This document shows positions 1-64,000 of a stretch of DNA of 64,000 nucleotides, one piece after another (within the stretch, counting starts at the first letter, position 1; the number at the start of each line of letters is the position of its first letter). The stretch is taken from positions 251,001-315,000 of the forward strand of contig JAZAYU010000035.1 in the NCBI GenBank assembly GCA_038501625.1, read 5' to 3'. Under the pieces are notes generated by a model. That model saw only the letters and a list, made by a program, of their open reading frames with translations. It had not been told where the DNA came from and did no database searches. A program made the translations under genes and the position numbers. Origin of the DNA: Corbicula japonica (taxonomy: Eukaryota > Mollusca > Bivalvia > Venerida > Cyrenidae).

Positions 1-339
1 ATTGTGCGGGATGATATTAACAAGTGAATGATCAAAGACGAAATTGATTTCAAGTAACACATATACATATTAAACTAAAAGGGGCAATAACTATAAATTA
101 ATGATAAAAGAGTTTGATAAATGGTCAGTTATTTATGAAAATGAACTGTCAAAGCTATAAAATATGCTCCTAGATTCATAACCTTAAAATCATTGTGTCT
201 TAGTTAAAATGATTAGATTAAAGTAGTGATAATGCATTTTAAGCTTAAAGTTGATATAATATTATGTAGAAGTTTCAAAGTGCAAGAAATCTAAGCGGAA
301 ACACACTTCTTAAACCTTTCCTCAATAGACACACCTTAA

Positions 340-517
340 TTGCGTAGGCGAAGAGTGTAGATCCAGATCAGCCGGCACATCCGTACCGTCTGATCAGGAT
401 CTGCACTGTTCGCTTTATGATTTGTTAGGTTATTCCTGGCCAAAATGCGACCAGTGCAGATCCTGATCAGACGGCACGGATGCGCCGTCTGATCTGGATC
501 TTCACTGGTCGCTCATG
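340..517. repeat. Foldback MITE-like palindrome
   Basis: Two arms of about 52 bases are near-perfect reverse complements. The left arm runs from about 357 to 410 and includes GATCCAGATCAGCCGGCAC and TCTGATCAGGATCTGCACTG. The right arm runs from about 455 to 508 and includes CAGTGCAGATCCTGATCAGA. They are separated by a spacer of about 45 bases. There is no coding capacity. This GC-richer block stands out from its AT-rich surroundings and has the form of a non-autonomous foldback DNA transposon. The superfamily cannot be assigned and no clear target duplication is seen. Confidence 0.75.
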
Positions 518-1611
518 CGTTAAAATGAGAATATATGGAGGAAAGGATTAAATAAGTGTAGTGCTGGCAATGGTGAAGTTTATTGTAGTGAATATATATT
601 TCAAGCTCCAAGTTTACACAGACACTTCTCCTGCACCACAGTGGAATCGTTGACAATAACTTCATATTATTAATTTTTATAAATATTTAACGAATACGCC
701 GCATGGAACAGCTGCCGTGCCATGAAACTTGAATCAGTGCCAATAGACGTGTTGGAATTGTGACATTATCACCCTTACAAGAAAGACCAATAGACTTAAT
801 AAAATATGGAATTTCTTTTACTTCTTTGTTCTTGTTGCGATAAAAGATACATCTGACAAACGTTATCCGCGGCAAAAAATGTGTATGCATATAATGTTGT
901 TATTTTGACACATTTTAACACATATTATCAGCAATGTTTTATAGCAACACACCCATTATTATACAGAATTTTCTCTTAAAACAATGTAAAATGCCATTCC
1001 TCCACCACATGGTTGGCAAAAATACAGTTTCTGAGATAATATTATGTTGCCTAGCTTCATGCAATTTAAGAATATGCAGCTGTGTCAAAACATCGAAAAA
1101 AGAAATGTATAATTCAACACGGTTGTACAAAATTAAGTGCTAAATGTTCCCGGATACAGGTTTCTCAGTTAAAAATAGCTTTTCAAATAGCTTTTTTTCA
1201 TACTGTTTTTCATTTTATGCTTTCATTGGATTTTTAATATAATAAACAATGTGATATTAATTGAATACGAATGGTTATTTATATTATATGATATTCAAGA
1301 TATCTTAAATTTAAGGGATTTCTTTATTAAATAACGCGGAATTTTCATTTAAATATTTAATAATATATTGTAAAATATATGTGTAATAGCCGTGTAACAG
1401 AAAACAGTAACGATAAAATTACTATCAAGGCGTAACAACATTTACATGTAATGAATTTTCTCATATCTTATGCCAAAACAGCCATATAACAATTTACAAT
1501 CACTTGGCGTAAGATGAAACTGTTTATTATTTGCAGAACTACAATCTGTTCCATTTTTGAGAACCATTGTGCATTAATAACAAAACATGACATTTTGGAA
1601 CAAAATAATAA

Positions 1612-1772
1612 AAAGTGAAATATGCATATAAATAATTGCAACACCCAGACGACACAGCCGCCCCACTCAGCCAAACGTAGATTAAAGCGCATAAGTTCAT
1701 ATAATGATCAATTTTAAAAAAAGACACCTCAATCAATTAAATAAAACGACCGCCTTGGAACGGTTTAAAATC
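1612..1772 (-). mobile_element. Old Naiad pseudo-LTR fragment
   Basis: On the minus strand this matches the terminal part of the Naiad pseudo-LTR (compare 12820-12990). In order it shows a relic of the conserved CCGTTCCAAGGCGGT block, then the pyrimidine-rich CTCTC region, and ends near GATATGCATATTTCAC-like sequence. It is strongly diverged and truncated, with no coding part. Confidence 0.6.
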
Positions 1773-3243
1773 TAAAGTTTTAAGTGTTGATCACTGTTAC
1801 ACAAACAGTTTCCGATATTTTTATCATACATCTAATGGATGCTGACATGACAGATATGAAATCTTATAGCGGTGTGTAAGCTTTTGCACGGCAGTCAACT
1901 GATCTTCGTAAACCAGTCAAATCCAACCCATTATATTTATTAATAACAGACGTGGGTGGCATACTATTTAAATATCACTGGACTATGCCAGATGGATTTT
2001 AATTTATTTACTTACACGACATTTTAATCTTAATCAATTAATAAATAAAACACACAAGATACTTGTAATTAACTCGGTTATATTAGAAAGTGAAATAGCC
2101 ATATCTGGAATGGTCCGATTCAGAAAACACAATTCGCCACATAACTAAAAGGTAACAATGGAAATAAAGCATACGTTTACGGAATGATTATTTTAAATTA
2201 ACAACAATTACATTAAAGAAAATAAAATGGGAAACAGCCAAAGACCAGTGGGTGGCAAATTGAAATTTCCTTTAATTTTCTTCTATTTAATTAAAATCTC
2301 CATAAAATATCAGAATATTTATGAAATCTCGGCTGGTATTTTCAGTAAAACGTTTCATTAAAACAGAAGTTTTCTAACTAATCAACGAAAACTAGAATTA
2401 AGAAAGCTAAACTGTCAGTTTGAGATCAAGTTAACTAATATGTATTAATTTACTCATCAAGTGAGTAGTCTCATCTTTCGTAATTGTATATTTCCCACAA
2501 TATTGGGTCCTGAGTATGAATAGAACATTTAATACTGAAATTAAAGAGTGTTAAATCGTAAGGAATTCTTCTGATTGCCAACGAACTCAGAAGTCAACTG
2601 AATGAATTTAAATTAAAAAAACTGAGCTAAAAAGGCTTTCCCACAATTCGATTGATGTATCGCAGAGCATTCTTGATCATTACCTTATAAATCACAACTG
2701 TAACAAGATTTTTTCCTTGATAAATGTCTGCATGTCGAAATATATTCAATTATTCGAATTGTCTCTGCACCATTTAGTTATTTCATGTTCGTTCTCGTTG
2801 AAAAACCTCTTTCACAAGGCATATTACAAACTTAATGTCACCTTATATCTTTTTTAAACTGAAATATCTTCTCATTTTGCAAAAGGAAATATTTTGCACT
2901 AAAACTTGAATGATTCATTCTTAAACATGTACATTAAAAATAGGTCGGCAAAAGATAGACATCAATATTAGAATAGGAAACTCCAGCTTAAAATATACAC
3001 GGATACTGGAATGGAGTTAACAGTTTTTATAATCCGACCAGTCCAATTAAACACAGAGATTAACCGAAGTTAAGTGCCTGTCTGGTACATTTTGTACATT
3101 TGCATAATAGCTGTTGATCCCTAGACAGCTTCTTGGTAATAACACATCGTTAAAGACGTCAAATCAATCCTTAATTAATCGATAAAACAAACTTCTTAAA
3201 TTTTATAATTTCGTCTGAACAGCACGATCGATATTAAAACTTT

Positions 3244-3380
3244 AAGGCCCGGTCACACCGCCCGAACGTTGCTGGAGCGTTCCTGGAGCGGTGAAAAAAA
3301 ATCATCACCGCTCGTAACCGTTCAACACCGTTAAGCATAAGTTGGCCCCCGTTTAAGCAACGCCGTATACGCTCGGAGCC
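3244..3380. repeat. Private insertion in unit 1
   Basis: This GC-rich stretch begins GGCCCGGTCACACCGCCCG and contains repeated GGAGCG words and their complements (CCGCTC). In unit 2 the flanks at about 21980 and 22432 match, but the sequence between them is unrelated (about 450 bases). It is therefore an insertion or replacement after the duplication, probably a fragment of a dispersed repeat. No ORF or target duplication is evident. Confidence 0.5.
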
Positions 3381-4024
3381 AATATAAATGATGCACGCCT
3401 GTGGTTTTATGCACATTTAACCTTTTTATATGCTATAGCATTAGTCAAGTTCGTACCTGATACCTTTGTCGTATACATGTTATATTTTGTGCAGCCGCAC
3501 GCAATGGCATGTCGCTGTCTTTAGCTGTAAATAATAATGTAATCTTAGGAATTTTTATTTCTCTTAGACTCGTGTTCTCAAAACGTTTTCTTGTCTAAAA
3601 CTATATCTGCGGATACCATCAATCAATCGATTTTCGTTTATGATTAGCCTGCTAGACTTATGATGGTTGTTTGTGACACTTGATATTTTCTATGAAACTA
3701 CGATAATTTTTTTTATTTTATGACGATAAATATCGTTTCTGCCATCTTATATAACACTTACCTGCATCGAGAATAAAATAATTAGATGGGCCACATGGAA
3801 ATGACAAACTGAACCTTAGATTACAAGACGTTTTCGAAAAGTAAATCAAAGCTAAAACAAGTTAACAGAAGATAATCGGTTTAACATTGAATTTTTTTAT
3901 CCTGCTGGTTTAAGCTTTATCATTTGCGACTCAGAAACAATAATCCGAGTCAATACTCTATTAAATTATCACAATTCTTTGAATGCTGTTAAATGCGATA
4001 TTTATTTTGTGAAAATATTGAGTT

Positions 4025-4140
4025 TAGTTGCGCTCAACCCGGGGCTAGGCAGCTAGGTAATACACATCCATTACTGCATATGAAACGCACAATCAAAAAG
4101 TGTCCGCAATATTTTAATTTTGCCGTGATTGTTCCTTTTC
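4025..4140 (+). repeat. Dispersed repeat, GCTCAACCCGGGGCTAGGC family
   Basis: Shares the block TTGCGCTCAACCCGGGGCTA, then a TCCATTACTGC segment and a CAATCAAA...GCAATATTTT segment, with copies at 23100-23240, 47060-47160 and 49615-49790. The 4025 and 23100 copies are allelic positions of the tandem duplication; the other two are independent. Non-coding, transposon class unknown. Confidence 0.7.
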
Positions 4141-4394
4141 ACCTGCTGTACATTGTAATATAATAAGCAACTATTATTCGACAACGGTAATTTGGCAATG
4201 TGTACATTGGCGTGTTTACATTGACCATACATGTAAACAATGAAATAATGTTTTGATCGTTGTTCAATACAAAGCGTAAAGCTTCCAATACTTGTCCCAT
4301 TAGCCGAGTGGTCTAAGACGCAGTCATTTAAACACTTTAAAATGAAGTGGTAGCAACTGCAGTAAAACTGAAAAAATATATATCTTAAATAATT

Positions 4395-4495
4395 TCTTGA
4401 AAGCCGTGTGTCAGTGTGAATCGGACCCGTGTCGAAAAAATTTAGGCCTATGGCAGCCGGATGCGTTAACCACTGAGCTATCAGGGCGATGTGAT
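4395..4495 (-). repeat. tRNA-derived SINE head
   Basis: Read on the minus strand, the segment starts GCCCTGATAGCTCAGTGGTT, a pol III A box typical of tRNAs. About 45 bases later comes GGGTCCGATTCACAC, a B box. Spacing and order fit a tRNA-derived SINE promoter. A cloverleaf cannot be completed, so I do not call a functional tRNA. It lies in a segment of unit 1 that unit 2 lacks at this position. Confidence 0.6.
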
Positions 4496-4600
4496 ATAAA
4501 AAGGCAAAATGGAACTTTTAACGCGTAAATTTGCCTTAACCCTTGTTTACATTCTATAAATAATAGTAAACATCGCCAATTTAGCTTGGTCGACCTATAC

Positions 4601-4960
4601 AGCGATATCAAATCGTACTCGATGAACCTGTCAGAGGGTCAGTGTGTCAAGCTTGAACTGGACACTGCCTGCGGATAGGGTCAGCAGGTACAATCACTGT
4701 ATCGGCCTGTTATCACTATGGTTGCAGATTGTTATTATTACAATAGTTATATAACCCTAGAGACATTATCGTTAACTTTGTTTATAACGGTAGCTATGTA
4801 AACAGTATAGGTTCTACATATATACTGGACGAGCAGGCTCTCCAGCGCGGCAGTCTTAGAAGCTCGTCCGAGCGACCTACAACGAGGGCTCCTAGGCCGA
4901 CATTCACACTTAACTTTTGTTATTGTTATTCTCTTGCGGTAGCATAACGCTACATACATT
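4601..4960 (+). repeat. Copy of the mobile segment at 20299-20670
   Basis: This block, from CAGCGATATCAAATCGTACT to the AGCATAACGCTACATAC region, is nearly identical to 20318-20675. In unit 2 it lies about 2.9 kb out of register with its place in unit 1. Its first 19 bases in the other copy (GTAATATAATTAGCAACTA) match 4154-4172 here. About 430 bases, including the SINE, therefore separate the two parts in this copy, or were lost from the other. Confidence 0.7.
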
Positions 4961-6599
4961 ATGTTACAAAAGTGGACGCTAATGGAACACTTGTACATAT
5001 TTAAAATGATGTGGTAGTAAACAACAAGTATAAAGTATAAAAAAGCATATATAGCAAAGTTGCAAACTAGAAAAGAAGCAGTGAACTTCGAAAAAGACCG
5101 CTTTTTTCACCTTGAGTAATGCTTGCAGATTAAATACTATTATATAATTTATTGTTCATTGCTGTTTGTCGTCTGGATCGCACAATTTCAAAAGTAAACC
5201 ATTTAGTATAAGCAACGATTGACTCATAACTAAGGAATCATTTTGTAAATCACATTGATAACGAGAACCGGATGCTCAGAATAAAACAGCTTATAATAAC
5301 ATAATTTAAGATAATATTTTATACAGTTGGAGCATCCCTTGCCCACTCCCATATACTGTATATTCCAAAAATAAAACAAAACAGAAAGACATTGCGGGTA
5401 AAAGAGTTTAGGAATGTTATATTATTATTATTATTTCTCAGTCAAAGTATAAAATGTCGTCCTTTTTTCATTCACAGCGGCGAAGTAACATGGTTTGTAA
5501 TATCTCTTGAAATAAATCGTATTATAAACAGCTGCACACTTTCTTCTAATTGATATTGTGGGATGGTTTTGTGTTCTGCGAGAAACACTTGCACATTGAT
5601 CCTTAATCTTATCTCCCATGTTTTGATTTTGTTTCCATTTTATTATAGATGTAGTGAAAAATTAAAGGGGCACTGTCCAGTTCTTTGTTGTTCTTTTTAA
5701 AATTTTGATTTCAATGAAATAGTTCGTCTCAAAAGCCATATATTTGCATTTGGTGCATGTTATGAATCTGTTTTCCGTCATAAATATTAAGAAGAGATCG
5801 TCTGCGTCTGGTACAAAACCTAATCGGCTACAAAGGTGAGGAAGAGATAACTGTGCAGATAGACGCCAATAGACGTGTTGCAATTGTGACACTATCACGA
5901 TTATAAGAAAGACCAATAGCCCTATAAAATATGAAATTACTTTTATTTCTTTGTTCTTGTTGCGATTATAGATACATCTGACAAAGTTTTCAGTGGCAAC
6001 ACATTTATATGCATATAATGTTGTTCTTTCAACACATTTTAATGCGTATTCTCAGTGATGTGTTATAGCTATATACTAATAAAGAGCCAGGATTTTCTTT
6101 TAAAACAATGTAAAATGTCATTCCTTCAACACGTGTTTGGCAAAACTACAGATTCTGAGATATTATTGTGTTGCCTAGCTACATGTAATTAAAGAAAGTA
6201 CAGCTATGTCAAAACATGGGAAACGAAATGTTTAATTCAACACTGTTGAACAAAACAAAAATTAATGCTTATTAAATGTTTCTGGAGACGATTTTTCAAG
6301 CTAAAATGGTTTTTCAATATATTTTAAAATACAGTTTTCATTCGTGCTTTAATTGGATTTTCATGTAATGCACAATGTGCGATTTATTGAATATGTTGTA
6401 CGAATGTTTATTGAGATTATGTGCACGATATTTAAAATTTTAGGGAGTTCTTTATTACATGTAAAAATTGCAAATTTTTTATTTATATTTCTCTATATAA
6501 TAACTGGATAACAGAAAACAGAAACGATTAAATTGCTATCACAGCGTCGTAAGTAACATAACAAGGCTCATGAGGGGTTTAAATTATCATCATTTATTA

Positions 6600-6885
6600 A
6601 ATTTTTGATTGTCTAATTACAAAACATTCGCTATAAGAGTCGCTAAAACATGGAACAACTTACCAGAAGCATTAGTCTCAGCACCTACTGTCAATACCTT
6701 CAAGGACAGACTTGATAAACACTGGAGTGAACAAGAACTATTGTACGACGACTATAAAGCAACCATCACCGGAATTGGAAACTATCAGAGACTGATGAAG
6801 AGGAGACTGATGTTTCCTGAATCAGTAAAGAACCTATTATAAAGTAAGTAAACCTAAGTAAACCTAAGTAAAACAGTCACATAAT
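6600..6885 (+). pseudogene. LINE RT 3'-end fragment
   Basis: An open stretch to 6842 encodes a tail of the type RVAKTWNNLPEALVSAPTVN followed by TFKDRLDKHW. This resembles the C-terminal end of CR1/RTE-like LINE reverse transcriptases in invertebrates. It ends at a TAA and is followed by a short repeated tail (AAGTAAACCT repeated), typical of a LINE 3' terminus. Everything upstream is missing, so this is a 5'-truncated dead copy. It is absent from the corresponding place in unit 1 (about 1440-1460), so it inserted after the duplication. Confidence 0.7.
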
Positions 6886-7165
6886 AAATTACGGCCGTAT
6901 TGGAACTTTTAAAAAAGTTTTACTTGCTAACTCAGGTCTTGCAAAAAGCAGTTTATGATCGATAATTTTTATCATACACGTAGTGGATGCTAACATGTCA
7001 GATATGAACATATAGGCCGGTGGCCAGGAACATGATTGCTCCCCCCTTAGGGAATTCCGTAGACATGATTTTTCTGAAAGCCTGTTATGTCCTGGATATT
7101 TTGAAGTTTGTTTGCACTCTGGCGAGTGGGGCATAAGGGTGTTACGGAGGTTTTAATATGTTACC

Positions 7166-8255
7166 CCTAAAATTTGTAGAAAAAATATATGGATTTTGAA
7201 CCTTTAATTCTGCTCTATTCCAGATACGATTTAATAAAACTTATATTTTTATATAAGGATGAAGTATTTTCTGTTGATTGATGTAGTTTTCATTTCAAAA
7301 TTTTTGCACTTAGGTAACATATTTACTGTATAACATACATAAACCCTAAAAAGATGAAATTTAAGTCAGAAACTTACCTGTAGGATTTTTATTTGTAATC
7401 AAACTTAGGCAATAATACATGTTTTTGAAAGCTGCATGATCAAACAATATAAAACGGTGTGTTTTTCATAAAAATCACACTGGCAATTGTTATATTTTTT
7501 CTATAATCGTATATGTTACCATATCGCTACTTCAAACATTATATTCATGTTTTGGGATAAACAAGCATAAAATATAGAGTTTAATTAAATTATTGAGCTT
7601 TATAAATTTAAGTGTTCTTGAAACTTGCATGACTTCAAATTTTCAACATACATAACATATGTTACTTATTAAAATAAGGCGTTTTTCCTTGTTTTTATTT
7701 GTTTTAATGGTGTTAGCTGATATCTATTTGAAGAAATTAACTATGTGTGCTCTGTGCAATGTCCTGATGTTTGTTAGCCCTGTGTAGATTTCTAATTACA
7801 TTCACAGTCGTTTTTTAACTAATATTACTGATTGAATGAAGTATTTTCTCTAAAACTGATATTATTGTACAAAGAACTGAACATATTTACAAAACTGTAT
7901 CACAACTATGCAATCATTTTAGATTAAACTATAAAATAATAATAGTAAAAAGTTTACAGTGTATAATATGTTATGTTATGTTATGTGGTTAAAAATTAAA
8001 ATGTTAAAGTGTTTAAGCTTGTCCATTTTAAACCTTCAAATCTCCGTAACATATAATTCTGAAGTTACAATATTGACAAAGTACAATGCATTTATGAATT
8101 AAATTCTAAACAAATAATTTTTAGAATTGGTTACAAAAAAAGTAAAAAGACAAGAGATAAAAATATCGCTCTGAAAAGTGTTACAAACAAAACTAATTAA
8201 AATTAATTATATGTTACCGTGTTATTTAAATAATGTTTTTTAGAAAGATCACTTA
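7166..8255. other. AT-rich interior of the composite element
   Basis: No gene. The word TATGTTAC or its complement GTAACATA recurs (near 7157, 7314, 7512, 7655, 8046 and 8210), as it also does near the right end of the composite element. These may be subterminal repeats of the DNA transposon. Confidence 0.4.
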
Positions 8256-8805
8256 GATTGCACGACGGTGGCAGGGGTTTAAGAGTTTATGAAGGTTAAT
8301 GGGGAAATCTTTTCTTAAAAGAACCTAGAAGCTCGATTTGTTTCTTTTATCCCTGTCATCGTGTTCTTGCTGATTTTACTCCAGATGCTCTGGTCTCGGA
8401 AAGATCATTGAGTACCCGCCCTTTGGCTTTGCAATGCTATTAGCTTCTTATGTTTTTATGTTTGTATGCTTTTGCATACAACATTGTTGAGCTGATGGGT
8501 GGGTTGGAGTTATTTCACCAAGACAATTTGTACTTGTCTTGTGATACGAGAACCTGTTGGGGCAAGTGTGAGGTTGGTGCACCCTAGAACCTGGTTTAAA
8601 CCCCCAGTGGCAATTTGATTTGCCACTGACCGTTCCAAGGCGGTAACCCCTCGGGTTCTCATTTTTGTTTTTTGTTAGTGGCGTCCTTTTTGAAACTGAT
8701 TATTTTATTAACCATGCTCTCTCCCCCTCTCTTCTTCTTGACTGTGTGGGGAGGCTGTTTTTTTCTGAATGTGGCAATTCCTGATATGCATATTTCACCT
8801 TTTTA
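8256..8805 (+). repeat. Naiad 5' pseudo-LTR
   Basis: 550 bases apparently identical to 12445-12994. Being a copy of the element's 3' end, it contains the last codons of the ORF, the TAA stop and a complete SECIS-like structure (8261-8363) upstream of the gene. Pseudo-LTRs are a hallmark of Penelope-like elements and are thought to come from tandem or overlapping insertion. It probably carries the promoter, but no TATA box could be assigned. Confidence 0.85.
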
Positions 8806-9261
8806 TAATCACAGTAGTTGTGTATGTGCTGTGTGGCGGCCGTAAAACGTCTCCCCGTACTTACATTCAATACTGTTATCTTTTCATCCCTCAGGGACTG
8901 CATTTGACATTCACTTTCCACACCCCCTCCCCACTCACTCATTTACTATTATATACCACATTGAAGGTTATATGTTCACCGACTTTCTGTTGCGTTTAAA
9001 TTGATTTATTATTATACGCTTTCTGGAACCAGAATTGGTCATTTTGGTGTATTTTAGTAATCTTTTTACAGTCCCATCCCTTTGGGATCAGTGATTCAGG
9101 ACGTTAATATTTATGGACATTGATCTGCGTGCTATTTATAGAATATAATGTTTAGCGCGCTTTACTGTCTATCCACGTATTACGTTGTGACGTCACTTGA
9201 GAAATTCAATGCAACCTAAAGTCGCTGGTCATATAATGGTATTCTTTCTACATATTTCATT
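8806..9261 (+). promoter_or_regulatory. Naiad leader, with CRE-like site
   Basis: 456 bases between the 5' pseudo-LTR and the start codon. The frame of the ORF is closed upstream by TAA at 9217-9219, so ATG 9262 is the first start. A perfect CRE palindrome TGACGTCA lies at 9188-9195, 67 bases before the ATG. A segment near 8835-8865 (GTGTGGCGG...GTCTCCCCGTAC) recurs at about 49165-49200 in an unrelated repeat. Promoter function is only inferred. Confidence 0.35.
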
Positions 9262-12200
9262 ATGGCGACACAAAAAATATTGAAAATCTATCTTTCTCCA
9301 ATAAGGCTATCTTCTGCGTCTTCTGTCCAAACACCGCATAAAATTAAATCTTTTAAAAGTCTGCAGCCTTCGGTTCGTTTATCACGTATTAATTTATCTT
9401 CGGCTAGCTCTATCAATATGACAGGTCTGCAGAGGGCTCACTGTACTAATTTATTTAAAAACAATTTAAAAATTACTCTTTCACCTTTAAAATCTCCTAT
9501 TCTTCGAAAGTATAATATTTCTACAACAAATAATTTGAATGACGGAAGACGCAGACCTTATCCTTCTATTTTCAAGTGCAATTCTAAGAGGTGCAGATGC
9601 TGTGATTATTTGAATTGTAATTCTATCATTAAATCCACAGTTAACGGCAGAACTTTCTCAGTTAACATTAATAATGATATAGACTGACGAACTGATAATA
9701 TTGTTTACGTTTTAACTTGAAATTCTAATAACTGTGGTATTCAATATGTGGGACAAACAGGTCGCCCTTTAAAAACACGTTTTGGACAACATTGTTCTAA
9801 AATTCGAAACAACAGTAAATTTAAAACATTTTTATACCAACACTTTAAGCATTCAGGACACCGTTTACAAAATATTTCCGTTCAACCAGTAGAAAAACTT
9901 ACATTTGACAGCACTGCTTCAAGAGCATTTAAAATCAGGGCCAGGCTCGTTTCGGAGCAGAAATGGATTAAAAAATTACAAACTCCTTACCCACTTGGTT
10001 TAAATGATAATATTTATCAAGAAGGCAACATTTCTAAAAATCCTGATTATGACGTCTTTGAATTACTTGAAATACGTAAAAGAAAATCGAGGTCGCACGG
10101 AAGCAGAACTAATGGAAACATAAAAAGAAAATCACGTATTCGTTGTTCTATTCATGACCTACATATTATTTTAAAACAATCTGGCAGACACGCTATGCTA
10201 TCTAGGTTAGCTTCTCTTTCTATATCAAGTTTGCAGAAACTGGATGAGGAAGCCGACGACATCGTCATTAGAACCCATCCATTTTACGAGGTTGCTAGTC
10301 TTATTCAGTGTTATACTCGGCATGTTCTCAGGCCGCATATTGACTTGGAATCTGACCATCAAAGACATTTCCTTAAAATTTCTTTTTTAAATAAAGGAAT
10401 AGATTTTATTGACCTTCCTAGTATATTTAAAGATAAAACAGTTCAATCGGCTGTTCCTATTTATTTTAAGAATACTGAATCGCCTATGGTTTGTTATAAA
10501 TACAACAAACCAACTAGAAATACAATTTTTAATTACAATAAAATTACATCGGATTTACAGATCATTGAAAATACACCAAAATCTTGAGATTGTTTAACTT
10601 CTAAATATTGCTATAAGCCTGCCGGTCATATTGTTACCGGTGATCTTAATTTAATCAAAGACTCTAGAATTCGTAATTTAATTTCTAAAGGTCCCAAATA
10701 TAGAATATCATCCAAAATTGACTTTAATGCATGCCGTGCAGAAATTGCCGAGTCTTTGAACTTATTTTGCAATAAATGGTGCAAAAGAGAACATGCCGAG
10801 CCTAATGCACTTTCTAACTGGAAAAAGCACATATTCAAAATAATTGACACCCGTATATCATTTTATGAAAGAAACATTGCTTTATTACCACCTCGACCTC
10901 GTTTTAACTTTCGTCATTTGAAAAAAGGAATTCAAGACTTTCATAACAGATTTGTTTTAACACCTGCTGATAAGGCTTCTAATAATGTAATTATAGTGTG
11001 ACGAATACACTATATTAATATTCAAACTGAAGAACTGAACAGCACTAATGCTTATATACTGACTTCTTCATCTGAGAGTGATATTGTTACTGCACACACT
11101 CTACAAATTACAAAATTTAGAATCAGTATTGAGCCGAAACAAGACAAAGTACCTACTATGTATTGGTTACCTAAAATGCATAAAACACCGTATAAAGCAA
11201 GATTTATTGCTAACTCTAGTTCTTGCACTACTACTAAATTATCTGTGCTCTTAACATCTTGTCTTACAGCTATAAAAGAACACGTAATTAGGTATTGTGA
11301 TAAGGTTTTTGAAACTTCTGGCAAAAATTTATTTTGGTCGATTAAGAATTCAAATGACGTTTTGAATAAGCTTAAATCAAATAATTATCGGGCGTTCTGT
11401 TTGTCTACTTACGATTTCTCAACATTATACACTTCGCTCCCTCATAATTTAATAAGAGACAAACTAACCAGTCTCATTGAAAAAACGTTTGCTAGAGAGA
11501 ATAAAGCCTTCATCGCTTGTAATGAACATAGGGCATTTTTTACAGATGGTTCTTATGATAATTATACCTTATGGACTTGTCAAGACCTTATAGAGTCGCT
11601 AACTTTCTTACTAGATAATATTTATGTTAGATTCGGTACCTCTATTTATAAACAAGTAATAGGCATCCCAATGGGTACTAATTGTGCACCCCTTGTTGCT
11701 GATCTGTTTTTATACTGTTATGAAAGAGACTTTATGTTATCTCTTTCTACTGAACATCAAGATGATATAATTACAGCTTTTAACAACACCTCGAGGTACC
11801 TTGATGATTTATTAAATATAGACAATAACCATTTTCCATTACTTGTTAATAAGATTTATCCTAAAGAACTACAACTTAACAAAGCGAACACTTCAGAAAA
11901 GCAAGCAAACTTTCTCGATCTAAATCTGTCCATTGAAAATGGTTATGTCACTACTAAAATTTATGATAAAAGAGATGATTTTAATTTTAATATAGTAAAT
12001 TTTCCGTTTTTAGACGGCGATGTTCCCCGTGCAACATCTTATGGGGTTTATATCTCACAGCTTGTTCGCTTTTCAAGAGCTTGCAACAATGTTAATGATT
12101 TCAATGAACGTAATCTTTGCATTACAGAAAAACTTTTAAAACAAGGTTATCGGTATCACAAATTAAGGAAAACCTTTTGCAAGTTTTATCGCCGATACCC

Positions 12201-12471
12201 AGATTTAATTCATAAATACAAATGCAGTTTAAAATCACTTTTGCAACAAGGTATTTCACAACCAGTTTTTTATGGAGATTTAATTTATAAACTTAAAAAG
12301 ATAAAAGGCAGTGTTAATTTCTCCCGGTTATTCGTAAAAACCATCTGTAAATTTAAAAAGAAAGGTTACCAACATGATATTTTACAGCGCTCTGCAGGCC
12401 TAGTGATTAACCCTTCTACAGTTGATCATTATGCTTACCTCTTTGATTGCACGACGGTGGCAGGGGTTTAA
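9262..12471 (+). CDS. Naiad GIY-YIG endonuclease / reverse transcriptase, putative selenoprotein
   Basis: One frame of 1069 codons, interrupted only by TGA at 9685, 9718, 10585 and 10999 (codons 142, 153, 442, 580); no in-frame TAA or TAG before the stop at 12469-12471. Residues 106-119 are cysteine-rich. The GIY-YIG nuclease starts at GIQYVGQTGRPLKTRFGQH (159-177), with R173 and histidines 177, 194, 197, 200. TGA 153 takes the place of the first cysteine of the nuclease CCHH motif. TGA 442 gives U-D-C, the CxC motif of Naiads. The RT has motif A (STYDFSTLY, D718), motif B (GIPMGTNCAP, about 801-810) and motif C (YLDD, D848-D849). It should nick target DNA and prime reverse transcription in the nucleus. 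With a SECIS at the stop codon, UGA is probably read as selenocysteine. The alternative is a copy with four nonsense mutations that happen all to be TGA. Confidence 0.85.
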
Positions 12472-12552
12472 GAGTTTATGAAGGTTAATGGGGAAATCTT
12501 TTCTTAAAAGAACCTAGAAGCTCGATTTGTTTCTTTTATCCCTGTCATCGTG
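12450..12552 (+). promoter_or_regulatory. SECIS-like element (form 2), Naiad copy 1
   Basis: Basal helix: 12454-12464 region GTGGCAGGG pairs with CCCTGTCAT (12540-12548 region, 9 pairs with two G-U), with CACG/CGTG below it across a bulge; AAGAG pairs above it with CTTTT/TTCTT sequence. A TTT/TTTGTTT-type internal loop follows. The core is ATGA (12478-12481) opposite GA (12524-12525). Helix II is about 12 positions with two or three mismatches. AAA at 12494-12496 lies in the 5' internal loop, topped by a perfect mini-helix TCTTTT/AAAAGA with loop CTT. These are the parts of a eukaryotic form-2 SECIS. It overlaps the stop codon, which is unusual. Folded by hand only. Confidence 0.75.
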
Positions 12553-12794
12553 TTCTTGCTGATTTTACTCCAGATGCTCTGGTCTCGGAAAGATCATTGA
12601 GTACCCGCCCTTTGGCTTTGCAATGCTATTAGCTTCTTATGTTTTTATGTTTGTATGCTTTTGCATACAACATTGTTGAGCTGATGGGTGGGTTGGAGTT
12701 ATTTCACCAAGACAATTTGTACTTGTCTTGTGATACGAGAACCTGTTGGGGCAAGTGTGAGGTTGGTGCACCCTAGAACCTGGTTTAAACCCCC

Positions 12795-12816
12795 AGTGGC
12801 AATTTGATTTGCCACT
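12795..12816 (+). promoter_or_regulatory. Conserved hairpin in Naiad 3' pseudo-LTR
   Basis: AGTGGCAA pairs perfectly with TTGCCACT around a TTTGAT loop. The GTGGCAA/TTGCCAC arms persist in diverged fragments (plus strand 35320s and 53800s; minus strand 44110s and 45970s) while the loop changes freely. This suggests a structured RNA or DNA signal used by the element, perhaps for template recognition by the RT. Confidence 0.55.
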
Positions 12817-12994
12817 GACCGTTCCAAGGCGGTAACCCCTCGGGTTCTCATTTTTGTTTTTTGTTAGTGGCGTCCTTTTTGAAACTGATTATTTTATTAA
12901 CCATGCTCTCTCCCCCTCTCTTCTTCTTGACTGTGTGGGGAGGCTGTTTTTTTCTGAATGTGGCAATTCCTGATATGCATATTTCACCTTTTTA

Positions 12995-14548
12995 GAATAA
13001 AGAAAATAAATTTCTAAACCGTGTTATACCCGGTAGTTTGTATCTAGATTACCGTAGAGTCATTCATAATGTGAATATGAACTTTCTATAAACTATATTT
13101 ACTTAAAACAAGGTTGAAAGCACCAGTTCTGGTCTTTTAGAGCAATAATAACTGACATTGCTGTTAAATAAAACATGTGAAATATGAAAAATAAATTGTC
13201 CTAAATGAAACATTATTTTTCCATTGTTCAAAGAAAGCTTATTATAATAAGAATTTGTTAAGAATTCCTTAAAATCTTTGTAGAGTGTTATTTTTCTTAA
13301 AGACAAATAATTGTTAAAGAGAAACATCCTAATTTGAAAGACAATCTGTGTAATGCAGGTGAGGTAAGCTAATAGACAAGTTAACGTTGCCTTATGTATA
13401 ATACTTTTTAGGTAAAAATTCTTTTACTTGAGTTAAAACAAATGCTATATAATGCTCATGCTGTTTCAATGTTTTACAAATTCTACACTGAACCTAAGTA
13501 TTTTAGATGAATAAAACTACTTTTAAAAACATTTCTAACATCAGATAATTTAATCAGCTTATTTGTGTAAAGTTTAAATTAAGTAGCTTTTAAATTTGTT
13601 ATAGATCAACTTTAACATAATATAATATTATATAAAAAATTTTTTATCTGAATGTTAACTAATTATTTGCAGTTTCTTGCTATTCTTTTCTTATTATTTT
13701 TGCTGATTATTAAAGTAAAAATTGGTAACATATTATAGGATGACAAAAGACATAAATAGTAATAATAAAATGATAAAAATTGTTAATTTTGTTTATTCTT
13801 TCTTTTCTACATTTTGTTAGAACAAATTATTGTTATCTGTCTCAATCAAGAGTATCTGGACTTAGCTTTAGACTGGATGCAACAGCCCATAATTAGTGAA
13901 AACGTAAGCTGTACTACAATGTTGTCACTGAGCCATATTGATAGGTTTATTGTTAATTTAAAAAGATTTAAATAGGACGAACTTGAACCATCTACATCAT
14001 ACACATTTTTTCAAGACATATTGAGCAGTACACAGATCATTAACTTTTAAAGTTTAACAATATTTAAATTAAAAATACATTACTGTCTTATATCACCAGC
14101 ATCAATACCTTAATTTCCTTTTTGTAACATAATTCTTAATATATATTACCTATTTTAATACAAGATACATAAAGTGCAGGAAGGTTGGTAACTAAAATAC
14201 GTTCTTTTGGGTATCATATATAAAAAATGGTGATTTATGATATGGTATTTATTTTTATTATGATATAAAGCTAACAAATCGTTACAACTCATGACGAGGT
14301 GTATTTAAATAAAAACAATTACACCAAAACTTCAAATTTATTAACCATATACATAAATATATGATATAGCGTAATACTAAAGTCACATATAAATAAAGTT
14401 ATGGATAATATTAACAAAGTGTTTAACACAGTTTACCTTTAAATCACACAATACGTCTTTCAGAGTTTATTTCTTTATAATATATTTTATTTATCGATAT
14501 TTTATTTGCTATCTTTGAGATGTATTTTTTTCCTTTTTTTCAGATGTT
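12995..14548. other. AT-rich interval, no gene
   Basis: About 1.5 kb between the full Naiad and the LINE. It is very AT-rich with no ORF resembling a known protein, no tandem array and no matched termini. It is probably the interior of the composite DNA element. Confidence 0.5.
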
Positions 14549-14813
14549 TTGGTTTTGGAATTTACAAATATATGTATTTATTTACATACATTAGACAAGA
14601 ATAGTGTCTCAAATATAGAAACTGATCAATTGCCACAAGAGTTTAGTGATTTCTTTGTTGAGAAAATAGAAACCATCAGAGATGAAATAAAACCAAAATT
14701 AGTTCTAAACCCAGTTGAAGTAGAAACAGAACAGATGGGTGTTGAAAATAGTCTGACTCGCTTTGAAACAGCATCAAAAGAAGAAATTAAGAAAATAATA
14801 AATAGCTCTTAAT
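14549..14813 (+). pseudogene. LINE ORF2 linker segment (left part of split LINE)
   Basis: The open stretch to 14812 encodes LPQEFSDFFVEKIETIRDEI and then FETASKEEIKKIINSS. This matches the linker between endonuclease and RT in CR1/L2-like LINEs. It continues on the far side of the Naiad insertion at 16811 (SNKSCELDPIPTWLLK), giving the usual family reading ...INSS-SNKSCELDPIP.... The endonuclease domain is not found upstream, so the LINE is 5'-truncated. The first ~15 residues may be non-LINE sequence. Confidence 0.7.
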
Positions 14814-14816
14814 AAT

Positions 14817-16420
14817 AAACATAGCTTTACTACCACCTCGACCTCGTTTTAACTTTCGTCATTTGAAAAAAGGTATTCAAGATTTTCACAACAAATTTGT
14901 TTTAACACCTGCTGATAAGGCTTCAAATAATGTTATTATAGTGTGACGTATACACTATATAAATATTTATTCAAACTGAAGAGCTTAATAGCACTAATGC
15001 TTATACACTGACATCTTCATCTGAGAGTGATATTGTTACTGCACACACTCTACAAATTACTAAATTTAGTATCAGTGTTGAGCCTAAACAAGACAAAGTA
15101 CCTACTATGTATTGGTTGCCTAAAATGCACAAAACACCGTACAAAGCAAGATTTATCGCTAACTCTAGTTCTTGTACTACAACAAATTTATCCGTGCTCT
15201 TAACATCTTGTCTTACAGCTATAAAAGAACATGTAATTAGGTATTGCGAAAAAGTTTTTGAAACTACTGGCAAAAATTTATTTTGGTCTATAAAAAATTC
15301 AAATGACGTTTTGAAGAAACTTAAATCAAATAATTTTCAGGCGTTCTGTTTGTCCACATATGATTTTTCTACCTTGTATACTTCTCTCCCTCATAATTTA
15401 ATAAGAGACAAGCTAACCAGTCTCATTGAAAAAACTTTTGCTAGAGAAAATAAAACATTTATTGCTTGTAATGAACATAGGGCATTCTTTACAGATGGTT
15501 CTTATGATAATTATACTTCATGGACCTGTCAAGACCTTATCCAGGCGCTCACATTTTTATTGGATAATATTTATTTGAGATTTGGTACCTCTATTTATAA
15601 ACAAGTAATAGGCATTCCAATGGGTACTAATTGTGCACCCCTTGTTGCTGATCTGTTTTTATACTGTTATGAAAGAGATTTCATCTTATCTCTTTCTACC
15701 GAACATCAAGATGATATTATTACAGCTTTTAACAACACCTCGAGGTACCTTGATGATTTATTAAATATAGATAATAACCATTTTCCATCACTGGTTAATA
15801 AGATTTATCCTAAAGAACTACAGCTTAACAAAGCGAACACTTCAGAAAAGCAAGCAAACTTCCTTGATTTAAATCTATCCATCGAAAATGGTTACGTCAC
15901 TACTAAAATTTATGATAAAAGAGATGATTTTAATTTTAATATAGTAAATTTTCCGTTTCTAGACGCCGATGTTCCTCGTGCAACTTCTTACGGGGTTTAT
16001 ATCTCACAGCTTGTTCGCTTTTCAAGAGCTTGCAACGATGTGAATGATTTCAATGAACGTAATCTTTGCATTACAGAAAAACTTTTAAAACAAGGTTATC
16101 GGTATCACAAATTAAGGAAAAACTTTTGCAAGTTTTCTCGCCGATATCCAGATCTAATTCATAAATACAGCTGCAGTTTAAAATCACTATTGCAACAAGG
16201 AATTTCACAGCCAGTTTTTTATGGAGATTTAATTTATAAACTTAAGAAGATAAAAGGCGATGCAAATTTCTCCCGGTTATTCGTAAAAACCATCTGTAAA
16301 TTTAAAAAGAAAGGTTACCAACAAGATATTTTACAGCGCTCTGCAGGCCTGGTGATTAACCCATCTACAGTTGATCATTATGCTTACCTCTTTGGTTGCA
16401 CGACGGTGGCAGGGGTGTAA
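14817..16420 (+). pseudogene. Naiad RT, truncated, with retained UGA
   Basis: The N-terminal nuclease is absent. The region before the RT reads to TGA at 14944-14946, the same codon as TGA 580 of the full copy. A 4-base insertion about 25 bases later then shifts the frame. From 15107 a 437-codon stretch is open to TAA 16418-16420 and carries intact motifs A (STYDFSTLY), B (GIPMGTNCAP) and C (YLDD). It differs from the full copy at about 22 of 437 residues, with many additional silent differences visible. So both derive from coding, selected parents. Dead by truncation. Confidence 0.85.
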
Positions 16421-16501
16421 GAGTTTATGAAAGTTTATGGGGAAATCTTTTCTTAAAAGAACCTAAAAGCTCGATTTGTTTCTTTTATCCCTGTCATCGT
16501 G
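16399..16501 (+). promoter_or_regulatory. SECIS-like element, Naiad copy 2
   Basis: Same fold as at 12450-12552: ATGA 16427-16430, AAA 16443-16445, GA 16473-16474, identical mini-helix. Differences from copy 1 keep or improve pairing. In helix II a G-U becomes A-U and an A-A mismatch becomes U-A; in the basal helix a U-U mismatch becomes G-U. The sequence also spans the TAA stop. Confidence 0.7.
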
Positions 16502-16810
16502 TTCTTGCTGATTTTACTCCAGGTGCTCTGGTCTCGGAAAGATCATTGAGTACCCGCCCTTTGGCTTTGCAATGCTATTAAATTCTTATGTTTATATGTT
16601 TGTATGCTTTTGCATGCAACATTGTTGAGCTGATGGGTGGGTTGGAGTTATTTCACCAAGACAATTTGTACTTGTTTTGTGATATGAGAACCTGTTGGGG
16701 CAAGTGTGAGGTTGGTGCACCCTAGAACCTGGTTTAAACCCCCAGTGGCAATTTGTTTTGCCACTGACCGTTCCAAGGCGGTATCCCCAAAGGTTCTCTT
16801 GTTTTTTTTT

Positions 16811-18312
16811 CAAACAAATCATGTGAACTGGATCCTATACCAACATGGCTATTAAAATCGTGCCTTGATGAACTTTTACCATTTATTTCTAACATTATCA
16901 ACACCTCTCTCAGCACAGGAAATGTTCCCGCAGATTTTAAAAGGTCTTATGTTAAACCTCTTCTGAAAAAAACCAACTTTGGATCAAAACATTTTAAAAA
17001 AACTATCGACCTGTTTCAAATTTATCATTTGTATCGAAGACACTTGAAAGAGCAGTAAGCTCTCGCATTGATGAACATGTGACAACAAATCAACTTCAAG
17101 AAAAGTATCAGTCAGCCTATCGCAAATTCCATTCGACAGAGACTGCACTTATCAAAGTCCAAAACGATGTCCTAAAGTCCCTTGACCAAGGCAATGTTAC
17201 AGTCTTAGTTATGCTAGATCTATCAGCAGCTTTTGACACAATTGATCACAAGACTTTGTTACAGAGACTGGAAAATGTTTTCGGAATTGCTGAAAAGCCA
17301 CTGGAATGGATAACATCATACCTTCAAGATAGAAAACAGACAGTATACATTAACGGTGTGCTGTCAAAGCCGGTCACACTTAATTTTAGTGTCCCACAGG
17401 GATCTGTTTTAGGGCCAAAATTTTATACTATGTACACTAAACCACTTGGTGCCATTTGCAAAGATCACGGGCTGCAATACCATCTCTACGCCGACGACTC
17501 ACAGCTGTATCTATCTTTCAAACCATTAGATGACATTTCTAAGGAAGAAACATTACAACGCATTCAATTGTGTCTCCGAGACATAATATCATGGATGAAT
17601 GCAAATATGCTCAAACTTAACACTGATAAAACAGAAGTCATCATGTTCTCATCTCCGTATAACTCCAAACATTGAAGATCTATCGATAACTGTGGGTGAC
17701 TCTAAAATAAATCAATCGGTTAATGTTAGAAATTTAGGTGCCATCTTTGATTCAAACATGAACATGGAAGATCACATCAATTCGGTATGCAGATCATGTT
17801 ATGTTCATCTTAGACAAATAGGCAGAATTCGGAAATATCTGACAATTGATGCATCTAAACAACTTGTCACTTCATTGGTCATTTCGCGCCTAGATTACTG
17901 CAATGCACTATTGTATGGAGTACCTCAAACATTAATCAACAAACTGCAGATTGATCGCGGTACGATCATATTACACCTGTACTAAAAGAATTACATTGGC
18001 TTCCGGTGCAATACAGAATCCAGTTCAAAATTTTAACACATACCTACAAAGCTTTATACGGAAAATCGCCGGAATATATGGAAGAAATGTTATGCGTTTA
18101 CAAACCACGAAGGAATCTACGATCTCAGAACAAAGCACTTACTTTAGTTATACCAAAAAGTAAAACTGTAACCTATGGCGACCGACGATTTGAATATGCA
18201 GCTCCGAAACTGTGGAACGATCTGCCGTCTGATGTCAGAGACTCAAGCTCATTGTGTTCTTTTAAACGTGCACTTAAAACACACTATTTCAAACAGTCCT
18301 ATTGTGTGATAT
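16811..18312 (+). pseudogene. CR1/L2-like LINE reverse transcriptase, degenerate
   Basis: Non-LTR retrotransposon RT. The frame is broken at about 16998 (one-base shift in an A-run), at about 17670 and at about 17950, where roughly 50 bases seem lost. Recognisable pieces are the N-terminal DPIPTWLLK region; motif A LDLSAAFDTIDH; motif B VPQGSVLGP; motif C YADDSQLY; the NVRNLGAIFD and SRLDYCNALLYG blocks; and a C-terminal LHWLPVQYRIQFK...APKLWNDLPSDVR tail. These motifs and their order fit the CR1/L2 group. It continues the linker at 14549-14813. Inactive. Confidence 0.85.
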
Positions 18313-19072
18313 CAACCATATTTTTACAATTTGTTTTATTTCGCTTAATATCTTTTAAGACAGTTACAAGTACTAAAGATGTTGATTCTAAAATACATTA
18401 TTTTTATTTAGTATCTTATAAGTTTCGTTAGAATATTTTAATTTCAAACGACTAGGTTAATACCACATTTTAAATGATTGTCTCATATCCTTGTTCTTAG
18501 TATGTCGTAGATTTATTATTTGAATGCTGTAAAGTGGACAGGGACTTCCGGATTAGACCTGGTGGCCTTGAGTCACATCAGGGATTCAGGTGGAGATACA
18601 TCAAGTAATGTGACTTTTAGTCGCATGAAGGCAATGTCAAGTCAAATACAAGTGACTTCTCGTCACATTCGGGCTTCGGTCAACTTCTTGTTGCATTCAA
18701 TTGACTTCTAGTCACATAGGAGCGACTTCTTGTTGCATTCAGGTGACTACTAGTCACATACAGGCGATTTCTTGTCGCGTTCAGGTGACTTCTAGTTACA
18801 AACGGGCGACTACTTTTTGCGTTTTTGGTGACTTCTAGTCACATACAGGCAACTTCTAGTTGCATCATAGTCAGTCTTAAACGCTTGGGGGATCTCCTGG
18901 AAGATCATGGATCAAGATCAAGTCTTCTGATCTTCTTATTTGAATGCTGTTTTAGTATTTTAATTGTATTGCTTGTAATCAGTTATTACTTTATATCATT
19001 GTAAAGCGCCTTTGAACGTGTATATGAAAAGGGCGCTATATAAGTTTGGTAATTAATAATAATAATAATAAT
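18313..19072 (+). mobile_element. LINE 3' UTR and terminus
   Basis: Follows the RT. After an internal insertion (18531-18937) it resumes with TGTAAAGCGCCTTTGAACG and AAAAGGGCGCTATATAAG, an inverted-repeat hairpin typical of many CR1/L2-like LINE tails. It ends in an (ATA)n microsatellite at 19051-19072, the usual short-repeat tail. No poly(A). Confidence 0.75.
18531..18937. mobile_element. Tandem mini-hairpin element with 15-bp target duplication
   Basis: A 407-base insertion in the LINE 3' UTR, flanked by perfect direct repeats TTATTTGAATGCTGT (18516-18530 and 18938-18952). Its body (about 18572-18870) is a run of about 12 units of roughly 21 bases, each a short inverted repeat around TTCTA/TTCTT. 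Examples are GTGAC...GTCAC, GCGAC...GTCGC and GCAAC...GTTGC. Arms change together so that pairing is kept. No coding capacity; the class is unknown to me. The long target duplication suggests retroposition by a LINE. Confidence 0.7.
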
Positions 19073-19140
19073 GTGACTTTATTACATTTAAATTCTGCAT
19101 TCTTATTTATATTAATGAATTAAGCAATTAAAACAGAAAT

Positions 19141-20027
19141 TACTTGCTAATGCAAGTAAGAAATGTTTCATACAACTGTTTAAACTAAGTTTTGATGTTA
19201 TATAACATATCTTAATGACTATTTATAGACCTATACCTTAGGTTGGAGATGTTTTATTGCATTAAAAATTTAAAAAACATCTTCCTGGTGTAGAAAAAAT
19301 AGGTTTATTTCAGAACTTTTATAATTGCCAATTATTTCTTCATAGCATAAAATTTTCTCAAAGGTCACATATTCAAACAGGTGTTACGGTAAAAAATCCC
19401 ACTCGCCAGAAAGCAAACAAATTGCAAAATGCAAAGAATGGGATAGGCTTTCAGAAAAACATACCCTTCAAAATTCTTCAGTGGGAGGGGGGTCTATTGG
19501 CAGCTCAAGGTCTAATATATTTATGGCTTGTTTTCCCATTTTCTTTTCTTTCGGTAACATATTTCAATATAGCGTTACGGGCTTATGTCCAAATGTATAT
19601 CACTGTATTACATTTGTCCAGAATTCTTATATGTATCTTACTATATTTTACTTATAAGCACAAATTACTTGCTACTGCATGTAAGACATGTTTCATTCAT
19701 CTTATTTTACTAGGTTTTTATGTTAAGTAACATAACTTAATCACTATTTTAGACCAATACCTTAGGTTTCAGATGTTTTATTGCATTAGTAATGTAGATA
19801 AGAGCTTCCTGGTGTAGAAAAAATAGGTTTATTTAAGAATTTTTATAATTGTCAAATATTTCATTCTTACACAAACTTTTTTTCAAAGGTAACATATTCA
19901 AACAGGCGTTACGGAAAAACGCCCCACTCGCCAGAGTGCAAACAAATTGCAAAATGCGTAGAATGGTATAGGCTTTCAGAAAAATATACCCTTCAAAATT
20001 CCCCAAGCAGCTCAAGGTCTAATAGGA
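19141..20027 (+). repeat. Tandem duplication of about 526 bp at right end of composite element
   Basis: 19141-19666 and 19667-20027 are colinear diverged copies. Shared words include TACTTGCTA, the block around GTGTAGAAAAAATAGGTTTA, CACTCGCCAGA, AAATTGCAAAATGC and GGCAGCTCAAGGTCTAATA. No convincing gene; the 102-codon ORF at 19422 is not preserved in the other copy. Confidence 0.7.
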
Positions 20028-20290
20028 TAGCTTTTGCACGGCAGTCAAGTTATCTTCCTAAACCAGCTAAAACCAACCTATTATTTTTAAGAGACGTGGT
20101 TCGGGTTACTTTTTCGGTCTGCCAGGGGGTATTTCAATTAATTTACTTAGACGACATTTAAATAAAACATACATGATACATGTACTAGTATTAAACTCGG
20201 TAATATGGGACAGTGAAATAGTCATATCCGGAATGGTCCTATTCAGAAAACACAATTCCCTACATAACTTAAAAGTAAAAATGGAAAAAA

Positions 20291-20678
20291 CATACGTTGT
20301 AATATAATTAGCAACTACAGCGATATCAAATCGTACTCGATGAACCTGTCAGAGGGTCAGTGTGTCAAGCTTGAACTGGACACTGCCTGCGGATAGGGTC
20401 AGCGGGTACAATCACTGTATCGGCCTTTTATCGCTATGGTTGCAGATTGTTTATTATAACAATAGTTATATAACCCTAGAGACATTATCGTTAACTTTGT
20501 TTATAACGGTAGCTATGTAAACAGATTAGGTTCTACATATATACTGGACGAGCTAGGCTCTCCAGTGCGGCAGTCTTAGCAGCTCGTCCGAGCGACCTAC
20601 GACGAGGGCTCCAATGCCGACATTCACACTTAACTTTTGTTAGTGTTCTTCTTGCGGTAGCATAACGCTACATACGTT
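20291..20678. mobile_element. 372-bp mobile segment with 8-bp target duplication
   Basis: The segment 20299-20670 is flanked by CATACGTT on both sides (20291-20298, 20671-20678). Unit 1 has the empty site with a single CATACGTT at 2170-2177. A related copy lies at 4154-4960. An 8-bp duplication fits hAT- or P-type DNA transposons, but no clear terminal inverted repeats are seen and there is no ORF. Confidence 0.65.
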
Positions 20679-20708
20679 TACGGAATGATTATTTTAAATT
20701 AACAACAA

Positions 20709-20958
20709 CAAAAAGGTGACATATGCTTATCAGAAATTGCCACAAAAAAACAGCCTCCCCACACAGTCAAGAACAAGAGAAAGCATGGTTAATGAAATGT
20801 TCAGTTTCAAAAAAGACAACACAAACAATTAACAAAAATTAGAACCCCAGGGGTTACCGCCTTGGAACGGTCGATGGTAAATCAAATTGCCACTGGGGTT
20901 TAAACCAGGTTCGATGGTGCACCAACCTCACACTAGCCCCAAGAGGTTCTCATATCAA
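20709..20958 (-). mobile_element. Naiad pseudo-LTR fragment
   Basis: The minus strand matches 12720-12980 of the Naiad: GGTTCTAG-like block, GGTTTAAACC, hairpin arm TTGCCACT, CCGTTCCAAGGCGGTAACCC and the pyrimidine tract. Unit 1 (about 2203) is contiguous here, so the fragment inserted after the tandem duplication. Confidence 0.75.
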
Positions 20959-23099
20959 CTCACTAAAGAAAATAAAATGGGGAACAGCCAAAGGCCAGTG
21001 GGTGGCAATTTGAAATTTCCTTTAATTTTCTTCTTTTAAATTAAAATCTCTATAAAACATTAGAATATTTATGAAATCTCGGCTGGTATTTGCAGGCAAA
21101 CGTTTCACTTAACAGAGTTTTATAACCACTCAAAAAAACTAGAATTAAGAAGCTAAATTTCAATTCGAGATTAATTTAACTAATGTATACATGTACTCAT
21201 CAAGTGAATAGTCGCATCTTTCGTTAATGTATATTTCTCACATTATTGAATCCTGAGTATGAATAGAACTTTAATACTGAAATAAAAGAGTTAAATAGTA
21301 AGGAATTCTACTGATTGCCAATGAACACAGAAGTCAACTGAATGAATTGAAATAAACAAAACTGAGCTAAAATGGCTTTCCCACAATTCGATTGATGTAT
21401 TGCAGAGCATTCTTGATCATTACCTTATAAATCACAACTGTAACAAGATGTTTTCCTTGATAAATCTCTGCATGTCGAAATATATTCAATTATTCGAATT
21501 GTCTCTGCACCATTCAGTTATTTCATTTTCCGTTCTCGTTGAAAAAACTTCTTTCGCAAGGCATATTAGAAATCTGAATGTCACCTTATATCTTTTTTAA
21601 ACTGAAATATCTTCTCTTTTTTGCAAAAGGAAATATTTTGCACTAAAACTTGAATGATTCATTCTTAAACATGTACATTAAAAATAGGTCGGCAAAAGAT
21701 AGACATCAATATTAGAATAGGAAACTCCAGCTTAAAATATACACGGATACTGGAATGGAGTTAACAGTTTTTATAATCCGACCAGTCCAATTAAACACAG
21801 AGATTAACCGAAGTTAAGTGCCTGTCTGGTACATTTTGTACATTTGCATAATAGCTGTTGATCCCTAGACAGCGTCTTGGTGATAACACACCGTTAAAGA
21901 CGTCAAATCAATCCTTAATCGCGAAAACAAACTTTTTAAATTTTATAATTTCGTCTGAACAGCACGATCGATATGAAAACTTAAAACCAGCCATGCACAT
22001 TTACTACTGATGTCAAATTTCGACTTTTGGTACCAAATACATATTAATGAATACCATTTTGAACTGTTGGCACTTTGCCGGATGTAAGAATGACTTATTT
22101 TCTGCTGACTGTGAAGATACGACTGAGAAGCTATAAATAGTAGTAATTTGCATATTTGTCCGCGTTGTCGTCTTTCTGGCATAATCTCCATTTTAATGAA
22201 GTGATGGATATGTATCGTTGCAAAATAACGCAAACATATATTGTTTCCTGGGTAAAGATTTAATACAATTATCGAATCAGTTATTATATAACATTAACAT
22301 CTGATGTTGTAAGAACGATATTCGACATCTATTTCATTACTTATTTATTTAAATAACTGTTGATTGACGATAAAATACACTTTAGGCAAAGACACTTTAA
22401 AAACGCCGAACTGACAGGTTCTATTTGGAGCCAATATAAATGATACACGATTGTGGTTTTATGCACATTTAACCTTTTTATATGCTATAACATTAGTCAC
22501 GTTCATACAGTCATGTACTTGATACCATTGTCGTATAGATGTTATATTTTGTGCAGCCACACGCAATGTCATGTCGCTGTCTTTATCTGTAAATAATAAT
22601 GTAATTTTAGGAATTTTAATTTCCCTTAGACTGATGATTAGCCTGCTAGACGTATGATGGTTGTTCGTGGCACTTGATATTTTCTATGAATTTACGGTAA
22701 ATTTTTTTTGTATTTTATGACGATAAAATATCGTTTCTGCCATCTCATATAACACTTACCCTGTATCGAGAATAAAATAAATAGTTGGGTCACATGGAAA
22801 TGACAAACTGAACTTTAGATTACAAGACGTTTTCGAAAAGTAAATCAATTCAGACAAATAGTGGTTACTTTGACCGAAGCTAAAACAAGTTAACAGAAGA
22901 TAATCGGTTTAACATTGAAGTTTTTCATCCTGCTGGTTTAGGCTTTATCACGGGAGACTCAGAAACAATCCGAGTCAAAACTACTAAATTATCACAATTG
23001 TTTGTGCTGTGTGACATAGTAAAAAGTCACCCCGTACATTCGATCAGTGTTGTTATAAGTTTCCTTCTTTGAAGGCTGTTAAATGCGATATTTATATTT

Positions 23100-23240
23100 G
23101 TGAAAATATTGAGCTGAGTTGCGCTCAACCCGGGGCTAGGCGACGTAAACAGTAATATGCATTTCCATTACTGCAAATGAAAACCTCAATCAAAAAGAGC
23201 CTGCAATATTTTGATTTTGTCGTGATCGTTCCTTTTCCAT
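23100..23240 (+). repeat. Dispersed repeat, GCTCAACCCGGGGCTAGGC family
   Basis: Counterpart in unit 2 of the 4025 copy, and better preserved: TTGCGCTCAACCCGGGGCTA, then ATATGCATTTCCATTACTGC, then a CCTGCAATATTTT tail. Confidence 0.7.
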
Positions 23241-23859
23241 TTATATATCCCCTGTACATATTTAAGATGATGTGGTAGTAAACAACAAGTATAAAGTAAG
23301 AAAAACATATATAGCAACGTTGCAAACTAGAAAAGAAGCAGTGAACTTCGAAAATGCTTGCAGATAAAATACTTATTTTATTGCGGGATGGTTTTGTGTT
23401 CTGCGAGAAACACTTACACATTGATCTTAAAATTTATCTCCCATGTTTTGATTTTGTTTCCATTTTATCATAGATGTAGTGAGAACGTAAAGGGGCTCCG
23501 TCCAGTTCTTTTTTGTTCTTTTTAAAATTTTGATTTCCATGAAATGGTTCGTCTCAAAAGCCATATATTTGCACTTAGTGCATGTAATGAATCTGTTTTC
23601 CGCCATAAATGTTTAAAAGAGATAGTATCTAAAGCTGCGTATGGTACAAAACCTAAACAAAACAGAACCCGATCCGGGCGCAGGTAATAGTAAGAAATTG
23701 TCAACCCATTTAAGACATTTGAGTACTTTCAACGTATATCAGAATTAACAACTTGAAGACAGTTTGCCTAATCGACTAAAAAGGTGAGAAAGATGTAACT
23801 GTACAGAGTGAACCAATTAACAAACAGTGGAAAATAACTTGAAACAAACATTTATGCAA

Positions 23860-23960
23860 AACTGAAAATAGCTTCGACTGGGACTCGAACTTCGGACTTC
23901 TCGCTTAAGATCTTAACCCAACTCGGCGGCCTGAACCGCTATCTCATATGACAAAACAAT
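23860..23960 (-). repeat. tRNA-like / SINE head
   Basis: On the minus strand it reads ...GCCGAGTTGGGTTAAGATCT... followed by AAGTTCGAGTCCCAGTCG, that is, A-box-like and B-box sequences (GTTCGAGTCCC) about 35 bases apart. A full cloverleaf with paired acceptor is not apparent. Probably a SINE head or decayed tRNA pseudogene. Confidence 0.5.
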
Positions 23961-26900
23961 CACTTGTTCGCATTTATTAGACAATAATATTTTTTAACAG
24001 AAACGTTTACTTCAGGTTTGGTGAGGAATGGACATGCGTACGAAAATCTTAAAGAAGAATTGTTCAAGAAAAACTTTTAAGTTTTACAACTGGAACTCGT
24101 AAAATTGTACCTGCTAATTTCCATTCACTAAGCTACGAAAAGCAATATCAACATAAGCAGCTACATATGTCTTAATTCAAGTTATTTTCAAGAATGTCTG
24201 GAAATAATTGACAAACAAATCTTGCTGCATTATTTCTTGATAGATATGTGGAAGAAGTGGTTCCGGAAACAGCGACAGGAATTGTAGTTCATTAGAGATT
24301 GCATGGCAGAACAACTTGTAAACGATGTCCGAAAAATAAAAACACGAATTAACCGGACAACACAGATATTTTGATCACGAGGGAAAAGTTAGCAGGATAA
24401 AAGTACATTTTGTAAAAATGTGATCGAGTTCCGAAGTTTTATTTCTCAATTTCCCTACATGCATTCAGAAATGTTTAGCTCCTGTCGATTGTTTAGCAAA
24501 CCGAAAAAGTCAGTGCAGCTGTCGACTGTAAAATGAAGAAGGGACTCATAGCAACTGTTTGTAGTCCATTAAACTCAACAGGATAACTATCCTATTTCAT
24601 CCAAGTGTTGTCGTCGTCATTTGTTATCGTTTTTTTAACTGTAAACATTACCGATATATCAAAGACCTACGAAGTGTTTATTTGGATGTTTGAAAAAGAC
24701 TACAATTTCCTTTACAATTGTTAAAAATTGGAAAACCGTTAATATATCGTGGGATTTCTCTTTCTTGAACAATCCGTCTTTGTCCACTTCCTGAATACTT
24801 GTCTCTAAACGTGCACATCCGGATAAAAACAACATTTCACGCCAATTTGGAAACATTTATATGCATGTAAGAATCCAACATTTACCGTAAGGTTACATGT
24901 CTTTAATGAATATCGTAAAATCACCCTTTTATGCAGCTTCTTGAGCACATACAGTGTTGACCTTCGACACCAATGTGAGATATACATAGCTATCTATAAC
25001 AACGTGTACTTTCATTCCATCATGATTTCCGTCAAAGGGTCTAAAAGTCAATGTCCGCGAAAAGTACTGGTTTGGTTATAATTTATATTTCCACTACATA
25101 TGATGATCAGCTATATTTACAATTGTTCTTTTTAATTTCTGAATGAACTTTTGTTAAATTAAATTATATCAAAATAAAACTATTTTCAATCTTTTTTGTG
25201 ATTCCAAAGAGGTTATTAGACTAGTCGATCATGATTTCTACCAGGACAGCTCTTGTGGGTTTTGGCTTCATACCATTATGTACGAGTTTGTAGTGCTAAA
25301 TATCTAAACTGAATTATACCACGAGTTCGAAAGAGTTTATTAGAATAAAGGCTTTGATGAATTGCTTGAGCAATTTTGCTGTCTAGTCAGTAAAAAAATA
25401 TTATAAGTCTATTGGTGTCTTTCATATATGATAAGCCTACCCTAGTTTTAAATGGCCTCCTTTATTTACCAACACTTTTTTCAAAATTTATTTTTCCGAT
25501 CGTCCAATCATTCCGAGGTCGACGTCTGAAGATTAAAGAGAGACATTTACCCAGATGTTTATATGAAATCAATTGACAAATAAAGTCGAAATGTTCCAAT
25601 AAATGCTAGACCTAGAGAGAAAAAAATGTTAAACGCAATGTTTATGTGACGTAAGACTGTATCTAGAGATAAATCATTTAAGTTACACAGAATTAGACAG
25701 CCTCCTTGTTCAATGTATGGTAACAAATGCTTGCGACATACGTAATTCATGTGTCCGTATTACATTAAATGGCAGCAACTAGAGCTTCTCGTCGTTAAAA
25801 TACTGTTTGATTTGAGAAAGAGAATCCCATAGGTTTTGTGTGTAAACGATATATAACAGAGATACAACATACCCCCTTTTTACATTTTTTTCTCATGAAA
25901 CGATTAAATTCATATGTTTTTGTATTACAAGTCGTTTGTTGTTTGTTGTAAATATTTGATACAATCTATTTAAATAGATTTGTATGCTAAAACAAAATAA
26001 GCAGAATAAGTCTTTCTTTCTGAAGAACGGATGTTTTATGTAACACTATGAAAATGTTTGTATTTAAAACAAACTCATCGCTTTAAATATAAGCACTATG
26101 TAACTGATAATTGCTTGTATGGTTTAACAGTTGAACCTGCCAAAGCAGCCACCTGCATTCAGAAACCGCCTGTCTAACATAGCCAGTTTGATTATGTACT
26201 AAACTGACATTTTTTCTTATTGTTACCTGTCTTATACAGCCAGCTGTGTTTAGCATCCACTATTTGTCACTCCCTAGTTGGCTGCTTAATACGGTTTGGC
26301 TATTTTTCAATACAAGGAATATTTAGGCCTAAGATAATTGGATATAGTGAAGAAAGAAAATCGATTTGAAATTGTATCAACAGTAAAATCTTATATATAT
26401 TAACACTAAGTCTAAATATATACTAATATATGCATCTATTTAAAGTTCTTTTGAGTCAAGAACAAAAAACTGCATAAATTGACAACAATTGTGGGAGAAT
26501 GTGTCAGCAAAGATCACAACAACCGGCGAGAATGTGTTTGTAAAGCCTCGGCAACAAGCAATGCGCGTCGCTTAGCTCATTGCAAGTACATATTATACAC
26601 AAAAAATAAAGTTAATTTAGTATCTTTTAATACATACTTCTGACTTCTTTACAGGCTACATACTTTTGACTCGGGCTATTAATTTCTGTTTTATCAAATT
26701 ACGTATCAGAAAAAAGATAATGTACAAAGTTCTAAAATCTTTCCTAATAATAAATTTATATTAAACAATGTTCTATTTGCATCATCACCTCATTCGATTC
26801 ACCAAGTACAAAAATAAACAGAATTATTAAATACGAATCGTATTTCAATATTTCATATTCGCGACAGTGTCACATAAAAAGGTATGTCGATGTTTGAAAT

Positions 26901-27240
26901 TAATATAATTGCACAATTTACAATCAACCTTAACAGTCCTGTACCAGAGCGCCAGATGCACCAGTCATACAAAGTGCTGTAATAAAAATGTATATCCAAG
27001 CTTAGTAACATTTTTAATTAGGGGCCGTCGACAGTTTTCAATGCACAGTCATTGGAAATAAAATTGTGAAAAAAATTGTCAAAATCTGTCTTAGGGCAAA
27101 ATTCAGAGCAGTAAAAATTTGCCCAAATTCATGTAATTTGTTTATCTTTATTTACGAAACATTAAAACACAAAAAGCAAGATCTAAAAAATCTCTGAATT
27201 CTATTTACATCAAAACATAAAAAAACCTAAATAACATATA
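23961..27240. other. AT-rich interval, no gene recognised
   Basis: About 3.3 kb without similarity to known proteins, long ORFs or duplicated blocks in the window. The short minus-strand ORFs (24659-24987, 25559-25750) have no recognisable domains and overlap nothing conserved. It may contain introns or regulatory DNA of a gene outside the window. Confidence 0.4.
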
Positions 27241-27350
27241 ACAAGTTCAAGTTCAAGTTCAATATTTTATTAGGCATAAACAATATTGTTTCTTGCCCTT
27301 AACAATGGCAGATGTATTACATAAACAGTACCAACGTTTGCAGGTCATTT
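27241..27350 (-). mobile_element. LINE 3' terminus fragment
   Basis: The minus strand ends ...TAATAAAATATTGAACTTGAA with the hexamer TTGAAC repeated. This is the typical short-repeat tail of L2/CR1-like LINEs in invertebrates and fish. Coding sequence upstream is not recognisable. Confidence 0.5.
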
Positions 27351-27469
27351 CTCTTTGTGCACCTTTGATACAGATATATTTTAATTTTAAAACATTATTT
27401 TAAGCAAATCAGACAACCATCACATTTACTGTTACCTGTTTTTTATTTGCAATATCCCCCGATTCTAAT

Positions 27470-27600
27470 TATTTGATACAACAACGGTGGCGGTTATAAA
27501 TATTTGATTGCGACAATAAGGAGGCGGATAACTCAAGTGCCTACTGTGCGAAACAAATTAACGCGAAAGCGTTAAATAGAAGTGTTATATTTTGATAGCA
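27470..27600 (+). repeat. Dispersed repeat, TATAAATATTTGATTGCGACAA family
   Basis: The word TATAAATATTTGATTGCGACAA (here at about 27496), followed by GGCGGATAACT, GCCTAC and AAATTAACGCGAA, recurs at 36825-36860, 37978-38075, 54288-54330 and 54748-54850. Four of these lie in the large segmental duplication; this one is independent. Non-coding. Confidence 0.6.
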
Positions 27601-29060
27601 TAAATCATTTTTGATTTTAAGTGAATATTTTAGTGAGTACAAAAACAAAAATCTTAATAATATTCATAATTTATTGTCTCCTCTAAGCATTTTGTTTGAA
27701 TAACAGCGGCTTCTTCAAGTAGTAGTTGTACTTGTAGTACGTTGTTTTCTCATTAGTCACTACGTTCAAACGAAAAAATAAGCATTCAAGTATGAGTCTA
27801 TTGACCAATAAAATTGCTTAAAACCTTCTTTAGTACATTTAACGTTGAAATGTCTTAAAAATCACTTATTTAAATATTTCTATTCTACTAAATGTCTGTA
27901 AACCGTAAGTCTGCTTAAGGAAAATACACAACCTTATTTATCAATTTTAATCTCAATCAATCAACTGGCAATGTTTTTATCTTAAACCGTTTAAACTCTC
28001 AAATCATAACCCAATAAGCATCATATTCATCAATATCTGGTTCAATTTCGGAATAACCGGGAAAAAAAACAAAAGCATATCCGAAAACGCCTACATTTCT
28101 CTCGGATGCATTACTCAGGAACGCTGACTCGGTACTTTTTCTATTCATCATCTACCAATCATCATTGCGTAGCAACTAAAAAAACAATCTTGTTTCAAGA
28201 TGAACAAATCTTTATTTTATGCTAACCAATGAAATACTGAGTTCTATCAGTGAAATGTATTCCATATCACTCACAGTGTGACTGATATAGATTCTATATC
28301 AGTCACTGTGCCGAACTACTTTTTCAGACAATATTCTGTACGAATTCGGCCATTTTGTTTAAATTGTTTTCACTTTTATAATGTGTAGAGAATACTGAAA
28401 TATCAAAGAAATATGAGGGGTGTCTTTAAGAATTTGAAACAAAAATAATTTTGCAAAAACCATTGGGAACAGTCGACAAACCTGTCATTATTATTATAAA
28501 CAGCGGGTTTACGGGTCGTAGGCTTCCAACATGTCCAATGTGCAACATCCAGTTTCTACTTTTTCCAGCTGACTAGAATACTTGAAAAAAGCTAGTCTCT
28601 GTATTTCCTTGTCCAAAATAATAGTCTTTATTTAATTTTTTCCTTCCTTCAAGACTTCAGTCAGTTGAAATTTATCACCAGCAACAAAGCCATTTTCAGT
28701 TTTTATTTCGAAACCGAAATGGCCTAGACGCGGGCATAGAATCGGGATTTCTTATCTTCAAGCATATAAATCCATCAGCACAGAAAAAACACATTTAAGT
28801 CTAATCCAATCCAAAAAATATGTCCGAAATTGATTACACACTTGTCATGCCGGAAGGAATATCGTTTCTCGAAAATGACGTCAGTTTTCATTAGCCTTGG
28901 CTGGAGCGGCTCCTGTTTCAACCGGATTATAATACTAGACTCTCTCGTAGTACAAATGGGACTCTCTCGTAGTCAAATTATCTGTGAATCGTTTTTATTT
29001 GTCATTGATCACAAGTTGAATAAATCGTTAAAATTTAACACACTTGTTTTCTCATCCAAT
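27601..29060. other. Non-coding interval with a short palindrome
   Basis: No gene recognised. A near-perfect inverted repeat lies at 28272-28310 (CACAGTGTGACTGATATAG and CTATATCAGTCACTGTG, loop ATT), and a short direct repeat GACTCTCTCGTAGT occurs twice at about 28937-28974. Confidence 0.5.
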
Positions 29061-29132
29061 ATGGCGGATTGTGTATTGCCTGACACAACTGTCAATGTAT
29101 TCATACGCGACGTATTCATACGCGACATATTG
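29061..29132 (+). CDS. Possible first coding exon (speculative)
   Basis: ATGGCGGAT in a favourable context (CCAATATGG) opens 24 codons ending directly before GTAAGT (29133-29138), a consensus 5' splice site in frame. The peptide starts MADCVLPDTTVN and contains a perfect 15-base tandem duplication (VFIRD twice). No domain is recognisable and no acceptor or second exon can be linked. It could be chance; the start and donor match is the only reason to list it. Confidence 0.2.
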
Positions 29133-30176
29133 GTAAGTCAAAAAATAGTACTGTTATTTTTATTGAAGTTAGCATAAAATAAATAGAAAATTTGTTTGTT
29201 TTTCGTGAAAATATTTAATTGTATCACTTCTCGATGTGATATATTCCATATCCACTCAAAACAAACAAATATCCTCTATTTATCTGAGATATTGAACTCA
29301 CTTCCGTCATCCCATGATTTACTCAAAAGGCTTTGCCTTTGCATGTCAAACAAATAGTTGAAGTTGTTTACTGACAGATACATATTGTCGTTAAAGTCGT
29401 TCACAGCATACACATGTATTCAAATATGCATGTAAAATTAATACGTGTAGTTTATAGTCAAACCGAGCATACAAAGGAAATATTTATTGGTAACCTGTTG
29501 TTTTCGTGACAAAATTTAATAGCAAATCGAAAACAAGCATGCTCATTTCGGACTGATTAGCGATATATTTAATGATTGTCTTTGTCGAAGTTTTAAAATG
29601 TTATATGAGATAAAATGCGTAATCAATTGAACTGCAGATTTGGATTAGACACTAATAAAGAAGTGTGCTCACAGTTTCACAATGTAATACTTCCTTCAGA
29701 AACTTAAAGTGTTGCAGAAATTTCAGCATGCCTATAGCCTCTAGGTAATTGCTTGTCAATACAAGCTGTAGTGTGTAGGCGATAATTAGCATTACATAAT
29801 AGAAACGCTGAAGTGACTATTATATTTAACCGTTGTGTTCTTCCTGGTTTAATCATTTTTTCATCAAGTCTTACTTAATGCATGTATGAAAAGAATGAGC
29901 CCTATTTCTGATTAAACTGTTTCATTTCATTTTTTTCAAAGCTGTCGAATCATACAAAGATTGTTTGTAAAATCTCGCCATGAATACAGGTAGCTTATTT
30001 GATGTCATATAAAGAATCTACATACATGTACATATCTTTTAATTTGGTCTTATTCCCTGAATGAATTTACTACATGATGTAGTCCTTCTTACACATAATC
30101 TTAATATATAAATGAATCCAGCACCATATGTGCAGTGGCACCTACACATTATCAACAAGTAGATTTCGAGATACTT

Positions 30177-30323
30177 GTCCCAAGGATATAAAACTGAGAT
30201 TTGAAACCAGTCTCAAATCTCAAGCATCTGATTGGCTGAAATGACGACCAGTCACCATTTCGGCCAATCAGATGCTTGAGATTTGAGACTGGTTTCCATG
30301 CTCAGTTTTATAACCTTGGGCAC
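30177..30323. repeat. Foldback palindrome element, intact
   Basis: Almost perfectly self-complementary over about 147 bases with a very short centre. The left arm runs ATATAAAACTGAG...CAGTCTCAAATCTCAAGCAT...GGCTGAAATG and the right arm is its reverse complement, ending TTTTATAACCTTGGGCAC. The same element recurs at 48232-48378 and 52834-52959, with half-copies elsewhere. A non-autonomous foldback MITE. Confidence 0.85.
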
Positions 30324-30603
30324 AGGCGTGTCTGTTGCGTAAAGGCAAATAAGGTAATGACAAACGTGTAGATATTAGTAGCTGGAAACGCACGCTTTAA
30401 TGTGTCTTTTTATACCATATGCGACAAGAACATGACATTCCTGATATTTAAGGAAATACATGTAACCCAACTTCCTGATTCAAAGTCAGTAACACCAGAC
30501 AAGACATAATTAGACGTTTTGTTTTCCACAAATAGCATAATTACATGTATACGTCCAGTGTCGACTGATGTCTTATAAAAATGTAAGTCGATGTAAATGA
30601 CCC
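30321..30603 (+). repeat. Inverted block within the segmental duplication
   Basis: Matches 45050-45335 in the opposite orientation (for example TTACATGTATACGTCCAGTG here against its complement at about 45105-45125), while flanking sequence matches directly. It abuts the foldback palindrome at 30177-30323. Palindrome-mediated inversion is a natural explanation. Confidence 0.7.
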
Positions 30604-33600
30604 AGCTCTGAGTGAAAGCCACTCCAGACACACGAGATCCTGATACATTGTTTAATCGATTACGTTTGATAAAGAAGATAGAAAAAGAAACTTTTAAATA
30701 CAGAGCATATTTACATGTGCTAGCGTTCAAATCAATCGAAACATTGGCTAAAAATGCATTGTCAACTTCTAATTTGTCTTCAATTAAATTTATAGATAAA
30801 CCTAAAGCCATAGAGCGCCTAGCCATCCATGCAAGAGACAGGCTCAGTACATGCCATCCGTATTCCCCAAAAGTAAAATTTCAAGTATGCTTTTATGCTG
30901 CCACCCAAAGTGATTAACATTCTGCATGGTTTCAGATTAGCATATTACCATCAAGGGAGGTAATTGAAACTGATAACTACACTAAAGGCGAAGTATAGTC
31001 TAAGTAACAAGAAGCCAACTATGACAGGTCGCAAGTCTGCCAAGTCTGCTATAAAGCGCATGAAATGAGACATCATATGTAATCTTATATTATATGCAAA
31101 CTGACATTATCAGAATACCCTTTTATATTGAATATCGCTAACATAATCAATTTAATTATGATATATTTGCTTCTACTTGCATTCCGTGTTTCTATCTAGC
31201 ATCGATTTTACAGAGTTATGACCAGATATGAGAAACCCTACATTAGGAACACCCCAAATTTAAGACCACTTAATAACAAAAACGTCTATTCCAATGACCA
31301 ATTTCAACTTTTACATCATTTTTCTCCCCAAACTAAAGGCCATCCCATTGTAGAGACCACATTTTTCCAGATAAAAGGTGGTTTTAATAGCGGGGTTTCG
31401 CTGTGTCTACAGTTTTGTTTTGGTAATAAATTTAGAGGGTTCTTAAAAAAATGCCATATTATAGACGAATAATTTTTTCAGCAACAAAGTCAGGCAAGCA
31501 TAGACAACAACACGAAGAATAAGAAGTTGGAAATGTGATTCTACAGAAAAGTTAATGCTTCTTAGAAAAGTACTCGTACAAAAAAATCTCAAGTCTTCAA
31601 TAGAAGATGAGGGACCAAGTTTATATATAAAAAGTAAAGAACCCAGTCTCAAATCTCACGCAAACAAATGGCTGAAATGGAGACTTGTTGTTGCAGGAGA
31701 TTGGTTATACAAACAGAGCATTAAGCGTCTATCCCATCACATGTTATGTAATTGTACCTTTAAATGATGTTTAAATTATTAAATACATAATGAATATGTA
31801 AGAAAATGGATATATAAACATAAAAAGTGTACGCCAAAAAAGATTTCTACTGGTTGACAATATTGAAAGGTCAAGGTTGCGTAAAGCATCCGCTTACTGT
31901 TTTCGCTCTTTTTGTTTGAGCTATTGCGCTGTTATTCTAGCTGATTACCTTATAAATCACAAACTGTAATAAACTGTAACAGGATTTTCACTTGATAAAT
32001 GCCTGCATGTCAAAATAGATTTCAATTATCCAAATTGTTTCTGAAACTTTTTTTGTATCATTCTGAAACCTATCCTGTAAAAGTACTTATATGGCAACGT
32101 AAAATATCTGTTCTTGTCTATGTCCAATTATTAAACAAGTCTCTTTTGGCAAACGAGAACATTTTAAAGAAAGGGATATGACACAACGCGTATTTTTTTT
32201 ATTCTCGTTGTACATTTTCCATGTTCTAGTTGCTTTTAAAGGCATTTGATTTATAAAAAAGTGGTGGTAACTCAGAATATTTCAACGCTGTCTATACTTT
32301 ATTACAGATTAACTGACAATTTTCTACTGAGCAGTGTCCAATTAAACAAAGGCTGTTTGTTCAAGCAAGCAATTACGCGTTTACGATAACGCCTTCGTTG
32401 TGTTATATATGTTAGCCAGTCACAGACAAAAGGACATATTTAAAATTGTTTTGTGCATACACTCCATGACCCCATTTTTATCAAACGCGTGTCATTCACG
32501 AAAATGCTCAGCTTTATTTTACATTAAAAAATGAAAACATTTGTGTTCAGTTTATAAACTATGTTCATCTGTTGTTTTTATTTTTATTCTTCCTGGATTT
32601 TGTGAGGTGTGAACCGGTGAAAGCAAAAACTCTTTGTAATGCTCACTTTTATTCAGTACACATCTAAATTATTTTTAGAATGAGTTTTAAATATTTATAT
32701 ATCTGTATTTTCTATATCTCTATTTAAATATCTGTTTAACAAGGCTTAAATTAAATTCATTGTAATCGTGGAAAATTCATATATAAATCACTGATTGAAT
32801 GTATGGAGTGACTTTATACCACTCTACGTTACATCGTTTAGCAGCGTATATAGATTTTTACTTACGGATATTATTAAGACTCAAATTGATAAAGGGATTA
32901 ACATTAAATATGTTCCAGCGAGTCTTTCTTCGGAGTGACATCGAATTGACAGTTTCGTTGTTGTTTTATTTCTTTGTTAAAAATGGAACAATCTGTCGGC
33001 ATACCGAAATTTGTGGACCACCGTTGTTCATCTATGCTTGCTGACATTGAGAGTATCGTGTTTTCAACATTTAAGTTCTAATGAGCTTAACAAATTGATT
33101 AACATGTTTGACTTCTATTCCAGCTTTAAAATGGTTAAAGAAATTCGAACGAAGAACATAACCAATCCAATACTTTAGGACTCTAGGCGGAAGATGCTGA
33201 CATAATCGACATCACTTCCCAATCCACTGAATCAACTAGTACTTAAAATAACATTGGTGAAATGCCTGCAGTCACATTTGAATAATTAGCTGTTTATCCC
33301 TTGATAGTTTCTTGATAATTATCCGTTGTTAAAAATGTCAAATAAACCTCACATTTCGAAGAACTTCCTCAATATTTTAAGTTCTCCTGAGAAAAAAAGT
33401 TAATAGTTGATATTAACTTTACGCGTTTATCTTTGTGTTTTGCTTCAGTCTGAATTCTTTGCTCAAATTCCGGTACGAAAGCTATAAAAAATATAATTAT
33501 TTTAATTTAATACAAGCTTATAATAACAGCCATTTTTCTGTAGGCTTACAAAAATTGATTAATCTATTGACTGATAATATTCACACAATATTTCTTAAGC

Positions 33601-33954
33601 ATTAAATCACCTTTTAAAATGACCGCCTCCGTACAATGATATGGCAAATTTCAAATTCTTTTGTGGTTTCAGAGAAATTTCAGATCTTTAAAAGAATAAT
33701 TTCAAATAATCAGAAACCACTAACGTAAAGTCATTTTGCTATTTTGTGAGGTCGTTTTGAAGAATAAGGTCGATTTCGATTTCCTGAAAACACATATTCT
33801 CACGACGTGCCTTGTGTACTTAATTTGTTTATCCAGACATATCACTCGATTTGAAAACGTTTAGCAAGATAGAATAATGGCTGTCATTTTGTGACAGTCA
33901 CCTTTTTCATGGACAAGTGTTGTCTGAGCTTATTGCTCGTAATTTTGTACTGGG

Positions 33955-34036
33955 TTGAAGGTTATAAAGCTGAGTTTGGAAACCAGTCTCAAATCTCAAG
34001 CATCTGATTGGTGGAATGGCGACTGGTCTCCTTTAA
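33955..34036. repeat. Half copy of the foldback element
   Basis: Carries only the left arm (GGTTATAAAGCTGAG...CAGTCTCAAATCTCAAGCAT...) and stops near the palindrome centre, where Naiad copy 3 begins. The insertion appears to have replaced the right arm. Other partial arms are at about 31643-31690, 45010-45050 and 45717-45785. Confidence 0.7.
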
Positions 34037-34984
34037 TGAACATAGGGCATTTTTACAGATGGTTCTTATGATAATTATACCTTATGGACTTGTCAAGACC
34101 TAATAGAGTCGCTAACTTTCTTACTGGATAATATTTATGTTAGATTCGGTACCTCTATTTATAAACAAGTAAAAGGCATCCCAATGGGTACTAATTGTGC
34201 ACCCCTTGTTGCTGATCTGTTTTTATACTGTTATGAAAGAGACTTTATGTTATCTCTTTCTACTGAACATCAAGATGATATAATTACAGCTTTTAACAAC
34301 ACATAGAGGTACCTTGATGATTTATTAAATATAGACAATAACCATTTTCCATTACTGGTTAATAAGATTTATCCTAAAGAACTACAACTTAATAAAGCGA
34401 ACACTTCAGAAAAGCAAGCGAACTTTCTCGATCTAAATCTGTCCATTGAAAATGGTTATGTCACTACTAAAATTTATGATAAAATAGATGATTTTAATTT
34501 TAATATAGTAAATTTTCCGTTTTTAGACGGCGATGTTCCCCGTGCAACATCTTATGGGGTTTATATCTTACAGCTTGTTCGCTTTTCAAGAGCTTGCAAG
34601 GATGTTAATGGTTTCAATGAACGTAATCTTTGCATTACAGAAAAACTTTTAAAACAGGGTTATCGGTATCACAAATTAAGGAAAACATTTCGCAAGTTTT
34701 ATCGCCGATACCCAGATCTAATTCATAAATACTGGTGCAGTTTAAAATCACTTTTGCAACAAGGTATTTCACAGCCAGTTTTTTATGGAGATTTAATTTA
34801 TAAACTTAAGAAGATAAAAGGCAGTGTTAATTTCTCCCGGTTATTCGTAAAAACCATCTGTAAATTTAAAAAGAAAGGTTACCAACATGATATTTTACAG
34901 CGCTCTGCAGGCCTGGTGATTAACCCTTCTACAGTTGATCATTATGCTTACCTCTTTGGTTGCACGACGGTGGCAGGGGTTTAA
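34037..34984 (+). pseudogene. Naiad RT fragment, broken
   Basis: Covers motif B (with a substitution: VKGIPMGT), motif C (LDDLLNID) and the C-terminal region to TAA 34982-34984. It lacks motif A, has lost one T early (frame change near 34050), and has a TAG in place of a coding triplet directly before the YLDD region (about 34304), so it cannot work. Only the last 76 codons remain open from 34754. Confidence 0.85.
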
Positions 34985-35065
34985 GAGCTTATGAAGGTTT
35001 ATGAGGAAATCTTTTCTTAAAAGAACCAAGAAGCTCGATTTGTTTCTTTTATCCCTGTCATCGTG
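34963..35065 (+). promoter_or_regulatory. SECIS-like element, Naiad copy 3
   Basis: ATGA 34991-34994, AAA 35007-35009, GA 35037-35038, and the mini-helix TCTTTT/AAAAGA all kept. Helix II has two weakened pairs, as expected for a dead copy no longer under selection. Confidence 0.6.
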
Positions 35066-36881
35066 TTCTTGCTGATTTTACTCCAGGAGCTCTGGTCTCG
35101 GTAAGATCATTGAGTATCCGCCCCTTCGGCTTTGCAATGCTCTTAGCTTCTTATGTTTTATATGTTTGTGTGCTTTTGCATGCAACATTGTTAAGCCGAT
35201 AAGTGGGTTGGAGTTTTTCACCAAGACTACTTGTACTTGTTTTGTGATACGAGAACCTGTTGGGGGCAAGTGTGAGGTTGGTGCACCCTAGAACCTGGTT
35301 TAAATCCCCAGTGGCAATTTGATTTGCCACTGACCGTTCCAAGGCGGTAACCCCTCGGGTTCTCTTTTTTTTATTGTAAGTGGTGTCTTTTTTGAAACTG
35401 ATCATTTTATTAACCATGCTCTCTCCCTCTCTCTTCTTCTTGACTATGTGGGGAGGCTGTTTTTTCTGAATGTGGCGATTCCTGATATGCATATTTCACC
35501 TTTTTATTCAAATTTCTCGGATTACAAAAAAATGACGTTTGTAGATCGGCAATTAAAAGTGCTTAATTCATTAAACGACTACTGATGTTGTAAATTTTAA
35601 GAAAAAAATTCTGGTTAAAAACTGTAATTATTTTATTTTGTATTGAAACGCAAATGACAATTTTGGTGTAATTGCTGAACGCACGCTGGGAAATTTGTGT
35701 AGGCAGTTCTTCTAACGTTAATCGCTCTAGCGGATAAAGTTGATTTACACCATCTGTAAGAAAGACTACAACTAACAATATAGAACACTTTTTTTGAAAA
35801 TGAACTCGATACCATTCGATCCGTTCAGTTTATTGATAATGAACTCGATAGATTCGCAAGATTTTCGGCTAAGAACATTTGTCCGATGACAATACATTGT
35901 CTGTTAAAGTTTTGTTTTTTTTCTGAAGCATCTTTATCTATTTCAGTCATTTTATTTAAGTTTGCATATCGGCTATGAACAGTTTAAAGTTAAATTTCAA
36001 TTAATATTTGTAATATCACGTCTTAAATTTCTTAAGGAAAAACATTATGAAATCAGCAACCCTTTTCAGTAAATAAAATTATTTGATTGGTGCGTATGAT
36101 AATATTTATTTCAAGGGTTTCTTTTGAAAACTTTAGTCATGGTGGCGATATGATGTTTAATCCATTTATCGATATGTTTGCTTGCAATTGAAGGAGGTCA
36201 AGTTTTAGGCAAGTGTTGTTATTTACTGTTGTTTATGTCTCCTAAAACAACTTCAATCATTCCCCTGTTTAAATTAAACTTCTGCGTTTTTTATGTATTA
36301 ATGTTCATGTACAAAATTATGATCCTTCTACCTAATATTTCACGAAATAAAAATTAAATTCAATCAGCTTTTGTTGAAGTAAACCGTAAGTTCACCAAAT
36401 CACAAAACATGCGTATCAGGAATAGCTACACTGCGAAATCACAGCCTGTTCTCAGAGACCAAAAACCAGAGATAGAAAAAGAGGGCATGGATTTATAAAA
36501 TGATCAATTTTTAATAATAACCCGATAAATTATTAACGAAAAAGAGAACATGAAGGCTAATGGACAGTGGGAAAACAAAAACAATTTGCTAATGTTGATT
36601 TAACCAAGTATCTAGTTAAGTCAAAAAATCTGCTTAATTGGCTCACCAAAATAGTTCTCAGGAGCCGTGTCAAACCACGTACATATTGTCACAAAACAAG
36701 AAGCTCCATTTTGATATGAGAATGCATTTGTTCTGAAAATAAACAGACCCATAGAGCCACAGTTCCTACTTGTACATACTCTCTGAATGTGACAACACCA
36801 ATTATTTGATAAAACACCGGCAGGCGACTATAAATATTTGATTGCGACAACTTGGTGGTATCTGCATTGTTATGAAAATTG

Positions 36882-36882
<1 letters not shown>

Positions 36883-36941
<59 letters not shown>
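36883..36941. repeat. (CA)n microsatellite
   Basis: About 29 uninterrupted CA units. The matching place in the other duplication copy (about 54330) has no such tract, so it expanded in C1 only. Confidence 0.95.
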
Positions 36942-36944
<3 letters not shown>

Positions 36945-39317
36945 GAAGACGATGTAATCAAGTTTATGATATCGATGAAAAATGCCTTAAATAATCATAT
37001 TGTTAATATTAAGCATTAATAAAACTTTTCTTCGCGTTGTATGTATCTGTGTCTCACTGTGCAAGTGTGCCATTAATATTTTGCTCACATGCAACAAGTT
37101 ACCTTTTTGCCCGACTAAATACTAAATTCTGGGACACAACACTGCTTGGGAAAATATTCGCTAATGTTTTAAATTTGAGCTTTTGCTTTTTTGTAAACTA
37201 CTTTTGACCAGCACCCTATATTTTTATTTAGTGATTGCCCAGTACTTCCGTAGTACTTTCTACATTTAATTTTGGAATGAAAATATAAAACGAGATCAAC
37301 TCTGTTGACAAATGTAAAACTTACTAATGGAGATACGGGTATGACGTATAATAATATTTATTATTCCACTAGTTTAGTAACTGAATTAGCCAACACACAA
37401 TAAACCTTTATGCATGTTTCACTTTTTTATGTGTCTTACAAAACATGATTCCAGTATTTTTCATCTTTTTCTGTTTTTAATTATTGATGATTTTGCAAAC
37501 ATTTTTATAAAATACATGTATTAAAAAATAAAAAATACATGTTCACGATTTCAGGTTTGGACGTTAACGTGTTATAACTCTTTGTCTAGATCACCAAGAA
37601 ACCTTCAAAACCTCACACACCATGCAACCGAATAGTTTAAACGCATACAAAGCCTTAGGTAGCTTCGAGCTTTTCAGCGTTGAGAGCTGTCGGTTGTCAT
37701 AGATTAAACGATGCGGGAGAGAAGCAAACTTAGTAACGAAATCAAAAAGCTGAAATGTCAAAGCTTTACAAGAATCTCTTCCGATTGTCACCCAAATTAT
37801 CTTTGTATGATATGTTAACATTTTAGGAAATACAAATATATACTAATTTTTACAAAAAAAAACACAGTTGTATATATCATTTCTCAACAAGTCTGATAAT
37901 AAACATAATAACCTGTCTATTGTGTAGCAAATCTAGAAATACTACATGTAATTATCTGTTACAATAATGGGAAGTATTATAAATATTTGATTGCGACAAC
38001 TGATATGCGGATAACTGAAGTACCTGCCACGCAAAGCAAATTAACTCGAACGTGTGAAATATGAGTGCTTTGATTCCGATAACATTAATAATATCCATTT
38101 CGTACTTCATATTAGTATAATTATTTGAACTACCATCTGGAACTTCTGCAGTCAAGCTAAGTGCATAGTCATTTTTGCTATAGTTTTAACTGCAAAACAA
38201 AAAAATTAAAGAGACATCAAGCATAACCATACCTTCGGAACATTACATGAATATAATATGCACTGATAAGCATGATAACAGATATGACCTTATATCCACC
38301 TTTAATTTATTGTATCCACGTGACTGTAACCAAGGTAGTGCACAAAATCGTCTAGAACGGGTGTATTCTCCGTTAACGAAGATTCATCTCTCCTAATTTA
38401 GATTGATACTCATATTATTTTGAAGACTTCTATGCAAGTATGCAATAATGTGAATAGCTTTAAGGCAATAGATGGTTCAGCAGTTTTAACCTATTTCGGT
38501 TAATCCTCTGTACAAAAGCTTCGGTAGAGTTTGTGACATCTGGTTAACCCCTCACCTCGATAAAATATCATTGGTTTACAAAGACCCGTAGGGATTTTTA
38601 GATCCAATAATCTAATAAAAAAAAAGTAAAAATGACGTGTTTCAAATGAAAAGAGTGTATTACAGAAATTAAAATTTTACGATCGGCTAGGTTTAGTTTA
38701 TTTACAATCCAAAATACAAACAAATCAATTCTTAAAAATATTTAGTAAACATTGTTATATCACGACCTTTTGAATGACTGTTTCAATCTTAGGCATGTTC
38801 GATAAACAACCAGATCTTGTGATTGCCTCAAAACCAACGAAATTGAAACAATTTTAGAAGCATGTTTACTATTATTTTGTATTGAACTCATATGATCGAT
38901 AATTGCTACTGAACTCGCAATCATTTTTATATTAAAATATCACTATTCCGTTTCATAATTGAGGGAATCACTTTTACCGAAGTCTTTTCTCAAGATAATC
39001 AGACTTTTAAAGAACATTATAATTAATAACAGACATAAGAGAAACAGACATTTACTGATGTACAACATGGTTGAATACAAATAAACAACAATCAACTGTA
39101 TACAGTAGGACAGAAATAGGTCAGTAAGAAAAAAAGAAACATACTATGTACATCCAAGTTATATGAGTTCAAACCTTTTTGTCCGGACATGTTGCACATT
39201 TACAGTTTTTGGTATTCCCTGGAAAAACGGGGTCTTTTCAATATGTAAAATGATATGTAGATCTGAGAAAACACAGATCAAAACTGATCAGATGAATGGA
39301 AGAAATTCCACAACACT

Positions 39318-39430
39318 GGAGCGACATGCTTATTTGTGGTTTATTATTGTAACTGTCCTATTATTGACCAACCTACACTCTCTTTCCCTCTTTACCTTTT
39401 AATCGTGTGTGGTTGCTGTTTTTTTATACG
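39318..39430 (+). mobile_element. Very old Naiad pseudo-LTR remnant
   Basis: Resembles the terminal part of the Naiad pseudo-LTR: a TGTGGT word, then the CTCTCTTTCCCTCTTTAC pyrimidine tract, TGTGTGG and GCTGTTTTTTT. The counterpart at 57040-57165 in C2 shows the insertion predates the segmental duplication. Confidence 0.45.
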
Positions 39431-40333
39431 CGTATTTTACAAGTATTAGCTCACAAATTTCGTGCACTAAACATGTTTTATTATTTAAAGAGGAAGCTTT
39501 TATTCTTCTACTGCTCATTTTGAAATGGTTTAAAAATCGTATCCCTTGATGGCATTAGATTCTCATCTTTTAGACATTTAATTTCTCTTTTCGGATTATC
39601 TTATAAATCATACTGTAATACAATGTAATATGATAAATGCCAAGATAAATTTCATTTTGTATAATTTATTACAGAATTAGGTTCTGAAATAATAGAATGA
39701 GCTCTTTGTAAGCGAAGCTTCACGAAAAACTCAAGGCTTTATGAAGTTCTGGCTATTATATGATTAAAAGAAGGTTTGTAAGAGATGGAAAGCATCCGAA
39801 CAAGACAAATAGAAATATATTTCAGGCTCGGTTTGACTGCACCTATTCGTGGGCAATAATGGAATGCACATTACTGCCAACTCCGACTGGCCAAGTGGTT
39901 GGGTAACTCAATATTTACACCACTATACTGTACAAGTATCCAACCCAAACATCGGTGTGCATAAGGCGGTGAACATAGAACCTTGTAATGCGGTATTTTC
40001 AGAATAATATCACTCCGTAATGTTGTTTTGTTGGGTAGAAGGGTAGCAAACAAACTGACAATAATTCATCCATGAATATTTATTCATTCTCACATCCCGC
40101 CGCCATAATATCAAACTAAACTCTTTTCATATGTAGGTTCCCAAACAATCTATTTCTGAGAAACTATTAACCAAATTATACATTACTCTTTGGCATAAAT
40201 GTATTTTTGGTCTGTGGTAATCAGACTGATTGTTGCGCATTTAACAAGTCTATCGCAATCAGACACCGATCTATGCGGGTTTCGTTATTTAAGACAACAT
40301 GAAAAGAGCAATGAAACCTAGAGCAAAAGTACT

Positions 40334-40430
40334 TGTATATCGAGGGTTGCACGCAAGACTGTCGTACATGTAACTACATTGAAATAAAGAAGGAGTTACG
40401 ACAGTCTTGCATGCAACACTCGATATTTAC
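40334..40430. repeat. Foldback palindrome (second family)
   Basis: The left arm TGTATATCGAGGGTTGCACG...AAGACTGTCGTACATGTAACT is reverse-complementary to AGTTACGACAGTCTTGCATG...CACTCGATATTTACA, with an 18-base spacer. Non-coding. Confidence 0.75.
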
Positions 40431-40732
40431 ATATACTGTTGCAGTGTAGAAAATGAAACCTACACCACTGATAATTTCTCCGGATTGTGAGCATTATTTA
40501 AAGCTGTTACTCCTTGATGTGGCCATTCCTGATATGCACTATTTTACTTTTTAAATAATGCAAAACAGTCAGAAAGAATGCAAACGTCTTTTCTTTTACC
40601 AGCTAAATTGATTTCGCCAGAATACATTGTGCTAATGGTCTGTAATACCAATGCATTTGTATTTATCTCCGTATTCTAGTATCTGGTTTAATATCACATT
40701 CCCAACTCCCCAATTGCATATTTTTTTCTACA

Positions 40733-40920
40733 GACCGTTTAAAAGCGTTTTTTTTGTAACCCCTTAGGTTCTCTTTTCTGTTGATTTTTTGCGGTGTATA
40801 ATTGTAAATCGATCGTTCTATAAATCCACACTATCTTTTCATATTTGCTTTTCTGGCTGTTTGGTGAAGGTGTGTTTTCGGAGTGTGGCTATTCCTAGTA
40901 TGCATGTTTCTCTTTCTTAG
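40733..40920 (+). mobile_element. Old Naiad pseudo-LTR fragment
   Basis: Shows TAACCCCTTAGGTTCTC, the TTGTAAATCGATC...CTATCTTTTC region and a terminal GTGTGGCTATTCCTAGTATG block, matching the end of the Naiad. A second short terminal piece (GTGGCCATTCCTGATATGCA) lies just upstream at 40512-40556. Confidence 0.6.
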
Positions 40921-43900
40921 ACAAAACGTTCACAGCGTCTTGGCTACTGTGGGCTTACTTCAATAAGTGGGCATAAAATTTCGTGATTTGGGGTAAACTA
41001 GCATTTTATGGGTTCATAAATCTGCTTACTGTTGTTTTTGAATTCGTGATTCTATCAGACCAAAAACATCCAAGAAAATTAGAAATATACACATATTAAT
41101 TAATTCACATTTTTTACCTCAAGTTTGATCAAAATTTCGTCAAGGTCAAGGTCGCTGTGCGGTGCATCAGTATTTATCGTTCTACAAAAATTGATTTTCT
41201 CCATTCAAGTCAACGATTATTAACCAGATTTGGCAATATCATTCCAAAATAATTATATTTGTGGTATATATATATAATAATACTAGTGAACAAAAATCAC
41301 AAAGACATCCCTACATTTTACAAAAATTGAGAAAAAAATTATTACATCATCAATCGAAACTTTTTAAGAAATTCTGAAAATAGCGACATGTCGTTTCTAA
41401 GTACGTGGCTGATAAATTTGTCTGAAAACTGAATTCGAAACGAAACCATTCTTTCTTACAAGCTGACGTAATGATTTAACTGCAGAAGCAGACTGCACAA
41501 TGGTTATGTTAAAATACAAAAATGTCAGATATGACACAGAAAGACACTGTTTGAAGCTTCAGCATAAAAATAGACTCCTAACTTTTAAAACACTATCCAA
41601 AACTTTTTCGGCAATATCAATATTATTAAGAACTAGATGGTTGTTCAGTTGAACACTTGCGCGCAAGTACTTTGTCAGAATAAAGAAAACAAGACTTCGT
41701 ATTAAAACTCCAACTCCAACAAAGAATTTGGCATCATCGAGACCGTATTGTCAAAAGCAATATAATTAAAAGTTTGAAAAAAAATTATTAAGAAATGGTA
41801 AAGGTACAAATGTATAGCCAACGTTAAGTTTTCGTGACGGACGGACGGACTGACGAACAGCCGATGCGATCCTTACGATGTATCGACTTTTCTTCGAAAG
41901 GGCGACACAAAAATATGTAAGTTTATTTTTTTTTAAGGAGAATATTCGGCGTTTATTTGGGTTTTTCTAGAGAATACAAGAGAATACAATTTTGAGCATC
42001 TATTCAGCAAACCTGTGATTTTTGAAATAAAACAATAAATAATTTATGTTAACAGTAAAAACTAAATAAAGCAAAGTTTGGTCAAGACAATTCATTACTA
42101 TTTTTGATAACAAAGCCTTCAATTTACTCGATATTTAAACCAAGAATTTAGTTTAAAGATAGAATGTTAAATACGAGTCAAATTGTCTGAGACGCGAGAA
42201 ACATAAATAATATAGCAAATCAAATCTAAAAGTTTAACACCGAAAAGTAACTTAATGTAAATTTAGAATGTTTGAAATATTTGCATGCCACAAGAAGGTC
42301 AACAAAATGAAACGATATCCTCTGAAAATACAGTTAATATCCATAAAACGAATTACATGTCTTAAAAATATCTATTAGTTTTTGGGGTGTTTTAAGAAAA
42401 GTTTAATCATAAATTCCATCAAAATCTACTCGTGTACATTAAACTTTAGGAAATTCTTTATACTTCGCAAATAATTAAAAATGAAAAAAAAACTGAACTA
42501 TTTGTATTTTATGTGTGTTCAAGAAAAAACTAACTAAACTTTAATTTAAAAATATTAATTCTGTATACCGACTTTACGATTTTAACTAATAAAAGATATG
42601 GATCGCTTTAGTCTTCACTATTGTTTTGTTTATCTCGTTCTTACATTTATTGTTTTAATAAGAATGGCAGTGTTTAATGGCGTATACATAATCTGTGCAT
42701 TATTGTTTTGTTGATTTTTCCTCGTTAAGCAATATGCAACATAGTGAGTTATGATCCTTTATAAAAATTTGACTCTGTACGTTAACACGAAGGCTAATGC
42801 AGACGAGCAGGCTAATGGAAGGACAGTTTTAGATATAAACAAAAACAAAATTGTGATCAAAATGTATTTTACATGAAACTGTGGTTTTGAAAATGTTATC
42901 TCAATAATACCTGGATATTACATCTACATATACAACATGCTTTACTTCATTTATGATTCCAATTATGGGAAATATATTTCTTTTGTGATATATTTTGACA
43001 TGTCTGGTTTTCTTCTAGTTTTAGAATGAACGCACGTTTATTTTTAATTTTCTCGTAGACAGTAAGTAATTTTGTTACAAATTGTGACTGATATACGCAT
43101 TTATTCCTGTTAAATTGGATTATGATGTATATTTTAAGGAATAACGTTAACATGAAAACACACTTTCTTACGGCCCGACTATTTTATGGCGGGCGAAAGG
43201 AATTGAAGGTCGCCTCATTTGCAAACATTCGTTACGCAAAACATGTAATGAAATGAAAGTTTTTTCACAACCTGGAGTAAGTGGTTTTTATTGTTCGTAG
43301 TTTTGAAATATAATCCCTCCCTTCAGAAAATATCCAGTTTGTTTGAAAGACAAATTTCGTCTATAACTAGGTAACCAGACAACTTTTATGAAATAAACAG
43401 GTTAATTGGTTCAAACTTAATTTACATCCTATATCAGAGCAATCGGTAGACTACATTTTTCTATACAGCTATAAGTGTTTACATTGACGAAAACTACTTA
43501 ATTACAACAAGTCTGATGAGAATTAAAATGCATAATGATCTTTTGCAAATGTTACAACATTTTGTTGAGTTATAACTCGACTTTATTAACAATTTTAATA
43601 TTCAAATGATACCTTAAGATAATTAAAGTTATTTTATTTCCTCATTAATGCACCATGAAATGTTAAAATATAATAAGCCAAAGCAGTGTAATGCAGGATT
43701 TTCAGTCTCTTAATCCAATTTTTTTATCAAGAACAGCTGGTTTGTTTCAAAATTTAAGCATTTTACTCAATTTTAAAAATTCAGCCGAATGCTATGAGCT
43801 GGTGTTAAAATTGCAGGTTTCATAAAATAGCATTAAAAGTTGTATCAATGCCGAGCAGTGTCTTAACTTAATTTCTTTTTTTTCTCTACAACAAATTTCC

Positions 43901-43955
43901 TGGTGCAATGTAACCGCTTTAAGTGAACAGTGGGTAAATAACACCTTACCTGCCG
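40921..43955. other. AT-rich interval, no gene
   Basis: No recognisable protein. Contains a GGTCAAGGTCGCTGTGC block at about 41146 and a GACGGACGGACGG tract at about 41837, features of decayed dispersed repeats in mollusc-like genomes. Separates the two copies of the large duplication. Confidence 0.4.
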
Positions 43956-43959
43956 TCTT

Positions 43960-44255
43960 GCATATTTCTTTGCCAAATACGGAAAAGAATCAGCCTACCC
44001 ACGCAGCCAAACATTGAGAAAAAAAGAGCATGAATTCGTAAGAAAATAAATTTTAAAAAGAAACCACAAAATATTAACGATGAACCGTTGGGGTTACCGC
44101 CTTGGAACGTTTAGTGGCAACATTATTTGCCACTGGGGGGTTAAACAAGATTCTAGGGTGCACCAACCTCACTTTGCCCCCTGTCTTATATAACAAATAG
44201 GTACAAGTCGTCTTGATGAAAAAACTTCAACCCACCCACCCACTTATGTTACATA
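43960..44255 (-). mobile_element. Old Naiad pseudo-LTR fragment
   Basis: On the minus strand: GGGTGGGTTGAAGTTTTTTC, a TTGTACCTA word, GTTGGTGCACCCTAGAA, hairpin arms GTGGCAAATAATGTTGCCAC, CCAAGGCGGTAACCCC and the pyrimidine tract. Diverged, but colinear with 12690-12990. Confidence 0.8.
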
Positions 44256-45794
44256 CAAACGCTCAAAGAAAATAAGTACCGGGTTTGCCACAAAGGTAAT
44301 AGCCTCCGAGCATCAAATACATCTTCTGAAATATCTGAAGAGGGTTTTCGTTAGTTTAAAACGATGTTCCTGAAACGCGTCAACTATGTGTGCTTGCAAT
44401 AAAAATGAAGTTTGTGTGAATTTCCTAGAGAGTCACTCATTTAGTAGTTTTAACGTTATCGGATAATGTTTGAATTAATGCGGTATTCTATCTTTTAAAT
44501 TTCAAACTAGAAATAGAAATTTCAGTATGCCTATAGCCTTAAGGTAATTGCTTGTCAATACAAGCTGAAGTGTGTAGGCGGCAATCATCATTACATAATA
44601 GAAACGATGAAGTGTTTATTATTTTTAACCAATGAGTTGTGTTCTTCCTTGTGTAATCATTTTTCTTATCGTACTTATTTGGTGAATGACAAGGATGAGC
44701 CGTATTTCTGATTGAAATGGTTCATTTTAAAAAAATTATTTCCAACCAGTCCAGATGATTCCTTGATTGTTTGCATATTTTCGCCATGAATAACGTATAT
44801 ATAGCTTATTTTGTGTCATATAAAGGATCTACATGTATTTATTATTTACAAGGAAAACTTCGAAAAATACAGCAATAATTGAACAAAAATAACAAAGGTC
44901 AAAGGTTAAATGCTTTGTGTTTAAAATATTTTATATTGTTTTCATATGTTTTTATCAATGAAAGAGGATCTTGTGTATCTGGCTTTCAGGCCCCAAGATG
45001 TTAAAATTGGGAATGAAAACCAGTCTCAAATCTCAGTTATATAATTTCCAGCACAGATCTTGGTCATTCACATAGACTTAGGTTTTATAAGACATCAGTC
45101 AACACTGGACGTATACATGTAATTATGCTATTTGTGGAAAAAAATGTCTAATTATGTTTTGTCTGGTGTTACTGGCATTTAATCAGGAAGTAGAGCTGCT
45201 ATTTCCTTAAATATCAGCAATGCCATGTTCTTGTCGTATATTGTACAAAAAGACACAGAATAACGTGCGTTTCTAGCTTCTGATATCAACAGATTTGTCA
45301 TTACGCCGTTGGTCTTTAGACAACAGACACGCCAGTATCTCGAAATTAAGTTGTTCATAATATTGTTTTATATATTGTATACTAAAAAAAAGTTACCACT
45401 TATTCCGTAGCGTTTACAGTGATGAAAATGTAACCATTTGTATGACAAAAAACACTCGTACATTATTGCAATTTTTGATGTTACTGTCTTAGCAGGCATT
45501 TATTGCTGCTAAAATTTAAAAGCTTAATAGTTGATAAAAAATAAAATCATAAGAACAAATTCATATAACAGCAAGTAGGAAAACATATATCACAGACCAA
45601 TAATTTTTTCAGCAACAACGTCAGGCAATCATAGACGACAAACACGAAGACGAAGTGTAGGGCTTCTAGAAAAGACCACATACAAGAAATCTCAAGTCTT
45701 AACTTGTAGACGCGGGCCCAAGAATATAAAACTGAGAATAGAGACCAGTCAAATATTTCAAGCATCCGACTGGTTGAAGTGTAAACTTGTTTGC

Positions 45795-46005
45795 AAAAAA
45801 GTGAAACGTGCATATCAGGAATGCCCACATCCAGCAGACACAGACTCTCCACATTGCCAAAAAGTACAGGGGAGAAGAGAGCAAGGTATTACAATAATCA
45901 GTTTCAAAAAAAGACGCCACAAACAAGTAACGAAAGTGAGAACCCGGGGGTTACCGCATTGGAACGGTCAGTGGCAAAACAATTTGCCACCGGGGGTTGC
46001 AAGAG
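45795..46005 (-). mobile_element. Old Naiad pseudo-LTR fragment
   Basis: On the minus strand: GTGGCAAATTGTTTTGCCAC hairpin, CCGTTCCAATGCGGTAACCC, GGGTTCTCACTTTCG, GTGGCGTCTTTTTTTGAAAC, the pyrimidine tract and the terminal ATTCCTGATATGCACGTTTC. Absent from C1 at about 31690. Confidence 0.8.
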
Positions 46006-47059
46006 ATTTATTTCATAAACAAAACATCTGGTGAATGTTGACTTATCAATAAGTAGCTATAAGTGATCAACTCCTATTAAACAGGACAAAAAGTCTATCA
46101 TGTGCTAAGTAGTTGTACTTTTAAATGTTGGTTGCACTATTACCACATTTAATTTATATGTTTACACAAAATGAGTATTTAAATCTAAAAGTTTAAGCCA
46201 GAATGGAGTGTTACCGGTTAACGATAAAGTGAGCCCTATCTTAAGTGAAGCATGGGATGCTTTTCGCTGATTTTTGTTTTATCTATTGCGCTGTTATTTA
46301 AGCTGATAACCTTATTAATCACAAACTGTAATAAACTGTAACAAGATTTTCACTTGACAAATGCTTGTATGTCAAAAATATTTCAATTAATAAATATCCG
46401 AATTGCTTCTGAAACATTGTTTTCTTTTCTGTAGTTTTTTTGTCTCATTCTGAAACCTATCCTGTACAAGTACTTATATGGCAAATGCCTGCTCTTGTCT
46501 TTTTTCAAACATTTAAGAAGTCTATTTTGACAAACGAGAACATTTTGCAGGAAGGAATAAAACATAGCGCGTATTTGTTTATTTCTTGTTATACTTTCTC
46601 CATGTTCTTGTTGCTTCTGAAACTAAACTTCTGACTTGTTACTTTACATGTTAATAAAACTTACAAGTACTTGTGTTCAGCAAATAAAGCATCTTCTTTT
46701 GTTATGTTTTAGATACAACAAGGCTTAAATTGAAAAAAATGTAAGCGTGTTCTTTAAAAAATTAAATATCCTATTTAAAAAAACACTGATTGGAGCACAG
46801 AGTGCCATTTGAAAATATCGTCCCAAGAACATCGTCAATCAATGATTGCTGACATGGAGAGTGTCGTACATTCAAAATTCAAGTTCTTATCAGCTCAATA
46901 TTTTGTATACTTATTTGTCAGGTGTTAAAAAGGAACAAGAACGAACGATGGTACAAATATTAAACCTAAGTTAATCTCGCTTCGAAAGGAGCGAAACTAA
47001 TATTAAAATTTGCCCAAATATTTAATCAATTCCGTTTAGCATGATATTTACAGGTGTGA

Positions 47060-47160
47060 AAATATTGCGTTCAATCCGGCTGGGCGGTGTAGACATTAAT
47101 ATGCATTTCCATTACTGGTCACTAATAGCTCAATAAAGCCGAGCCTGCAATGATTTGTTA
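47060..47160 (+). repeat. Dispersed repeat, GCTCAACCCGGGGCTAGGC family
   Basis: Diverged copy: TGCGTTCAATCCGGCTGGGC, then ATATGCATTTCCATTACTG, then GAGCCTGCAATGATTTG. Absent from C1 at the corresponding site. Confidence 0.6.
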
Positions 47161-48231
47161 TTTGTTGTATGCTGTGGCTTTAAAAGAACCTTAAAATCTA
47201 TTAACAGCGACTATGTTGAGAATTCTAGGCAGGAGATGCTGACATAATTGACATTACTGCCGAATCCGTTAAATCAACTTATTAAAATGATATTGGTGAA
47301 ATGCCTGCAGGCACATTTGAATAATTAGCTGTTTATCCTTCGATAGTTCCTTGATAATTATACGTTTTTATATGTGTCAAATACACCACACATCTCGAAG
47401 AACTTCCTCAATATTTTAAGTTCCCCTGAGAAAAAGTTAATAGTTATTATTAACTTCACGCGTTTATATTTGCATTTCGCTTCTGAATTCATTGCTCGAC
47501 TTCCGGTACGAAAGGTACAAAAAATTATAACACAATCATTTAAATTTATAACAAAGCTTCATAACTGCCATTTTGCTAGAGTCTTACAAAAACTTACTGA
47601 TAATATACAATCAATATTTCTTATGCATACCTTTATTCTTGCATTGTTGGCGTTTTCACTCCGCCATAACAAAGGGATACATTTTAAACCAAATGTATAT
47701 TTAAATACTCGTTCTCTTCTGTCATTTATTTATCATGTGAATTATTATCATAGTTTTACGTTGTTTAAAATATGTTCAAGCATAACTATCGAAAAATAAA
47801 GCACATAAACAAAATAAATCAGGATCACAGCTGCTAAAAATGTTGATCTGTTGAAATGTTAATTTGTGTTCGTTCATATTCTTTTGTTTTACCTCAGGAA
47901 TAATACGAACAGGACCACAATCCCGTTTTTCCGCACAGACAATTCGAAATAATGCTCGTTTAAGCGTAAAATGATAGAAACTATTAATATTAACTAATGT
48001 AACATTTAAGCATGTATACGAGCTTTAACGACTAAAAAAGTAAATTCGTAACATAAGCTGCTGTCCAAACTAATTTTTATCAGCGATTTTCCTTGTTATA
48101 ATTGTCTGGTCATTTTCAACGCATATGACAACTGCAAAGCAAGCAATCCGATTAATGCAGCATAAAGATCTAACAACCCAGACAGAAGAAGATAAGTGAA
48201 CAGTCAACAAGACATGAAATTTGTGTCTTCT

Positions 48232-48378
48232 GTGCCTAAGGTTATAAAACTGAGCATAGAAACCTGTCTCAAATCTCAAGCATCTGATTGGCTGAAATGG
48301 CGGCCAGTCGCCATTTCAGCCAATCAGATGCTTGAGATTTGAGAATGGTTTCCAATCTCAGCTTTATAACCTTGGCAC
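48232..48378. repeat. Foldback palindrome element, intact
   Basis: Same family as 30177-30323. The arms extend to GTGCC(T)AAGG and CCTTGGCAC. Near-perfect self-complementarity with a few mismatches (CTGTCTC versus GAGAATGG). Confidence 0.85.
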
Positions 48379-48564
48379 CTGTTATAGTTAAATTGATTCT
48401 GATATTTAACATGATTTTGCTCCTACTAGGGAGCGAAACTGTACGACATTAATTGCATTTCAATTAAGATCCTGATTTTTACCAATCTCGTACACATTTT
48501 GTTCGTAAGAGATGTAAACATGCTAAGGAGGCAGTCAGTTTCTACTGCAACTATGTAAAGAAAT

Positions 48565-48665
48565 GAAAATATAAAACCGTGAAATATGTATATCAGGATG
48601 GCCACATTCAGAAGACACAGCTCCTTATCCAAAATATAAAGGAAAAGAGAGTAATCGATTATAAA
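48565..48665 (-). mobile_element. Old Naiad pseudo-LTR end
   Basis: Minus strand carries the CTCTCTTTTCCTTTAT tract, TTCTGAATGTGGCC and ATCCTGATATACATATTTCA, matching the last ~100 bases of the Naiad. Confidence 0.55.
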
Positions 48666-49059
48666 AAAGGGATCGGAGAGGCTTTAGTAAAACAATCGTT
48701 CTCCAATATTTGATAGATAGAACAGAGGAAATTTTAGAAAAAAACAAAAATGTATTTTTTTGCGACGCATTTGTTAAAATTAATATTATTAATTGTTATA
48801 ATTGAATATCAAATTGTAATCATTAATTAAGGTGCTATGGCTGTTGTCATTGTATTATCATTGTACTGTCATAAAAAAGAAAGTTATAAAATTCTCTCTA
48901 ACGGCAACAGGCTGTTCAATAAAACTTTATACAAATCAATGTTATTAGTATATGTTTACTTCACAAAGGAAAAGATAAGTTAAAACAGTAAAAAAATAGT
49001 CAGAACTAAAATTCCATAAAACTCTAATGGCAAAAATCACAAAACGAAGCAACACTAAA

Positions 49060-49790
49060 CATCAGTTTAAATGCCTGCACTATTTTCATATTTGTCGCGT
49101 TCGAGGGTCTTCAAAGTTCCCTTTTTATCTATTTCAATATCACAGTTGCGTTGTTTGTGCCGTGTGGCGGATGTAAAATGTCTCCCCGTACATTCAATTA
49201 GTTATCAATTACGTCCTTTGAAGGTCGTCGAGCACGATATTTATGTACTGTGTTAGTAGTACTTCTAAATTTACTTTTTGTTTTTAATATTTCGGCCAGT
49301 TTAAATATGGGTGGTTTCAATATCCCAGCCAAAATAAATTTGGATATTGTTCAATCACCCCCAAGGATATACTTCCTTTTTTTTAATTTTGTCTTTGGCG
49401 TTGTCTGTGATATGCAGGATTTATATTCTAAGATCCCCTCTCAAAATTCTATTCTGTTTAGTTCCGCCCATTGTTTTCTCGTTTAGGGCAAACCCATTCT
49501 TTTATCTGGGGACCATACGCCGCTGAACATGGAATGGTATTAATCTGAAAATACCGCATTGAAGGTTCTATGTTCTACGCCATATGCATACCATCGTTTG
49601 GGATGGATCAAAATTGTACTGTTTATTGGTGTAAATATTGAGTTGCGCTCAACCCGGGGCTAGGCGCCGTGAGTAAGCATTTCCATTACTGCCCATGAAC
49701 AGGCTCAATCAAACCGAGCCTGCAATATTTTCATATTTGTCGTGTTCGAGGGTCTTCAAAGTTCCCTTTTCATCTATTTCATGAGTTATG
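49060..49790 (+). repeat. Cluster of GCTCAACCCGGGGCTAGGC-family repeat parts
   Basis: The block TTCGAGGGTCTTCAAAGTTC with CTATTTCA occurs twice (about 49102 and 49747). Between them are GTGTGGCGGATGTAAAATGT...CCCCGTACATTC (also at about 8840 and 23025) and, from 49640, GCGCTCAACCCGGGGCTAGG. The order suggests two partly overlapping or tandem units. No coding capacity; ORFs at 49071 and 49250 are unconserved. Confidence 0.55.
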
Positions 49791-50689
49791 AGTTACAGAC
49801 AACATCTAAGGCACTTGTGTCTAACAAACGTAAACAACATAAGACATTTGTAAAAGTGTGTTTGACCTTCAATTTTTTGGTCGCAAAAATGGATGACAAA
49901 AAATAGTTGATTGCTCTCTTCATTATTGAAAGTTCTTTTAAAGGACGTTAGATGTCGTTGACAGTATCATTTTCCTAATGTGGGAGATTGAATCGTTGTT
50001 TTGTGTTGCTTCGTTTTTGTGTTTAATTGCAAAATGAACTTTAGGGATTATAAGGTCTAGGTGATTTTCTTTACTATTCTAACTTTTCTTAACGTATGTA
50101 AAATAAACATACACTATAATATTGATTTGTGCAAAGTTTGGTGAAAATGCATTTTGCCTCGTAAGAGATTTTGATATTGCTATTTTTTATCTATGAAATA
50201 ACAATGAGGAAAGGATCAATGCCTTAAATCAACATTTTCGTATTAAATACTTTGGACGCTATAATTAATGAAGACGTTACAAGTCACTATTTAGGAACAC
50301 CTCCGTACAATAATATGGCGATTTTCCATTTTTTTGTTTCAGAAAATTTCAGATCTAAAAACAAATAATTTCGAATAATGGCAAATCCATTTACGTTATG
50401 TCGTTTTGCTCTCTTTGTGAGACCGTTTTGAAGAATAAGGTCAATTTTAATTTCCTGAAAACACTATTACTCACGACGTGGGCTTAATTTGTTAACCCAG
50501 ACAAGCCACTCGATTTGATAACATTTAGCCAGAGAGAATAATGACTGTCATTTTGTGGCAGTCACCTTTTTCACGGAAAATCGTTGTCTGAGCATATTGC
50601 TCGTAATTTTGTATTGACGTAATATTGTTTTTGGACATCTCATACGACACTTACGGAGAAACGAGTTTTTTGGGAGGTAAAGCGGTAGC

Positions 50690-50852
50690 CCCAATTGTTC
50701 TCTTTATCGTTAATTATTTGTGGTGTCTAATTTGACATTGATTCTCTTATAAACTCCTGCTCTCTTTTCCTCTCTACGTTTTGTCTGTGAGGGGATACTG
50801 TTTTTCTTCTCGTTATGGCAAATCCTGATAAGCATATTTCATTTTCTTTTTG
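50690..50852 (+). mobile_element. Old Naiad pseudo-LTR fragment
   Basis: GCGGTAGCCCCAATTGTTCTC, TTTGTGGTGTCTAATTTGA, the CTCTTTTCCTCTC tract, GAGGGGATACTGTTTTTC and a terminal ATCCTGATAAGCATATTTCA, colinear with 12825-12990. Confidence 0.65.
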
Positions 50853-51291
50853 GTGAAGATGTTTGAAAAAGATCTATGATTTTAAGGTTACAGAGAAAGA
50901 TCCTGTTTATTCAGACAAAAACATCATCGTACCAGACCTATAGACACAGACGGAACAAACATAAAAAGAGATAATTGCGATTCTATGAATATATAAGAGA
51001 AAAAGTGTTTTTATTTTATACTTTCTAGTGAATTATAGAATTTTCTCAGTAAAATAAAAGTGGTATTTCACTGTTTTCAAACAGTGGAATATCATTGTTA
51101 TTTTCACTGTTTTTAGCGTTGGTACCCAATCGCACATAATATTCCGAATGAGAAGGTTTAGGAAACGGGTTCAAATTTGAATATACGACGTCATGACGTA
51201 ACGTCATAGACAAACGTTTTTGGCGCCATTTCATGCAATTTTTCTGTCCAATTCACGCAAATTGTGAACTTAATGCATAATATAAAAAGAA

Positions 51292-51444
51292 AATTTGTTT
51301 TTACCGGTGTAAATAGAAATATATTTCACTCAAGAACTCTGGAATTATGAATTTTCACTTGTGGCTGCGCCACTCGTGAAAATCGAATTCCGGAGCTCAC
51401 TCGGTGAAATATATTTATATCTTACACCGGTAAAAACAAATATT
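51292..51444. repeat. Foldback palindrome (third family)
   Basis: Arms AATTTGTTTTTACCGGTGTA...ATATATTTCACTC and GGTGAAATATATTTATAT...TACACCGGTAAAAACAAAT fold back around TGTGGCTGCGCC. About 153 bases, no ORF. A MITE-like element private to copy C2. Confidence 0.8.
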
Positions 51445-52833
51445 CTCAATATAATTGGCCATTTTCCAAATATCATATTTCGGTATTTATTTTACAAATT
51501 ACTGTGAGTAACTACAAAAAGTAGTTACACTATTAACTTTCGCACAGCAGAACATATCTGTTGGCAGTATTAAATATTTATTGATGGCTTATGTTTTTAT
51601 TCAAATAACTCGGATTACAAAAAAAATGACAAAAAGTGCTTGATGCATTAAACGACTAGTTAACTCTGAAATTATGAAACAGATTTTCTCGTTCAAAACT
51701 GTAATTATTTGGGTATTTTTATGGAAACGTAAATGACTTTTTTGATGTAATTGCAGAACGCATGCTGTGAACTTTGTGAAGGGATTTCTCCTAAATTAGA
51801 ATCGTAATCGTTCTAGAGGATAAACACCACCAGTAAGGAAATACTTTAATCAAAAATAAAGAACATTTTTACTCCGAAAAATGGAATAATGGACTCGAAA
51901 CCATTAAACACTTTATCCGGTCAGTATATTGATCTAAGCTTGCGTTGAACACGATATATCTCCTAGAGTTTTGGCTAAGAACCTAAGCACAATTGTACGG
52001 TGAACACGCATCGTCTGTATATGTTTTCTTTTTGCATTTTTTTTCATCGTTTTGTTTATTATTGTAAATAGGCTATGAACATTTTTGTTAAATTCCATTA
52101 AGTATTTGTTATATTATGGAAGTGACAATTTGATTGTAGCTTTCTAATTGGTTTGGAATGACCTACTTATTACCGATCCAGGGCAGAGATGAAAACTTAG
52201 CTATCGATAACTCTGACTGGTTTGGGACAGTTACGATGTATTTTCATTATATGTTTTCACTGTTCAATTTTCCTCTATGCATTAATAATAAAATCTGTTT
52301 GCTATCAACAGAATCAGTTTTGCACAAGTTCGATCATGAAATTGATTGAATTAGATTTGTGCTAAATTATTTCCAGACAACTGTGCAAATTACTTGAACT
52401 AAGGAACACTGTTTTTCATTTCAATTCCAAATGGTTGCAAAAGATGCAAAATAAGCGGGTAAATGATTTAATTAGTTCCGCGAAGTAAAAGAATGTAAAA
52501 TATTTGAAAACACCGACGTATTATCTAATTAGGGTTTTAAAACAATTGATGGATGAAAATCATTAAACTTATTAAAGACAAAATAAATAGCATTGCCTAG
52601 TCAAAAAAACATACAAAGGTTGATGCTTCGTGAAACATTATCTATAGTGATTACTATGAAGTAAATATAAATCGGACACTTACCTGACGATGATGTTTAT
52701 TTCTTTATTTGATATCTATATAACATGGTTACAGATCATCCTGTTTCAGTAAATTAAGAACCAAAGCGTTACATATATAACAACAAATGCTGAGTATGAG
52801 CTTGCTTCTATCACATTACGTCCATTACTCTGG

Positions 52834-52959
52834 GCTGAAGGTTATAAAACTGAGATTGGAAACCAGTCTCAAATCTCAAGCATCTGGTCGCCATTTCAGC
52901 CAATCAGATGCTTGAGGTTTGAGACTGGTTTCCATGCTCAGTTTAATAACCTTGGGCAC
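52834..52959. repeat. Foldback palindrome element, centre deleted
   Basis: Same family as 30177-30323. The left arm is cut at ...CAAGCATCTGG, with the last ~25 bases before the centre missing; the right arm is complete. It shows deletion at the palindrome centre. Confidence 0.8.
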
Positions 52960-53629
52960 TGGTGAAATTTCCATTAAGTAAAATAGTTCTCGAATATTTT
53001 TTGAACATTTGCAAAAATAGCGCAAATGTTGATTTAACAAAATAATTCGATATGCCATGTGAAGAACATTTATACGTATGTATTTACTCAAATATAATTT
53101 TGAAAAATGTTGCTTTTTTCTGTTTTGCATTGAAATGAAATTTAGCTTGCAAAATAGCCATATTTGTCATTTTTATTCAACAGCAAACATCTTGAAGTTT
53201 TTGAAGAAAATGGCGTTTAAATTGCTTGTGATATAAATGCTTTAAACTGTTGCCAACATTATGTAGTAAATAACTTTTTTCTTTTTAAAAACGTTTTCAG
53301 ATTGGTTCTTTTGATTTTGTTTATTTGTAGGGAATTCTCGCAATCTGTAGACATGGTGGCGGTATGAGGTTCAATCTGTTTATCAATATGTTTGCTTGCA
53401 ATGGAAAGAGGTCAAGTTTTAGGCAAGCACTGTAATCTAATGTTTGTTTATGTCTTCCAGTACATCTTCAATCATTCTCAAGTTTATAATAAATTTCTTC
53501 GTTTTTTCTTAACTGTCATTTATTTATATCCAATTTTATTTTTTTTCTCCAATATTTTATCAAATGAAATAACATTCACTCAGCTTTAGTTGAAATTAAC
53601 CGATACGAAACCAAGTAAGCCATCGATTG

Positions 53630-53992
53630 TTTATAAGCTTCTTATGTTTTATATGTTTGTTAGCTTTTGCATGCAACTTGTTCAGCTGATGGGTGGGTTG
53701 GAGTTATTTCACCAAGACAACTTGTATTCGTGTGTTGATATGAGAACCTGTTTGGGAAAGTGTGAGGTTGATTCACCCTAGAACCTGGTTTAATCCCCCC
53801 AGTGGCAAATCAATTTGCCACCGTTCGTTCCAAGGCGGTAACCCCAAGGGTTCTAATTTTCATTAATTGTCTGTGGTGTCTTATTTGAATTTGTCATACT
53901 TATAAACACATGCTCTCGTTGCCTTTTTGCTGCATGGGCAGGCTGTGTTTTGTGAATGTGGCGATTCCTGATATGCATATTTCACTTTTTCG
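53630..53992 (+). mobile_element. Naiad pseudo-LTR fragment
   Basis: Colinear with 12625-12990: CTTCTTATGTTTTATATG, GATGGGTGGGTTGGAGTTAT, GCACCC-like block, hairpin GTGGCAAATCAATTTGCCAC, CAAGGCGGTAACCCC, pyrimidine tract and terminal TTCCTGATATGCATATTTCA. The SECIS part is missing. Absent from C1. Confidence 0.85.
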
Positions 53993-56900
53993 ATGAAAGA
54001 ATCTTAACGTTATATATATATTAAAGAACAAGCTACGACATCTGATTGATTCGCTCGCCGAATCGTACCAAGTTGCCGTATCAAACCCGTAGTCACCGGA
54101 CAAAATGTATGCAGGTATCATAATTTAGTTCTGAATGTTAAACACTCGCAGTTTACACGTTGGCATACACATACGACTCTATTTTGTTTTAGAACGCATT
54201 TGTCTGCAAATAAACAGGCCCATAGAACAACAGATCCTAATCTCTGTATGTGACAACACCAATTTTTTGATAAAACACTCGACTATAAATATTTGATTGC
54301 GACAACTTGGTGGTTGCTGCATTGTCATGAAAATTGTAACATGTAGAACACAGTGTTGTCAATTTAACAATTCGAAAACGTGCCTTGAAATATTCGTGTA
54401 ATTAAAAGTTATGATTAAAATTACATTTTTCCTGCAATGATTGTATTATTATGTAGACAAACACGGTGATTTTTGTAGTAAACGTCGGAGACCGTTAATC
54501 TATGGGTCCTTAACCCATTCACGATGACGCAGAAAATGCGAGGGTGTCATTAATATCTTTGGGAACATGTAACCGTGTTGCGCTGGCAACTATTCTAAAA
54601 TAACGACAAATATAAGTCTGGGATACAATTCTGCATGGAAAAAACATCACTAAAAGGTTTTATCTGTTTCAACAAGTCTGATAGTAAACACAATAACCTG
54701 TCTATTGTGAAGCAAATCTAGAAATACTAATTATCTGCTAGCAGTTATAAATATTTGATTGCGACAACTAAGATGCGGATAACTGAAGTACCTGCTACGC
54801 AAAGCAAATTAACGCGAACGTGTGAAATATAAGTGCTTTGATTCCGATAGAATTAAGAATATCCCTTTCCGAACTTCATGTACCAATAATTATTAAACCA
54901 CAGTCTGTGACTTTTGCAACATAGCTAAGTGCATAGTAGTTATTGCACTAATTTTAGATGCAAAACAAAATGAATACTTAAATGAAGCTTAAACATACTG
55001 TCCATATAGACACTGATAAGCAAAATAAACATGCAATATCTATGTTAAATTTATTTAAAACCCAGTTATTACATTGGCTTTACTCAGTTTAAATGCAGTG
55101 TTTTGAAACTTTACATAACTTTAGTATCACATGTACATGTATATGGCGCACTGCTTGGATAGTTTGAATACCAAAATGAACAATTTTTATGTCTTTACAT
55201 GGTTGCATAGCTGAATTTCTGCCGTAAATGTGTAAATGTATACGCGTGCAAATGTTCGAGCGAGAAACTCGCCAAAGTTAAACCAAAGCAAAAACTGGAT
55301 CTGTCGCAAAGATACAAACAATTTTCATCATGGTGCCTCTTTCTCATTTTTTCAGTTGTGTTTATTTAAGAAAATCATTTTTGAAGATATTACTAATTCC
55401 AGATTTGATCTTCAAAGAAACATGATTATATAAGAATTGATCCTATATTCATCGCATTCATCAGGGTAAGGCAAACACTTCAAACTCCTTACTCGTTAAA
55501 GCCCCAGCCCTAAACTTAAGTAAGAATATACTATTGAAAAATCATATTTATCCATATAGACTCCAATGTATAAACTCTAACAGAACACAAAAGGTCCGAT
55601 CGAATTCTTTCTTATAAACGGGATTTTCAATGATATTGTTAAATTATCGTTAACTAACTTTTAAGAAGTTAAATATAATGAAGCTATATTTAGCACCGAT
55701 TAAGAGATCACTTCATGCGCGATCGCGATTTCTATGACGTTTCGGAAATCCTACTTTCGCTTTTAGTCGCGCGGACCAAATTTATTTTAGTAAATTAAAA
55801 TTTTATTAGCCCGAACTTATGTTGCAAATTTGTGCCTATAGTTCCAAATACATGTAATATTTCATAAAAGAGCGGGTTAAATTGAAGTAATGCCGCTTTA
55901 AACTTGAAACATAATAAGATACATTATTTCCCCATTTTACGAAATAACCAATTAAATCACAACATGTCTTTGGAAACCACTGACATTTAATCAAGGTAGA
56001 CCATAAAATCGTCAGTAGCAGGTATATTCTCCGTAACATCTCGTATTTCCTTATATGAATACATGTGTGGATTCTAGAGTAATTTTAAACACTTCTACGT
56101 CGTGATTCTGCAATAATGCGGTTGCTTGGCTCTTAGACAGATAATGTTCCAGCCGTTTTAACCCATTTTGGTTTATCCTCTGTAAAAACGCTCAAGTCGA
56201 TTTGGTGACTTTTGGCTGTATCACCACCACGATTAAATGCCCAAGGTTTACGCACGAGAAAGTTTTAATGGTAAGTTCATAAAAACGAAGGAAAAAGAAT
56301 GTGTCCTAAAATGTTTCAAAGATAAAGATTGTACTCCAGAAATTAAATTTTTACCATCGGTTAGGCTGGTTAAGTGTATTTACAATCCTAAATAATATCA
56401 GTTCTTAACAAAATTTAGAGGAAACATGGTTATATCACGACCTTTTGAATGGCTGTTTCAGTCTCAGGCATATTAGATAAACATCTTGATTTCGAGATTC
56501 TGGTGTTTCGATTGCCTCAAAACCAACGAAATTGAAACAAATGTATAGGCATGTTTACTATGAGAACCCATAGAGATCGATGAATGCCACTGAACTCGCG
56601 ATCATTTTTATAGTAAAATATTACCATTCCGTTTTATAATCGAGGGAATCACCCGAAGCGTATAAAATGCACTTTTAGAAGTCTATACTCAAGATTTATC
56701 AGACATTTTAAGTACATTATAATTAACAGCAGACGTAAGAGATATAGACACACAACTGATACACTACATGGAGGAAGACAAATGAACAACCACCAACGGT
56801 ATATTATATAACAGGGCAGAAATAGGTCAATAGGGAATAAAAGAAACTTTTGATACGCATCCAAGTAATATGAAATCAAACATGTTTATTTTGTCCAAAT

Positions 56901-57651
56901 ATGCTAAACATTAACAGTTTTTGGTATTCCATGAAAAAAACGGGGTCTTTTCAACATGATATACAATAACCAGAGAACAACCTGATCTCAAAACTGATCA
57001 GGATTTTAAGATGAAATGTAGAAAATTCCACAACACTGCAGCGACATACTTGTTTGTGGTTTATAATTTTGTAGTCACATTAAAAACCAACGCATGCTCT
57101 ATTTTCCTCTTTACTTTTTGATTGTTTGTGATTGATATTTTTCCTAATACGCATATTTTACTAGTATTAGCGTACAAATTTCATGAATAAAACACATTTT
57201 ATTATACACTTGTCGAAAAAATATCTCAAAAATATTATCCTAATTAAAAGAAATTTTGATATTATGTTTTATATTACCAAGAAATTATAATTATTTGAAA
57301 GCCGTGCGTATGTTTTACGTTTATTATCATCCACGTCAGCATTCGCTATAATGCTTAATTCCCGTGTGGCAATCGATTTTGATTTGTTTACAATCGTTTT
57401 TGTTTTTCACATGTTTAACGATACCGGATAATCTAAAAACTCACACCAACACTTTATAACTATGAAACGTTTGACGACTGAAGACAGCGAAAGTGCCGTA
57501 ACATGCTCTTAAATTCACTGGCACAAATTTAAATGTGTTATAAAAACATCATAATGTTATTGGTAAATGCAAAAGAAATTACTCATTTTTGCATATTTTA
57601 TCATTATGAGAAAAAAAAATAAATTATTTTGATGTAAATAGTAATTATTTA

Positions 57652-58020
57652 TCCCCCCGCCAAATGCGTGGGGGATATTAGAAATGCCCTTCGTCCGTGC
57701 GTCCGTGCGTTCGTGCGTCCGTGCGTGCGTCTGTGCGTCCGTGCGTCCGTCCGAAACAATTTTGTCCAGAGCATAAGTCCAAAACTACTGGAGGGATTTT
57801 ATTCAAACTTGATACACTGACAGAGCAAATTGGTAGGTAGTGCAGTGTGCAAGAACAATAACTCTACCTTGCCGATTTTTTTAGAGATATTCCACTTTAT
57901 CAGAATTACTTGATAAATTTTGTCCGTAGCTTAACTACAAAACTTAAAAGGATTTCCGCTCCAGGTAAATTATACGAAAGTACAACCTTCAGGTAACTTT
58001 TTTCCGGCGGGGGGATTAAC
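57652..58020. mobile_element. Non-autonomous DNA element with minisatellite
   Basis: Ends are inverted: ATCCCCCCGCC at the left and GGCGGGGGGAT at the right. Inside the left end is a GTCCGTGC-type minisatellite (about 57692-57752), followed by ATAAGTCCAAAACTACTGGA, a block I associate with dispersed repeats in several marine invertebrates. No ORF. It lies in C2 with no counterpart in C1. Confidence 0.65.
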
Positions 58021-58757
58021 CATGTGTAACATGGCTCTTGTTATTATTGATAACGTTGCTTACCTGGCACGTTGATGTTAAGCTCTTACGTCATTAAAAA
58101 ATTACGTACACGAACGCAAATACGAAAATATTGGTATAAAATTTGTTTGAAAAGTACCCACTAATCATTAATCTAAAACTAAAATTATAAGAAATTAATT
58201 AAACTTAAAAATTTAACTCAAACTTGAAATTCGAATGATTCAATCAAATATTTAGGAAAACCACATTTATTAAGTGTGCACTTAGAACTTTTGTGTGGTG
58301 TATCTAGAGGGAGTTCTTATGCTCTTACCGTTAATTTTAAAATGGTTTTAAAATCACATTCCTTGATGGCATTAGATTCTCATCCTTTTAGACATTGAAG
58401 TTTCTCTCGTCTTGGATGATCTTATAAATCATACTGTAACACAATGAAATCTGATAAATGCCCAGATAAATTTCATTTTGTATAATTTATTACAGAATTA
58501 GGTTCTGAAATAATAGTAGGAGCTCTTTGTAAGAGAAGCATCACGAATAAGTCTAGACTCTATATAGGCCTGGCATTTATATTTTAATATTTAAAATAGG
58601 TTTGTATTAGATGAAAAGGGAACTGTAAAAGCCACCGACCAAGGCAAATATGAAAATATAGACAGCTAGGTTTGATTGAACCTGTTCATGTGCAGTAATG
58701 GAAACGCACACATTTATGATTGTCCACACGGCTAGCCGCTGGTTAAGCGCAACTCAA

Positions 58758-59169
58758 TATATATATATTTTATGATTATAAAATAATTTATGTATTTTTA
58801 AATCTTTCTATCTTTCATGTATATATTACCATGTACATTGTTATTGATATGCATTATGTTAATGTGGGAACCCATCAGAATCGAGATGCTAATCACATGA
58901 TACATTTTAACCAATGGCATCAATCGAACGCCATTCTTTCTCAAGTTTTGTTATCAAGAAGCCACGCTAAACTTTCTCTTCAATTTATTGATTTTAATTC
59001 TGACAATCATGTGTTAACAGGATCAAATTTTACGGTAAAAGATTCTATACACAATTTGCTATTCAAAAAGGATAATTACGGTGCCACGGAGGGACATATA
59101 GGTAAAATTGAGTGTTTTTATCACGGACATTCTACATTGTAATCTGACTGGTAGTTCCATAAATCCAAC
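58758..59169 (+). other. 5' region of the YR retrotransposon
   Basis: AT-rich start, then a stop-free stretch 58831-59142 (103 codons) with no recognised domain. It may be leader or terminal repeat. A promoter could not be assigned. Confidence 0.35.
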
Positions 59170-59790
59170 ATGGCGGTGCGGATTCAGCTTTTTGGACATT
59201 CGTTTGTTTCGCGCCTCAAGTTATTTATACCAACGAACGATAAGTTTCATTTTAACCTTAACTTACACCAGCCAGCACTGGTTCAATACTCCGGCTATAG
59301 CGGCGCCAACATTGCCAAGTTACGGGATAACTTAGAAACAATCGAAGACTTTCAGCCACATATGGTGATAATCGTCATCGGAACCAACGACTTGTACGAC
59401 AATTCTAACACACCGCATTCAGTTACACAACAGGTCATGGACTTGGTAGACACCTTATTGTTTAGATACGATGTACAAAAGGTCATCATTTGTCCAGTGC
59501 TTCACCGTATGGAACCGACGGTCCGTACCAGATGGCCGGTCCACGTCCCATCATTTAACAGACGGGCAGATGAAACAAACACTCTGCTGCAACAAGCATG
59601 TACTCGATGCACTCACAAACGAGCTATCTTCTGGCGCTTTAAAGGCTTTTGGTCGGAAGAGGCGAAGTCACAAGTGTTTGCTGCTGATGGGGTCCACCTT
59701 TCTAACAGGGGACAAGAACGCTTTTACCAGAACCTCCGTGGTGCAGTGGTATCCTTGCTGAAGTCAGGCTACTTTGAGATTGACAGATAA
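59170..59790 (+). CDS. SGNH/GDSL-type hydrolase ORF
   Basis: 206 codons in a good start context (CCAACATGGCG). All four catalytic blocks of the SGNH fold are visible: block I GHSFVSRL with nucleophile S11, block II SGYSGAN with G45, block III VIGTNDLYDN with N73, and block V ADGVHLSNRG with D173 and H176. No signal peptide or membrane segment, so it is probably cytosolic. Such esterase-like domains are known from Ngaro-group YR retrotransposons and some LINEs; the substrate is unknown. It precedes gag by about 0.8 kb on the same strand, so I take it as part of the element. A host gene captured or located by chance upstream is the alternative. Confidence 0.75.
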   Translation: MAVRIQLFGHSFVSRLKLFIPTNDKFHFNLNLHQPALVQYSGYSGANIAKLRDNLETIEDFQPHMVIIVIGTNDLYDNSNTPHSVTQQVMDLVDTLLFRYDVQKVIICPVLHRMEPTVRTRWPVHVPSFNRRADETNTLLQQACTRCTHKRAIFWRFKGFWSEEAKSQVFAADGVHLSNRGQERFYQNLRGAVVSLLKSGYFEIDR

Positions 59791-60037
59791 GTAATTCCAA
59801 CTTTTAAAATTTGTACATAAATTGTCAATTTATGGCTTTGTATCAGTATTTCAGTCATTGACATTTCAAGTTACCGCTTTGTGTGGTATTTATTTATTTG
59901 ACATTTCCAGTGTCAATACAAGCTTCGCACTTGTTTGTTATCACACTGGCTTAAATTTTTATGAGGCAACTAACAGGCTTTGTACCTGTGTTTTTGTGTT
60001 TGCCGAAATTTTACCAAATATTGATCAGAATTTGATT

Positions 60038-60200
60038 TTTCCAGGCTTTGTACCTGTGATACCATACTTATAATTACCTAATCTTTCCAGGCTTCGTACC
60101 TGTGATACAATTCTGATAATACCTTTTTTCCAGGCATGGCACCTGTGATAAAGTCCTGATAATACCTTTTTTCCAGGCGTTGAACCTGTGATACATTTCT
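60038..60200 (+). repeat. Tandem 43-46 bp repeats with CAGG...CCTG mini-palindromes
   Basis: Four units (starting near 60042, 60088, 60131, 60174) share TTTCCAGGCnnnGnACCTGTGATA and a CTGATAATACC spacer. An isolated fifth core lies at 59974. Each core is CAGG-seven bases-CCTG, so the arms pair while the middle varies. It lies between the hydrolase and gag ORFs. Confidence 0.75.
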
Positions 60201-60585
60201 TTACTCACCTGGTCTTCACCAGTCTTTACAAAGCGTAGTACACATTTGCTATTTATACATATTAACTAAAGTTACACTACAGGAGTTTTTGCTTTCATCA
60301 TACTTAAGAACGTACCTTTTCCCGATCATAGTCATCTTTAGGAAAAGTACATCTTTAGGAAACAATCAAATTTAATTGAGTGGAGTGCCAGTATACTAAT
60401 CATTCAGAACTTTCTCTGCTCGCCAGTTTACGTTAAAGACTCTAAGTTTACGTACATGACTGCTATGCTAATTTTCTCACTTATATGCCCTGGTGTTTTA
60501 TTTTGCTCTAGTTGCACGAATTTTTACATTCAGTGCCACCATATGTAATTTGCCATTATTAACGATTATAAATTCCTCCTTCTAG

Positions 60586-61839
60586 ATGAATAGGTCAAAA
60601 CGTAAACCAGAAACAGTGTCTCACTGTACCTGTCCGTCTTCTGAGCCATCGGCACAGAAGAAAACCAAACAGTCATGTAACATGACACCAGAATCTTTAA
60701 GCAGTCCTACAATATGTGACACTACAGGACTAACGGCGGGTAAACCCCAAAAGACACATGGTAAACAACATGCCAAAAAAGCCACCATGTCCAAGTTGGA
60801 AATAAATAAAAAACTTAAGACCATGGCTGCCTTAAATGCCAAAAGTCAGCAGGTGAGAAAACAGGAACTCACACAACAGACCCAACCTATACTCCCAGAA
60901 GTTCCAATTTTTTCTGAGGATGGGGTAGACGAAATGCAGCCTTTTCCGCTGGCTCACCACCAATGTCACCAGGACATAGCAATGGAAGATTCAGAGATAA
61001 GCACTTCTTCCTCACATTCGGACGCTGACTCGGAAGAAGAGTACGCGGTTAATCAGTTAACTCAAGAGCACTCCAGACAAATCATGGGAGGTAATGGCAT
61101 GGTTTATGTTGAACCTATTTCAACACCCATACATACACAAATCCCTTCCAAATTGCATAAGAAAATTTGGCGTAATAAGTTTGTAGAGTTTGCGTCACTG
61201 CTTCCGTCAGTTCACAATAACTTTTTACAGCATAATCCTCAGTTCTCTCTACAAATGGATAGTCATTCAAATATAAGCATTGTCCCCCAGCAAAAAACCA
61301 GAAAAATCGAACACATTGAGCAGTGGACAACTGCTTTTCTCAGATTTGTGGCCATCTACAGCCAAAAACATCCCCTTCAAACACCCCAATTGATGAAGTA
61401 TGGGGAAATAGTTCGAGACTTGGCACAACGTCGTGCCGCTTGGGCATTCTACGACATCCAATTCAGGATGCTGCGTGAATCCATGATTATCCCTTGGGAC
61501 AGGATTCACACAGAATTCTGGATTATGTCCACAACACAACCTACAAACCAGTCCTTTCGGCCTTTCCGCTCACCCAACACCAAACACATCCGTAACAGCT
61601 CTCACAACAGATCAGGCAAATTCCTCCAAAACACTGGCTGGGTCTATAACAGAAGGACGCAGTGTCACAACCAGCAGTGCCCTCATCCACACGTCTGTGG
61701 ATACTGTCGAGGCGCCCATTCTGCCCTCAAGTGTTCCTTCCCCAGCAAAGAACACGCCGCTCAGTCACAATCTGCCCCTTCCACCTCATCCAGAACTTCA
61801 CCACCAGCTGTTTCAACACCCCGTACAAACAAGAAATAA
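60586..61839 (+). CDS. Gag-like nucleocapsid protein of the YR retrotransposon
   Basis: 417 codons, stop TAA 61837-61839. The N-terminal ~100 residues are basic and low-complexity. The middle has an acidic serine-rich patch (about 135-152) and a helical region (190-310) ending ESMIIPWDRIHTEFW. The C-terminal part has a zinc knuckle C371-x2-C374-x3-H378-x4-C383 preceded by C360 and C365, the type found in DIRS/Ngaro gag proteins (CPHPHVCGYCRGAH). It should bind element RNA and form particles. The last 143 bases overlap the RT ORF in the +1 frame. Confidence 0.8.
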   Translation: MNRSKRKPETVSHCTCPSSEPSAQKKTKQSCNMTPESLSSPTICDTTGLTAGKPQKTHGKQHAKKATMSKLEINKKLKTMAALNAKSQQVRKQELTQQTQPILPEVPIFSEDGVDEMQPFPLAHHQCHQDIAMEDSEISTSSSHSDADSEEEYAVNQLTQEHSRQIMGGNGMVYVEPISTPIHTQIPSKLHKKIWRNKFVEFASLLPSVHNNFLQHNPQFSLQMDSHSNISIVPQQKTRKIEHIEQWTTAFLRFVAIYSQKHPLQTPQLMKYGEIVRDLAQRRAAWAFYDIQFRMLRESMIIPWDRIHTEFWIMSTTQPTNQSFRPFRSPNTKHIRNSSHNRSGKFLQNTGWVYNRRTQCHNQQCPHPHVCGYCRGAHSALKCSFPSKEHAAQSQSAPSTSSRTSPPAVSTPRTNKK

Positions 61840-63406
61840 GCCGGTCACACCCATAAAACTAATTATGCTTCGTGCCTACCTCTCAGGTTATCCCCAAGCT
61901 ACTTATCTCATATCGGGTTTCCAGACAGGTTTCAGGTTAGGTTATTTCGGCCCAAGACAACCTTCCATGGCAAAAAATTTACAGTCCTGCTATCAACAAT
62001 CCGATATTGCTCTAAATAAAATTCAATCAGAAGTACAAGCAGGTCGCATTAAAGGACCTTTCACCTCTAGACCCCTACCAAATCTTCAGATAAGTCCAAT
62101 TGGTTTGGTGCCAAAGAAAACAGCCAATCAATTTCGGTTAATCCATCACCTCAGTTATCCGGAAGGCCTATCTGTCAACGATTTCATAGATCCGGAACAG
62201 TCTAAGGTACATTATGCTACCTTTGACGATGCGGTACGGATTCTTTTAACAATGGGTCAAGGCAGTTTTATGGCCAAAACTGACATTGACAACGCTTTTC
62301 GTTTGATCCCCATCCACCCCTCAGATCATGACCTCCTGGGTATACATTTCCAGGACAAATTTTACTTTGACACCTGTCTCCCCATGGGGGCTTCAAGTTC
62401 TTGTGCCATATTTGAAAAATTCAGCACAGCATTTCAGTGGATAGCAATAAACAAAAAGGGAATATCCCACATTACACACATCCTTGACGATTTCCTCATT
62501 CTAGGGCCTCCTGGTTCTTCCAAATGTCAAGAAGACCTGGACACCTTCCTGCTTCTATGCAAAGACATAGGAGTTCCAATCAAACAGGAAAAGACAGAAA
62601 ACGCTTGTCAAGTCATTACTTTCATGGGTCTGGAATTAGATTCGTTAAACATGGAAGCCAGGTTACCCGAGGACAAATTAAACAAACTAAGGTTATCACT
62701 CACTAAGTTCGCAAAATGTAGGAAAATCACTCTTAAAGAATTACAATCCCTACTGGGTCTACTCAATTTCTGCTGCTCAGTAGTGGTCCCAGGCCGTGCC
62801 TTCTTACGACGGCTCATAGATCTTACAAAAAAGGTAACACGTCCATCACACCGTATCACTCTAAACAAAGACAGCAGAAAAGACCTTCAGGCTTGGCAAA
62901 TATTTGTCGAACATTTCAACGGTAAGAGCATTCTTTTGCAACACAGGTGGATTGCCGATAAAGCTTTACACCTCTACACAGATGCATCTGGCAACTTTGG
63001 TTTTGGGGCAGTTTTCAGTACCAAATGGTTTTTTGGTTCCTGGCCACAAGTATTAAAAGACCATAATATAACATTCAAGGAACTACTCCCCATAGTCTTA
63101 GCTTTAGAAGTCTGGGGAAATGAACTTGCAAACAGATGCATTATTTTACATTCAGACAACCATGCGGTTGTACACATCATCAATTCGCAAACCTCCAAAG
63201 ACACACACATAATGATCTTAGTACGCAGATTGGTCCTTGCATGTATGCAACACAACATCTTAATCAAGTCTGTACATATTCCTGGAAAATTAAATACCTT
63301 ACCTGACCTTCTTTCCCGTTTACAGATCGACAAGTTTCGGGCCGTGGCAACTCACATGGACAGTCAACCTACAGTCATCCCGGACATCTCTTGGACATTT
63401 CATTGA
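61697..63406 (+). CDS. Reverse transcriptase-RNase H of the YR retrotransposon
   Basis: 569 codons; the true start is uncertain because it overlaps gag and may be read by frameshift (the RT core starts near residue 110). RT: FRLIHHLSYP (147-156), motif A KTDIDNAFRLIP with D196, motif B LPMGASSSCAIFEKF (228-242), motif C HILDDFLIL with D264-D265, then TFMGLELDS. RNase H: LYTDASGNFG with D429, FKELLPIVLAL with E462, LHSDNHAVV with D487, and LPDLLSRL with D537. All catalytic acids are present. Motif B (MGASSSC) and the linked RNase H without integrase are typical of DIRS/Ngaro. Confidence 0.9.
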   Translation: MDTVEAPILPSSVPSPAKNTPLSHNLPLPPHPELHHQLFQHPVQTRNKPVTPIKLIMLRAYLSGYPQATYLISGFQTGFRLGYFGPRQPSMAKNLQSCYQQSDIALNKIQSEVQAGRIKGPFTSRPLPNLQISPIGLVPKKTANQFRLIHHLSYPEGLSVNDFIDPEQSKVHYATFDDAVRILLTMGQGSFMAKTDIDNAFRLIPIHPSDHDLLGIHFQDKFYFDTCLPMGASSSCAIFEKFSTAFQWIAINKKGISHITHILDDFLILGPPGSSKCQEDLDTFLLLCKDIGVPIKQEKTENACQVITFMGLELDSLNMEARLPEDKLNKLRLSLTKFAKCRKITLKELQSLLGLLNFCCSVVVPGRAFLRRLIDLTKKVTRPSHRITLNKDSRKDLQAWQIFVEHFNGKSILLQHRWIADKALHLYTDASGNFGFGAVFSTKWFFGSWPQVLKDHNITFKELLPIVLALEVWGNELANRCIILHSDNHAVVHIINSQTSKDTHIMILVRRLVLACMQHNILIKSVHIPGKLNTLPDLLSRLQIDKFRAVATHMDSQPTVIPDISWTFH

Positions 63407-64000
63407 ATAAAGCAGTTTCAGACCTGCTCGGCAACTCTCTTGCTCCATCCACGCTAGCCACATACAAAAATGCCATGCGTCACTACAAACAGTTTCATGA
63501 CACTTACCACTTAGGCCATAAGATGCTCCCCATCAGCACCAAACGCCTAGCACAGTTCATAGCAGTTTGCCATCACAAAGGTTTGAAACCATCTTCCATT
63601 TCCACCATTCTTTCAGCGATTTCTTACATCCATCAACTGAATGGTTATCGCAATCCTACTCAATCATTCATTATTAAACAACTTCTACATAGTGTCAAGA
63701 AATCATCAATTGCAGACACAAGATTACCGATAACCCTTCCGATTCTGGAACAATTGTTGGCCACTTTAAACAGAATCATTTCAGACAAGTTCACCAGATA
63801 CATGTTAAGAACCATGTTTGTTGTTGCCTTCTTCGGTTTATTTCGGATTGGTGAAATTTCTAAGACTATCACAGACCCCCAACACACGGTTCTCAGGCAA
63901 AACATAACTTTACACTGCAATTCAGCCTCTATTCTCCTCACAACTTATAAACACTCGCAAGGTCAACCCTCTCGCGTTCTCCTTAAGAGACAAGACAACT
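63307..64000 (+). CDS. Tyrosine recombinase of the YR retrotransposon (partial)
   Basis: A frame open from 63307 to the window end, overlapping the RT ORF by about 100 bases in the -1 frame. There is no ATG before 63472, so translation by frameshift is likely. The N-terminal core-binding helices read LAPSTLATYKNAMRHYKQF, then LKPSSISTILSAISYIH. The catalytic domain begins at about 63700, with the first catalytic arginine in FFGLFRIGEIS (codon 63844-63846) and the beta-hairpin lysine in TTYKHSQG (63949-63951). The HxxR and tyrosine motifs lie beyond the window. It would integrate the circular DNA copy by site-specific strand exchange. Confidence 0.85.

Follow-up and report, generated by a model that had tools for sequence, protein, structure and literature searches.

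Architecture of the locus

The window analyzed here, a 64 kb stretch of a 1.07 Gb genome (G000:C35:251001-315000), contains an open reading frame (ORF) on the + strand at 9262..12471, which encodes an N-terminal GIY-YIG endonuclease, a linker with a U-x-C motif and a telomerase-like reverse transcriptase (RT), and which includes four in-frame TGA codons ahead of a TAA terminator. The GIY-YIG domain (residues 147-240; 9700..9981, +) matches Pfam family PF01541 with an E value of 4.4e-5 and 24.1 bits, against a cut-off of 22.6. The RT region (residues about 414-1006; 10501..12279, +) is evident in an AlphaFold model, for which telomerases were the best structural matches. In sequence searches of the PDB, the single sequence produced no match up to an E value of 1, and the search using an alignment retrieved I-TevI (1ln0) with an E value of 0.055.

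The ORF is framed by pseudo-LTRs on the same strand. The upstream one (8252..8809), a 5'-truncated tandem unit, is joined to the ORF by a leader at 8810..9261, and the downstream one (12441..12998) starts within the end of the ORF and contains a SECIS-like element. The two, which looked identical in the original prediction, agree at 556 of 558 positions, and both of the differences lie at most 4 bases from an edge. They are spaced by 4189 bases, and so are four head-to-tail matches on another contig, C2.

Naiads were reportedly named by Craig, Yushenova, Rodriguez and Arkhipova in 2021 (Mol Biol Evol 38:5005-20), and that work is said to describe selenoprotein Naiads with multiple selenocysteines (Sec) in clams and spiders. 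Such Naiads reportedly share with the present element an N-terminal GIY-YIG domain, a telomerase-like RT to which it is joined by a CxC region, the pseudo-LTRs and the tandem units, and the clam elements among them also the multiple in-frame UGA codons. Several features that characterize Naiads were found at this locus, namely, the endonuclease N-terminal to the RT fold within one ORF, the relatedness of the RT to telomerase in the modeled structure, the 558-base repeat together with the head-to-tail matches on C2, and the CxC linker motif. In a 51-row alignment, the second position of this motif, column 444, is Cys in all 51 rows, and the first, column 442, is Cys in 45 rows (3 of these being TGA codons of this genome entered as Cys), Trp in 5 and a gap in 1. 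Tandem units of Penelope-like elements yield pseudo-LTRs, according to passages of PMC11167929. Canonical Penelope/Poseidon elements, as portrayed in the same passages for PAc of Anolis (PMC11167929), likewise combine GIY-YIG and a telomerase-like RT in one ORF and form tandem-unit pseudo-LTRs, but carry a C-terminal endonuclease and a hammerhead ribozyme, whereas here the endonuclease is N-terminal and no Rfam hammerhead match was detected up to an E value of 10 in 7500-18000, an absence that is weak evidence.

Two further Naiad copies on the + strand were detected in the window. The first (14814..16810), which is 5'-truncated and 93% identical, is frameshifted just past the TGA at codon 580 but keeps this TGA and the SECIS-like element. 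The second (34034..35506) is truncated and decayed, with an internal TAG, and its SECIS-like element is still recognizable, departing from a 40-base pattern at 2 positions. By eye, the first of these copies lies inside an apparent LINE-like element (14600-17960), the RT coding sequence of which seems to continue after 16810. Older pseudo-LTR fragments, 74-85% identical and on both strands, are scattered over the window (53632-53990, 20710-20957, 45795-45998 and 43970-44238).

The in-frame TGA codons and their conservation

The ORF consists of 1069 codons followed by TAA, and translation confirmed the claim that it is interrupted by TGA alone, which occupies codons 142, 153, 442 and 580, with internal TAA and TAG never occurring. 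Among the one-step nonsense changes available to the codons of this ORF, ~ 28% yield TGA, so that four out of four would be expected with a probability of about 0.006. Codon 142 (9685..9687, +) lies just before the GIY motif, codon 153 (9718..9720, +) within the GIY-YIG domain, and codon 442 (10585..10587, +) at the first Cys of the CxC motif, which here becomes U-x-C; codon 580 (10999..11001, +), in the RT part, corresponds to the Cys that follows PADKASNNVIIV. In an alignment with relatives (A1), all four TGA codons align with conserved Cys columns. Only 10 of the 971 testable columns contain at least 70% Cys and all four TGA fall on these, which in a random draw of 4 out of 1069 positions has a probability of about 4e-9. 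Furthermore, the four Sec sites belong to the 10 conserved positions among 34 cysteines (p = 0.0045 in a post hoc test), which favors a functional role over chance tolerance. A "neutral ratchet", whereby Sec would be tolerated anywhere given a SECIS, is disfavored by the same post hoc comparison.

We then turn to the other copies in the same genome, which was searched with the relatives P0001, P0004 and P0011; these queries gave 54, 46 and 46 scored matches, respectively, from far more first-look candidates. With one query, a distant relative, four in-frame TGA were counted in 46 of the 46 scored matches, one of which has an extra TAA; with another, the count was again 46 of 46, with one extra TAA or TAG in four matches, the two sets overlapping and both including the window copy at 9262-12471. 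The third query covers only sites 442 and 580, and in 50 of its 54 matches the stops are 2 TGA and nothing else; a single match out of the 54 has 1 TGA and 1 TAA, indicating that individual copies can lose the TGA pattern. These counts give the numbers of stops rather than their places. All scored matches to the three queries carried TGA, and no Cys-type Naiad was seen among them.

The places of the codons were read in 30 loci (L031-L060, of which L056 is the window copy). TGA is present at codons 142 and 153 in 29 of the 29 readable loci, and at codons 442 and 580 in all 30. At the 30 other Cys columns, the same loci contain TGT or TGC, and, in seven instances, codons for other residues, but never TGA. 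The frames of these loci were cut between TAA and TAG codons, so that new TAA or TAG are uncountable there. In the initial survey of copies, all four TGA were in register in 13 of 30 loci, including the window copy, and the remaining 17 were not comparable without gaps owing to truncation, rearrangement or indels.

The two main subfamilies are separated by dS of about 0.53, with dN/dS of about 0.1, and the survival of four neutral TGA triplets over this divergence has a probability of about 0.003. In the segments between the TGA codons, dN/dS is below 0.3 wherever dS could be estimated, the segment 143-152 being very small (10 codons). These segments show purifying selection, which extends beyond each of the UGAs. 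A comparison of 9262-12471 with L033, L034 and L052 shows a gradient along the ORF: the two main subfamilies are about 76% identical at codon 100 but about 96% identical at the 3' end, with dS dropping from about 0.7-1.0 to 0.3, which suggests that the subfamilies recombined or that templates were switched between them. Overall, the genomic copies keep the four TGA instead of showing sense codons or random stops, and the relatives have Cys at the four aligned columns; these two observations support the original interpretation of the locus as a selenocysteine Naiad.

The SECIS-like element and the host selenocysteine machinery

A SECIS-like structure had also been claimed, without coordinates, at the end of the gene, and such a hairpin is located at the stop codon (12469..12538, +), but Rfam showed no SECIS match in 12440-13000 at E values up to 10. 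Helix I (12469-12474 with 12533-12538) includes the TAA, and is followed by AUGA (12478-12481), helix II, a bulged AAA (12494-12496), a mini-hairpin (12497-12511) and CGAU (12523-12526), all on the + strand. This succession of AUGA, 12 bases, AAA, mini-hairpin and CGAU over helix I matches the SECIS core. The upstream pseudo-LTR contains a second copy of the element (8280-8349, +), with a SECIS scan match at 8289. In our custom SECIS scan, the Naiad ends gave the best + strand scores in the 64 kb (8 minus-strand matches were counted only), and when the 3' end was shuffled, an equally good match was obtained in 7 of 2000 cases and any match in 101 of 2000. The sister copy at 14814-16810 produced a sub-threshold Rfam SECIS match (19.4 bits, with a gathering threshold of 35; E = 9.4). 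The hairpin is no more stable than its shuffled versions (z scores of -0.12 and 0.08).

For the analysis of covariation, 11 of the 21 distinct 3' ends were aligned. Some of those omitted (L011, L019, L027, L031, L037, L038, L040, the second L042 form, L045 and L055) are the same as included ones within the hairpin, and others are decayed or altered there by an indel or a base substitution; as a result, intact copies are overrepresented in the pair counts. Among the 11 chosen variants, changes fall in helix II, its internal loop and the tip of the mini-hairpin, and mostly preserve pairing (G-U to A-U, U-G to U-A, U-A to U-G). Across these variants, 98.6% of the cells are paired, compared to at most 72.7% when the structure is slid, the structure having been drawn on these same sequences. 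No two-sided compensatory change was found in the hairpin among the 11 variants, and the column-shuffle control gives no support. The evidence for a SECIS is mixed, with the core and the placement being good and the Rfam call absent.

Animals usually carry one or two tRNA-Sec genes. The present genome exceeds this number, with four tRNA-Sec matches at 78.8 bits (gathering threshold, 47; the next best match scores 46.9), and SepSecS is represented by seven stretches that pass the cut-off and together lie in 8.4 kb of C7; in controls, both families also matched some bacteria and archaea, so that these searches are not perfectly specific. The four equal-score tRNA-Sec matches are distributed over contigs C13, C107 and C108.

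Relatives, alternative readings and implications

Exactly before codon 580, 21 relatives stop: 18 predicted proteins, which have Cys at 442, and 3 of the 7 gene models from the pearl oyster Pinctada imbricata, the other 4 of which do not end there. Trp occurs at the Sec columns 142, 153, 442 and 580 in 4, 3, 5 and 5 cases, respectively (column 153 being filled in only 6 of 51 rows), compared to none at six further conserved Cys columns with a total of 174 residues, and the simplest reading of this difference is that TGA was translated with code 4. Excluded from this count are P0062-P0181 and, of the first 61 proteins, 14 that are fragments, chimeric models or distant rows. The Trp letters indirectly point to UGA codons in these relatives. 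The pattern varies among sequences: P0010 has Trp at 142 yet Cys at 442 and 580, and P0001 has plain Cys at both 442 and 580. Among relatives of the part after codon 580, of which 120 are listed out of 5304 found, 104 begin beyond codon 580, and at 580 itself Cys occurs in 9 and Trp in 2, counts that are biased and do not amount to proof because the query itself started after 580 and the length of candidates was limited.

Besides Pinctada imbricata, the named sources of relatives are a metagenome-assembled genome (MAG) named for a Bathymodiolus symbiont and MAGs of Thiodiazotropha, which are symbionts of lucinid clams. The host of the present element is probably a bivalve, and the assignment to the clam group is tentative. 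A search of genome contigs gave two loci, L061 and L062. The Naiad-like sequence L061 (contig QIJL01000205.1), with 32% identity in the best segment, shares the domain order and motifs with the present element but differs in that each of the four positions is a Cys codon and its 3' end yields no SECIS scan match; in L062, 580 is the only site that was read, and it is Cys. The contigs of L061 and L062 carry the labels of Flavobacteriales and of a Bathymodiolus symbiont MAG, and both sequences are probably eukaryotic contamination of bacterial MAGs. A scan of viral contigs for related DNA retrieved no relative.

A tree was built from 46 rows, omitting 5 near-duplicates beyond the omissions from the Trp count, with site states derived from protein ends and Trp letters, the codons having been read in this genome only. 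The UGA-type state at 580 occurs in 26 rows, all of which belong to a single 30-row clade (support 100/99), as does P0001 with Cys. The constraint holding these 26 rows together versus the Cys rows was not rejected (AU p = 0.06), whereas a single clade for the 442 state was strongly rejected. These results suggest that, as far as states can be judged from such sequences, 580 was probably Sec early and 442 changed state more than once. A reversion of P0001 to Cys at 580 is suggested by the tree but, with an AU p value of 0.06, is not firm.

How the UGA codons are read can be weighed against this background. That the TGAs arose as decay mutations in a dead copy would fit with the single base that separates every TGA from TGT and TGC, the codons for Cys, and with the decayed state of the other two window copies; nevertheless, this is extremely improbable given that all scored genomic matches (46 of 46 in both sets) contain four TGA, that the places are the same in two subfamilies diverged to the extent given above under low dN/dS, and that these places are conserved Cys columns. 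We consider it very unlikely, too, that TGA is a general sense codon, for Cys or Trp, in this genome and that selenium is not involved. Such a code would account for the frame being open once TGA is read through, but TGA as Cys would be scattered over the 30 other Cys columns, where the 30 loci show none, and the genome has matches to both tRNA-Sec and SepSecS.

Programmed read-through or regulated termination, yielding mainly truncated endonuclease or linker products and little full-length protein via a near-cognate amino acid, appears improbable: the sites are Cys in relatives rather than arbitrary interdomain points, with 153 within GIY-YIG and 142 just before it, and a SECIS-like element is located at the stop. 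Sec insertion is generally inefficient, so that truncated products are to be expected under selenocysteine decoding as well. Almost certainly, a single protein is made in which the four UGAs are read as selenocysteine; we infer Sec incorporation itself from sequence evidence.

Under selenocysteine decoding, the mRNA would start in the upstream pseudo-LTR, and a form-II-like SECIS at the UAA, within the downstream pseudo-LTR, would recruit the host Sec machinery for all four UGAs, with the UAA terminating translation. The resulting protein would nick DNA with its endonuclease and then reverse transcribe, like other Penelope-like elements, and in both the endonuclease and the RT its selenolates may occupy metal-binding or redox-sensitive sites. 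Sec could be of use there in metal binding, redox resistance or the control of output. We conclude with high confidence that a Naiad-type Penelope-like retroelement of high copy number was recently inserted at this locus and that its UGAs are read as selenocysteine. As an instance of the phenomenon reported for clam Naiads, and not of a new one, it is very well supported. Our literature searches for Naiad or Penelope with selenocysteine or selenoprotein, and for selenoprotein with transposable elements, returned nothing relevant by title.

Gene callers cut such ORFs at UGA or write Trp, so that these elements are represented in databases as fragments, as seen with some two dozen relatives. Multi-selenocysteine proteins are rare, and a mobile element whose enzyme requires four selenocysteines in each copy amounts to a natural experiment. 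The element offers a test case for how a single SECIS can act on UGAs that lie as much as 2.8 kb upstream, why Sec replaces conserved cysteines and whether selenium limits transposition, and from the states at codons 442 and 580 the gain and loss of Sec can be counted. More tentatively, and as a possibility that we hold to be rather less than probable, Sec may have been recruited repeatedly at the same few essential cysteines in a large, probably bivalve, Naiad clade, early at 580 and, at 442, either on two or more branches or with reversions. In that case, Sec would have been selected and not merely tolerated, so that the mobility of an element that ranks among the most abundant in these genomes would be tied to the selenium supply and Sec machinery of its host.
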